Origin: Daucus carota subsp. sativus
Lineage: Eukaryota > Streptophyta > Magnoliopsida > Apiales > Apiaceae
Length of the DNA: 64,000 nucleotides
Direction: 5' to 3'
Assembly: GCF_001625215.2 (NCBI RefSeq)
Contig: NC_030383.2
Location: forward strand, 56,534,949-56,598,948
The position numbers and the translations under genes are program-made. Under the pieces are notes generated by a model. That model saw only the letters and a list, made by a program, of their open reading frames with translations. It searched no databases and was not told where the DNA came from. This document shows, piece after piece, positions 1 to 64,000 of this stretch (its first letter is position 1; the number at the start of each line of letters is the position of its first letter).

Positions 1-329
1 TTACTCAAAAAGAAAAGTCAGAAAAATGGTTGAAACTTTCAATTTGAACAGGAAATTTTAAAAAATAAAAAGCTAAATGAAATTTTAATGTATATCTATG
101 ATGCAAATAATTAAATAAAAACTCAGTTTAATACCCTCCAACCCACAAAGTAATATACTTTACAAACCCCAGACTCTACATCCATTTATCACTGACATGT
201 GATTTTTATTTGAAACAATTCTAGACTAAAGCCGGTTTATGTGATTCACAAAAGAACATAGACAGCTAGCTCTCCCATTATCTGCAAAAGATAAAATACA
301 TGAACTATATCAGTAACATTGCATCACCA

Positions 330-1310
330 AAAACTATTCCCCTTGACATCTTTTGCACCTACACAGTAACTAAAAGTAAACCTGCTCTGTACACATGACT
401 GGACCAGGACTCAGACCGTTTTATTGAACTATTTTTCATAGAATGTTGTAGAACAACAGAGCGGCTTCTTTCATAATCTTCTTTAAAAGGTACAAAGGTT
501 TAACATAATTTACCCCCTCAGTTTTCTGTCACTGAGTGTCCTTAGGATTCATGTTCTTAAGCAGATTCGTTGCAAATTCCTTTCTCTCGTGCGGCACAAG
601 TAGCTTCAATGGGATGAGTTGCATATCGAGCTTGTCATGTCGCCCGACCTAGCAATCGGATTCAAGATATATCTTATTCAGAATCCTGATTCATATTGGT
701 AAATAAAGTCCGCTTCACCAAATAGCATATCCTGAGCAAACCTTTATAATTATAACTTTATAAGTACTTCAAGTTTCTGATATAGGTTACAAGAGCATCT
801 TTATTCATAATGACTATGATCTACCATCATAGATTTATAGTAATTGGTTCAAGATTTAGGTTCTAGACAATGGAGCCCTTTGAAAACAAAGCCCGTTTGC
901 AATTCTAGTTAGGAACTTGGGATTATGATATTAAAATTCTATGTGCTCAATAAATAAAATAACAATACGCATTAAGCATTATGGTATCAGCTATATAATT
1001 TTACTTGATTAGACAGAATTATATTTGATCAAAAATTTTATAAAAAAAACTTTTCCTAGTCATAGACATGTATCCGGAGGACCTAGGTCTGAGGATCCTT
1101 TTCGGTAAGCTTAAAGTCCCCGTTCCACCCTGGGTTCAAATTGTTCATCTTAATGGAGGTCTTTCTAGCGGGAAGTCTTTCACCACTTAGACTGAGTTTC
1201 ACATAAGGATCAGATGCACTCAGCAAGTTCATCTTCAGAAGCTTCTCTGCACGTAAAACCTTCACATGCAGTAACCCTATGGGCTTCTTGGCTACCCCCT
1301 GTATAAAATG
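330..1310 (-). pseudogene. Synaptotagmin-3-type C2 protein, decayed, left end outside window
   Basis: At least three exon remnants lie on the minus strand. The first (about 1307 down to 1035) follows a TTTATACAG acceptor and reads KKPIGLLHVKVLRAEKL then SDPYVKLSLSGERLP, the start of the C2A domain of plant synaptotagmins (ER-plasma membrane contact-site lipid binders). The second (about 648 down to 430) reads GRHDKLDMQLIPLK and HERKEFATNLLKN, the end of C2A. A third (about 390 down to 345) begins GLLLVTV, the start of C2B. Decay is clear: the codon after KDPQT is TAG where the family has Gln, the Trp after HVYD is a stop, the exon-end donor is lost, the second exon reaches TGA followed by frame loss, and GLLLVTV is followed by TAG. 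The SMP domain and membrane anchor expected upstream were not found. Family assignment is from remembered SYT3 sequence. Confidence 0.75.
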
Positions 1311-1380
1311 GGTTATATCACAGGAGGAACGATGTTGCTCATTAATATTAGCCGTGCTGCTTTCCACCACAAATAGAGTG

Positions 1381-3311
1381 ACATTTGTAAAAGAAAATTA
1401 TCTCTTCTCTATGATCAATTTATGTCTCCCTCTCCAGGACCAAATGACCCAAATAAGACTTAATGCAGAATTGATCTTAATTGGTCACTTCTTTTCATCT
1501 GAGGCTGCACAATAGAGTGGAGAGAAGGCTGTATAACAGAGGTTAGAGCCTAGTAAGAAGTGATTACACAGAGAGGTGATCATGGCAGTTGGCACACCTA
1601 TAATTCAATGTTCAATAGGGTTATCCAATGCTCAATAGGGTTAATCTCTAACCCCGGCCGGCGGCCGCTAACTTTAAGCACACAACAGAAATGGTACAAG
1701 CTCTATTTTCTCCAAATTTAGGTTTAAACTTTAAATTTTCATCCTTAAGGATTCTCACTTCCATTCCGTGAAGCATAATCCAAATTTCCAAAAGAAACAT
1801 TGATTCTTCCACTACAAAGTCTATATATCCCGTTAGATGTCATCTAAAACACGTCAATTCTGTTGTACAATAATGCTAAAAGGGTGATTCACCAAGCGAT
1901 CTACAATCAATAGATAGGACATACTGGTAGAATATTATATACTATTAAACGCCAATAATAGAATCATCATTTTTAAATTTAAAAGCATTTAATTAGCAAC
2001 AAAAAAAAGGAAGGGAAAAACTCAATCAATAGACACGAGTATGTATGCTATTCAGTGAACAAACCTCTGTCTTGAGATTAAATTGTCTCTGGGAGGTAAC
2101 TTTATGATGCCTCTTCTTCCAATGTTGTCCACCCAATAACCCCGATGACTCTGAGCCCTGCATTTGAATGCACATTAGACTGTTTGATCATTATACATGT
2201 TTTATTTACTGATCTATCATTATAATTAATCAGTCATAGTATTCACAAATTGTGATCCATACATTTTTTCTGCTCCTTCGACCACCAGAAATCCTGCTTG
2301 AAAGAGTAAAGCTGTAAAGAATACAACGCCAAAATGACAAATCAAGTAAACATAGTATGACAGACATAAACAATATACAACTAAAACCTTGACATTTATC
2401 AATCAAATCATGTCAACCAACCTTCCTCGGCCGCTATCCAACAAAGACTTTGATCTAACCCAAACTTTCTGATGTGAGGGGAAAATCTGACCGATAACAT
2501 GAAGAATTGAACTTAGTTCGCCTGGTAACTCCCCAGCCTCTGAACTGAGTTGGTGCGGGAAGAGGATGAAGTACCCTGCCCCATTGCAATTTATATATGA
2601 AGTTAAATGTGTGGTTCATCCCTTGTAGGTGCATCATGTATTGAGTATAATAAGGTGGAGCTAAACCAAAAGCAGCATTCTATCATTTCAATTGCATGAG
2701 TTGTGAGCAAGTATGTACTCGTATAAACTATAAGCAGTTCCTCTGGACATGAATAAACTTGTAATATCGAACTCTAACAGCGCATGTGTGGAATTTTAAA
2801 GTGTTATTCCTTTTGCTATGATTTTTATATTAATTACTTAGGGAAAACACTTGAATAGTATCTTTCTTGGGACGTCATTGACTTGTGTCAGCTTATACCA
2901 AACATTATGTGTCAATCCCCAGGCTTCTGTAATTAAAAGAATCTGGGGTACTCCCATTTCTAATAAAAAAAATATCAAACATCTCTGTGATTTAAGCCAC
3001 TGGGAACGTGAAGTATAAGAGTGACACCCATATCAAAGTAATTGTATAAAATGTGTCAAATTAGTAAGTTGGTTGAAATGTAAGACAACAGAAAATGAAT
3101 GCCCAACTGCAAGCAGAACCAAATATGCCTTCTATACAATGTTAACCAGGAACTTGCAATCTTATAAATATCTTGAATTAGGTGACCAATCTTATAGAAC
3201 ATGGAGAAATTAGTAAATACAACAGAACATTGTCTCAGAAACAAGAAACTTTTAAAGATCCCCATTTTAAATGTCTTATCCTGAGTAAATATTTGATAAA
3301 AACAACAGTGT
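1381..3311. other. Intergenic, no gene recognised
   Basis: AT-rich with a short GC-rich patch near 1655-1672 (GGCCGGCGGCCGC). Minus-strand stretches near 2060-2165 and 2455-2637 have splice-like edges but no recognisable protein. No repeat structure was seen. Confidence 0.5.
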
Positions 3312-4096
3312 AAATTAGAACGTCTGTGGACAGCTTGCTTTCTAAAACCCTAATAACTTTTCTCTCTCGTTTTGAGAGTCGACTCCCGTATTAGAGTTTC
3401 AGCCGTCACTTCTCCGCCTCCCAGATCTTCATCTTCTCATCAATTAACCTCTTCACTCTCTCATCCCCTCTATTATTTTACTAGTTTTTCAATAAAACCA
3501 AGATCTAATCTTGTTTGAGTACCTTGTTATCAAGGTTGTGTGCCCATTGTTTTGGGATGTCAGTGTGTGCCCATCTTTTTGGGATGTCAGTTTGTTATGT
3601 TTTCGTATTTTTATGTGTCTTGATCTGTCGTTCAATTATCAATCTGAAAAGGATTTATACGGCATTTTGGGAGATCGGTAAGACTCGCATCGATTTCGGA
3701 ACGATGGTGGATACCGCAAGAGCTCACCTTTCACAACAAATAATTGTTCATGTTTTGGGGACGTTTGGTGCTCCAGGATCAGTTGATTTGACTGATAGTT
3801 TTGAACATTGGGCTACAGATGATGCTTACGTGAAGGTCAATTGCGAGACTACTAGTTTCATAACTGATGTAGGTTGGATTGCTCGAGATATCGTTGTAAC
3901 ACTTTTTAGATCAAAGAATATGAATATTCTATTTGTTAAGCGATCTGAAAACAAAACGACTATTTGTTTAGTTCGTTTTTTGTTTCACAATCAGATTGTA
4001 GTTGACAGTTCGGGGGTTTGTCCCGGCTGGGTTTGCGATTCGTATTAATAAAATCCTTTGTTTGTCAAAAAAAAAAAAAAAAAAAATTAGAACGTC
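3312..4096 (+). mobile_element. Short LINE-like retroposon with TSD and poly(A) tail
   Basis: The 13-bp direct repeat AAATTAGAACGTC flanks the element at 3312-3324 and 4084-4096. The body, 3325-4083, ends in AATAAAATCC followed by a pure A tract, the usual 3' end of plant L1-type LINEs. An open frame at 3515-4048 (177 codons) ends with segments resembling the RNase H domain of plant LINE ORF2: DAYVKVNCET, DVGWIARD, then FVKRSENKTT (compare the usual V-R-x-x-N-x-x-A-H). No reverse transcriptase or endonuclease is present. The left end (CTAAAACCCTAATAACTTTTC and a pyrimidine-rich leader) looks like a genuine 5' leader rather than a random truncation, so an internally deleted, non-autonomous LINE derivative is favoured. 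A processed copy of a host mRNA carrying an RNase-H-like domain is the alternative. Confidence 0.65.
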
Positions 4097-7000
4097 ATTT
4101 GTACTAAACTATTATTCTATTAATCTGATATTTTGGAGGCAGTACTCTTAAATAATTACAGTAATGTAAAAACGAATCTCCGGTAACATTTTGTCGCATA
4201 CCTTCAAACTCGGGCCATGTTGATTGTTTAAACAATTGCCTTTGTTGTTGATCTTTGACTCTGTCCATTTCCAGGTGGAATGTGACCACATAGTCCTGCA
4301 ATATGGTTTGTTTTTAGTAATAATTCTGAGAAGCAGTAGTAAGGATACTTAATAGCTTGCACTAAATGTAGCTACTTTGAAAGTATAAGCTATAAAACTA
4401 TCTTTGTGACAGTATAGTTACTCTATACATTTTGAGATAAATGGATAGAATCATTTTCTCAAAAATGCATCGTAGACTGCCTCGTCGACTCAAAACAGTA
4501 GAAGGCCTAAATTTATCTTACAAAGCAAAGTAAGCAAGCAATCCTAATTCAATATGCACAGCACTTGAGTGTGTATAATCTACGGGATCTCTTGGCCTTG
4601 AATATAAAGGTGGTCTAAAATTCAACAATCGCATATATTATACTATATCATTTATGAAATAAGTTATACCAAACATAAAAACAATTTATATGGCAATTTT
4701 ATTTTTTTGAAGATGTTAGGATCACTACCTACACATATAGCGCGAAGAGCGTCATTTTGAGCATTTATTATAACAAATAAAGGGTGACAATATTAAAATA
4801 TCATAACGGTTAGGTAACATATATAGTAGAAAGGAAATTAGTACTAAACCATGGGAAGAAGTGGGAGAATGATCTTGGCGATTCAAGTATAAGACTCTCT
4901 CTTCCTGGTCTGTATTATATACACTTTAACTACTTAACTTTCTGAAGTGCTAAAAGCAAGCCAAAAAAAACACCAAATAAGGGGAAATACTCATGCCAAT
5001 TAGAGCATAATTTAGTTATCTATTAAATATAGTGCAAGATTTTCCCACTAAATTGCACATAGCAGGAGTTTAAGCATACAAATATTGCATAATAAGACAC
5101 AAAGTCTGGTACTTTGTAATATATAATATCTTGCAAAGTTTTCACCAATTATAATTTATTTATTTTTAATATGACAAACTGCGACATGCAATTTATAGAG
5201 AAAACATTAGGTCAAATCATGCTCCTTGTTTCTCATGAATTAAGTGATGAAGACCTAAATTTTAAAATAGGCATTCATTAATCTGTGCGATGCAAAGGTT
5301 TTGCATTTCTTCTCTATCAATTCGCACTACAATCATGATTAATCTTAAATGAGATCTTTTCAAATCAAGCAAAACAGCATAGAAAACCTGTACTTTTTTA
5401 TAGAAAAGAAAAGTAGTAAAATTTTAGGTATGAAGAAATTCATATCTCCACTGCTACAGAATGGTTATTTGTTGCCCAAGAAGATACAGTGTCAATAAGG
5501 CATAACATGAAAAACATGTGATACCTATATTTAGGGATGTTTTTATATTTTATACTAAAACTATATCATACAGAGTGATGACCCATGACCGGTGCAATAT
5601 GATAAATCAGTAGATGCAGTATTTTAACTTTTACGAAGCTTAGATGGTTTTGGTTCCACTTTTCCTTATTGCAGAGCTTCTTCACCATCAAGACATCCAT
5701 ATTTTTATTTTCGAGAGTTTATAATTCCTGATTATTATCATAGCTTCCTTTATCTCATCTCAAGCATTAACAATAAACTTAAATTATATATACAATAGTG
5801 TATAGGAGCGGAACCGAGTTTCTTCTTTGTAGGCGTCTATAACTCTATTTCACGAGAGACCAAAACTAAATATGTATATTGATTTCACATGCATACTCTT
5901 TCCTATTGTAAGAGCTCATTCAGTAGCCCACAGATCATCAAGATTTAGGACGCGGTGAATTCAACTATTTAGTTACAAATTAATAAAATCATTTTATAAA
6001 TGCATCAATAGTTGTTTGTCTCTAGAAACTAAAAAAGGCTACCAAAATTGAACATGCTATTATGACCTTGATATACTGATTTGGCACGATATTAATATTA
6101 TCAATTGATTAGGTGAAGCAGAAAATTGCAAACCTGAACCGGAAATAGTAATCAAAATTATCAGACCGAAAATACTCATCCCCCTTTATCAAAGAACCGG
6201 CTCAAGAGTTTAGATATACGCCAATCGCAAACCAACAGGTCATTATTAGGATTTTCTATAAAACTGGAATCCGATTTATGATTGATATTTTAAGTGCTAA
6301 TACAAGCACCAGAAACTACCTCATATACTATACACACTCAAACTCAAGGATAAAGTAAAAGCAAGAACTTTTATTCTGAATTGAAAAGGAATCTAAATCA
6401 TCAGACGGGAACCCAATCAGAGACATTACCTTGAGTATTGCCGAAATATTCCGAATTACAAAGCACAGAGATCTAAACAGGAGTTCGGAGGCTATCGGCA
6501 GGTGAGGCACACTCCGGAGTAGGCGGCGACGAGGATTGAGCGGAAGCTTGTTTGGAGCAAATATTGCAATTCAACTAAAACCTAGGCTAAGAATTATATT
6601 TCAACTCAAAATACGGTTTGGAGTAATAGGAGTTCGACTGGAAATTGAGGCTCGGATAGGTTTGTAATAAATATCTGTTTAATAAGGTGCTTAGGAATCA
6701 GGTAATTTAAATCTTAATCTATCAATATTTTGGGCAATTAAAATTGCACTTGCTTATTATACTAAACATACCTAAGATGGTCTAGTATATGATCATTTAA
6801 TCTTTAGGTCTGTTCCAAATTTATTTACGATTCTTACTGATAATAAATTTTTATTATATCTTTTTACTTTATCTTTTGTACGTTTTTTCTTTCATTTGAT
6901 AATCTTAGGTTGGAATTCATCTAATAATTCTTTTTAAATTAATAATGTTTAACTAAAATTCTACACAAATCAAAACTAAAAAACTAAAATAATATAATGA

Positions 7001-9318
7001 AATTGTTTGAGTTGTTCACAAGTGATTCAAACTTGACTCACTTCACATAAAACTTAAAATCAAACAACATAGTCCAGGGAAGATGTCTACTTCCAAGTAT
7101 TTACAGACCATTATTATACTGGGCATTGCAATAATTACTGGGTAGATTGTCTCTAATACCAGAGCCAAATCCTAATACTCCCTCTTTCCTATGATAGTTC
7201 ACCCAATTTGACTTTGATAAATCAATTTGGCACTCATATTCAAATTCCGTAGTTGATTATATTTAAGCTGCTACACTTGCATATATGTGGAATTATAGTT
7301 CATAATTTCAAACCCCACAGGGAAAACAGAATAACTGTGTAATGCAGTTTACAATCTTTATTTTTAACCGTGCACTTTTCTGTAAGTTTAAATTCTTAAG
7401 GGCTCAAGACATGAAGATTCATGTCTCGACATGTGTCAATAAGTGATATAACTATTGCATAGCCCAATTCGTTTGACTATGTTGTACAGCACCAAAACAC
7501 ACACATCTTGAAATACTCATCCTGGGGAGAGTGAACATATTCACAAAATGGAAGTAATGTCTTTCCCTGGATTTGCCGATTCAGGGGAACATTTGCCCAC
7601 TCATTTTACCATGATTTTGAATATTGTTAGATCAATTGAGGTTTTTGGGATGCCTAATTCATGTGCGAATTAACCTATGACCTAAAGCTGGCCTATAAGT
7701 TTGAGGGGATAAAACAGGAAGACGGCAGTTGCCCCTCCTTTGCGAGCAGAACAAAAAGACCTCGATATTATCCTCACCATATGGGTCTTCACAAGTTTTC
7801 AGTTAAAAATAAAAATTCTTATCGCTGACCTAAACGTAAGCAGGGAGGACTTTATATTATAAATATTATCATATAATCCAGAAGATTCTTCATTTGCTCC
7901 CAGTGGCAAGTTGCAGCCAGCCTGCAACATCCTTTTTATCAGGGCATCAAATCTGTTAACTAACCGCATTTCAAATATCAAATGTTAAATAAAAATGTGA
8001 CCCCTTGGCCTTTTGCAATTGAACATTCCAAACATGCTCGGACCATTATATAAAAGGAACATTCCAGGGAGATGGATGTTCTTATATTTTTCGTAAAATT
8101 TTATTTAGGAGTATAATTTTGGGAATCGTCTTAGATTAATAAACCAGTAAATATGCGTAAATGAAAATTCAACTAATTAATATGTATATTCGAGATATAT
8201 TTTATTTTTCGTCTGTCCCTTTTTTCTCTTTTTCCATTTTCTTTTACCCTTTTTCCTTATGAGTCATTCTCTTTTTTCCTCATTTCCTGCCACCTTGGCT
8301 ATCCTAAATCTGTACAGTAGGTGATTGAATGAAACAACATCACAGAAGGGTAGGGACATGTGCCGTTACGGATTTGATACACTCGTCACTACTACATGCT
8401 ACGGGACGCTAAAATGGGGCCAGGAGGGTAGCTTGCGAGGTCGGGTCAAGCCTTCTTTCCGGGGACTTTGATCCGTCGGTAAGTGCCACAAAAAGATTCA
8501 AAGTACTTCTAGTCAATTAGAAAGAAGTAGCCGTAGAGGAATTTGATGTAGCATATGAAAATATGAATACTGCACTTTCAAAATTTTAAATAGCTCTTCA
8601 ATGCTTTCTCTATTTCCAGTTTAGGCAAGTATATTTCTTTACTGCTGGTGCATGTGTAGTGATAAGCACCAGGATAAAAGAGATCGGGCATTATCTCTAA
8701 AAGAAAGTGCATTCACTTTATAAAAACATAACACGAGGTCAAATACCATGCTCTGTCTTGTCTCATAGCCATATTAAAGAACCAATACCTAAAGTCAGCA
8801 CTCTAGTGGTGTTATACATCCTGCCTAAACTAAAACATCACAGTTTGTTCTAAATATCAAACGCAAGATAAATGGAGTTATAATCGCCAACACGCGAAAA
8901 CCCCCCAAACCGTATCTTTAAAAAACCAATTTGTAGTTAGAAGAGTGAGATACCTGGAGAATAAGTTACATTTGGAACAAAATATAGCACACCATTAGGG
9001 ACATAGTTTAGCATCAGAAATCCCTCTCTGATTTTAAATTTCAGCAATATCTCCAACAAATTTAGGCAGAACCGATGAACTTGCTCTAACAATCATGCTT
9101 TAACATGGATTCATATACAACTAAACAAAAACGCAACCAAGAATAAGCATAACTAAACAAATTTAGTAACACAATCATACGAAAATTACAAATTACAAAT
9201 TAAATAAGTAAAACTTCTAGTAAGCAAAGCAGTACAGCGGAGTCAAACCTGATGAAAAGGATTGGAATGGATACATGTCTTGAACCCCGAATTCGAAAGA
9301 CGCTGTAGTCTTCTCGTT
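4097..9318. other. Intergenic; two minus-strand exon-like blocks only
   Basis: Two minus-strand blocks look like exons. One at about 6600-6433 is GC-richer, resembles a first exon and ends at a good donor (CTCAAG/GTAATG), with no ATG in its open frame. The other at about 4296-4198 follows a TGCAG acceptor, reads DYVVTFHLEMDRVKDQQQRQ then STWPEFE, and stops at a GTATGC donor. They could belong to one transcript, possibly non-coding or a lost gene. I cannot name the product. About 8205-8290 is pyrimidine-rich. The rest is AT-rich and unremarkable. Confidence 0.35.
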
Positions 9319-12300
9319 CTCCGGGGCAAAGGCGGAGCCACAGCAAAGGCTGTGGTGGGCTGCAGCCCAGGAGAAAAAAAAAATTTGTCAAAATTTTATA
9401 TTATACAGGCCCAGATTTTTGAAGTCAGCCCAGGGCAATTGGCCCAGCCCACTATTTTATTTTCCAAAGCTTTAGTCATGCGCGCACGTTGAAAAAGTGA
9501 AACGTAAGCCAGTAAAATTAAAAGCAGCGCAATTACTAGGTTTTCAGAGCAGGGGAAAAAGTAAAACAGGGGAAAAGCGATTAAAAGTTTAAAGGTATCA
9601 AACTATGAGATCAATTCTGCTTTTCTTTCTTTATTTATAATTTATGTTCTTGCAATCTAGGTTTTATAATTTATAATATATTCAGTCTTTTTATCTTGTT
9701 TTTTTATAGGATATATATAATGGCAAGTCAAGGAAAAAAGAGGGAGAAGACATTGTTTTCTTTTTTTAAGCCAAGTGCATCTCCACCTACGAGCGAGGTA
9801 CATTCTCAAAATAATACTACTGTTGAAGAAAATCCAGCTAGTATTGATATTCAGGAAAATCAATGTGATGAACCAATTCTTAAGACCCCAAGAGTTGAAA
9901 TTGATCTTAATACTCTTGAACGTGATCCTGGAATTCGAATTCCCATATGGAAACATCCCGTTAATCAACGAGATGAAATAAGACGAGCATACATTAAAAT
10001 GGGTCCGTATCAGCCTAAGCTAGCAGAGTATCCCAAAACAAGATATGGGTCACAAAAGCAAGCACGGAGATTTCAATACTCTTGGTTTGAAAAATTTACT
10101 TGGCTTGAGTACTCTCCGAAAAAAGATGCAGTGTTTTGTTTTCCTTGTTTTATATTTGAAAAAAAAACACCTCTGCATCCCACATTCACTATTGATGGAT
10201 TTAATTGTTGGAAGAGGGTTAATGATGGGGATAGGTGTCCACTTTTAATTCATGTGGGACTTCCCACTTCACCACATAGGAATGCTGTAAATTGTGTTGA
10301 AGAGCTAATGAAAGCAACGGGACATATTGACAAAGTTTTAAATGCCCAAAGTTTAGAAGAAGTTCAGAAGAATCGGTTGCGACTTAAAACAACAATTGAA
10401 AGTGTTCGATATCTTAGCTTGCAGGCCTGTGCATTTAGAGGTCATGATGAATCTCCAATTTCTAACAATCGTGGTAATTTTATAGAGATGGTAAAAGCTT
10501 TTGGTCGAATGAATAATGACATTGGTGATATAGTCTTAGAAAGAGCTCCCAAAAATGCAAAATATACTTCACCGACTATTCAGAAAGAAATTTTGCATAT
10601 TATCGCCAATAGAGTGAGAAGAAAAATTCGTGAAGAAGTTGGAGATGCAAAGTTTTGTATTTTGGTTGATGAAGCCAAAGATTCAGCAAATAAAGAAGAG
10701 ATGTCAGTTGTTTTGAGATTTGTTGATCGTCTTGGTATCTTGCGTGAGCGTTTTTTTGAGGTTGTTCATGTTCCAAACACTACTGCTGCAATGTTGAAAG
10801 AAAAAATATCAAGTGTTCTTTCTCGATATAATTTGCATAGCTCTAATATGAGGGGTCAAGGGTATGACGGTGCTAGCAATATGTCAGGTGCTTGGAATGG
10901 ACTTCAGGCTCTATTTCTTAAAGAGTGTCCTTATGCATATTATGTACACTGTTTTGCTCACAGATTACAACTAGCTTTAGTTGGAGCTTCTACAAAAGAA
11001 ATTGGTGTTTATCTATTCTTCTCAAAATTGTCAACCATTGTTAATCTTATTGGTTGTTCTCCAAAATGGCACACTGAATTACATTCTGCCCAAGCTATTG
11101 AAATTGCTCATATGGTGAATTCAGGTGAACGTGATACTGGTAGGGGCTTAAATCAGATTGGCAATCTTCATCGGAGTGGTGCTACTCGATGGAGCTCTCA
11201 TTTTGATTCTATTTGCAGCTTAATCGATATGTATGGAGCAACAATTTCAGTGCTTGAAAGTATTATTGAAGAAGGAAATTCTAGTTCACTACGAGGAGAA
11301 GCAACTGGTTGTTTGATAATTATGAGATCTTTTGAGTTTATTTTTACACTTCATATGATGCATAAAATCATGGGAGTCACTGACTTACTTTGCCGAGCTT
11401 TACAACACAAATCTCTTGACATCGTAAGTGCTATGGATCTTGTCTCAACTACTAAAACACTGCTTCTTACCTTGAGGGAAGAAGGATTTGACCATCTCCT
11501 TGCATATGTGTTATCAATTTGTCCACAACATGGCATTGAAATTCCAGATATGGAAGCTTTGTACAGAAGTGCAACAGGTCGTTCATGCCAACAAAAAAAT
11601 TCAATGACAATCTGCCAACACTATCATTTTGATATCTTCAATTCAGCAATTGACTTTCAGCGAGAAGAGTTAAATTCCAGGTTTAGTGATGGAGCAGTAG
11701 AACTCCTTGTGCTTAGTTCTGCGTTAGACCCTAAAGACAATTTTAAATCATTTAAAGTTGAGGAAGTTTACAAGCTTGCGGAAAAATTTTATCCAGAGGA
11801 CTTCACTGGACAAGAAATGCATTACTTGAAAAGTCAACTTGAGCATTATAAGTTTGATGTGATTCATCATGACAGCTTTCAAAACTTGTCAAGCATCAAT
11901 GAGTTGTGTTGTAGATTAGTCGAAACAAGCAAGTCGCAGCACTACAATTTGATTGACCGTCTGATTCGGCTAGTGTTAACTTTACCAGTTTCCACCGCCA
12001 CGACAGAACGCTCTTTTTCAGCAATGAAACATGTGAAAACAGTTCTACGCAATAAAATGGAAGAGGAATTTTTAGCCGATTCTATGATGATTTACATTGA
12101 GCGAGACCTTGTTGAAGATATTGATTCAGATTCGATAATAGATGAATTTTATTCTATTAAGAATCGACGGTTGCAACTCAAATAACAAGTAAGAATTACT
12201 CAAACTTGGTAATTAGTTTTTCAGAGAACCCTATCTTGTACATATTGTTAGCGAGACCTAATTTTAATCTTATTTTGCAGTGGTACAGGTGATCTAATAT

Positions 12301-12508
12301 ACATTCGGACCTATCGATCTCCTGCTCTCACAATGGTACAGGTGATATCAAATTATCATATTATATCGTGTATTGTTTTCATTGTGATATTGTAAGATAG
12401 TTTTCTATTGCTACAGTAGTACTTCTAGCTTTCAGAATCAAGTTAAGAATTTTTTTTAGAAACTAGCCTAGGTGAAAATTATTTCCTGGCTCCGCCCTTG
12501 CTCCGGGG
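9319..12508 (+). mobile_element. Complete hAT transposon with TSD
   Basis: The element spans 9327-12500 (3174 bp). Its ends are inverted repeats, CAAAGGCGGAGCCA on the left and TGGCTCCGCCCTTG on the right (13 of 14 positions match). A perfect 8-bp target duplication CTCCGGGG lies at 9319-9326 and 12501-12508, the size diagnostic of hAT. It encodes one uninterrupted transposase on the plus strand. Left subterminal DNA (about 9341-9372) contains short palindromic GC-rich motifs, as hAT transposases often bind. A TTTTTTATAG acceptor-like site just before the transposase ATG suggests a 5'-leader intron. The 3' untranslated region repeats TGGTACAGGTGAT at about 12281 and 12336. Ends, TSD and ORF are all intact, so it may be autonomous and recent. 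Confidence 0.95.
9720..12185 (+). CDS. hAT transposase, TTF-type zinc finger / DUF4371 class
   Basis: A transposase of 821 aa, catalysing cut-and-paste movement of the surrounding element. The start at 9720 (MASQGKKREK) is preferred over an in-frame codon at 9696 because a probable intron acceptor lies between them. The N-terminus has a basic patch and EKTLFSFFKP. A TTF-type zinc-finger region follows (about 105-170: RRFQYSWFEKFTWLEYS, then FCFPCF). Next comes the DUF4371-like RNase H fold, with FCILVDEAKD (first acidic catalytic segment) and QGYDGASNMSG (second). C-terminal to these is the hAT dimerisation block (about 755-800: LPVSTATTERSFSAMKHVK then LADSMMIYIER). The length and order suit plant proteins annotated as zinc finger MYM-type protein 1-like. 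There is no stop or frameshift. Catalytic residue assignment is by family knowledge, not structure. Confidence 0.93.
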   Translation: MASQGKKREKTLFSFFKPSASPPTSEVHSQNNTTVEENPASIDIQENQCDEPILKTPRVEIDLNTLERDPGIRIPIWKHPVNQRDEIRRAYIKMGPYQPKLAEYPKTRYGSQKQARRFQYSWFEKFTWLEYSPKKDAVFCFPCFIFEKKTPLHPTFTIDGFNCWKRVNDGDRCPLLIHVGLPTSPHRNAVNCVEELMKATGHIDKVLNAQSLEEVQKNRLRLKTTIESVRYLSLQACAFRGHDESPISNNRGNFIEMVKAFGRMNNDIGDIVLERAPKNAKYTSPTIQKEILHIIANRVRRKIREEVGDAKFCILVDEAKDSANKEEMSVVLRFVDRLGILRERFFEVVHVPNTTAAMLKEKISSVLSRYNLHSSNMRGQGYDGASNMSGAWNGLQALFLKECPYAYYVHCFAHRLQLALVGASTKEIGVYLFFSKLSTIVNLIGCSPKWHTELHSAQAIEIAHMVNSGERDTGRGLNQIGNLHRSGATRWSSHFDSICSLIDMYGATISVLESIIEEGNSSSLRGEATGCLIIMRSFEFIFTLHMMHKIMGVTDLLCRALQHKSLDIVSAMDLVSTTKTLLLTLREEGFDHLLAYVLSICPQHGIEIPDMEALYRSATGRSCQQKNSMTICQHYHFDIFNSAIDFQREELNSRFSDGAVELLVLSSALDPKDNFKSFKVEEVYKLAEKFYPEDFTGQEMHYLKSQLEHYKFDVIHHDSFQNLSSINELCCRLVETSKSQHYNLIDRLIRLVLTLPVSTATTERSFSAMKHVKTVLRNKMEEEFLADSMMIYIERDLVEDIDSDSIIDEFYSIKNRRLQLK

Positions 12509-12828
12509 ATCAATCTACAAACTTCAACACCCAAAACCCGACGCAACTTTCAAATTGAAGCACAGACACAGAACCTAGGAGGGACCTACAGCGCCGCCCC
12601 CGCCTTAACGTATCGAAACCCAACGCGAAGAAAACGCCCCACGGAACCGCACCAGAGTTTTATAAGCAGAATGCACCACGACAGACGGTGCAGAGCGGCC
12701 AGGAACTAGAGACCTCAGTGGAGGGAATAAGACCTAGATTAGGCGGCCAACAGGAGCGGAAGGGCAAGAGGAAGGTAGAGCAGGAAGACGACGGTGCGGA
12801 GGTGATGTTTTTTTAATTTAGATTCAGA
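12509..12828. other. GC-rich block interrupted by the hAT element
   Basis: From about 12509 to 12800, together with 9250-9318 on the other side of the transposon, the DNA is much more GC-rich than its surroundings. On the minus strand, removing the hAT insert gives a leader-like sequence ending at a plausible donor (TTTTCATCAG/GTTTGA, about 9248). It contains one short frame beginning MYPFQSFSS. It looks like a promoter plus first exon of a minus-strand gene, but no downstream coding exon was recognised. Confidence 0.35.
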
Positions 12829-13282
12829 GGGGTGTATTGGATTGGGATTTTAAAGCATTTTTTTGCATTCATGAAATCCGAGGGTATTCGATTGGGATTG
12901 TTTGAAATCCATTAAAATCTTGAGGTATTCAATTGGGATTTTAAACTATGCTACAAAATCTAGTGGTATTCAATTGGGATTTTAAATTATGCTTTAAAAT
13001 CCGATGGTATTCAATTGGGATTGTTTAAAATCCATTAAAATCTGATGGTATTCAAATGCTGATGGATTTTTTTTCATTTCATGATGGATTTTGTGGCATT
13101 CTTCAGTGTATTTTAAGTTTTTGAAATCCCACCAAATTCAATGGGATTTTGAAGCATTATACCTAAATCCTATCAACTCTGCGACATTTCATCAAAAATC
13201 CGCAAAAAATCAAAATCCCATGCAATCCATTAAAATCCATAGACTAAAAATAATGCATTAAAATCCCAATCGAATACACCCC
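12829..13282. mobile_element. MITE-like element with 26-bp ends and internal 41-bp repeats
   Basis: The left end GGGGTGTATTGGATTGGGAT and the right end ATCCCAATCGAATACACCCC are inverted copies. Inside, from about 12882 to 13050, a unit of about 41 bp starting GGTATTCAATTGGGATT is repeated four times with small changes. No coding capacity and no clear target duplication were seen, so the superfamily is left open. Confidence 0.65.
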
Positions 13283-13789
13283 CGTTAGTTAAAACACGCC
13301 CGTCTAGGTTAGGCTCGGAGCGAGGTTTGGTCTTATTTTTTTTGCTCAGGAGCCGGCCTTTGCATCTACCAGTTCTCCTATGATAATATAGATAGATAGA
13401 AGCCAATTAAAATGAGTTAAATGTATAGAATTTAATGATTAACATGTGTCCAAAGACAAATCATAGGAAAAATCCAATCGTTTAATTATCAATCTAACAA
13501 TTCAATAATAAAATTATCCTTATTATACATCATAAGGATATAATTTGACAACTTTTTTGTTAAGATGCTATATGGATTTTACAATTTTGGATGGTAGTTA
13601 AATCATACGCCCAATATAGAGCCTACAAAGTACAAACCCTAGTAACAAACCGGTCTGACTGGACTCTGGCCCAAAAGAATATACTGCTCGAAGTAGACCA
13701 GGCTACCTAACCGAATCCTGGGAGCAAGTCCAGGATATAGCGAGTCAAGCAGTTTACCTATCCTATTATTTATTAATAATATTCCCTCC
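13283..13789. other. Intergenic, nothing recognised
   Basis: AT-rich DNA between two MITEs; no gene or repeat recognised. Confidence 0.5.
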
Positions 13790-13791
13790 GT

Positions 13792-14031
13792 TTCAATTTA
13801 TATGTCCACTTTAATAAAAAAAAATTGTTTCAAATTACTTGTGCACTTCAACTTTCAATGCAAAATTATATTTCCAAAATCAATTCTACTCCACATATCT
13901 CTTATTTATATTTCCTAGATCAATCTCACTCCACATATTTTGATCATTTAATATAATTAATTTGTGAACATCCACTTTTCTTAAATTGTGTGATTTTTTT
14001 AAAGTGGACATCTAATTTGAAACGGAGGGAG
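13792..14031. mobile_element. Stowaway-like MITE
   Basis: The ends are inverted: CCCTCCGTTTCAATTTATAT on the left pairs with the right end AATTTGAAACGGAGGGAG. It is flanked by TA on both sides, the Tc1/mariner signature. It is 240 bp and AT-rich inside. Confidence 0.85.
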
Positions 14032-14329
14032 TATAAACTAATGAATCTTAGTGTGTCTTAGTGATTTAAGTAATCTATTTTTAGTGTTAACTCCAATAAC
14101 AATCCCTATATTTGTTCTCCTAAATGTGAGTTTAGGAGCAAGTTTAGGTAACCTATTGGACTTGCTCTAACATATGTGCATGGTGTGCTAAATCACTAAG
14201 ACATTATATCTCTCTTTGCCTTATCCATATTATAACATAAAATCTTATACTCATTCTCTTTATCTCTCTATTTTATATTGTGCTTTAATGATGAACGAGA
14301 ATTTTTAATAATAAAATACTAAATATATA

Positions 14330-14565
14330 CTCCCTCTGTCTCAAAATAAATGTCACTTTGATTTTTTTCACGTAATTTGATATGCAAAAAAGTCATACTT
14401 CTACATATTATTTTTAAAAATTTCTTTTTTCTGAATAAAAGTTTAACATCTATATTTTTATTCAGAAAAAGAAATTTTGAAAAATAATGTGTAGAAGTAT
14501 GTTTTTCATGCACCTTAAATTACGTGCATAAAGTTAAAGCGACACTTATAATGGGACATAGGGAG
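14330..14565. mobile_element. Stowaway-like MITE
   Basis: TA-flanked, with left end CTCCCTCTGTCTCAAAATAA and right end AATGGGACATAGGGAG. The interior forms a strong foldback (TCTTTTTTCTGAATAAAAG against its complement near 14450-14480). Confidence 0.8.
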
Positions 14566-14719
14566 TATTAAAAATAACGCACATTGTTGAAGTTGAATTT
14601 AGATAAACATGTCCTAAATCATTAGAACATCATATTTTATATTATATTTGACACTCCAACTACGACACCATTTTCAGAACTCCGATGGATGATATTTTGT
14701 AATTAACTCTTGATAAATA

Positions 14720-15144
14720 CTCAGTCCGTCGTCCCAGCCATTTGTATACGTTCACTGTTTGCACACATTTCGAGACTCTCATAAAGTATAGTTCTATAAT
14801 GTTTTTTCAAAATTTTCTTTTTTTAATAAAAGTTTAAATATCAAACTTTTATTCAAAATAAAAAATTTTAAAAAAAATACTATGCAATTATACTTTAAAC
14901 GAGTCTCTTAAAAAGCATGTCAAAATGTAATGTAGGGATTATGGTTAATATTTTGAGACTCTTATAAAATATACTTACGTAATATATATATTTTCATGAA
15001 AATTTCTGGAAAAAGAGTTTGACATTTAAATTTTTATTCAAAAAAAGAAATTTTTTTTAAAAAAACGTTATAGAACTATACTTTACAAGAGCCTCAAAAT
15101 GCGTGCAAATAATGTACGTAAACAATCTGGCGGGACGGAGAGAG
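14720..15144. mobile_element. Stowaway-like MITE, possibly composite
   Basis: TA-flanked, with left end CTCAGTCCGTCGTCCCAGCC and right end GGCGGGACGGAGAGAG. At 425 bp it is nearly twice its neighbours. A second foldback inside (about 14940-15110, both arms carrying a TTTGACATTTAAA-like core) suggests two related elements fused or nested. Confidence 0.7.
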
Positions 15145-15390
15145 TATATAATTGTTGCATTGTGCACCTCGTTGGTCCGTTAGACGCGTCACTTTACGTT
15201 TTTTTCGTTAGAAGTCTCAGGTAGTTTGGACAATTGGACAATTTTTAAAAAATTATTTATAAATAAATTTTTATTTAATTTTTTTACCCTCTAAACGATA
15301 TTTTTGAAATTTTTTAAAGAATGAAAGTTGTAGAAAACGAAAAGATCTTTTTAAAATAATAAAATTCAATTTTTTATACCAAATAAGATA

Positions 15391-15623
15391 CTCCATCTGT
15401 TCCTTTTTAGTTCTCACTTTAACTTTTCACACGTAAATTTAAGGTGATAAAAAAACAAACTTCCACTCATTATTTTATAATTTTTTTAATGAATAAAAAT
15501 ATAAACTTTAAACTTTAATTCAGAAAAAGAAAATTTCAAAAATAATAAGTGGAACTATGTTTTTTAATCACCTTAAATTACATGTAAAAAGTCAAAATCA
15601 CAACTAAAAAAGGAGGGAAGGAG
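15391..15623. mobile_element. Stowaway-like MITE
   Basis: TA-flanked, with left end CTCCATCTGTTCCTTTTTAG and right end AAAAAGGAGGGAAGGAG. It has an inverted AT-rich interior. Confidence 0.75.
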
Positions 15624-15664
15624 TAATTAACTTCTCCTTTTATAAATAAGCTCCCTACATATAA

Positions 15665-15845
15665 GTTGCTTTTAAATTATGAACCAGAATGGAGAAAAAG
15701 CTTTCGCCCTGCAGGCCATGGTATTGTTGTTGTCCTCGGTAAACTGCTGCATAATTACACTTTGTGGAAATCAACCAAGCTGCTGCTAACCAACAGTGCT
15801 AGTATTAAAAGTCTACTGATCCAATATTTAAAGAATGACTCTCTT
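15665..15845. repeat. Outlying copy of the 18-20 kb local repeat
   Basis: About 15765-15838 (ATCAACCAAGCTGCTGCTAA and onward) matches 19275-19348 and 20510-20581. The three copies share the order CCAA, GCTGCT, CCAGCAGT or CAACAGT, GTCTAC, ATCCAA, TTAAAGAA. It is a fragment of the DNA lying 3' of the kinase gene. Confidence 0.65.
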
Positions 15846-15977
15846 TTGCACGACTATTGCTCTTCTCAATCTGGGAAAAATACAATTCTATTTGTTCAAC
15901 TTAATTTTTCAAAAAGGTTTTGGAATTCGATGGAGATTTTTAATTGAGGAAGGTGAAACGATGAAGTGTGTTTTATA

Positions 15978-16193
15978 CTCCCTCCATCCCAAATTAGATG
16001 AGCTTGTTGAGTTCGAGAACACACGTTCATTCACCGCATAGCTATATTACTTACTTTTATAATTTTAATTTTTCAAATAAAAATTTAAATATGAAATTTT
16101 CGCTTACAAAAGAAAATTTTAAATTTCAGAACTAGATCGACCGTCAATGCATCTTAAGTTACGTGCTAGCTCGTCTAATTTGGGACATGGGAG
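15978..16193. mobile_element. Stowaway-like MITE just upstream of the lectin
   Basis: TA-flanked, with left end CTCCCTCCATCCCAAATTAG and right end CTAATTTGGGACATGGGAG. It ends about 95 bp before the lectin TATA box, so it forms part of that gene's proximal upstream region. The copy at 17516-17752 has nearly the same ends. Confidence 0.85.
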
Positions 16194-16286
16194 TATTCAC
16201 TAAATGCGAGCACCTCCTCGGAAATAGATTTGTAGTGTTCAACCTTTCTGCATGTAGTTGTAGCGTCCACCCCCTCTATACTCCGT

Positions 16287-16296
16287 GTATATATAC
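16287..16296 (+). promoter_or_regulatory. TATA box of the lectin gene
   Basis: GTATATATAC lies 58 bp before the lectin ATG at 16354, leaving a leader of about 30 nt. It is the only good TATA match close to the start. Confidence 0.55.
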
Positions 16297-16353
16297 ATGC
16301 CACAACTTGATTCTCGACACGTATACCGTAAGGAGTTACAGAAAAATATCACC

Positions 16354-16970
16354 ATGATTAGAGTTGGGCCGACGTTTAAAACATATGGAACGTCCTGGGA
16401 TCACCAAGGAAAAACAGAAATCGCGCAGATCTTCATCTCTAGCACTCCGTATCGGATTAACTCCCTGCACTTTGTTTACGTGGAGAATGGACGACACGTC
16501 TTGTCTGAGAGAATTGGCGGGGATGGCAGTGCTTCTATGAACACGGTGAGCAATTAATCAATGTTTATTTCGAGTCACTAGTCTTTCTGATATTCTATTA
16601 CTTTGTACAAAGTTTTACATAAAAATTTCAGTTTAATTACATATAATTGTTCGGTGACAAATTCATTTAAACTTTGCTGCAGGTCACTCTTGACTATCCA
16701 TCGGAGTATATTACTAGAGTAAGTGGCAAATATCAATCATCTAACTTTTTAGTTTCTATTACTTTCTATACCAACAAAGGAACGTATGGACCATTTGTTC
16801 CCAACAATCTCGAGAAACCTGTCTACCCACCGATCGAGTTTAATTATGAAATTGGAGGTAAGTTTTATGGATTCTTTGGCACTTACACCAGCAATGAGAT
16901 CGAAAGCATTGGACTTTATATGAAGCCAATCCAGACGCTATCCAACACTCGCCGCTTGCCGACCATCTAA
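16354..16970 (+). CDS. Jacalin-related lectin, single domain
   Basis: Two exons, 16354-16545 and 16683-16970, joined in phase 0 (CACG/GTGAGC to TGCAG/GTCACT), giving 159 aa, the usual size of one jacalin beta-prism domain. Family landmarks in order: TSWDHQGKTEIAQI, INSLHFVYVENG, SERIGGDGS, then DYPSEYITRVSGKY, SITFYTNKGTYGPF, GGKFYGFFGTY, and EIESIGLYMKP at the end. No signal peptide is visible, so a cytosolic or nuclear mannose-type lectin is expected, usually linked to stress or defence. Oddities: the N-terminal G-G-x-G-G loop is absent (VGPTFKTYG instead), and the sugar-loop Asp of the usual D-A-I-G is Glu (E-S-I-G), so sugar binding may be weak or altered. The region upstream and downstream is packed with MITEs. 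Confidence 0.85.
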
Positions 16971-17515
16971 ATCCACCTAGCGTTCGTTCATCTGGACTTG
17001 GCTTGGGGATGCATATGTCATTTATTATATATTTATGTGTGCTTTCTGTTGATGCTTATGCTAATGGAGTTTAATCTAAAGAAATTTGCGTTTTTGTTTT
17101 TAAAGTTCTGAATTTTGTTTATCAGTGCAACCGATCAATCGACAATCATATGCGATCTAGTTTGGTTTATTGTACAGATTTCAATACAAAAGCACATTAA
17201 ACCTTTGACACGAACAATCTAATGAGCTTAAACACCACAAAATTGAAATAAGAAACTTGAAAACCCATAAAGAATGTTGATGTTCATGAATAAAGTGGGG
17301 TAATATACTCCCAATTTGGATTTTTCAGTCACTTCTATACTATAAAATTTATATTTGGATTTTCGGTTACTTGTGTACTACAAGTTTATGTTTATATTTG
17401 AGTCCCTGGAAAGAATTATTTACCCACGAATTGATGTTCCATTTCGTAAATCAAAATTGTTAATTCAAATACTCCTACTTTTTATGTCATTTTTATAAAA
17501 AAAACTATAAAAGTA

Positions 17516-17752
17516 CTCCCTCCATCCTAAATTAGATTAATTCGTTGATTTCGGGCACATAATTTGAGGTCCATTGACTGCATAGCTACATTGCTTATTT
17601 TTAAAATTTTATTTTTGTAAATAAAAATTCATATATGAAATTTTTATTTACAAAAGAAAAATTTTAAAAATAAATTTCAGAACTAGACGGTCAATGCACC
17701 TTAAGTTACGTGCTCAAAGTCAACGATGTCATCTAATTTGGGATGGAGGTAG
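17516..17752. mobile_element. Stowaway-like MITE downstream of the lectin
   Basis: TA-flanked, with left end CTCCCTCCATCCTAAATTAG and right end CATCTAATTTGGGATGGAGG. It is closely related to the copy at 15978-16193. Confidence 0.8.
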
Positions 17753-18326
17753 TAGTTCTTAAATAACTATTTTCTTCTTTTTACGAAACAATATTTTGAA
17801 TTTTTATATTGTTTCCAATATTTGGCTATTTTAAACACATTACAACGAATACTAGGTTGTTTTGGTGGCGACTGAGACCATTTCCAGCTTATAGCCATGT
17901 GATTCTTCACAGAAATTCTTCAGTAGCCAATTTTATTCGTAGTATATGAAATTCTCCTCTATAAAATAACAAATCTTTGTTAAACTTAAACACTTTCAGT
18001 GTTTATCAACTTTAGCCCGTATCAAATTTCTCAGTATATATGTTTGAATTTCAAGTTTTTATGTATGAGTTGAACATCAGAGCCCTGTATTAGCAAGACA
18101 GCCACTGATCTGATTATCCACAAAGTAAACCAGATGATTTGATCTGAATGTTGGCACTTCGTTAAAGTAAAGCCACTGATCGGCAACTAGTACACTATTG
18201 ATCTGTACAATATAACAATGTGTCGTGTTCTGGATTCCTTGTTATAATACAATGAAATCACAGTATAACATACTACAGTTTGAATCTCAGTTAATTCTGT
18301 ACTTTCTAAGTTTTTAAAATGAGTTA

Positions 18327-18690
18327 GGGTCTGTTTGGGAGTGCTGTTAAAAATTGTTGTGCTGTCAGAAAAAGTGCTGGTAAAATAAGTGCTGTTGTAG
18401 AAATCAGATAACTGTTTGGTAATTTTTTGATATTACTTATTTTGAGTTATAATATTAAAAAAAATAATGTTTTTGGTGAGGTTTTATAATGAAATTTATA
18501 ATAGCATTCTGCAAAAGCTGAAAAGCAGCTTTTTCCAAAAGCATGGGAGGACCTGCTTTTTCTAACAGCAGCTTTTCAGCTAAAAGCTGCTGTTCAGAAA
18601 AGCTGCTTTTTGATTTACCAAACAATTTTTCACATGCTTTTCAGCAAAAAGCTGCTGTTGCTGTCTGCAACAGCAACCCCAAACAGTACC
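18327..18690. mobile_element. Tourist-like (PIF/Harbinger) MITE
   Basis: Flanked by TTA at 18324-18326 and 18691-18693. The ends GGGTCTGTTTGG and CCAAACAGTACC are imperfect inverted repeats sharing CTGTTTGG. It is 364 bp, with internal AGCTGCTTTT repeats in both orientations that make a foldback. A hAT-type MITE with similar ends is the alternative. Confidence 0.6.
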
Positions 18691-19439
18691 TTAATCAGAT
18701 CAACATGGTAGCTTGCATTACCTCAATATGTTCCTCAACTTCAGGAAACACTTCTGCAAAGCAAGGCTGGCGACGTAGAAGTAAGATATTTCAACATCTA
18801 CAAAGCAAGGCTGTATATACTTGATCTACATTTCTGCATGTTGGTATTTGTTTAAAGTAATTATCAGGTTGTCCCTGATCGAGCTTGAACAACTAGTACT
18901 ATCTTGATCTGTATTCAGTGAGAATATTCCTCGTGTCAGCTTCACGGTTATAATATGATGGTGTCACTACTACTGCATAGGAAGAGAGGTTAGATTACAT
19001 AGGATTGCTGATTTTCTGCAAAGAGTTCTATTTATATCAGCCAGTTCTTAGCTATCAAGTTTTTTTTTTCTACCAACTGTTGTATCGTAAAATTAATCAT
19101 AGATAAAGTTATAACAGACGCATAGAACAGGGAATCAGATGAATTTTATTCTAACTTCCCCCATCATGATTATTGACAACCAGCAAGCAGAAAGGAAGTC
19201 TTCAAGATCTAGTCAACTTGTGCTTAATTTGATTTAATTGTTGCATTAGACTTTACTTGAATTCCAGTATTAACTTGTGGAAATTAACCAAATTGCTGCT
19301 TACCAGCAGTACTATCAGAAGTCTACAGATCCAAGATCTAAAGAACAATTTTTTTATATTGACTTTCCCTTGCTTGACTTTTTACACTCCTTAATCTGGG
19401 AAAATAATGCATTACAAGACTCTTTCCCTTGATTTCTAA

Positions 19440-19795
19440 TATCTTATTTTCTCCGCTGTACTGTCCAAGTCTTGAGAGTTTGGTTTGGAGCAGTTTTGAA
19501 GAACTTAACTAATGTTTTGAGATTTGATGATTTTATACAGCTCATACCCTTGCGGAGATAATGGCTTCTGTAATTATGGCTTTTCGATGCCTTTGGTGAC
19601 TTGTTTTCCTTCTGCTCTTCCTTTGGTGCATCATGCTGTGGTGATACTGTACACACTGACATGGCATAAATTTTGGCCTGTGGCTGTGGCATTGGTTAGC
19701 TCATGCAGCTGCTTTTGTAGCCCCAATTTCTGAGTATCGACCTTCAAGTCTTAGGTCCATTATCAGGCCAAGCCTTCACAAGTATCACCAAGATA
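19440..19795 (-). pseudogene. Fragment of the neighbouring RLCK 3' end
   Basis: Minus-strand duplicate of the last part of the kinase gene at 20780. Its frame reads VSPQHDAPKEEQKENKSPKA and NYRSHYLRKG, against [20 protein letters not shown] and [10 protein letters not shown] in the intact gene. DNA similarity runs from the end of the coding region (near 19550) to the segment equivalent to kinase subdomain XI (about 19790). The kinase body is missing and the frame is not maintained, so it cannot encode a kinase. It probably arose with the local tandem duplication. Confidence 0.85.
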
Positions 19796-20779
19796 GCTTG
19801 CGTTTTATTAGTAAGTCATTCAGCATTCACAGAGTAAAACAGAGACTTAATCCGAATGTTGAATATAATTAAAAGAATGACTTGATCCAAATGTTTTGAA
19901 TTCTCTGTCGTAATAATACATCTTCAGAGTCTCATATACTACATTTTGGATTTCTCAGTCAATTCTGCACCTTCAAGTTTTCATTTGAGTTGCATATCAC
20001 ATCAACAAGGTAGCTTGCATTGTATTAATATGTTCCTCAACATTCCGAAAGTAAAACAGTAGCTTACATTCATACACAAAGCATAACAGTACACTTGATC
20101 TACATCACTGCTTGTTGGCATTTTTTAAGGAAATTGTCACTGACAGAGCTCGAACAACCTGTACTATCTCGATCAGTACTATTAAGAACATTCTTCTTAT
20201 CAGTTTCATCAGTTATAATATAATGGCATTACCACTATTGTAGTCACTACTGCTAGATAGAAGGAGAATTGAGATCTATAAAACATCTTCTCTGTAATAA
20301 AAGGCTGTTATTTTATAGTGTGTATTTAAAATAAAGTTTATGACAAATGCATAGAACAGGGAATCGGATGAATTCTATTCTGGCGTTCCCCATCATGATT
20401 ATTGACAAGAAGCAAGCAGAAATGAAGAAGTCTTCAGAATTTAGACAACTTGTTGCTTAATTTCTTACTGATTGTTGCATTAGACTTTATTTGAATCTTA
20501 ATGACAACTTCTAGAAATCAACCAAATTGCTTACCAGCAGTGCTATCAAAAGTCTACAGATCCAAGATTTAAAGAATGAAAAAAAAAAAGATATTGACTT
20601 TCCCTAGCTTGACATTTTGCACTCCTGAATCTGGGGAAATAATACATCACAAGGCTCTTTCGCTTATGACATAAATTTCCAATATCATATTTCTACCAGT
20701 GAACTGCTTATCCAAGTCTTTGAGTTTGGTTAGGAGCAGTTCTGGAGAACTGACTAGTACTCTGAGATTTGGTGATTTT

Positions 20780-22815
20780 CTACAGCTTGTGACCCTTGTG
20801 GAGGTAATGGCTTCTGTAATTCGGGCTTTTGGATGCCTTTGCTGACCTGTTATCCTTCTGATCTTCCTTCGGTGAATCATTTTGTGGTGATACTGTGTAC
20901 ACAAATGGTCCAGCTGAAGTGGCATCAAAATCCTTTAGCGGTTCCAAAGTTTTAACCACTGTACTCATGGTTGGCCTTAATTTTGGCCTGTGGCTAAGGC
21001 ATTGGTAAGCTAATGCAGCTACCTTTATAGCCCCAATTTCTGAGTATTGACCTTCAAGTCTTGGGTCCATTATTCGGCCAAGCCTTCTTGGTTCTTTCAG
21101 CGATGATCTAGCCCATTCCACTAGGCATTGCTCTCGACTAGGCCTGCTCTTGTCCATTGATCTCCGTCCAGTTAGTAGCTCCAATAGTAACACTCCGTAG
21201 CTGTACACATCACTGGCTGAAGTCAAGTGACCTGAAAATTTATCAAACAAAGAATTTAGTATCCAGCAGTCAAATTTCTGCAGTAACATAAATAAATTCT
21301 GATATCATGTTAAGCTACCAAGTACTCGTTCAACAAATGATTATTATCACTTACCAGTCATGATGTATTCGGGGGCAGCATAGCCGTGTGTGCCCATAAC
21401 TCGTGTTGAGACATGTGTGTCATCTCCTTCTGGACCGTCTTTTGCAAGCCCAAAATCTGAGAGCTTAGCAGTGTAGTCCTATAAACAAAAATCATATTTC
21501 TGTTCAGTAATGGCATTTGAAATCAAATCAAGAATACACAAAGAACAACAGATATTTAGTAGAAGATTTAAAAAGAAGCTTACAGAGTCTAGCAAAATGT
21601 TGGAAGCTTTAAAATCACGATATATAACAGGTTTTTCAGCTTCATGGAGGAAAGCAAGGCCTTTTGCAGCACCAAGCGCGATTTTCATTCTAGTTGACCA
21701 TGGAAGTGACACTGAGTATCCTGAGATCAAGAACAATATACTGATCAGTACTCACATTGTTAAAATTTATCATAAATGACATTATAAATGGCATCAAATT
21801 AATTATTACTTATTAAAAACTTAAATGAACCAATAAAATCAAAAAAGCCATCAGGTTTGGTAATCTTTTGACACTTTTAAACAACTGATAGAACAAAGTC
21901 TTGATCCAGAAATATCAATGAAATTGTCAACTATCTGAAACCAACTACAGGTATGACTTTTTCTTTCATCCCAATTAAGATACTCCTTGTTTAGTACAAA
22001 TCTTAATTCTGACACCATTCTGTGTTAAGATTACAGCTAAGCTACACATTAAGTCCAAAAATTAAAAATTTAAAAACTGAACTAATCCCAGATGTTCACA
22101 CTGAGCAGAATCTTTTCTTAAAACCAATTTGACTTATTCATAATTTAACTTAAACAAGAAGCATAGAGATAGATTTCATGGTTAAAATGAAAAGAGATTA
22201 ACAACAATGACTCACTTCTGAAAAGCTGATTCTCTAAGCTGCCTCTGGCCATATATTCATAAACCAGAAGCCTATGTTCATCTTCACAGCAGTATCCTAT
22301 CAACTTCACCAAATGTGCATGCCTCAATTGTCCAAGAAATATCACTTCAGTCTGCGAAATCGAAACAAAACCTCATTAAATCTCCAGTTACTACAAATAA
22401 ATGGTAAAATAAATATAAGGTTAATTGTGTTAAGAATACATACCAGCCACTCCTTATGGCCTTGCATGCCTTCTAAATCAAGATGCTTAACAGCAACAGG
22501 CTGAGCCTTCAGACCGGGCCTAAGCTTATCATCAATGAACCCCTTATGAACCGGTCCAAAACCTCCTTCCCCAAGAAAATTACTCGACGAGAACCCATGT
22601 GTGATCACTTTAAGCTCCGCTTGAGTAAACACATGCAGATTAGATCCTACCAAGGAATTCGATATATCCAACGACAGAACCGATGAAGAACTAAAATCCG
22701 ACATCGAAATCCTCGACGTCGAACCTGATTTCGGAACCACCTTCTTCTGACTCTTACACGTACCCCCCTCAATCTTCCCACATCTCGGAACCAAAGCCTG
22801 CCACGTTATCTTCAT
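20780..22815 (-). CDS. Receptor-like cytoplasmic kinase, RLCK-VII / RIPK-PBL type
   Basis: Five exons, all GT-AG: 22815-22444, 22351-22216, 21720-21584, 21478-21355, 21231-20780, giving 406 aa. A Ser-rich N-terminal segment (about 1-60) is followed by a kinase domain. Landmarks: [13 protein letters not shown] (ATP loop), AVKHLDLEG (Lys), [34 protein letters not shown] (catalytic loop, RD type), [32 protein letters not shown] (activation segment), [10 protein letters not shown]. The tail of about 45 residues is charged and Ser-rich. It closely resembles Arabidopsis RIPK and relatives, Ser/Thr kinases acting below surface immune receptors. Unlike many RLCK-VII members, it has no Gly2 for myristoylation (it starts MKITWQ), although Cys12 and Cys20 could be acylated. 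A Stowaway element sits about 330 bp upstream, and a fragment of its 3' end is duplicated downstream. Confidence 0.93.
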
Positions 22816-22939
22816 CCTCCTCTTTGTTGATTACCAAATTCCGTAAGCCAATAAAAAAAACGCTATGCAAGTTAAAATCTGTAGTAGCGGAAAACCGATA
22901 TATTTTCGAGCTATGAAAATATTGTGAGAACGAGGGACT

Positions 22940-22950
22940 CTATATATAGA
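22940..22950 (-). promoter_or_regulatory. TATA box of the RLCK gene
   Basis: CTATATATAGA, about 125 bp before the kinase ATG at 22815 on the minus strand, leaving a leader of roughly 95 nt. Confidence 0.5.
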
Positions 22951-23146
22951 GACGCTGAAACAAACGTGTGTGCGTTTTTACCAACATGAGAATACAGCTG
23001 TGCGTGTGTGTGGGATGGTCTTTGTGCTTTTGATCAAGTAATTAAAATAAAATGATGCCAAGCATGTTGTACATTTAACATTTTATTTGTTTATTATGGG
23101 TAGGGTATGAAAATGTAATGATAAGTCTACGAGGTTTGGTTGAATA

Positions 23147-23397
23147 CTCCCTCCGTCCCGGTCAATACTATACATTGGGGGACGGGGGCGCGGCACGGAC
23201 TTTAATGCTTCAATATAGTATACTTCTGTAAATTATTTTTAAGATTTTCTTTTTTTGTATAAAAGTATAACATTTATATTTTTATACAAAAAAAGAAAAT
23301 CTTAAAAATAAGTTGTGGAACTATGTTTTATAAGAGCCTTAAAAAGCGTGTCGAGCAGTGAAAAAGAAACGTATACAATTGACTGGGACAGAGGGAG
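23147..23397. mobile_element. Stowaway-like MITE in the RLCK upstream region
   Basis: TA-flanked, with left end CTCCCTCCGTCCCGGTCAAT and right end ATTGACTGGGACAGAGGGAG. A strong interior foldback (TTTTTAAGATTTTCTTTTTT against its complement, about 23235-23310) makes a long hairpin. Confidence 0.88.
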
Positions 23398-23399
23398 TA

Positions 23400-25207
23400 G
23401 AAAATAGCTTGGCTACCCGATTTGACTTATTTTGTTCCGTTTTTTCGTTTACTCGGCGGTCGGTAATGATGACAGTGACGGATAAGCAGTTTCCTGTAAA
23501 TCTTCTGAGAGTGTGTAACCAGGTTTCTGCAGCCGCAAAATGGTTTTCGATATTTCGTAAACGGATAAACTACAGTTAAAAAAAAAAAATTATTTTCATT
23601 TCTCAAATGATTGGTACTCACATACAAGTGACAAGTGACAAGATACAAATATATCTGGTATATTTTTAATTTTTTTCTAAATAAAAATATTATATTTATA
23701 TTTTAATTTATAAAAATTAGAAATGAATAAGATAAAATTATTGAGATGGCTAATTAACTTCTCGTCAATTTTATGAATAATATCGTAATTAAGGATCACT
23801 TGCCCTTTTTTTGCACATTTTCTTTTAAGTTTCCACACAGTGTGACCTAAACAAAACATGTATATTTCATAATATTTTTTTCAGCTTTATTTTAAAAAGG
23901 AATTACAAATATTTATGCTTGTCATAGAAAAAGTTTTAACGAACAAACAATACGGCAAGAAGAAAGTGTTGGTTTGAAAGAGCCTATTATATACCAAACT
24001 TTAGTGCTTTAGACGAGAAACGTGGAAAATGTAAAACAAATTTTAAGTTCTACGTAGATACGCGCAAGTTACAGAGAATTTCCAAAATCATAAAACCAGG
24101 GGAGTTAGAATTGTTTTAATTATAAAATGATTTAACTTTTGTATATGACTTGCATGTCTACAGCGTGAGCAGAATAATTATTATTATATTATTATTAATC
24201 AAGAAAGTCTAATCAGTCACCATATATGCGAACCAGCTTGCCGGCTATAAGAGGACAATTTATTACCAAATCTTAGTAATAACTAAAAATAGTTTTGATG
24301 ATTACAATAAATTTTAGTTATTAATCACAGAAAGAATAAACTGATGATTAAAATTAAAATAATATTAATGATTAACCGTCCGATGAATGGAATATATGAG
24401 AGATCTCAAGTGAGGTCGGATCAGACGGTTGGTAGTGCAGCATCAATCAAAATATTGTCTTGATTAATGTACCTAGACATCTAATCTTTGTTTCCCATGC
24501 AAAGCACCTTTTAATTTAATCATTAGTCACAAAAACAGAATCACAAATCCTTACAAACGTTTTTTAGGAACCTCCTAGAATACTATAGCTACCAAAGTCA
24601 ATGGATATTGGATAATGTCCTATATTTTCTGTTGTGATCCGTGGCTAAGCTACTGTGATTCTGAATTATTTTTTACATTTTAATTTCGAAAAATTCAATC
24701 ATATTATATCTAATCTTGTCCGAATGTTTTGTATACAAAGATAACATAATTTATCAATATATACCATTCAGACAATATGAGATTAACAAAATGATTTTCA
24801 GAATTAAGTTAGGTATAAGTGTCTATTTTTAATTATATATGCAGATAGCGAGTGAAGGCTGAGGGCTCTGATGAATTCAATGTACTCAACTTACATATAA
24901 AATGATGTTTGACAAACCCTATGTCACCTTTGTCGATAAATCTTATGAGAGGATAATTTATTTTTAATGCTGTCTATTACTTTTTAGGGAATTGCATGCA
25001 TGTGTCCTTTTCTGATATTCATCGCGTTTTCTTCTGAGTAGAAATTTACCACAAATAGTAGAATTTCGATAGATGAGTAATATTATTCAATGATATTTCT
25101 TTTGCTTGCAATATAATTTTATTAATATTATTTGAATCTTTATGTGCATCTCCTCGTTAAATTGAACTTTTTAACTTAAAAATATATCAGTTATCCTATT
25201 AATATGT
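23400..25207. other. Intergenic, no gene recognised
   Basis: AT-rich; short open frames here show no protein family signal. No element ends were recognised. Confidence 0.5.
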
Positions 25208-25456
25208 AAAAGAATAAATGACAAAGTGGTGGAAATCCGGCCAATATTTTGTAAAATTTGGAAAACTACAGCCACCACTTTGTCATTTACTCTTTTATTT
25301 TTTGGAGTTAACGGAGGAAAATTAACGGAAGTTCACGGCCGCCACCTTATTAAAAGGCGGAAGTAAATTCCGACCACCATTATGTAGTTTTTAAAGTCCA
25401 GCCACCATCTTGTAAAATTTGGAAAACAAACGCCGTCATTTTATCATTTACTCTTT
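25208..25456. repeat. Foldback, MITE-like repeat
   Basis: AAATGACAAAGTGGTGG near 25216 and its inverse CCACCACTTTGTCATTT near 25273 form a hairpin. A third related end (GTCATTTTATCATTTACTC) lies near 25435. GTAAAATTTGGAAAAC recurs directly at about 25251 and 25411. No target duplication was determined. Confidence 0.45.
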
Positions 25457-26207
25457 TTTAATTTTAATAGTTCATTGTTATTTTAAGAGATAATTAAAAA
25501 AAAAATATTACTCCCATATATCAGAAATTATATCTGTGAAACTTATACATAATTGATTTTTTTATAATGAATGCTTAATTTAATATGAATTGGATTTCAA
25601 CATCATCTCTCATTTACAGAAACTATTGTCTCAAACAAGTATATAAATTTATTTTACAACAATATAATTAAGACAAATATATCATTTAATTATTTTATTT
25701 GAGTAATATTAGGGATCCCTAACATATTAGTTCAATCTTAATTATATAATCTTTTTCAACACAATGATATTGAATCTTACTTCCCATTAAAATCATTATA
25801 TTTTATTTTTATTTTTAAAAAAGGTAGTGGTATCTTTTCTGATTATTGACGGCTACTTCCGGCTTCTTTTGATAAAAGCCAGCTTTTTTGATAAAAGCCG
25901 ACTTCTATTTTTTTCAATCTGTTTGTGTAAAAGCTAAAAGTATTTATAAGAAGCTAAGAATACTATATTTTGTTTGAGGACTCTACTTATTTTCCAAACA
26001 GTTCAATCACTTATAAATTTTAATTTGCTTATCAGTTCTTGTCCACTTCTTTACTTCAAGTAAACCCGAACAATTTAAGTACCAAGGAATGAATTGCTAC
26101 ATCACCGTTTTAGTTTAAATAATTTGAAAGTGGCTGCTTAAGTGTTCGTAAAACATGTTCCTTGTTTTTCCCGTGCTGCTGTACATCAACTCTAAAAGAG
26201 TGAAAGC
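25457..26207. other. Intergenic, no gene recognised
   Basis: AT-rich DNA. A short set of repeated GGCTTCTTTTGATAAAAGCC-like motifs occurs near 25850-25915. Otherwise nothing was recognised. Confidence 0.45.
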
Positions 26208-26212
26208 CTTAC

Positions 26213-26507
26213 TAACAACTTCTATGAACTAAGTGCAGAGAAGCAGATCGAAAGATAAAATCTACGCCATAGCTAATATGAACAAAGCTTGTAAAAGAAG
26301 AAATAGAGAGAGTGTTTACTATTTGCTTAATCCATTAACTAGAACAGAGTACACAAAAGTGTATTTATACTAGAGCATGACAGCTCAGATATCTAACAGA
26401 ATCAGTTATAGACATAAGGCACTGTTTGGCTGAAAGCATAATTCAGCTTACTACTTAAGCCTGGTTTTACTATCATAACATGATGTGTAGACTTTATACT
26501 GTCATTA
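26213..26507 (-). repeat. Copia 3' LTR
   Basis: 295 bp, same sequence as 31241-31535 by eye. It abuts the polypurine tract at about 26508-26517. Confidence 0.95.
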
Positions 26508-29500
26508 GCCCCCCTTTGAACTGAAGTTTCCTGAGCTTCTGCTTCCTTGGGTGTTGCTGAAAAACAAGAAAACGTAATGCCTAACTTTGATGCACAGCTC
26601 CAATGTAACACCTTTCCCAAACCTTTTGTCAGAATATCTGCTGCATTATCCTTAGAAAGGACCTGAAATACAGAAACAAGTCCATTGGCAATTTTCTCAC
26701 GGATAAAATGGCAGTCTATTTCAATATGTTTGGTCCTGGCATGATAAACAGGATTAGCAGTTAAATCAATGGCTGCTTTGCTATCACATAACAAGGGAAT
26801 AGGATCATTGCAAGGAACTTGTAGCTCTTTCAGTAAACCAGTAAGCCATACTGCTTCACAAGCAGAATCTGCTAATGCCCTGTACTCAGCCTCTGCTGAA
26901 CTTTTGGATACTACCTGTTGTTTTTTCGATCTCCACGATACAACAACAGATCCAAGCAAAAAAGCATAACCTCCTACTGACCTCCTAGTTATAGCACATC
27001 CCCCCCAATCACTATCACTGAAGCCTTTCAAAGTGATAGGGTTGTTAGAAGGGAAGAACAGACCATGGTTTTTGGTGAAACTGAGATACCTAAGAACCCT
27101 GTGAGTGGCCTCAAGGTGCTTGGCTCTAGGAGCATGAAGAAACTGGCTTAAGTGCTGAACTGAGAAAGCAATGTCTGGCCTGGAAGAGGTTAGATATAAC
27201 ATCTTTCCAATAAGAGTTCTATATAGTGTAGGATCTAACAACAATTCACCAGATTCAGCATTGTCATGAAGCTTAATGTGTGGATCAATAGGAACTGATA
27301 AAGGGGAACAATTTTCAAGACCAGCAGACTTAAGTAAGTCTTGAATAAACTTCTGTTGTCCCAAAAAAATACCAGATTCGTTCCTGTGAATTTCCAATCC
27401 TAAGTAATATTTTGCCTTGCCTAAATCCTTGATACTAAAAGCATCATCTAACAACTTCTTTAAACCCTGAATAGTAGGCATGTGATTCCCACAAAGTAAT
27501 ATGTCATCAACATAGATGACTATAGCCAGAAAAATACCACCCTTACTGATGGTGAACAAAGAATGATCCAAGGCAGACTGTGTATAACCTGCTTCCAAGA
27601 GACAGGTAGTAAGCTTGGCAAACCAACGTCGAGAAGCCTGTCTAAGGCCATAAATCGATTTATCTAATCGACAAACAAGAGGAACAGGTGAAGGAGGCAA
27701 CTTATAACCCAATGGAGGTGTCATATAAACCTCTTCTTCCAAATCCCCATGAAGAAAAGCGTTATTAACATCTAATTGCTCTACAAACCAATTATTTGCA
27801 GCTGACAAGGCTAGTAGACTACGCACAGTGACCATCTTAACTACAGGTGCGTATGTCTCATGAAAATCGACTCCAGGACACTGAGTATAGCCCTTAGCCA
27901 CAAGACGAGCCTTATACCTTTCCACCTCCCCATTAGCCTTATACTTTACTTTGTAAACCCATTTGGAATCAACACAAGATTTACCAGGTGGAAGTGGCAC
28001 TAAAGTCCATGTATGATTAGACTCAAGGGCCTTTAATTCTGACTGCATAGCTTGAACCCATTGGGGATGTTTGACAGCTTGGTAGTAATGATTGGGTTCA
28101 ACTAGCACTGCATCAGTAGAATAAGCACAAAAAGTCTGATTTTCTAAATCAAAGACATCAGGTTCAATGACATGACATGCTAAAGCTTTGGCCTTAGTTG
28201 ATTGAATATGATAATCATCCCACCAAAGAGGTCGGGCTTTCTGTCTAACAGACTGTCTAAGCACCAGAGAATTTTGAGGTACAGAAGAACTCTGAATCTC
28301 AGAAGGAGACTTCTGAAGCTCAGAAGAATGTTGAGTCTCAAAAGTTAGCTGTCTCTCAGAAGACTGAGGTGGAGTGTTGTCTGAAGACTGCTCAAAATAA
28401 TGATTTGATGAAGAACCATCAAGATCTGTAGCTAAAGGAATTTCTGAAGAGACCACAGGCTTGTTCTGATCATTAAGCCAGTTAAGAAAAGAATAAGAAG
28501 TACCAGTGGAGTAACTGGTATCTTTAGCATTAAGTGTAGGCTGTAAATGGTGATAAGGGAAGATATTCTCAAAAAACTTAACATGTCTACTGACAAAGGT
28601 AGCATGATTGTCTAAACGGAGTAGTTTGTATCCTTTTGTGAGGTGAGGATATCCCAGAAAAATGCACTGTATGGCTCTGCTATCAAACTTATCAGAATCA
28701 TGACAAGATGCATAAGCCAAGCAACCAAAACACTTAAGCAAGGAATAATCTGGCTTAGTGTTATGCAAGCACTCAAAAGGACTTTTGTAGTGCAAAACTG
28801 GAGTAGGTAAGATGTTGATAATGTAAGTGGCTGTAAGAATGCACTCTCCCCAATATTTAATTGGTAGTCCAGATTGAAATCGAAGAGCTCGAGCAACTTC
28901 TAGTAAGTGCTTATGTTTACGCTCGACCCTAGCATTCTGTTGGGGAGTATATGTGCATGACTTCTGGTGTTCAATTCCCAGCTGTGTTAAGAGATAATGA
29001 AAGTTTGTGTTCACAAACTCAGAACCATTGTCTGTACGAATGGTTTTAATAGTGGTTTGAAACTTATTTTGAACATAAGCTGTGAAGGACTTAAAAGTCT
29101 GAAACACATCTTGTTTTGTAGGAAGAAGAAACGTCCAGGTGGCTCGACTGAAATCGTCTACTATGGTGAGGAAATAGCGACAACCATGATTAGTTGAGGT
29201 CACATAAGGACCCCATACATCCATGTGTAACAGAGAAAAAGATGCACTGGCATGAGACTCACTATGAGGAAATGGGAGTTTTGTTTGCTTAGCACAAGGA
29301 CAAACTGGACAAGTATCATTGTGTATAGAGGAATTGATCAAATCTGGTATATGTTTGAGGACATCATCTGATGCATGTCCTAGCCTGAGATGCCAGAATT
29401 TTGTGGCAGATTTATCCATAGATTTGCTAGTAGCACTAAACCCCCTTTTGTGGTCAGATGAACTAATATAGTATAATCCCCCTTTCTCAAAACCAGTAGC

Positions 29501-31072
29501 TAGAGTGCTACTTCCTTTCTTAAAGAGACAACTAGCTTTGGTGAAGACAACCTCACAAACAGAAGTTTCTGACAACTTACTAACTGATAGTAAATTACAG
29601 TGAAACTCAGGTACCAACAACACATGATGTAGAATAAGTTGGTCAGTTAGAGACACAGTACCAGTTTTGTAAACTAAAATAACCTGACCATTTGGCAGAG
29701 CAATGTGGAAAGGTTGTGATAATATGCATATATCACTAAGTAATGATGCATCACAACACATATGATTGGAAGCTCCAGTGTCAACAATCCAGGTATTATC
29801 ATTAGCATGATGAACAAAAGAAAGCATAGAATATGCCAAACCTGCAAGATGTTCCTCTGCTGTGCCACAAGCAGATTTGCCTTGCATTAAGGTGTTCATC
29901 ATGTTAGATATTTGTGTCACTTGTTGCTGAAGCTGCTCCAAATTGCCCATGCTGTAGTTGTTGGAACCAAATCCTGACTGAGAAATATTAGCAGATCCTT
30001 GTCCTTGAGGAAAAGGCTGGAATTGGTCAGCACTGACATTCATAACCTGTGAGTTAGAAGATTGAAATCCAGGTTTGTTTGGAACAATCTTGCCTCGACC
30101 TCTCCCTTTAGGAGGATAGCCAATGAGTTTGTAGCAAGATTCCTTGAGATGCCCTTCCTTGTGACAGTATGAACACTTAAGAGTAGACTTCTTGACCCCT
30201 GTAGAAGTGCCACCGCCAGAAACATCTCCTGAATTACTAGGAACTGTTGAAGACACAGATTTGTTATTAACCTGAGTAACATTTGCTGCCAAGGATTGAG
30301 AAGTCAAGAAACCATGACGATGCTTCTCCTTTTGCTTGATCAAGGAATACGCCTGAGGAATAGAAGGCGAAGGTTTCATCATCAAGATTTGCCCCCTGGC
30401 TGCAGAAAAACTCTCATTCAATCCCAACAAGAACTGCAAAAGCTTCCTTCTCTGGTCACGCTCTTCTTGCTGCTGACGATATTCACAAGTACATCTGCAA
30501 AGAAGAGGAGGTTCCAAAGCCGAATATTCATCCCATAAATTCTTCATACGATGATAATAGATCTCAACAGACTTATCACCTTGTACAAGAGCATGTAAAT
30601 CCTTCATGATCTGATAGACTCTGTGACAATCCACACTAGCAAACTGCTCATGTAATTCTAGCCAGATCTCAGAAGCAGTGTTCACAAAATCCATTCCTGA
30701 ACTTATTTCATCTGAAAGAGTATTAAGAATCCAGCTGATCACCATATCGTTAACACGATCCCACTGTGCCTTAAGAGGTGAATCATCATCTGGTTTAGGG
30801 AAGGAACCATCCACAAGCCCTAATTTGTTCTTAGCAGACAAAGCTATAGTAATTGAGCGTTTCCAAGGGCCAAAATTCTCAGTACCAGTTAATTTCTTAG
30901 CAATCAAGATCAATCCAGGATGATCAATGTTTTGCAAGAACAAAGGATGCCGATTAGAACTTAAAGTGAGAGGATCGATATTAGTTTCATCATCGTGATC
31001 AAATTGCTCACCAGAAGTACCAGATCCATCAACATTATTACGAACAGCATTAGCATAAGAAATCTTCGGCAT
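26402..31072 (-). CDS. Copia gag-pol polyprotein (mobile element)
   Basis: Single long frame of 1556 codons in copia order. The N-terminal copia-like gag segment (about 35-100) reads LTGTENFGPWKRSI. A CCHC knuckle follows near 300 (CSYCHKEGHLKESC), then protease (IVDTGASNHM). The pre-integrase and integrase region (HLRLGHAS, then LTIVDDFSRATW, RTDNGSEF) precedes reverse transcriptase (WVYKVKYKANGEVERYKARL, YVDDILL). RNase H (SDSDWGG, KSSAEAEYRALA) comes last. This order (integrase before reverse transcriptase) defines Ty1/copia. The N-terminal domain style fits the Ale/Retrofit-like lineages, which is a tentative placement. The frame ends inside the 3' LTR. It appears whole. Confidence 0.95.
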   Translation of the reverse strand: MPKISYANAVRNNVDGSGTSGEQFDHDDETNIDPLTLSSNRHPLFLQNIDHPGLILIAKKLTGTENFGPWKRSITIALSAKNKLGLVDGSFPKPDDDSPLKAQWDRVNDMVISWILNTLSDEISSGMDFVNTASEIWLELHEQFASVDCHRVYQIMKDLHALVQGDKSVEIYYHRMKNLWDEYSALEPPLLCRCTCEYRQQQEERDQRRKLLQFLLGLNESFSAARGQILMMKPSPSIPQAYSLIKQKEKHRHGFLTSQSLAANVTQVNNKSVSSTVPSNSGDVSGGGTSTGVKKSTLKCSYCHKEGHLKESCYKLIGYPPKGRGRGKIVPNKPGFQSSNSQVMNVSADQFQPFPQGQGSANISQSGFGSNNYSMGNLEQLQQQVTQISNMMNTLMQGKSACGTAEEHLAGLAYSMLSFVHHANDNTWIVDTGASNHMCCDASLLSDICILSQPFHIALPNGQVILVYKTGTVSLTDQLILHHVLLVPEFHCNLLSVSKLSETSVCEVVFTKASCLFKKGSSTLATGFEKGGLYYISSSDHKRGFSATSKSMDKSATKFWHLRLGHASDDVLKHIPDLINSSIHNDTCPVCPCAKQTKLPFPHSESHASASFSLLHMDVWGPYVTSTNHGCRYFLTIVDDFSRATWTFLLPTKQDVFQTFKSFTAYVQNKFQTTIKTIRTDNGSEFVNTNFHYLLTQLGIEHQKSCTYTPQQNARVERKHKHLLEVARALRFQSGLPIKYWGECILTATYIINILPTPVLHYKSPFECLHNTKPDYSLLKCFGCLAYASCHDSDKFDSRAIQCIFLGYPHLTKGYKLLRLDNHATFVSRHVKFFENIFPYHHLQPTLNAKDTSYSTGTSYSFLNWLNDQNKPVVSSEIPLATDLDGSSSNHYFEQSSDNTPPQSSERQLTFETQHSSELQKSPSEIQSSSVPQNSLVLRQSVRQKARPLWWDDYHIQSTKAKALACHVIEPDVFDLENQTFCAYSTDAVLVEPNHYYQAVKHPQWVQAMQSELKALESNHTWTLVPLPPGKSCVDSKWVYKVKYKANGEVERYKARLVAKGYTQCPGVDFHETYAPVVKMVTVRSLLALSAANNWFVEQLDVNNAFLHGDLEEEVYMTPPLGYKLPPSPVPLVCRLDKSIYGLRQASRRWFAKLTTCLLEAGYTQSALDHSLFTISKGGIFLAIVIYVDDILLCGNHMPTIQGLKKLLDDAFSIKDLGKAKYYLGLEIHRNESGIFLGQQKFIQDLLKSAGLENCSPLSVPIDPHIKLHDNAESGELLLDPTLYRTLIGKMLYLTSSRPDIAFSVQHLSQFLHAPRAKHLEATHRVLRYLSFTKNHGLFFPSNNPITLKGFSDSDWGGCAITRRSVGGYAFLLGSVVVSWRSKKQQVVSKSSAEAEYRALADSACEAVWLTGLLKELQVPCNDPIPLLCDSKAAIDLTANPVYHARTKHIEIDCHFIREKIANGLVSVFQVLSKDNAADILTKGLGKVLHWSCASKLGITFSCFSATPKEAEAQETSVQRGANDSIKSTHHVMIVKPGLSSKLNYAFSQTVPYVYN

Positions 31073-31240
31073 GATGAATCAAATAACTAGATATGATAGA
31101 TTGAAAGATGCAGAATCAACGCAATCAAGATGTATGAGAAAACTTATCTCCAAACCCTAGAAATGGAGAAATGTCGCTCGATCGAAATCGCGAACACAAA
31201 TATCAGAGAGGTGCGCGATAAGATCAATGCTCTGATACCA

Positions 31241-31535
31241 TAACAACTTCTATGAACTAAGTGCAGAGAAGCAGATCGAAAGATAAAATCTACGCCATAG
31301 CTAATATGAACAAAGCTTGTAAAAGAAGAAATAGAGAGAGTGTTTACTATTTGCTTAATCCATTAACTAGAACAGAGTACACAAAAGTGTATTTATACTA
31401 GAGCATGACAGCTCAGATATCTAACAGAATCAGTTATAGACATAAGGCACTGTTTGGCTGAAAGCATAATTCAGCTTACTACTTAAGCCTGGTTTTACTA
31501 TCATAACATGATGTGTAGACTTTATACTGTCATTA
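31241..31535 (-). repeat. Copia 5' LTR
   Basis: 295 bp, with the tRNA-Met-type primer-binding site immediately inside it (about 31229-31240, read on the minus strand). Confidence 0.95.
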
Positions 31536-31540
31536 CTTAC

Positions 31541-33306
31541 ATATAAGTCAAGCCTTGACATACACTAAACGTTAGCATTATGCATCGGTGACATTACCAT
31601 AGAAGCTTCTGAATCCATTTGGTGGAAGAAGCAGTCTCTGAAAGCTACATTTTCTTATAAGATTTTTATAAATCGAATGAACTCAAGTTGGCCACTTGGT
31701 TTGTTTATGTACACGTACTCTAATCAAAAGATTCACCAAAATTATGTATTTCGCATTTGGCGTTGATCGATTAAAATAAATAAATTAAGTTGATGCAAAA
31801 GCTTTCGTGTGACGATCGTTTTTTACTGAGACAACGCATATTTTAAATCGTATTCTCTTCGGTCTGTTGCCGAGTTCCACAGAAAAAAATGATGGGAGAA
31901 ATGATTATTTTCTTTTCTCTTCAAATGTTCTAAAAAATTGGAGGAAAATTTGCTAAACATATACAAGTTATTTTTCTCCAAATTTTTAGATTTCTTTTCC
32001 TTTCGATCCCGAAATATCATTTTGGAAAATGTTGAAGAAATTAAATTTCTCTATTACTTTTCCATCGTATAAAATATTGTAAAGCACATCATAAAAGATG
32101 GTCTGGCATTGGATTACACTAAGCATATCGTATTCAAATTTAATGTCCCTTGTAAAGGTCAAGGGGTGAATAGATCGATCAAAGCCCGGAATTACATGCA
32201 TGTCTACATCAGCCCCTGATGGAAGTGAACCAACCCTGGAAGCTTGTACCATTTTAAAATTCGAATTGTGCTTTCATTTGTTCATTACAAAACTTTCATA
32301 CCGATATGACAGGTAAGGATCACGAAATTTACAGTTTGCTCATACATATAACAACCCAAGTACAGATACTCAAAAGAGCCGGCATAAAGAATACTGAAAA
32401 ATATTATTATTACTGTTATAGAATAATACAACACTAAAATGTCTGTATTAAATAGTTGTTTTACACCTTTTACGAAGATGCAATCAATTATTCTCATTAT
32501 TTATATATATAAATTGTTCTTGCTGAATCACTGTTTACATATAAATTTCAATTAAAAATAACGATATTGTAAAATTATGTTCTTTTTGATATAAGAATTG
32601 TATTCACTCCATTTTTTATATATTTTTGAAGAAAATTTTGAAAATATTGATTTTAGTCAGTGCGGTAAAAAGTTTAAAAATATGGGCAAAAAATTAAAAG
32701 GAAACGGCATGAGTTAATATTATATAATTGTGGATTGAGAGTAACACTATAAATAAACAAATATATATGGTTTTTGGAAACTTTGTAATCAAAACGGAGT
32801 GCTGTATGATATAGAAAACAGAGTGCTACCAATACATAAAAAAAAAATATAGAATGAATTGAAAAACCGGTATTCCAAGAAGACAAGGGTAAAAGACACG
32901 TAAATGGTTATCTAAAGACTGGATAGAGTCTTCAAGAGCAGCCACAAACACTGTCATCAATCAATTCATACAATTAAACAAGTACACATTACAAGAGTTT
33001 TACAAGTTAGGTGACATGAGCTGCATTCTTGAAATGAAATACATATATAAATCATTTACAGTATTTTTATTATGGCCTAATTGTTGCAGTTAGTAAAACA
33101 CTACTATCATAACAGGTGTTATCAGCCACCAGCTTGGCATCTATATGAGATATCATTTCATAATTTTATCGATTTAATTAAAAATCTCTGATTTATCTAA
33201 AAAAATCTCCAATAAATCATTTATAAATTCTGAATCAGTCGACCATGAACCGATTAGTTCTGATTCTCAATTTCTACAACTATGCAAGTGTGCATGATAA
33301 ACCTCA
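31541..33306. other. Intergenic, no gene recognised
   Basis: AT-rich. A minus-strand open stretch (about 32252-32050) has a more gene-like base composition but no recognised family. Confidence 0.45.
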
Positions 33307-33413
33307 AGCTAATTGTCTTTATATTCTTTGCCAAATTTCACCTACTTCACAAATCCCCTGAGCTAATTGTCTTTATATTCTTTGCCAAATTTCACCTACT
33401 TCACAAATCCCCC
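33307..33413. repeat. Two-copy tandem repeat, 54 bp
   Basis: AGCTAATTGTCTTTATATTC and the following 34 bases occur twice in direct succession (start about 33307 and 33361) with essentially no difference, just beyond the 3' end of the TTLL12 gene. Confidence 0.85.
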
Positions 33414-33892
33414 ATGTCTTTCATGATCTAAGCTAACAGGGTTCGATTAAGACCTCGGCGGCTAAACCGCCAATAGCACGAGGTTTTAGTTAGGACATAA
33501 GGACGTAGTACTCATCTATAGATTGTAGCATGTCAATGTGGAGCGTTTTTGGAAAATAAAATGAAATCATAAGCACTGATATGCCTGTGAGAGAAAACTC
33601 TCTTGAACACAGTCAAAAGGACAATATAATGAACTCGCGTTAAAAGATTTATAGCAAATATAAGTTCACGTTCGCATTCTTCACATGAATATAAGATTAT
33701 TCATATTATATGCGATAAGATAAAGTTTTACAACCAATAGTCTCAATTTTAACCAAGTCTACATAAGCTAAATACTTCATATTAATACCTTATATCCTTG
33801 TCTAGTCTTTATAATTGTCACAAAGTACAAACATCAAGTTAAAACCATTAGCAATACAATCTGTTACAAATGATCCATGTTTTCTAGCACAC

Positions 33893-36800
33893 TTAAAGTT
33901 GCGATACATGAGCAGTCTCATTAAGAAAGAGACAACCAAACACATAATTGTAGAAGTCCTGACCTTTAACAGTTTCAGTTTCACCTCTAAGTACGGATTT
34001 GGTATCATACTTGCACGCTCTATTACAATCTGGGCAGTAAGTCACCTGCGATTGCAGACAATGTGATTACTACGCTACCCCAATATCATACCATATAGAA
34101 AAATAAGCAGTTGACAAATTTGTGACAATTACATACCTCCAGCAATTTAGGCTGGAAATTGGTGTCAAGCATGACATCCACACCGTACATGGCCCTAGAC
34201 ATCGGATTGTGCATTTCAGGATGCACTAGTGCCGCAGACTCGAAAGCAGATTTGATCATCCCTCTAATTCTTGCGTGAATATCCAACCAATTGACTTGAA
34301 CACAGACGATAAATTTGCTAATTATTAATCAGAAATTCTAAATGCATGAACAGGAACTTGCATTAAGGCAAGAGCAAACAAACTGGGTGAGGGCAAAGCA
34401 GGGAATCTGTACCTTGATGTTCCTGCTCAAATTCTTTAACAAACTCTGGCGTGTTCATGTGATTCAGTTGCCTCCCGTAATTCTGAATCCACACACAATG
34501 TTATAGAATATGTAAAACAAAAAGTATTACCGACCACAAATTAAATTAACATATAAACTTGGCAAAAGTAATTTACGTAACATTTTCTGCACTAGTGGGT
34601 GTCTTCCTCCCCTTCCCTTTTCATATCGTATAACTAAATCATAATACTTACCATGACAGTAAAATGAGTTTCATATTCATAAAGGCTATGCTTGTCCAAA
34701 GTGTACGAGTTGTTTGCCAATCTAACCTGCACGAACAAATGACACAATTATTTACACAAGGCTCAAAAGATGCAAATGGCCCCCACTTGAAAAGGAGTAG
34801 AGGGTAACAGAAGTTCCTCTGCGACTATCTTCATTTCGGGCCTAATGAACCAGACAAGCAAAGTTCTTACCCAGAAAATATCTGCGAGGAATAATTCCAA
34901 TGGGTTCAAGCTGCGAAGTAGCACAATGTAACGAAGATCAAATTTCTTTCCTTTAAACAAAGCCGGGTGCTCAATATACTTTTGACAAATTTTTGGGCCA
35001 GTCTCCATGAGCCGGATAATAGCAGTTAAATTTCCGGTCACCGTTGTATCAATTGTTCGTGCCATGTTCCAGGGCTTTAAGATCCATAAGTTATCAAGCC
35101 CTTCCTCTTCTCGTACAAGATAGTCTCCAATCATTGGAGTTAGCTGTCCTTCAAGATTATAAGTCGGCTGAAACCACTTAGTTAATCCATGTGCCTGTCC
35201 GAAATGATTTTCAGAATTAGCTGTGGCCTGAGAAATAATCATAATGCAAGAAGTCGATTATGAATTTGTTCCCATGACAAATTATAATGACCATACTATG
35301 AACCTTCTGAATTGTTTCAGCCAAATGATGTTTCATGACGAGACAAGCCTCATAAGGGAATTGATTAATATACTGTTGGTCATGTATTCCTGTAGCCTTC
35401 TTCATTTCTTCATCCACCTGCATAGCTGTCCATATAATATCTGCATCCTTCGAGTCAGAGGCTGCAGATAGAAAAGGTTAGAACAAAATCAAACAGTTGA
35501 TGATCTGATGCCACAAGCAATACACATTCAACGAAAAAGAAGTATCAGTTTGACTTTCAATCAGATGTAGCAGCAAATACCAGAATAATTAAACAGACTA
35601 AATTCTTCCCAATTTATTAAAGCAAACGTATATTTAGCAACACATACTGATGACGAATTCAGGACGTGTCAGGAATTCTTCGACTTGTGGAATATCTGTA
35701 TAAACACGCAAAGTAGTTCCACCACTGCTCACTAGGCTACGCGTTGAGGATGGCTTTAGGGTTTGAGATGAAAAACTTGATGATTTCAGTTTTTCTCTAT
35801 AGTTCTCATATTCCTGTGAAGTTGAACAAATTATTTCAATGTTGTGATAGAAATTTTACTTAATTAAGTTATGGTTGGAGAAGTTTGAAAAAGAAAACGA
35901 CATATACATTTACAAAATAACTTTTAGGGGTGTGGAACCAGGCAGTAAGTCTAGCAGAACGTTGCTTCTCCTCCCCAATACCATATAAGAAATCGCGAGT
36001 ACATTCTTCACCACTTTGAATGGTCTTGGTAGGCCATAATATGGAAAAGCTGAAAAATTATGCACTAGTTAAACATACTTTAAAAGTGATCTATCACAAG
36101 TAGTATATATGAAGAACAAATCTCTCTCAATACCGGAGGACAAGTAAAAGTAACTTTTTATACATAAGAGTACTTTATCACATCACTATTGCAGATTTTG
36201 TGCATGCGCCGCATGGCATTTAGTACACAGAGTTACTTTTGTGCATGTGCTGCATGGCATCTAGTACATACGGAGAAGTTTACGCAGATGTGCATATGAG
36301 GCATCTGCCTTCAAATTGAGCAAATTGAAAAGAAATTACAAAAAATCTGTTTAGTGACAAAATATGGAATTCACAGGAAAGCCTGGTTATACTGCTTCAA
36401 AACCAAGAAAGGTTGGAGAAGATAATAACCTCAAAGCTGAATTCAGTGTACCCTCTGGCATGTACAGGAACGGTGCCACTCTAAAATTTGCCTCATCACT
36501 GTGACGCAAAGCAGAACCCAGTTCATCCATCACATACCTGCAAGGCGCACCATTAAGAATTTTGTAACATTAGATATTTCATACAAGGAACTGGTTACAA
36601 AAGATGTAACATTGTTCATTATATATCACATATTCAATAGAAAGCTTGTTGATATGTTTCACCACCTCCTTTACTTAAAGGCTCTGATCTGCTCAATATT
36701 TTAACCAAACAGACACAACTCTTAACATGTAGTTAAGAGGATACTCTAGGTACAACCTTTTAGTGGTGATGGTCAGCTTCTCTTGCGAACTGCTAAACCT

Positions 36801-37678
36801 CGTGCAAGAAAGCACTACATAACAAAGGACATAATACCCTGAGCATAACCTTCTATTTTTTGTAAAGAGCTAGAATATCTAACCACCCTGCATTCTAAAG
36901 GGTGAAACCCACCTAAGGAATGTCTCCTGCCTTACATGTACTTGCAACACCAAACCAATAGTTCAAGCCCAAAATAAATCCCAAGCAGAACCCTAACAAA
37001 AATTATAGCCAAAAATGTCCTAAATATAAGAGGATAAACTAAATAAAGGTGTAATCGTGTGTATTTTCGTGAAAAGACGTGCTTGCACAGTATTGCACCG
37101 AACTCTGAGCTAAATATGGTATCACAAATCTCAGTCATCAGTCATCATTATTGCTCTTTCACTTCCCCGACTGAAAAGCAGAGATTCAAAATTACTACAA
37201 AGAAGTGTGAGCCATAAATATCCAAATAATATGTCACTTTTTTAACAAAATGCTTATTTTCTCTAGAATCACCTCCCTTAACATAAGTTCTGATAATACT
37301 TAAATTTAAGAAGGTAGGGGTTAATATAATTTTAAGAGAATAATCATAAAGAATAAATTATAAGATGGCTAAGACAAGATCGGACGGGAAATTGCCATGC
37401 ATAAACATTTGCATGTTTTTATTCTTAAATTCAGTGCTTTTACTAAAATAAGGTTTATGGCCAACCAGCAAACAAGAGAGAGTTTCGGACTACTTAAATT
37501 CAATGTTTATCTAGTAGAATGATATATATGTATCCGTTAACGTTCTCATTCTCTTTAGATGATGATTCTTACCCAAGTAAAACTTGTAAAAAAGGAGAAA
37601 ATTCAAAAATTTCAAAGAGGAGAAACTCGAAAAAGGTGGGTGTTCACAACAGCAACATGAAATATATAAATAATACTG

Positions 37679-37714
<36 letters not shown>

Positions 37715-40700
37715 CAAGCCCTTAAATTATACAAAATTAAAAATAAGCATTTATATAATTGTAAAAATTTGCCACTTACAAAGATTAATGGCACAGTTGT
37801 CATATAATATGTCATTACCTGATTATAAATTTGAGGCATCAAAGAAGGCTTAAAGATTTCATTTTCATATCCTTCTTTTATTTTAAGAAGAAGAATTCCT
37901 CATCGTCAGTCCTACCAACATTATATAGGTTTCAGCTAACCATACAATAGAAGATACAAATCTTAATTAAAATGTTGGAGTATAAAGCCTGCGGATGCAC
38001 AACGAAATGAAGCATGTCATAACTAAAAACAATCGTGTTGCATACCAGACAGAAGTTTCATCAATCTTTTCCTCATCTGCCAGTCTATAGTTCATCAGGT
38101 AAAACCACATGGCATTTATAACACGATCAGAAAGAGGTTCCTCGGCACTCCAATCAGGGAGACGTGGTTGAAGTACTGAATCCATTACAGACTTTCCTGA
38201 TTCTAGGATCTTTAATGTATCCACACCATTTATTAACGAGAGCTTAGGAATGTACTCAAGAATTTTCGTAACACTATCTCCAAGAGGACCTGGAATATCA
38301 ACCTGTTGGATAATTATATCAGTAACAAGGTTCATGTGTGTTCTTTCACAATGGAGTACAAGGAGCTACAATATTGCTGCTACCTCCAAAGCATGCAAGG
38401 AATCAAATGCCTTTATGAGCTGCAATAAGTCACTGACTGAAGTCTGATCTAACGGATTTCCTCGCAGATTTAAATACGAAAGAGAAGGCAATTCCTGAGG
38501 ACAAAATGCCTAAACAAAACCAGAACAAAAGAAATCAGTATTAATTTGTCTTCGGACAACTACTCGATTTCTAATAAGAAAAGCCCAATTTTACGAAACA
38601 AAGAAAAAATAAATTATCCACATAGAATGGCATCCTCAATCCAGCATAAATACAATGGCGTCAACTCTGTCTTGATAATAAAAATTGACAATTTCAAAAA
38701 TATTTCATATGTCCTATTGATATATTTGATCAACAGAGTCAAACAAAGTAACACCCCATACAGTTCGGAAAATTAATCTGACCTTATTAGCCAGACTGTG
38801 GATACACCTATTTGAGAGATCAAGAGAGACGACATTTCTCAAGGAACCATCAGTCTGTTCTATGAATCCTGGATTATCTTTACTGTATATTCCTCCACAA
38901 AAACCCAACGCCCACTCACTGAATTTAGGAGTAAAAGAAGAGTTGTAGATTTCCAATCTCGGGCAACCACGCAGGATAGTGTTCATCATGCGGTCATTAC
39001 TAGAAGCAGAATAGATAAGTTCTCACTCAGCAAGGACCAGTAAATGATGTCAATGTAATAATTTTCAGTTGTAGCAACTGACCTTTCTTGTGAAACTGGA
39101 TTATTGTTCAACCAAAGAGCTCTAAGGTCTTTTAGTTTTGTTATTTCCTGGACGACGGCTTCCTCATTTTCAAGCTTGTTGTCAGTGAGGCTAAGTGCAT
39201 GCAAATTCTAGAGCATAGGGACAATCATAACAGAATTAAAGATTTGTAAGAAATACATGACACACTGCAAAATAGTAATACAAAATACTCAAATAAACCT
39301 TTATAGGATACACGATAATACTAGCTCAATAGCTTGTGCCAGTGTATAGATACACAATATTTTTAATACTCCCTCCGTCCCATAATACATGTCTCTTTTG
39401 AATTTTGACTAGTCAAATTGACTATACTTTGACTGAAATTTAAATGTATTATATAATTGGAAAAATTAAAAAAAAATTATACCATTAGAATTTAGAAGTA
39501 TATCTAGTCTATTCTAAAATGTAACTTTTTATTTTCTAAAAAATTAAATAAATATTTTTTAATAGTTGACTTCATAGGTCCGGAATAATCGACAGAGGGA
39601 GTACCAATTTGGCTTTCATGACATAGGTCGAGAAATTCTTTATAAGAAATACGTTATCAGATTGAATTTAATACTTCTGTGTTCCTTGTATCGACTGGGA
39701 AGCCAGGTTTATATAGTTGTTTTTCCAAAAAGTAGTGTTACGTACTCATGCTAGCATATTGCCACCCCAAATTTCAGAGCCATTCATTAAATTAATGTTT
39801 CCTACAAGTATAACATTTTCGTAAATACGATTGAAGGATAGAAGAAACATACAGGAAATTTACTGGGCAAATCAAGTGACAGGAGCATATTATCATCAAT
39901 GGCAAGCTCATCTAGCTCCAACCAGCTTATAGTATCGCTGCCTTCATCTTTGGCTTTGCAAACTTCTCTCTCTATAATTGCATGAACATCCTCCCTCGAT
40001 CCATTCTCCTCTTCTGGACCTGATTCTATATCTATGTCAACACACATCAGTGAAGCCATCCTCTCTGTCAGCCCTGGTACTTCTTGCAACTGAAGCATAT
40101 ATACAAATCGGATATTAATATATCAAACCGAACACTTATCAAGCCATATGAATAAACCTGAACCACTAAGACTCTCTCCATGCTAGATCAACCTAACCTA
40201 TATAGTTTAGCAATTTAAATGTCAAAATATATTTAAAGCATATAGTCCTTAACGATAATATAAAAGAGATATTGTGTCAGCCTAAGCAGAATGATTAAAG
40301 ACTTGAATAACAGAGTAAAAGAACTTGGGAAGAATTAGATACAGTCAAATAGAAGTCCTGGATGGGAAAATTGCTAAGCAAGTCCGTTCAATATCATGGT
40401 TAATCACTTTGGATTAACTAACTTCTAGGAAAAAGTAAAAAACAAAAGGCCAGCGGTAAATACTATGACAACATACACATGAAAAGGTCCCACAATTAGC
40501 TTCTTTTGAACTAGGACATGATACGAAAGCTAATACATTAAGTAATTGAGTTCATCATCATAACAACAATCATTTCACTTCAACTAAACTATTCTAGGGA
40601 CGTATATGAACGGATATAGTCATATAGATATGGATATAGATATCCTTGGAGCAAGTTCAACGCAAAACTAGAATTGGTGCCATAGGTAAAGGGTCCACAT

Positions 40701-41783
40701 TCTTGGCAAATGATAGCTAGGTGCCTGGCAAGCAGCAACCATCCATATGCGGGTTTTAATAGTGGATAGTAATAGCACGATATTTTTTATGTGAATGCAG
40801 GAGCCATGTACTCTATACGATCTTAAGACAATCTTTTTAGGGTTTTCAGTTATCTGGTACAAATAACTACATATAGATGGTCGATCACTTTTAAGGGACC
40901 ATCCCCAGGGATAACTAACATATAAAACTAAATTGGGAGCAAATCTAGTGCCAAGTCAATACAGCTATAGCCCTTGCTACATTTTGAGACACAAAAAAAA
41001 TAAAAAAAGCTTTTGGTGTTGAAACAAAAACTCAACTCAAACATTTTGGTATCAAAATAAAACTCCGCTCAATGCTTGATTCTAAAATAAAACCAACTAG
41101 CTAGAAATAACCATATTGATTATTGCATTGGTGATATGATTAGGACACCAATCTTTAATGGGTGCTATATCTAAAATATAGTGTCAAATTCACGAAATGA
41201 TCAAATCAATGCATAATCAGAGCGAGTCCAATGCATAGCTAAAATACGATTTACGCAATGTTCAATCCAAACCAAAACTATAACCGAATGCATAACCGTA
41301 CAACGAATTAAGTAAAACTTAAATTAGCATCAATCCAATGCATAGCTATTTTAACATCAGCATTGCACTCGTATCCTATTTCGGCACCAAAAATCACTTC
41401 ACTTCTCCGTGTCAGAACATATAACAACTTGCAATCATCCAAATTAGTTGTAATAACAACTTCCAATCATCCAAATTACATAAAACACATAATTCATCGA
41501 CCTGTTTGAGGGCATCGGAGAGTCGAAAAGTCCAAGCATGGTCAACAAGAAACACGCGAGCCTCCTTCTCCATACACTCCGAGGAAGTGAGTATGAGCCG
41601 TCTTTGTCGGCCGTCATCAACGGGCTCGACCTGGAAGAAGTCACCGCCGTCGAAAGTCTCCGAGGAGAGCTTCTCGTAGAGCTGTTGGTATAGACAAGGT
41701 GGGATGCCTGAAGCAGCGAGTAGGAAACTGTGGACTTTGGCGAATTGTTCGAATGTTAGGACCGGGTGCGCCGGCGCCGCCAT
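33893..41783 (-). CDS. TTLL12: TTLL12-type tubulin-tyrosine ligase-like protein with LRRs
   Basis: Fifteen exons, all GT-AG and frame-consistent: 41783-41502, 40089-39853, 39207-39083, 38999-38783, 38509-38384, 38302-38046, 36537-36430, 36049-35914, 35813-35648, 35461-35304, 35227-34871, 34726-34652, 34482-34413, 34294-34137, 34045-33893; product 874 aa. Residues about 1-175 match the N-terminal region of plant TTLL12 (TFEQFAKVHSFLLAASGIPP). About 174-330 hold leucine-rich repeats (NLHALSLTDNKL, LRALWLNNNP, VVSLDLSNR, LSYLNLRGNP). The rest is the TTL-like ATP-grasp region (LWILKPWNMA, CQKYIEHPALFKGKKFDLRY, GVDVMLD, LLEVTYCPDC). The Asn after E-V in active TTL enzymes is Thr here, which fits the view that TTLL12 is a pseudo-ligase acting on microtubule or chromatin modification. 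It starts at MAAPAHPVLTF; an upstream in-frame Met lacks family similarity. Intron 2 carries a Stowaway element and intron 6 an (AAT)n run. Confidence 0.95.
36195..36270. repeat. Short direct repeat in TTLL12 intron 7
   Basis: Two adjacent copies of a unit of about 40 bp containing TGTGCATGYGCYGCATGGCA differ at a few positions. Confidence 0.7.
37676..37712. repeat. (AAT)n microsatellite in TTLL12 intron 6
   Basis: About 11 uninterrupted AAT units, preceded by an imperfect AATAATACTG start. It is likely to be length-polymorphic. Confidence 0.95.
39369..39601. mobile_element. Stowaway-like MITE in TTLL12 intron 2
   Basis: TA-flanked, with left end CTCCCTCCGTCCCATAATAC and right end AATAATCGACAGAGGGAG. 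It lies inside the 39852-39208 intron and disturbs no splice site. Confidence 0.85.
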
Positions 41784-42837
41784 TTTCGAGCTGTGTTCGG
41801 ACTCTGGATTGTACTTGAACACCCGGACCGAGTGGTTACCACTTACCAGTGAAGAGGGTTTTAGTGGGTTTTTGATATTTTGGGAAATTAATGTCATGGG
41901 ACTTGGGAGTCGTATTTTTGAGTTTCGGACTTTTTGCTCTGGATTGAATTATAAATAAATATTGAAAAAAGTTAAAATTTTATATTTAGGATTTAGGAAA
42001 AGTTCGAAAATAATAATGATACTGTTTAGAAATTAGAGGTTTGGATAAAATCACAAGTTTCAAAATGGTTTATAAATTTGACCATTTCAATCAGTTAATA
42101 TAATTAGTGGATTGATATAGAGATTTTGGCTAAAAAAACTACTTTGAAGAGTAAAGTAGTTTTTTATATTAGAAGTTTTGGTATGTGTCATAAAAAACTA
42201 ATCGAACAGCTATTTACAGAACAATTTTATAATAAATCGCTAATCCAATTCACTAGTCAAGATATCTGATTCAATCCGCTAACAAACAAGTCTAATAATC
42301 TAACTTGATCTAACTTTACCCTTCAAAAAAAAGAAAAACTTGATCTAACTTTACAATTTGCATCTTATTAAAATGGGAACCAATTTGAGTATTAAATAAA
42401 AGAATGATTTTACTCTTTCAATCTCACTTAAATAATAAAATTCATTTTTTAAACATACATCTTGAATGTAAGAAACCCATTAACAAAAAAATTACTTCAA
42501 CCACATTTCATTAAAATTATCATTCAATCTTTTAAAATAACAAAATTATTTAAAATAACCTGAAATACAACTAAATAATATCAGATAATGCGGTGTTTTG
42601 ATTTTTGAAAAGAAAAATGTTATATGATGTTTTGTTTATATTTAAAAATCATGACAAAATGTAACACGATTTAGCATTTTAATTTTTCTTTTTAAAAATG
42701 TTATATGATGTTGTATTTATATTTGAAAATCACATATAATACAATTTGACATTTTAAAGTAAAACGTCATATAAAATACCCCTTTCGTAGAGTCTCAGCT
42801 TTCTAGAAATTCAGAATCAGACCGATTGAGGATAAAT
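41784..42837. other. TTLL12 upstream region, nothing else recognised
   Basis: It contains the presumed promoter and leader of the minus-strand TTLL12 gene near 41784-41940. No convincing TATA box was seen. The remainder is AT-rich. Confidence 0.4.
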
Positions 42838-42840
42838 TTA

Positions 42841-43080
42841 GGGGTGTTTGGTTCATAGTTAATGAGCTCGGTTAACAGGAATTGGAACCCTAATCCCATG
42901 AGAAGTGTTTGGATTAGTTATTTAATGCTATAAAATGGCAACCCCAATACTTTTAGGTGGTTAAATCATACCCTTCTCACCCCTCGGATACCATCCCATT
43001 TCCATTTTTATTAATCTCCATTCCTATATCGTCCATTCCCATACTCGATTCTCATTCCCAACCTAAATCCAAACACCCTC
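42841..43080. mobile_element. Tourist-like (PIF/Harbinger) MITE
   Basis: Flanked by TTA at 42838-42840 and 43081-43083. The left end GGGGTGTTTGG and right end CCAAACACCCTC are inverted (one extra base in the right copy). Length 240 bp. The TTA duplication and GGG..TGTTTGG ends fit Tourist elements. Confidence 0.75.
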
Positions 43081-43576
43081 TTAACTGGTCGAACGTGTTC
43101 AACAACGAAATGTATATTGACAGAGAATACAAACAAATTGGTGTTCCTGTCCAACTGTCACGGTGTCACGCAGGTTGAAATTCATGACACATCGAAAGAA
43201 AGATATTAAGCTGAAATTCTTTAAGATTTGTTGATATCACATCAGTAAATTAATTGGATGATTATAATTGACATAACGTTCTTATTCTCTTTTTTTTTCC
43301 GTCAGTGAAATACTTCTTCCGTCCCAATGAATTGTATACAGTTTCTTTTTTGGGACGTCCCATCAATTGTATACATTCCAAAAGTAGTAAACTTTTATAA
43401 TATAAAAAATCATTACACTAGAAAAACATTGGAAATCCAATTTTAGTCTAGTCATATAAGATTTATTCTTATCAACAATTATTTACAAATCAATCATGAT
43501 CAGTTACTCAAAAATTAGCAAAATTAAGAGCTGATCCTGTATAAGCTTCGCCAAAAGACTTCACTCGAAGAATTTA

Positions 43577-44242
43577 CTTTCGTGATGAGCTATTAACCAA
43601 AAAACCCAACTAACTTGTCACTTTTTTGCCAAAAAACCTTTAAACTTTTTTTTCACCAATAACCCCAAAACTCCAACCCGAATTCGTATTTTATAGGTCG
43701 AATTCGTGTCGGGTTGTTGGGTCGGGTCCAATATTGCCACCCCTAAGTGTAACATCCCAACCAAACCTGTGAACTCTAGGAAAACATGAAAAGTTGTTCC
43801 ATCTCCTTAATTTTGTATTGAACGACGTCTGAAATAACATTCCATCTGTTAATATTTTCACACACCCTCTGATTATGTGAAAACGATAACCCCATTAATT
43901 TATTTCGAACATCAACCTCAGCCTTTACAATAATTTGCCAATATCACACATCTTCACTTGTTTTTATTTTATTGTTTAAATCTAAACTAACAAATATCAT
44001 ATTATAAATTATTCATATAGATGACTAGGCGGTATGCGGCACACACGTGTGTTAAAAGATACAAATCAGTGAAAGATACATGACAAGTCAGATTGGTAGA
44101 TTTAACCATGGTTTATTTCGTATTTACTTTTATATTTTTAATAAATTTATTGGAGTTGTTGAAGAAAACAGAAGTTCAAAGGTTTTTTGGCAAAAATTTG
44201 ACAAGTTGATAGGGTTTTTTGGTTAATAACTCTTTCGTGATG
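43577..44242. mobile_element. MULE-type MITE nested in the insert
   Basis: The element spans 43588-44231 (644 bp). Inverted ends of about 60 bp start AGCTATTAACCAAAAAACCC on the left and end GGGTTTTTTGGTTAATAACT on the right. A perfect 11-bp duplication CTTTCGTGATG lies at 43577-43587 and 44232-44242. Long ends with a 9-11 bp target duplication suit Mutator-like elements. Confidence 0.85.
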
Positions 44243-44904
44243 GAAGACTCTGCACGGAGAATTTACTTTCATACGTGGTGACTTTTGACCTTGTATTAAG
44301 AGGTGAACCTAATAAGTATATAATAATTCAATTTAATACCTAATCTCATCTAATCTGATCCTTAATCAACATTATATGATAGGTTATATTATTCATTCCG
44401 TAATTTGATCTTTATTCCTTTTTTTAAAGTGCTAAATCTCCGAAAGACAGCGACTAAAACAACTGAAGTTTTCAACCCAACCCCTTTTCCAAATCTATTC
44501 TGCATCCATCACAACATACATCTAAAATTGATAATGTAGAGAAAATCAGAAGTGTGCTGGTACGGGTTTCAAATCCGAACACAAACACATGATGCTGCTC
44601 CGACTTTCAAATCTTATGGGGTTTCTCATGGCTCAACTGGTATGCTCTTCTATTACAATTATTTACAATATTCTTTCTTTTTCTCATAATTTTGAGTGGA
44701 ATTGCGAAAGGTGTTGACTTTAATCTTGTTTGTTTGTGGGTATTTGTTTGCTTGTTTAATCCTTATGTTTTGTTTGGTTTTTGATGTTTTTGGCGATTTT
44801 TCGTATTACATGTAAGACGCTTCGTTCGTTTCGCATACGACGAGGCGCTGGTGGCCGATGGTGGCGGTGACGGCGATTTCAGGACCGGATCCGGTTTCCG
44901 ATAG

Positions 44905-45085
44905 GAAAGCGCCCTAATTGTGCCTTAATTGAGGGCGGTAATTGTGCCTGGTTAATTGTGCCTCTTTATTGAGGGCGTAAATTTTGCCTCAATTATTGCG
45001 TGCGTAAATTGTGCCTCTTTATTTAGGGCGTTAATTGGGCCTTATTTAAGGACGTTAATTGTGTCTTAATTAAGGATATTAATAT
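44905..45085. repeat. Degenerate short tandem repeat
   Basis: About five to six imperfect copies of a 20-35 bp unit with the core GGGCGTAAATTGTGCCTCTT (variants with TTAATTGTGCC). They lie in the intron-like part of the retroposed insert. Confidence 0.7.
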
Positions 45086-45604
45086 TTTATTATTATGCAT
45101 TAATTAAGAGCTTAATTGTCTCAATCATGAGTTATCATGATTATGGGAATATTTTGATGTAATCTGTTAAATATATCGACTTATATTCTTCTTATTTTTC
45201 TTGTTTTATTTTCAGGATTCTTGGAAGAAGACCGGTTTTCTTTTCGGACATTAAAGTTTTATTGTCTAAATTTCCCCGGTCATCTTGCATGTCCGACGGT
45301 TAGATAATAAGCTTTCTTGAATGAAAGAATTATCACGGTGAATTGCCGATTCTCGTTGAGATCTATTCTCATTTTCAAAAAAAAATAAAAAATCATTACA
45401 CCAACTACTTTCTTCCACTATCTCCATTCTATAATAATATAAACACTATTACACCCACTAATTTCCTCCGCTATCTCAAATATATCATTAAATATAAATG
45501 GCTCCCACCACTATACCCACTTTTCATCTAACTTTACTCATTTCCTACACAATTTCTTGGTATCCGTGTCCCAGCCATTTGTATAATGACTGGGACGGAG
45601 GGAG

Positions 45605-46085
45605 TAACGTTTTTATTCAATCATGTCTTATTTAATAGTTGGGGTGCTACGCCTCCCTTGAACGGCGTACATCTCATAATTTTAAGATATCAAAATTTTA
45701 GGAATAAAACGTTTTCAATACAAAATTCAATCGATTGAATTATTAAAGAACGATTAAATGTATCAGGTACCAGGTAACCCCATCGCAAAATGTTGGAGCA
45801 CTTCACTTTGACTGTAACCACTTTCAAACCTTGAATTTAAAATATAAACTCGTGTATACACAGACCGCAGTATAACCAGGGACGGCAATATTGACGTAGA
45901 TTTGCCGTATCACGTTCAAATACTTGAGATATTATATGTCTTATGACTCTTTATCACATTATTTATTATACGAAGATGGGAAAACAACGATTACGGATAC
46001 CTCTGGTCGTTCTTATTTTATGAGAAAAAGTAAAATTATGTTCATGCAATATTTTATATATATGGGTAAATTATATTATACAAAT
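45605..46085. other. Intergenic; start of P450 duplication unit 1
   Basis: About 45890-46025 (TGAGATATTATATGTCTTATG, then GATGGGAAAACAAC) is similar to 51190-51320 ahead of P450 gene 2, marking the left part of the duplicated unit. No gene was found. Confidence 0.55.
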
Positions 46086-46089
46086 ATAT

Positions 46090-46750
46090 ATATTGGGATA
46101 GGATCGAATAAAAACTTTTTTAAGTTACAAACTTACAAACTATTTTTTTGAATTTTTTTATTCTCCCAACATTTTAGTCCTTAGTTATATTAAGTATTTA
46201 TGTTGAATATAATTGAAAAAACATCACAATTTTAAAAATAACGCATAAATAAATCCTGCATTCAACAAATTTGTAACTGGGGTTCAACATTGGGGGTAGA
46301 ACATTAATTATCGTGTTGAATATATTTATAAAGATGTTTAAACTATACCTCTAGGGTTTGGGTAGGGTATGAAAACATAAATATTGGTTATATAATACGT
46401 TTAACTTAGTTCTTATATTGAAAAGTTAGTTTATGTACTTCTCCAACACAATTTTAATCGATGTTCAACAAAAAATTGTAAAAAAATGTTGAACTCAAAT
46501 TATATATGTGTTGAACAAGAAAAGTTTGTAAACTATACCTCTAGGGTTTGGGTAGGGTATGAAAACATAAATATTGGTTATATAATACGTTTAACTTAGT
46601 TCTTATATTGAAAAGTTAGTTTATGTACTTCTCCAACACAATTTTAATCGATGTTCAACAAAAAATTGTAAAAAAATGTTGAACTCAAATTATATATGTG
46701 TTGAACAAGAAAAGTTTGTAAGTTTGTACCAGAAGCTTCCCCTATATATA
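46090..46750. mobile_element. Possible MITE containing a perfect 190-bp tandem repeat
   Basis: The left edge has TTGGGATAGGATCGAATAAA followed by ACAAACTTACAAAC. The right edge has GTTTGTAAGTTTGTACC and GAAGCTTCCCCTATATAT, an imperfect inverse. Between them a 190-bp unit starting AAACTATACCTCTAGGGTTT occurs twice in a row. The unit is at 46340-46529 and 46530-46719, with no difference seen. Confidence 0.6.
46340..46719. repeat. Perfect 190-bp tandem duplication
   Basis: Two identical head-to-tail copies, about 580 bp upstream of the ATG of P450 gene 1. Identity implies a very recent event or an assembly artefact. Confidence 0.92.
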
Positions 46751-47296
46751 TTTATATTTATATATTTTTCGGAGATAAGTGCAAATATGATAGAGCTGAG
46801 GCTGGCCATAACGAAAATTTAAAGTATGACGTTGTGCGTTTAGTGCTCATCCAACCAAACTGTATCATCTCAGAGACCAGGGGACTCGACCAAATTCATA
46901 ATATTAAATTTGTGAATTACTTCATTCGTTCCTCTCAATTATTTATCTCAATTATTTATATTAAGAGATAGGAGCTGTCATATTTATTTTAATACTCTCA
47001 TAAAATATAATTTGATAAATTATTTTAATTTTCTTTTTTTCCAAAATAAAATTTAATATTTAAATTTGCATACAAATTTTTTTTATTAAAAATAAGTTAT
47101 GAAATTATATTTTATATTGACGGTCTACAAAATAAGAGAGATTACTTTGCGAAATCAAAATATTGACCAAATGAGTGAGATAAAGTCATAAAGGGCTATT
47201 TTTGAACATTGATTAAACCTCGGAATACAAGACAACAACCAAAGAGGCAAAGAACATGTAAAACCTGCAAGATCATCAAACAAAATTGTAGCAACC

Positions 47297-49647
47297 ATGG
47301 TACCAGACCAACAACTATTGTTCCTGTCCTTGTGCACTCTAATCTCTGTCTTAGTTTTTCTGTATGTATGGTTTTCAACAAGAACAACCGGCAAAAATCT
47401 GCCACCTTCTCCTCGAAAATTACCTATAATTGGAAACCTTCATCAGGTCAACCAAGACCCTCATGTAGCACTAAGATCTTTGTCTCAAAAATATGGTCCT
47501 GTCATGCAACTCCACTTTGGTAGTGTTCCTGTTCTTGTTGTGTCCTCAGCTGATGCAGCTAAGGAGATCATGAAGACCCATGATCTTGCTTTCGCGAACA
47601 GGCCTGACTCGACTATCTGGAGTAGGATTTTCTATAAGGGCAAGGACGTGGCCTTTGCTCCCTATACTGAATATTGGAGACAAGTGAAAAGTATTTGTGT
47701 TCTTCAGCTCCTGAGTACCAAAAGAGTTCGATCATTTCACAATGTAAGAGAACAAGAAGTAGGCCTTTTGGTTGAACATATCAGAGATTCGGGTTCAGAT
47801 ATAGTGAATTTGAGTGATTTGACCTATACACTTTTGAGTAATGTGGTGTCCAGGATTGCTCTAGGGAAAAAATATACTAATTCTACTGGAGACGGCGAGG
47901 AAAATTCATTTAGGGAACTGTTTCAGAATATTGCTCAGTTGATTGGTTATTTCAGTTTTAGTGATTATATTCCCTGGCTGTACTGGATTGATTCTTTAAG
48001 CGGTCTGAAGGGGAGGGTTGAGAAAGCAGCTAATGAGATTGATGCTTTCCTAGAAGGTGTGATCAGAGATCACAGTACTGCATTAAGTAATGGGGCTTCA
48101 AGCGATGACCTTCTGAAAACTTTGCTTGAGATTCAGAAACAGGATTCTGATTCTGCCTTCTCTATTGATAATGATTCAATTAAAGGCGTTATCTTGGTAG
48201 GTATAATAATTTTATCTGCTCTTATTTTCAGATGATCTTTTTATACCCTTAAATCACCAGCTTGTAATTTGTAGTCCAAATAAATTTTTTATTGTAACAG
48301 GGCATGTAGGATTTTAGGGATAATTAATTTATACGTCCTTGAACTTTGGTCCATTTTTGATTCGCATCCTTGAACTAAGTTTGTCAATTTATGCATACTC
48401 AAACTTTGTAAATTTCCAATTAAGGTCATTCCGTCAGTTTTTGACTAACGGAAGTTAGTCAATTAGGGTTTTTAATTTGAGGGTTTTCGATTCGTTCATG
48501 GATTGATGAAATTGATGGTATGGGAAGTTTCGGGAGATCAAACCGAACCGATTAATGTAGGTTTCAATGATGGAGGATTGCCGGAATGGTGGCAATGTCC
48601 CCGCCGGCCGGAAAATGGCCATTGATTCCGGCCATCATTCCGGCAATCCTCCGCCATTGAAACCTACATGAATCTCTTCGGTTTGACCTCCCGAAACTTC
48701 CCATACCATCAATTTCAACAATCCATTAACGAGTCGAAAACCCCCAAATTCAAAACCCTAATTACTAACTTCTGTTAGTCAAAAACTGACGGAAGGACCT
48801 GAATTGGAAATTTACAAAGTTTGAGGATGCATAAATTGACAAACTTAGTTCAAGGATGCGAATCAAAAATGGACCAAAGTTCAAGGACGTATAAATTAAT
48901 TATCCCTAGGATTTTATTTATAGATTGAAGACTCAAGACTAAACCATCGTTAATATTGGATTTGGCCTTAACAACAGCCATTTATGCGTGTTACTTTTCA
49001 ATTAATTAGTCATGTGACATGTTTTATCTATCTTGTAGAATATGTACTTTGATGGGACTGATTCAACATCAGCAGTATTAGAGTGGACAATGGCAGCATT
49101 GATTAAACACCCGGACATCATGTATAAGTTGAAGAATGAGGTGAGAGAGATAGGAAGGGGGAAATCAAGAATTAATGGGGATGATCTAGAGCAAATGCCC
49201 TACTTGAGAGCTGTGATTAAGGAAAGTATGCGACTTTATACTCCAGTTCCGCTACTAGTAGCTAGAGAAGCGATGCAGGATGTGAAAGTAATGGGATACG
49301 ACATAAAAGCTGGAACGCAGGTACTGATCAATGCCTGGGCAATTGCAACAGACCCTGCTGTGTGGGATAACCCAGAGAAATTCATCCCTGAGAGATTCTT
49401 GAACAGCCCTCTTGATTATAAAGGTCTGCATTTCGAGTTCATTCCATTCGGAGCAGGCAGAAGAGGCTGCCCTGGAATCCAATATGCCATGGCCATCAAT
49501 GAGCTTGCATTAGCAAACTTGGTGCACGTATTTGATTTTGCATTGCCTGATGGAAAAAAATTCGAGGATTTGGATATGGCTTCTGAGACAGGAATGACTG
49601 TTCATAAAAAATCACCTCTGCTGGTAATTGCAACGCCACGCATCTAG
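47297..49647 (+). CDS. Cytochrome P450, CYP71 type (array gene 1)
   Basis: Two exons, 47297-48196 and 49039-49647 (phase 0, CTTG/GTAGGT and TTGTAG/AATATG), giving 502 aa, the standard CYP71 gene form. An N-terminal membrane anchor (about 6-26) is followed by the hinge [13 protein letters not shown], which places the enzyme on the ER with a cytosolic catalytic domain fed by P450 reductase. The I-helix reads FDGTDSTS (about 304-311), E-x-x-R is KESMR (Glu362, Arg365), then PERF (417-420) and the haem loop [11 protein letters not shown] with Cys444. All catalytic landmarks are present. The sequence style recalls Apiaceae CYP71AJ/CYP71A enzymes of coumarin or terpenoid metabolism; the substrate is unknown. 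The 842-bp intron contains a 590-bp foldback element absent from the sister gene. Gene 2 differs by about 21 residues in exon 1 and 5 in exon 2. Confidence 0.95.
48307..48916. mobile_element. 590-bp foldback element in intron of P450 gene 1
   Basis: Element 48317-48906, starting GGGATAATTAATTTATACGT and ending in its inverse ACGTATAAATTAATTATCCC. The two arms, each about 290 bp, are nearly complementary to the centre near 48612. Target duplication TAGGATTTTA (10 bp) is at 48307-48316 and 48907-48916. Gene 2 at 53053-53065 keeps one undisturbed TAGGATTTTATTT, that is, the empty site. Long arms and a 9-10 bp duplication suggest a Mutator-type foldback MITE. It is transcribed within the P450 pre-mRNA. 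Confidence 0.93.
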
Positions 49648-50284
49648 TCATCCTTGCATTCCTTCATAAGTCCCCAATGTTACTGTATGGCAGATGTCTA
49701 AGCTATGCAAGACAATGCAACATTGTATTACTCAAATAGACTATTGATTGTAATATTGTGACGATGATTTGTAATATTGTAACCAGGTGATTTGTTGCCT
49801 GTTTGTTCGCTAAAATAGCTTTGTACGTAGATCATGTCCTCTCATAGTGTCATTCACATAAAGATTGCAAAATAGCACAATGGCATCAAGTGCAACAACT
49901 TAAAATTTGTTGCAGTGGCAAATTCATTGGGTGGAGATATCTTATATGCTCGAAATTTAAGAAGTGAATAGTTCTCTGATTTTTGCGAGACCTGAAACAT
50001 ATTCGGGAACTACAGAAGCACTTACATTATCCAGTTGAGCGCTCTGAATATTTCATGTGCCAGAAACAGCAATTATTTATGTTGTTGCAACAACTTATTA
50101 GCTGCAGTTGTAATTAGAGTCTTGACACACCGGAAGTGTTTGGTGGAGTTTTATTAACATTTGGTATCTGTAGAAAACACAACCAGTACATTGTAATTTG
50201 TAACAAAACATAAGCAAGTCTAAACCCTAAAACAACTCCATTCGTTGTCTGCTCCAAATCATATTATTTTTTAATTAATAGGTG

Positions 50285-50725
50285 AACTGAGCATTGGCAA
50301 CCTTGGTTTTCCAATGTTAGAGAAGAATTAAAGCCTTTTGGTCGAAAATAGTAAATTTGAGCTTTTTGTTCACTACACTTCTCACTAATGCATTGTCTAG
50401 GATTGCTCTAGGAATTTGTACTGAATGCGGCGAAGAATATGTTAGAATATAATATGATCCTCGCAAGCTCTCTTCCCGAAAATTTTGAGTTTTAGGAGAA
50501 TTGTTCACTAACATTGGTATCACAGACGCCCTAGATTAAAATTACAAAAACTGTTCTAGAATATAGCTCAATTGATAGGGTATCCTATTTTAGTAACTAT
50601 ATTCCATGGCTATACTGGTTGATTACTTGATTCTCTAAACGGTACAAAGGGAAGGGTTGAGAAAGCAGCTACTGAGATACCAGAAATACCATACCAGCTC
50701 TGCCCTGTCTATCGATAATGATTGA
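50285..50725 (+). pseudogene. P450 exon-1 relic downstream of gene 1
   Basis: Scattered similarity to CYP71 exon 1: GTTAGAGAAGAA (the VREE segment), TTTTGGTCGAAAATA, TTTGTTCACTACACTTCTCA, TCTAGGATTGCTCTAGGAAT (SRIALG), then ATAGCTCAATTGATAGGGTA and CATGGCTATACTGG (AQLIGY, WLYW). It has several stops and frame changes and no exon 2. The same relic recurs at 54470-54870 after gene 2, so it was already broken when the unit duplicated. Confidence 0.85.
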
Positions 50726-50729
50726 ACAT

Positions 50730-52035
50730 TTAAATGGTGTTTAGTGAAAAGATAATATTGAAATGTATTTACTTAAAAAAATTTATGAATTATAGGAATG
50801 AAAATATAGAATAATTAGAATTATTTTTTTAATTTCAAATTTATTCGATAAAAATTTCTAATGAATGATAAGTCAAAAAAGCAAACAGTAAAAGCCGAGG
50901 AACTTTTTTAAAAGTAAATTTAAAATAAAAATTTATTATTTTATTTAAAATTCCAGATGTAACATATAGTGTACCAGTTTATTTTATTTAAATTTGATTA
51001 TATTTTCAAATTTCGTATTATATTATATAAATATACAATTATGCACTAAAAATATATGAATACATTATATTATGTGATTTATTCATATAATGATCAAAAT
51101 TTATGATATATTATTCAAACAATCTATACATAATATAACATAAAGAAATATTTATTTACTTACGAATTTATTTAGAAAAATATTATGATATTGATGTAGG
51201 TTGGCTGTATACACTCAACTAGTTGAGATATTAAGTCTTACGACTCTTTATCACATTATTTTTTGTACAAAGATGGGAAAACAACAGGTACGGACATGTT
51301 TGGTCGTTCTTACTTTATCAGAATTATTATATTTATATAATATTTTTAGTAACAAATTTCGTGAAATGTTTTAAAAAAATTATCTGCAGAAATATGTAAG
51401 TTATTTATAAAAATATACATGTATCTTTCAGAAACAAATATATTATTTTTGAAAATATGATAAATTAAGTCGGTTCATATAATTAATACTATTAAAAAAG
51501 TGACATTCTGCATTTAGTGCTCATCCAACCAAAATGTATCTGTTCAGGGACCAGGAGACCCGACAAAATCTATAATATTTATTTGTGAATTATATCGCAA
51601 AATCAAAATATTGACCAAATGAATGGGATAAGGCCATAAGGGTACATCAAGCCCTTACAGAATTTATGACATTATCGTGATGTTAAATTTGTTTGGGTAA
51701 TTTTGACTTAATGACTTTAAGATTATTAAAAATATAAAAATAAAATTGATTTATTTAGGGATAATTTTTATCTGAAAAAGGTAAAAAAAATTAACTCAAA
51801 CTAACTTCTGGCTTTAAGTCTTCTAGCTTATTTCTGACTTTGAGCTATTTTCTAAATATTACAAATAGACGTTTTTCAGCTTAGAGTTAGATAGAGCTTT
51901 TAAGTCCGGGCATAAAGCCGGGACAAACAGGCTCTCTACCTCTCTACCTCAGAATACAGGACAAGAACCAAAGAGGCAATGAACATGTAAAACACTAAAA
52001 CCTCTGCAAGATCACTAAACCAAATTGTAGCAACC
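50730..52035. other. Intergenic between P450 units, upstream of gene 2
   Basis: About 50760-51180 is very AT-rich without features. About 51185-51330 and 51500-51640 resemble the DNA upstream of gene 1 (46.8-47.2 kb), marking the left part of the second duplicated unit. Confidence 0.55.
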
Positions 52036-53791
52036 ATGGTACTAGACCAACAACTATTGTTCCTGTCCTTGCGCTCTCTATTCTTTGTCTTAGTTTTTCT
52101 GTATATATGGTTTTCAACCAGAACAACCGGCAAAAATCTGCCTCCTTCTCCTCGAAAATTACCTATAATTGGAAATCTTCATCAGGTCAAACAAGACCCG
52201 CATGTAGCACTAAGATCTTTGTCTCAAAAATATGGTCCTGTCATGCAACTCCACTTCGGAAGTGTGCCTGTTCTTGTTGTGTCCTCAGCTGATGCAGCTA
52301 AGGAGATCATGAAGACCCATGATCTCACTTTCGCGAACAGGCCTGACTCGACTATCTGGAGCAGAATCTTCTATAATGGCAAGGACGTGTCCTTTGCTCC
52401 TTATAGTGAATACTGGAGACAGGTGAAAAGTATTTGTGTCACTCAGCTGCTGAGTAACAAAAGAGTTCAATCATTTCACAACGTTAGAGAACAAGAAGTA
52501 GGCCTTTTGGTCCAACATATCAAAGATTCGGGTTCAGATATAGTAAATTTGAGTGATTTGACCTATACACTTCAGAGTAATGTGGTGTCCAGGATTGCTC
52601 TAGGAAAAAAATATACTAATTCTACTGAAGACGGCGAGGAAAATTCATTTAGGGAACTGTTTCAGAATATAGCTCAGTTGATTGGTTATTTCAGTTTTAG
52701 TGATTATATTCCATGGCTGTACTGGATTGATTCTTTAAGCGGTCTGAAGGGGAGGGTTGAGAAAGCAGCTAATGAGATCGATGCTTTCCTAGAAGGTGTG
52801 ATCAGAGATCACAGTAGTGCATTAAGTAGCGGTGCTTCAAGCGATGACCTTCTGAAAACTTTGCTTGAGATTCAGAAACAGGATTCAGATTCTGCCTTCT
52901 CTATTGATAATGATTCCATTAAAGGCATTATCTTGGTAGGCACAAAAATTCTATCGGCTCTTATTTTCAGATGATCTTTTCATACCGTTTATTTACTTTT
53001 GTTAAGATATATAGGGTCATGCTTCACCACAAATTTTTTTTCGTAACAGGTCATGTAGGATTTTATTTATAGATTGAAGATTAAACCATCGTTAATTACT
53101 TGGACTCCGCCTTAACAACAGCCATTTATGAATGTTACTTTTCACTTAATTGGTCATTTGACATGTTTTATCTATCTTGTAGAATATGTACTTTAATGGG
53201 ACTGATTCAACATCAGCAGTATTGGAGTGGACAATGGCAGCATTGATTAAACACCCGGACATCATGTATAAGTTGAAGAATGAGGTGAGAGAGATAGGAA
53301 GGGGGAAATCAAGAATTGATGGGGATGATCTGGAGCAAATGCCCTACTTGAGAGCCGTGATTAAGGAAAGTATGAGACTTTATACTCCAGTTCCGCTACT
53401 AGTAGCTAGAGAAGCGATGCAGGATGTGAAAGTCATGGGATACGACATGAAAGCTGGAACGCAGGTACTGATCAATGCTTGGGCAATTGCAACAGACCCT
53501 GCTTTGTGGGATAACCCAGAGGAATTTATCCCTGAGAGATTCTTGAACAGCCCTCTTGATTATAAAGGTCTGCATTTCGAGTTCATTCCATTCGGAGCAG
53601 GAAGAAGAGGCTGCCCTGGAATCCAATATGCCATGGCCATCAATGAGCTTGCATTAGCAAACTTGGTGCACGTATTTGATTTTGCATTGCCTGATGGAAA
53701 AAAATTTGAGGATTTGGATATGGCTTCTGAGACAGGAATGACTGTTCATAAAAAATCACCTCTACTGGTAATTGCAACTCCACGCATCTAG
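52036..53791 (+). CDS. Cytochrome P450, CYP71 type (array gene 2)
   Basis: Two exons, 52036-52935 and 53183-53791, 502 aa, same splice phase as gene 1. All landmarks are present: anchor, [33 protein letters not shown] with Cys444. The I-helix is FNGTDSTS, where the other three genes have FDGTDSTS or FDGTDTTS. The Asp-to-Asn change lies just before the conserved G-x-D-[ST] and may tune the active site. The 247-bp intron lacks the foldback found in gene 1 and shows the empty site. Exon 2 is about 97 percent identical to gene 1 in protein, but the middle of exon 1 matches gene 3 better, a sign of gene conversion. A P450 relic follows, as after gene 1. Confidence 0.95.
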
Positions 53792-54469
53792 TCATCTTTC
53801 CATTCCTTAATAAGTCCCAAATGTTACTGTATGGTAATGTCTAAGTTATGCAAGACAATGCAACATTGTATTATTCAAATAGACTATTGATTGTAATATT
53901 GTGACGATGATTTGTAATATTGTAACCAGGTGATTTGTTGCCTGTTTGTTGCCTGTTTGTTCCTGTTTGTTCGCTAAAATAGCTTTGTATATAGATCCTG
54001 TCCTCTCATAGTATCATTCACATAAAGATAGCAAAATAGCACAATGGCATCAAGTGCAACAACTTAAAGTTTGTTGCAGTGGCAAAATCATTGCGTGGAG
54101 ATAACTATATGCTCGAAATTTAAGAAGTGAATAGTTCTCTGATTTTGTGAGACCTAAAACATATTTGGAAACTACAGCTAGCTACTGTTTCTTGTCTTAT
54201 GGTGGGGAATTCAGACAAAGTGCTGAATATTTCATGTGACACAAACAGCAATTTTTCATGTTGTTGCAACAACTTATTAGCTGCCGTTGTCATTAGAGTC
54301 CTGACACACCGGAAGTGTTTGGTGGAGTTTTATTAACATTTGGTATCTGTAGAAAACTCGACCAGTACATTGTAACAAAATACATAAGCAAGTCTAACCC
54401 CTAAAACAACTCCATTCGTTGTTTGTTCCAAATCATATTATTTTTTAATTAATTGGTGAAGTAAACGAG

Positions 54470-54870
54470 TGAGCATTGGTAACCTTGATTTCCCAACGTT
54501 AGAGAAGAAGTAAGCCTTTTGGTCGAAAATATCAGAAGTTGGGGATCAAAAATAGTGACTTTGAGCGTTTTGTTCTATACACTTCTCAATAATGCAATGT
54601 CTAGGATTGCTCTAGGAATTTTACTTAACGCGGTGAAGAATGTGTTAGAACATAATATGATCCTCGCAGATCCATTTCCTAACACTTTTGAGATTTTAGG
54701 AGAATTGGTCAGTAACATGGTATCAGAGCTAAGACGTGCGAGATCACAAGAACTGTTCTAGAATATAGCTCAATTGATAGGGTATCCAGTTTTAGTAACT
54801 ATAATCCATGGCTATACTGGTTGATTACTTGATTCTCTATCGATAATGATTGAACATTTATATGGTGTTT
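54470..54870 (+). pseudogene. P450 exon-1 relic downstream of gene 2
   Basis: Duplicate of the 50285-50725 relic. A short frame reads MVENIRSWGSKIVTLSVLFY and LLNNAMSRIALG, matching the [20 protein letters not shown] region of gene 4. It then passes into unrelated frame and stops, and ends with AGCTCAATTGATAGGGTATC. No haem region. It is better preserved than the copy after gene 1. Confidence 0.87.
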
Positions 54871-54874
54871 AGTT

Positions 54875-55680
54875 ATATTTATTTTCTTTTCTTTTGCAGT
54901 TTTTGCTAATTTGTATATGATCTTTACTCGCTAGAATTTTCCTTTAATGCATAGTTTTGCTTCTGACTTTTAAGTGTGTCCCTCATCAAGCAACTGTCGG
55001 CAGTTGCCATAAAAAAGTCGTCTGAAGCTCTGCAACACCTCTATTTTGAGCGGATACACTTTAATCTTCTTCTGCAAATGTCGTGCAATAATTACTGTAT
55101 AAATAGCAGTGGCCAATAATCATGATGCAGGTCGGTAACAGCTCCTTACCAAACTTCATTCTGTTTTCTTGCCAATGTATACAAACGATGGTATAATGGT
55201 ACTTATAAGCCACCAGTAGGAGATGGCATGGCTGATTATGTTTATTTATAAGAACATCTGCGACCATCCCGGTAAAATGATAGTCTTACAACTATCGTGG
55301 TTAAAATGATCGTCTAAAATGATTATTACTATAAGCCAAAAATACGTTATTAATGTAAGACTGAAATGGAACGTGGTGACGCCGTATTAGCTTCGTTTTC
55401 ATTTTAGTGCCCAGAATTTCAAATTTATAAATGAATGGCTTAAGGACCACTTTTCTGAATATAAGACTAATATTTTTTTTCCCTCAAAAAAGTGCCCCTC
55501 GGCCTTCTTTTTGATAAATTAGATGAATATATGATCGTCATACCGCAAATTTGATATTCCAGCCATTAAATGATAAAGTACGGCTACCAATTTATACTTA
55601 CAGTGATATTATTTGCCTAATCCCTGAACATCTTGTTGACGAACTTTTCGCATGGCACACCCCGCATGCATCCTACTTGT
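54875..55680. other. Intergenic, upstream of P450 gene 3
   Basis: No gene or element recognised; AT-rich with a short purine/pyrimidine-biased stretch near 55470-55520. Confidence 0.5.
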
Positions 55681-55689
55681 GTATATATG
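55681..55689 (+). promoter_or_regulatory. TATA box of P450 gene 3
   Basis: GTATATATG lies 55 bp before the ATG at 55736 and downstream of an in-frame upstream Met codon at 55652, which supports 55736 as the true start. Confidence 0.55.
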
Positions 55690-55735
55690 TCACTTGGGAA
55701 AGTACAGATTACTAAACCAAATTGTTGAAGTCACA

Positions 55736-57483
55736 ATGGACCAACAATCTTTACTTCTCTCTTCATGTTCTTTCTTCTTTGTCTTAGTTTTCCTCTATAC
55801 CAGGTTCTCAACCAGCAAAACACCTCTAAAAAACCCGCCACCTTCTCCTCCAAAGCTACCTATAATTGGAAACCTTCATCAGATCAACCAAGACCCGCAC
55901 CTAGCACTGAGATCTCTGGCTCAAAAATATGGTCCTGTCATGCAACTCCACTTCGGAAGTGTTCCTGTTCTTGTTGTGTCCTCAGCTGATGCAGCTAAGG
56001 AGATCATGAAGACCCATGATCTTGCTTTCGCGAACAGGCCTGACTCGACTATCTGGAGCAGAATCTTCTATAATGGCAAGGACGTGTCCTTTGCTCCGTA
56101 TAGTGAATACTGGAGACAGGTGAAAATGATTTGTGTCACTCAGCTGCTGAGTAACAAAAGAGTGCGTTCATTTCACAATGTTAGGGAACAAGAAGTGGCC
56201 CTTTTAGTCCAAAATATTAAAGATTCGAGATCAAAAATAATTAATTTGAGTGAGTTGTTTTCGACACATCTAGGCAATGTGGTGTCTAGGGTGGTCTTGG
56301 GAAGAAAATATGCTATGACTACTAAAGATGGTGTAGAAAATTCATTTCGGGAACTGTTTCAGAATATTGCTCAGTTGATAGGCTATTTCAGCTTTGGTGA
56401 TTATATTCCATGGCTATTCTGGGTCGATTCTCTAACCGGGTTGAAGGGAAGGATTGAGAAGGCATTCTTCGAGGCTGATGCGTTTCTTGAAGGTGTTGTC
56501 AGAGATCACAGTGTTGCATTGGATAACGGGGCTTCAAGTGATGACCTATTGTACAATTTGCTAGAGATTCAGAAACAGGACAGCAATCCTGATTTTTCTA
56601 TCGATAACGAGTCCATTAAAGGACTAATCTTGGTAACTACACAAAATCTCTGTAACTTTAGCTTATCTCATGATCATTTCTATATTTCATAGAGCGTGTT
56701 TTTTTAATAACTTATAAGTCATCTGTAATATAAAATTACGCAGACAGACAATTTAAACTGATCAATTATCACTTTAAGTCACTGTAAGTCATAAGTTATA
56801 ATTTTTAGACTGCCGGGCTCATAGTTCTTGTCATCAGTTGATAATTCGTTTGACATTTTATATATGCCTTGCAGAATATGTTCTTTGATGGAACTGATTC
56901 GACGTCTATAGTATTAGAGTGGACTATGGCAGCACTCTTACAAAATCCAAACGTCATGTGTAAATTGCAAAATGAAGTGAGGGAGATAGGAAGGGGAAAA
57001 GCAACAATATCTGAGGATGATTTGGAGAAAATGCACTACTTGAAAGCAGTGATCAAGGAGAGTACACGGATTTATACTCCACTTCCGCTACTAGTTGCTA
57101 GACAAGCAATGCAAGATGCAAAGGTTATGGGATACGACATTAAAGTCGGGACACAAGTACTGATTAATGCTTGGGCAATCGCAAAAGACCCTGCTGTGTG
57201 GGATAAGCCAGAGGAATTCATCCCTGAGAGATTCTTGAACAGTCCTACTGATTTTAAAGGCCTACATTTTGAGTTAATTCCGTTTGGAGCAGGGCGGAGG
57301 GGCTGCCCTGGAATTCAATATGCCATGGCCATCAATGAGCTCACATTAGCAAACTTGGTGCACATATTTGATTTTGCATTGCCTGATGGAAAGAGACTGG
57401 AAGATCTGGACATGGCTGCTGAGTCTGGCATGACTCTCCATAAAAAATCTCCTCTGTTGGTGATTGCAACACCGCGTGTCTAA
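55736..57483 (+). CDS. Cytochrome P450, CYP71 type (array gene 3)
   Basis: Two exons, 55736-56632 and 56875-57483, giving 501 aa. The start MDQQSLLLS is chosen by alignment with its neighbours and because a TATA box lies between it and an upstream in-frame Met. Anchor about 6-25, hinge [15 protein letters not shown]-helix [11 protein letters not shown]-x-x-R as KESTR, PERF, haem loop [11 protein letters not shown]. It is the most divergent exon 2 of the four ([31 protein letters not shown]), so it may have a different substrate range. Its exon 1 from about 55950 to 56170 is almost the same as that of gene 2. The intron is 242 bp with an ordinary structure. Confidence 0.95.
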
Positions 57484-57794
57484 TTAGCACTATTCTTCGT
57501 AAAACAAGTCACGTTCATCTCATTGTTGGACGTCAAAATAAAGTGAGGGAGAAGCTTTTTATCTGTGCCCTTTTTCGTGCTTTAGCTAGAAGGGACATCA
57601 ATGTGATGCTTGGTGTTTATTAATCAAGTTTTGTTTTCGATCATAGTTTGTTTTGATGCTTCATGCTTATTGTTTTTTGGCTTGCTTCGGGGGTATGCCC
57701 CCAGAATATGTGGCCTGTTTTAATTCAATAAAAGATGCATGCCAAACAATATGCTTGTATTGTTTCTTTTCTAGCAATCAATCTAGTTTCGACA

Positions 57795-58625
57795 CACGCA
57801 TCCAACCTTCTTGCATCTTTCCACCAGATTAATCAAGACCCGCACATATCACTTAAATCTTTGGCTAAAAATAAAGGGTCCTGTCATGCAAACTGCACCT
57901 GGGAGTGTTCCTGTTCTTGCTGTGTCTTCAGCTAATGCAGCTATGAGCTATGCAGATTATGAAATAATGAAAACGCAGAATCTTGCTTTCGCAAGCAGGC
58001 CTGTCTCAATAGAGCAATGCTACATGCACAAAATTAGGTACAAAATTTTCCACAAAATGATATGACACTTAATATGGGATGTTTTAATTGGTGCTATTTA
58101 CGCGAATACAAGAGCCCATTAATCAAAACTCATGTCATTTTGTGAAAGATTTTGTATCCAATTTTGTGGATGAAGTATTTTCTGTCTCCATATTTTGGAG
58201 TTAAATCCTCTATAACGGTAGGAAGTGGCCTTTGCTCCTTATACTGAATATTGGATGCAGATGAAAAGTATTTGTGTTTTCCAGCTCCTGAAAACAAAAG
58301 AGCTCGTTCATTTCCCAACGTTAGAAAGGAAGTATTTTTTTCCTGTTAAAAAAGGTTGGTCCTTTTTTTTTTTGCTAAATAGGAGGCATTTTGGTCGAAT
58401 TATCAGAGTTTCAGGTGTTTGGGGTCCAAGAATAGTAAATCTGAGTGCTTTATGTTTACACTTGTCAATACCAATACTACTGTAGTCGTTGAAGAAAATG
58501 CACTTGAGGAACTGTTTCAGAAAATAGCTCAAATAACAGTTGGTGATTAATTTACATTCCATGGCTACACTGGGATAATTCTCTTAGAAGTTTGAAGGGA
58601 AGGGTTGAAGGAAAGGGAAGGTGGT
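57795..58625 (+). pseudogene. P450 exon-1 pseudogene between genes 3 and 4
   Basis: Similarity runs in order along CYP71 exon 1: [16 protein letters not shown], then (frame change) PGSVPVLAVSSANAA, IMKTQNLAFASRPVS, then [29 protein letters not shown] and, further on, ELFQKIAQ. Frames change several times, parts are missing and there is no exon 2. A foldback insert of about 160 bp interrupts it (58020-58179). Confidence 0.88.
58020..58179. mobile_element. Small foldback MITE inside the P450 pseudogene
   Basis: The left arm contains GCACAAAATTAGGTACAAAA and CCACAAAATGATATGACA. The right arm carries the inverse (GTCATTTTGTGAAAGATTTT, ATCCAATTTTGTGGATG). Target duplication not determined. It breaks the P450 relic between the SRPVS and VAFAPY segments. 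Confidence 0.6.
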
Positions 58626-59495
58626 TTCCCATGTACTTGTTCTCCTTTGATATACTCCCACACACAATACCATCCCATTGCTTCCGGGGCAGATTGGTTT
58701 GGCACTTATTTTAAAGGCTTTTATTATTGGCTTCTGGACTTCCGAGGTGGTCAGTCCCCGAAAGTTAGTTAAGGATTTTAACTTTTTTCGGTGACTTGAT
58801 TTTATATATAAGACACTTTAAACGATAATTTATAAAATTTTATTATTCAAACACATAAATTAGAAATTACTTTTCGCTTATAAGTAACTTCTCACGTGAA
58901 CAATAACCACTTCTTTTGAGTTATTAAAAAGGCCCGAAATATAGTCTTTTAACTTATTTTAAAAAATTGTATAATTTTTTTTTTCTGAGTTTGAGAACTG
59001 ATAGAAACCCCCAAAGTCACCCATGATTATTATCCCTTAGATGGCGGAGGCAGTGATGTAGAGTGGCTAACAACTGCAAATGTCATTTCGTCCTCTTGTC
59101 CGAATACATTCAGATATGATCTAAGGTTGCAGCTAATGCTTGCTAACAGTCTCATCAACTCTTTAGTAAACGAGATAAAAGAGCCGTCACATAGTTGTCT
59201 CCGTACCCACAATTGCATGCATTATTGACTTCTTGCACACTATCTTATTCATAGACAACATAAGACTGAACGGTTCCAATTTACGTAAGCTGATTTCAAA
59301 CCAAAGCGGACCCAGAAACTGTTAATGCAAAGTGGAAAGGTACACTTGAGGCTAGTAATGTCAGGACTGTGTAGTGAATGCACAATTCTTCTGACTTGAG
59401 AGAGTTGAGTTTCAACAATAAAATTTATGTCACATAACACATAATTCTGTTGTGTAGTTCTTGATATGAATCCCCCAAGTGTTGGAACCTTGATG
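58626..59495. other. Intergenic, upstream of P450 gene 4
   Basis: No gene recognised. It contains the promoter region of gene 4, with no clear TATA box. Confidence 0.45.
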
Positions 59496-61205
59496 ATGGA
59501 GCAACAAGCCTTGTTTCTGTCTTCATGTTTGATGTTCTTTGTCTTGGCTTTTCTGTATATATGGTTGTCAGCCAGCAAAACATCTAGCAAAAATCTGCCA
59601 CCGTCTCCTGGGAAGTTACCGATAATTGGTAATCTTCATCAGGTCAATCAAGATCCCCACATAGCACTAAGATCTTTGGCTAGAAAATATGGTCCTGTCA
59701 TGCAGCTTCAGTTTGGAAGTGTGCCTGTTCTTGTTGTGTCTTCAGCTGATGCAGCTAAGGAGATTATGAAAACGCATGATCTTGCTTTCGCGAACAGGCC
59801 TAAGTCTAGTATCTGGGATAGGATCTTCTATAATGGTAAGGACGTGGTATTTGCTCCGTATAGTGAATATTGGAGACAGGTCAAAAGTATTTGTGTTCTT
59901 CAGCTGCTGAGTAACAAAAGGGTTAGATCATTTCAGACAGTTAGAGAAGAAGAGGTAGCCCTTTTAGTGGAAAATATTAGAGAATCTGGCTCAAAAGCAG
60001 TGAATTTGAGTGAGTTGTTTTACGCGCTTCTGAGTAATGTTGTTTCCAGGATTGCCTTGGGGAGGAAATATGCTATTACTACTGAAGGTGGTAAAGGAAA
60101 TTCATTTAAGGAGCTGTTTCAGAATATAGCTCAGTTAATAGGTTATTTCAGTGTTGGTGATTATATTCCATGGCTGTTCTGGATTGATTCTGTAAGCGGT
60201 CTAAAGGGAAGGGTGGAGAAAGCAGCTAGCGAGGCTGATTTGTTTCTTGAAAGTGTTATTAAAGATCACAGTATTGCATTGGATAACGGAGCTTCTAGCG
60301 ACGATCTGTTATACAATTTGCTGGAGATTCAGAAACAGGAAACTAATTCTGCCTTTTCTATTGACAAGGATTCCATAAAAGGCGTAATCTTGGTAAGTCA
60401 CAAACTGTCTCCAGCCTTAGCTTATGATCATCAGACTAATGTGTTTCTACAAACACAATAAATAGTCTTTGTTAATTACTTTCATACACGCATGTTGTAT
60501 ATAAAAAAATTTGTTCCAAGACTCAAAATTTACTAGGGCAGTCATTTGTTGTATATTATTTCTAATATCATTTGACGTCTTAAATCTGCCTTGTAGAATA
60601 TGTTCTTTGATGGAACTGATACGACATCTGCAGTATTGGAGTGGACTATGGCAGCGTTGATTAAACATCCAGATGTCATGTGTAAATTGAAGAATGAGGT
60701 GAGAGAGATAGGAAGGGGAAAATCAAGGATAAATGGGGATGATTTAGAGAATATGCACTACTTGAAAGCAGTGGTTAAGGAGAGTATGCGACTTTATACT
60801 CCAGTTCCGCTACTAGTTGCCAGAGAAGCAATGCAGGATGTGAAGGTGATGGGATACGACGTAAAAGCTGGGACACAAGTACTGATTAATGCTTGGGCAA
60901 TTGCAACAGACCCTGCTATGTGGGATAACCCAGAGGAATTTATCCCTGAGAGATTCTTGAATAATCCTGTGGATTATAAAGGTCTGCACTTTGAGTTCAT
61001 TCCATTTGGAGCAGGGCGGAGGGGCTGCCCTGGAATCCAATATGCCATGGCCATCAATGAGCTAGCAGTAGCAAACTTGGTGCACATATTTGATTTTGCA
61101 TTGCCTGATGGAAGAAGATTGGAAGATCTGGACCTGACTTCAGAGACAGGTATGACTCTTCATAAAAAGTCTCCTCTTCTGGTGATTGCAACATCACGAG
61201 TCTAG
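59496..61205 (+). CDS. Cytochrome P450, CYP71 type (array gene 4)
   Basis: Two exons, 59496-60392 and 60597-61205, giving 501 aa. The start [10 protein letters not shown] aligns with MDQQ of gene 3; in-frame Met codons at 59466 and 59493 are possible alternatives. Anchor about 6-25, hinge [14 protein letters not shown]-helix [19 protein letters not shown], haem loop [11 protein letters not shown]. Every catalytic landmark is intact. Exon 2 is nearer to genes 1 and 2 than gene 3 is ([16 protein letters not shown]). Exon 1 differs from the others in the substrate-recognition region after the B helix ([20 protein letters not shown]). Its intron is 204 bp. It is the rightmost member of the array. 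Confidence 0.95.
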
Positions 61206-62144
61206 TTACCACTATTATCCCTACAAAAGACCTAAAAGTTCCTGTTTGTCGATCTCTTGGTCATTTAGGGCACTGGTGATCTGAATTGCTAAGACAGTTA
61301 ATTTGTAGTAGTGTCGTGATTGTGATTTGTAATAAATGCGAAACTATTGTTTGTGACTGGTTCGTATGCTAAAATAGTTTGTAGTGAAAAATGACCGTTA
61401 AGACTGCATAAAAAAGAGCAAAGGTGATGAGGCATGAAATTCTTCTGGCCACACAACTTAAAACAAGCATTTTTAGTAAATACTTACTGATCACTGATCA
61501 ACATAAGAAGTGATATTGTCCTTGATTATGAGAGACTTGATATTTGTTAGAAAATTTTATGAAATTCAAGCATTATCTCCTCGCTAAGTAGCTATGTGGT
61601 TGGGACAGTCTTCACACTATCTACACAGATACTCAAGATTCAAGAAGTTTGGTAGAGTTCTGCATGCATAAATTCTAAATTTAATGACAGTACAGCTTTG
61701 GTTATTCTGCATGTATGTTTTGTATGCTCCTTTTGCCTTATATTGACCAACACATGTAGAACACTATCAACTGTACATATTCAAGTTTCATATGTTGGAG
61801 TTGAATATGAATCAGACATGATATCTCATGCGCATGAACTAACATTAGATCTGCCTGCATATGTTTCAGTGAACTCATTAGGATTCATATGTTTGAGTTG
61901 AATATGAGTGTTCAAGTAACATGAAATCTGATGTTTTGAATTCTGCTTGAACATACATAAACTCCTAATATAAGAAGAAACATTTTACTAAGAACCTCTG
62001 GTCCTGAAAAACACAGAAGCCACAAATTAAAGTACTCCATATTGATGCAGATACAACAGAAAAATCTTGTTTGCCAACATGAATCAATCACGAGAACAAT
62101 AGAAATACAGAGATGCAAAATAAACAATTGAAACAATTAAGCAA
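61206..62144. other. Convergent spacer between P450 gene 4 and the germin-like gene
   Basis: It holds the 3' regions of the two converging genes. No other gene or repeat recognised. Confidence 0.5.
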
Positions 62145-62771
62145 TTAGCCAGTCCCACCAAGTACTTTCTTCAGCGCCTTGACAACGGCAGGGTCAAGGA
62201 ATGTAGTTTTAGTCACCAATTCTGTTGGCAGATCATTTGCAAACAAAGCAAAATCGGTAATCTGGAGACCAGGGCTAGCACTGCTGAAACTAACAAATGC
62301 AAGAACTGGACCTTTTCCAGAATTTATCTGAAAATGCAGCAACCCTTGTGGGAAAACCATGATATCCCCCTTGTTCAAAGTCTTGTAGTAAACTTTGTTT
62401 GCAGAAGAGATAAATCCAGCCAGAATAGTACCTTGTATATTAACTAGTACTTCTGATGCACCTGGATGTGTGTGCATTGGGATAACACCGCCAGTCGCAA
62501 TATCCAATCGACCCAAAGATATCCCTAGGCCATTCACAGCTGGAAATTGAGCTACAAAAGCTGGAGTAACAGCAGCTTTGATGATGTTTGATGTGTTACC
62601 AGCGACTCCGAGGCCAGAGTACACAAAGTCCTTTTCAGTGAGTGATGCAGCTTTCTTGCAAGGATATCCAGACGGGGTATCGGATAGTTTGAGGTCTGCA
62701 ACACAGAAGTCATTCACTGAAGCATACGACGAGGAAAGGAGAGAGAAAAGGATAAGTATTGGGAGATACAT
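62145..62771 (-). CDS. Germin-like protein, ABP19/ABP20 type
   Basis: Single exon, 208 aa. A signal peptide (about 1-17, [13 protein letters not shown]) leads to the apoplast. Two cysteines (NDFC and GYPC) form the usual N-terminal germin disulphide. The cupin metal site is complete: [12 protein letters not shown] gives His-x-His and Glu, and [14 protein letters not shown] gives the second motif with its His. Germins bind manganese, often form hexamers, and some have superoxide dismutase activity; the ABP19/20 branch was first isolated as auxin-binding proteins, with function uncertain. The length is standard. It converges on P450 gene 4. Confidence 0.95.
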
Positions 62772-62828
62772 TTCGAGTTTTTGCTAGGGTTGTGGAGAAA
62801 ATTGTGCTTTAGACTACTGAGGTTGGAC

Positions 62829-62840
62829 ATATTAATATAC
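62829..62840 (-). promoter_or_regulatory. TATA-like box of the germin-like gene
   Basis: GTATATTAATAT on the minus strand, about 60 bp before the ATG at 62771, leaving a leader of roughly 30 nt. Confidence 0.5.
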
Positions 62841-62899
62841 ATGGAGTACAGATGGAAGGATAACTGTTTGGGAATTTGATTGGTTGTTAGAAGATATGG

Positions 62900-64000
62900 C
62901 CATGCACAATTTCACGGGCTTGCATAATCTGGCTACGAAGTAAAAGACAGAGTTTTCGCAGTGATGCATGTGAGCGTTAATATCATCTAGCTAAGACGAA
63001 GAACATGTTGCTAGGCCTCTTATTTGTTTGCAATTGAAGGACCAGCTGCAACATTAAATCTTTATGTTTTTACCTAAATGTATGTCAATCCAATTCAGTC
63101 CAGGTAAAAAAATACCTATCAGCAAATTAACAGAGTACATAGATGGCTAAAACATGCACATCCATGCAGTCTTTCCTAGTTGAAATAGAACTCGTATAGA
63201 AAGTGGCTGGACTTGCGCGACAGATAATTTCAAGAACTTATTAAAACCATCTCAATGGTTAAAATTCTTGTCAAAATTCAGGGGACTGCAGAGGATTCCT
63301 CCTTAATATGTAGAAGCGAAAGTTATGAATTTATAGTTTTCCGGGTAACTTTGAATGTTTTGATTGGCAGTACTGGGCAGTTGCAAGTTGCAGCACAATA
63401 GAATTGTGTCATCTGGGAGCTTAAAAAGCAAAATTTGTTTTTACTGGAATGTCAAAACTTTGATGCTTCTTTTTTAAGTGTAAATTGTTAACCATTATTC
63501 ATGATTGAGAAAATGATGAGTTATGATATTATTGTCAGATATTTGTCATTGAAATATCAAGAAATGCATGGACTATAAGCCAAACCACTGCGCGAAAGAA
63601 GACACTGAGAGACAGCCCAAAAGTTTCTGCTGAGTCCTCTGATCAACTTGTCATTTACAAGATGTGTATGGACCAACCCTAATATGTGTGGTTTTCAGAA
63701 TTCCCCATCTTCTGGTGCACTTTCAGATCAGATTGGATTTCATAACTAATATCTTAAGCAGACCCGGCTCAATCATAAATTTAAATGATAGGGTTTTTTA
63801 TTAGAAAAAATAAATTACAACGCACTAAATAATTTCGATACATTTTTAACAAATTATTTGAATTTCATTACATTAATCATAACTTAACAATATTATGTCA
63901 TATTGTAAAAGGCTTTTAAATTTCTTGAATATTTTTAAGGCTTTAAGCATTTTGATTTTATTAGCACTGATATGAGTATCACCCACACCCAATAACTTGA
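62900..64000. other. Right-end intergenic DNA
   Basis: No gene recognised. From about 63760 the sequence becomes strongly AT-rich after CAGACCCGGCTCAATCATAA, which may be an edge of an element continuing past the window. Confidence 0.4.

What the first reader, a model, noticed from the sequence alone, without database searches (positions are those of the whole stretch)
48307..48916. A 590-bp near-perfect hairpin sits in the intron of one P450, with the empty site kept in its sister
The arms of about 290 bp pair almost fully, the 10-bp target duplication TAGGATTTTA is exact, and gene 2 keeps the single copy at 53053-53065. The insertion therefore came after the gene 1/gene 2 duplication. Once transcribed, the intron could form a long double-stranded RNA, a possible source of 21-24 nt small RNAs and of local silencing or altered splicing of gene 1.
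Basis: partly seen in the sequence, partly recalled or inferred. Interest (0 to 1): 0.75.

Follow-up and report, generated by a model that had tools for sequence, protein, structure and literature searches.

The report
Hairpin transposon in a P450 intron
A small hairpin-shaped jumping gene (a Mutator-type MITE, one of about 40 similar copies in what looks like the carrot genome) landed fairly recently in the intron of one P450 gene, which is an ordinary kind of event in plants.

Summary
A 590-bp inverted repeat (48317-48906) lies in the intron of an intact P450 gene, flanked by an exact 10-bp repeat; the closest paralogue has that 10-mer once and no insert. It belongs to a dispersed family: 40 places in the same genome (lower bound), plus three end pairs and two lone ends. 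Of 39 other copies fetched, 31 have exact 9-10 bp target duplications, 3 have one mismatch, 5 none. This fits a Mutator-type foldback MITE, although no autonomous partner with the same ends was found. The window copy differs from its 14-copy cluster consensus by 0.85%, against Ks 0.13 between the two P450 genes, so the insertion is younger than the duplication. Assembly statistics match carrot DH1 v3, where Mutator-like MITEs are reported as enriched in introns and usually spliced out. Small-RNA output is plausible from other plants but untested. The proposed gene 1 versus gene 2 expression test is confounded by a repeat-family tandem duplication upstream of gene 1 only. Verdict: a new member of a known kind, low interest.

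The parts
48317..48906 (.). 590-bp Mutator-type foldback MITE; arms about 290 bp, outer 79 bp perfectly paired
   Evidence: 39 other places in the genome
48307..48316 (+). left copy of the 10-bp target-site duplication TAGGATTTTA
48907..48916 (+). right copy of the 10-bp target-site duplication
53056..53065 (+). single TAGGATTTTA in the gene 2 intron: the empty site
47297..48196 (+). gene 1 exon 1 (P450, PF00067)
48197..49038 (+). gene 1 intron, 842 bp, holding the element
49039..49647 (+). gene 1 exon 2
52036..52935 (+). gene 2 exon 1 (closest paralogue in the window, 93% aa identity to gene 1 exon 1)
52936..53182 (+). gene 2 intron, 247 bp, no element
53183..53791 (+). gene 2 exon 2 (97.5% aa identity to gene 1 exon 2)

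Best explanation
It is a non-autonomous Mutator-type foldback MITE, moved by a MULE transposase acting in trans. It came from a recently amplified source and inserted near the middle of gene 1's intron after gene 1 and gene 2 had separated. Shown here: structure, target duplication, empty site, family, recent amplification. Inferred: the transposase source (no autonomous partner with the same ends was found), removal with the intron in normal splicing (about 0.75), processing of some of the transcribed hairpin into mainly 24-nt siRNAs that act on the family itself through RNA-directed DNA methylation (about 0.55; lowered slightly after rereading the review that calls this rare among known MITEs), and a measurable effect on gene 1 (about 0.15). 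The confidence given is for the identity as a Mutator-type MITE inserted after the duplication.
For: Exact 10-bp duplication and empty site. 40 places at 86-100% identity, on all nine chromosomes (40 of 67 candidates scored). Exact 9-10 bp duplications in 31 of 39 other fetched copies (29, L035, L034) and one mismatch in 3 more. L037 and L038 are two copies of one duplicated segment, so 31 copies stand for 30 insertions. With flanks of different copies paired, 2 of 1482 match, and both are L037 with L038. The 29 scripted duplications are 91% A+T against 67% in the wider flanks. The element holds no ORF of 100 aa or more. The genome holds many MULE transposase matches: 150 of 150 scored lie over the Pfam cut-off, from 813 candidates. 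MULEs are described as having long inverted ends and 8-10 bp duplications (PMC5225508, passages). A second copy, L015, lies between two consecutive exon-like pieces of a pantoate hydroxymethyltransferase gene. In the predicted fold of the whole intron no element base pairs outside the element and the donor GT and acceptor AG stay unpaired.
Against: No autonomous MULE with matching ends was found by three end-pattern searches (one search listed only 100 of its 103 matches) or in 8 transposase loci of 3285 bp (only 12-base chance matches), so the Mutator assignment rests on duplication length, end structure and the presence of MULEs, not on a parent with the same ends. Five of 39 copies show no target duplication (L016 and L018, which are one duplicated segment, L019, L023, L036). 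For siRNAs: a review says that only a small percentage of known MITEs has been shown to be a source of them (PMC10004981, passages). No expression data were available.
Confidence: 0.92

Rival explanations
1. The intronic hairpin is a regulatory device for gene 1: its dsRNA or small RNAs lower or re-splice gene 1 relative to gene 2.
For: Very strong predicted hairpin inside an intron of an intact gene. Reviews describe MITE hairpins in other plants that give 24-nt siRNAs and change methylation or chromatin loops at nearby genes (PMC10004981 and PMC12595863, passages).
Against: The element keeps 120 and 132 nt from the two splice sites and the coding sequence is intact. Carrot intronic Mutator-like MITEs are reported as usually spliced out (PMC8227079, passages). 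No 21-mer of the element occurs elsewhere in the window, so its small RNAs would have no perfectly matching exon target there.
Confidence: 0.12
2. The site was filled before the duplication, and gene 2 lost the element by precise excision or by gene conversion from an empty copy.
For: A MULE of a mosquito, Muta1, excises precisely in a yeast assay (PMC5225508, passages). Gene 1/gene 2 divergence differs on the two sides of the site (22 of 108 aligned bases left, 10 of 115 right; Fisher p 0.02), so conversion between the genes cannot be excluded.
Against: The window copy is 0.68% from its nearest relative while the genes differ by Ks 0.13. The introns of the other two P450 genes in the window hold no such insert.
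Confidence: 0.04
3. An inverted duplication of a captured host gene fragment (Pack-MULE-like, or a microRNA gene being born).
For: The arm folds tightly and Rfam gives weak matches to microRNA families over the hairpin.
Against: For the inner arm, 40 of 44 candidates were scored and every listed place lies in a family copy, so no host donor gene was seen (judged by eye from the coordinates). The Rfam microRNA matches are far below gathering scores (39.3 of 100, 35.9 of 73, 24.9 of 80 bits) and are to three different families.
Confidence: 0.04

Closest known systems
Mutator-like MITEs of carrot (128 families, 6308 copies, mean 429 bp, 1343 copies in introns; PMC8227079, passages)
   Same: Target duplication, inverted ends, no coding sequence, intron location, and the same genome by assembly statistics
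   Different: Longer than their mean (590 bp) and almost wholly palindromic.
Inverted repeats near Arabidopsis genes, many from MuDR-type MITEs, that yield 24-nt siRNAs (review PMC12595863, passages)
   Same: Foldback element of the same superfamily in or near a gene
   Different: No small-RNA or methylation data here
Mu killer of maize (PMC3440606, abstract and outline)
   Same: A long hairpin transcript made by transcription from a gene is proposed there and possible here; both could match the ends of their own family
   Different: [quoted passage not shown] this is one of about 40 MITEs with no ORF of 100 aa or more

Membership tests
Mutator-type MITE | Target-site duplication of about 8-11 bp (8-10 bp in PMC5225508; up to 11 recalled) | tested here: met
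   10 bp at the window copy; 31 of 39 others exact 9-10 bp, 3 with one mismatch, 5 none; control 2 of 1482, both from one duplicated segment
Mutator-type MITE | Inverted ends, short, no coding capacity | tested here: met
   79 bp perfect ends within arms of about 290 bp; 590 bp; no ORF of 100 aa or more; Pfam was not run on the element
Mutator-type MITE | Many similar dispersed copies | tested here: met
   40 places, plus 3 end pairs and 2 lone ends
Mutator-type MITE | Autonomous MULE with the same ends | tested here: inconclusive
siRNA- or miRNA-producing hairpin | 20-24 nt RNAs mapping to the arms | not testable with these tools
   No reads available
siRNA- or miRNA-producing hairpin | A long base-paired transcript can form | tested here: met
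   542 of 590 nt paired, z -44.8; transcription itself is only inferred from the place in an intron
Known Rfam microRNA family | Match above the gathering score | tested here: not met
   Best 39.3 bits against 100

The most novel reading that the evidence does not exclude
Because it is transcribed inside a gene, this copy (and the one in the pantoate hydroxymethyltransferase intron) acts as a small Mu-killer-like source of dsRNA that silences the rest of its own family in trans, so that transcription of the P450 gene sets how strongly the family is silenced.
Probability: 0.08. Interest if true: 0.5.

Novelty: new member of a known kind. Interest (0 to 1): 0.2.

Why it matters
As it stands it is a clean example of a recent MITE insertion with a built-in comparison (the empty paralogue), usable as an insertion-polymorphism marker in a P450 cluster. 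It would matter more only if small RNAs from the intron were shown to control gene 1 or the MITE family.

Tried and rejected
Autonomous partner. End patterns gave 85 matches (reversed control 0), 103 (control 21; 100 of 103 listed) and 57 (control 0). Read by eye from the listings, the facing end pairs were MITE copies; the only longer pair, C7:35011632-35024207, is a MITE split by a retrotransposon with identical 552-bp repeats; a 675-aa ORF there has zinc-knuckle motifs and looks gag-like by eye, with no family search run. The other listed ends had no facing partner within 100 kb. The 150 listed MULE places (of 813 candidates) were compared with these ends by eye only. One search returned nothing because I put one N too many in the pattern; one search is the mended version.

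Rfam: 7 matches up to E 5, none near its gathering score, rejected as effects of a long hairpin.

Mutation spectrum as a sign of methylation: 64 of 120 singleton changes in 32 copies are C>T or G>A (CG 18 at 48 sites, CHH 43 at 156, CHG 2 at 31, 1 at an edge; A/T-site transitions 20 at 351). The C>T excess fits methylation, but the low CHG count (CG against CHG p 0.003) does not fit simply and there was no control region, so I draw no conclusion.

Gene context of copies was only sampled: 10 ORFs from 9 of 39 loci (4 of 10 matched a Pfam family: two GMC oxidoreductase pieces at L030, pantoate transferase at L015, plant mobile domain at L010) and two more ORFs of L015. No claim of enrichment near genes is made.

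Ages rest on mutation rates recalled, not looked up (7e-9 and 1.3e-8 per site per year): insertion about 1.2 My (0.4-2.8) or 0.65 My (0.2-1.5), duplication about 9.4 or 5.1 My. The P450 search of solved structures added only that the best match is ferruginol synthase.

Full report
Observation. The 590-bp inverted repeat at 48317-48906, its exact 10-bp flanking duplication and the single 10-mer in gene 2 (53056-53065) are all present. The outer 79 bp pair perfectly; the arms are 92.6% identical with the central 30 bp left out. The predicted folding energy is far beyond shuffles (z -44.8). The repeat lies in the intron of an intact 502-aa P450 gene (PF00067, E 4e-103). Gene 2 is the closest of the three other P450 genes in the window: 93% and 97.5% amino-acid identity for the two exons, against 77.7-86.5% for the other two genes.

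Identity. A search of the window's own genome finds 40 places, the window copy included (40 of 67 candidates scored, so a lower bound). A 33-base end pattern adds three end pairs (C4:17670226-17670758, C8:22518243-22518822, C9:37288658-37289237) and two lone ends (C8:3125728, C4:10197730), with 0 matches for the reversed control. Of 39 other copies fetched, 29 have exact 9-10 bp duplications by script (16 of 9 bp, 13 of 10 bp), two more were seen by reading the flanks (L035, L034), three have one mismatch (L022, L024, L026) and five have none (L016, L018, L019, L023, L036). Flanks of different copies paired at random match in 2 of 1482 cases, and both are L037 with L038, two copies of one duplicated segment. 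The duplications are 91% A+T, the wider flanks 67%. This is the pattern of a Mutator-type foldback MITE. Four copies form a second subfamily, 11% away from the main one on average.

Host. The nine large contigs sum to 440,708,879 bases, the largest 64.56 Mb, N50 51.15 Mb. Carrot DH1 v3 is reported as nine chromosomes, 440.7 Mb, longest 64.5 Mb, scaffold N50 51.1 Mb (PMC10581907, passages). I infer carrot; no record names the genome.

Age. The window copy falls in a cluster of 14 copies that lie on average 0.52% from their consensus; the window copy differs at 5 of 590 sites (0.85%), two of which are shared with other copies. Its nearest relative, L002, is 0.68% away. Genes 1 and 2 differ by Ks 0.13, Ka 0.023. 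Per lineage (0.85% against about 6.6%) the insertion is roughly eight times younger than the duplication, with wide error because only 5 changes are counted. The subfamily consensus itself has arms only 94% identical (arms of single copies 85.6-94.3% in the main subfamily, 81.8-82.9% in the four others), so most arm mismatches were inherited from the source element.

Function. Nothing here measures RNA. In the predicted fold of the whole intron no element base pairs outside the element, 25 pairs join the left and right flanks, and the donor GT and acceptor AG stay unpaired. [quoted passage not shown] A review reports that of 634 Arabidopsis Col-0 inverted repeats within 3 kb of a gene about 486 make 24-nt siRNAs (PMC12595863, passages). 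Another says that DCL3 makes 24-nt siRNAs from MITE stems without RDR2, but also that only a small percentage of known MITEs has been shown to do so (PMC10004981, passages). A maize study finds that most hairpins predicted in genes lie in introns and that they go with more small RNAs; MITEs were not in its annotation (PMC10760457, passages). I therefore expect normal splicing plus possible 24-nt siRNAs acting mainly on the family. No host gene sharing the inner arm was seen among the 40 of 44 candidates scored. One other copy, L015, is also intronic: it lies between two pieces of a pantoate hydroxymethyltransferase gene that match neighbouring parts of PF02548 (profile 93-162 and 162-212) on one strand.

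579-958 bp upstream of its ATG, gene 1 carries a perfect tandem pair of a 190-bp unit. The unit belongs to a high-copy repeat (755 candidates, 40 scored) and has no other match in the window, so none upstream of gene 2. An expression difference between the two genes could not be credited to the intron hairpin alone.

Literature coverage. Searches: (no paper). The listings do not show this insertion by title or abstract start, but they do not test whether it is already catalogued, and the supplements of the carrot MITE paper could not be read. Passages or abstracts of eight papers were seen: PMC8227079, PMC10581907, PMC10004981, PMC12595863, PMC10760457, PMC5225508 and PMC4482195 (passages), PMC3440606 (abstract and outline). 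No paper was read in full. A CYP71AJ-like nature of the P450 genes is recalled, not tested; PMC4482195 was consulted only for that subfamily in carrot.

Noticed in passing
46339-46718: Perfect tandem duplication of a 190-bp unit 579-958 bp upstream of the gene 1 ATG; the unit is a high-copy genomic repeat with no other match in the window.
   Followed up: partly
43587-44232: A second probable Mutator-type non-autonomous element: 67-nt inverted ends (87%) flanked by an exact 9-bp repeat TTTCGTGAT.
   Followed up: partly
55739-57480 and 59490-61202: Two further P450 genes of the same tandem cluster, and P450-like fragments at 50542-50679, 54489-54785 and 57807-58639.
   Followed up: no
48197-48306 and 48917-49038 against the gene 2 intron: Gene 1/gene 2 divergence is higher left of the insertion (22 of 108) than right (10 of 115), Fisher p 0.02; alignment ambiguity or a conversion tract ending near the site.
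   Followed up: partly
L057, L058 (C7:35011632-35024207): A family copy split by a retrotransposon with two identical 552-bp repeats; the copy's own 9-bp target duplication is intact.
   Followed up: partly
L016 (C9) and L018 (C2): Two copies without target duplication share 3.6 kb, 99.5% identical, in opposite orientation in the fetched stretches, so the MITE probably sits inside a larger duplicated or mobile segment.
   Followed up: no
14412-15542: Nested inverted repeats (74-nt and 83-nt arms), possibly another non-autonomous element; no clear target duplication seen.
   Followed up: no
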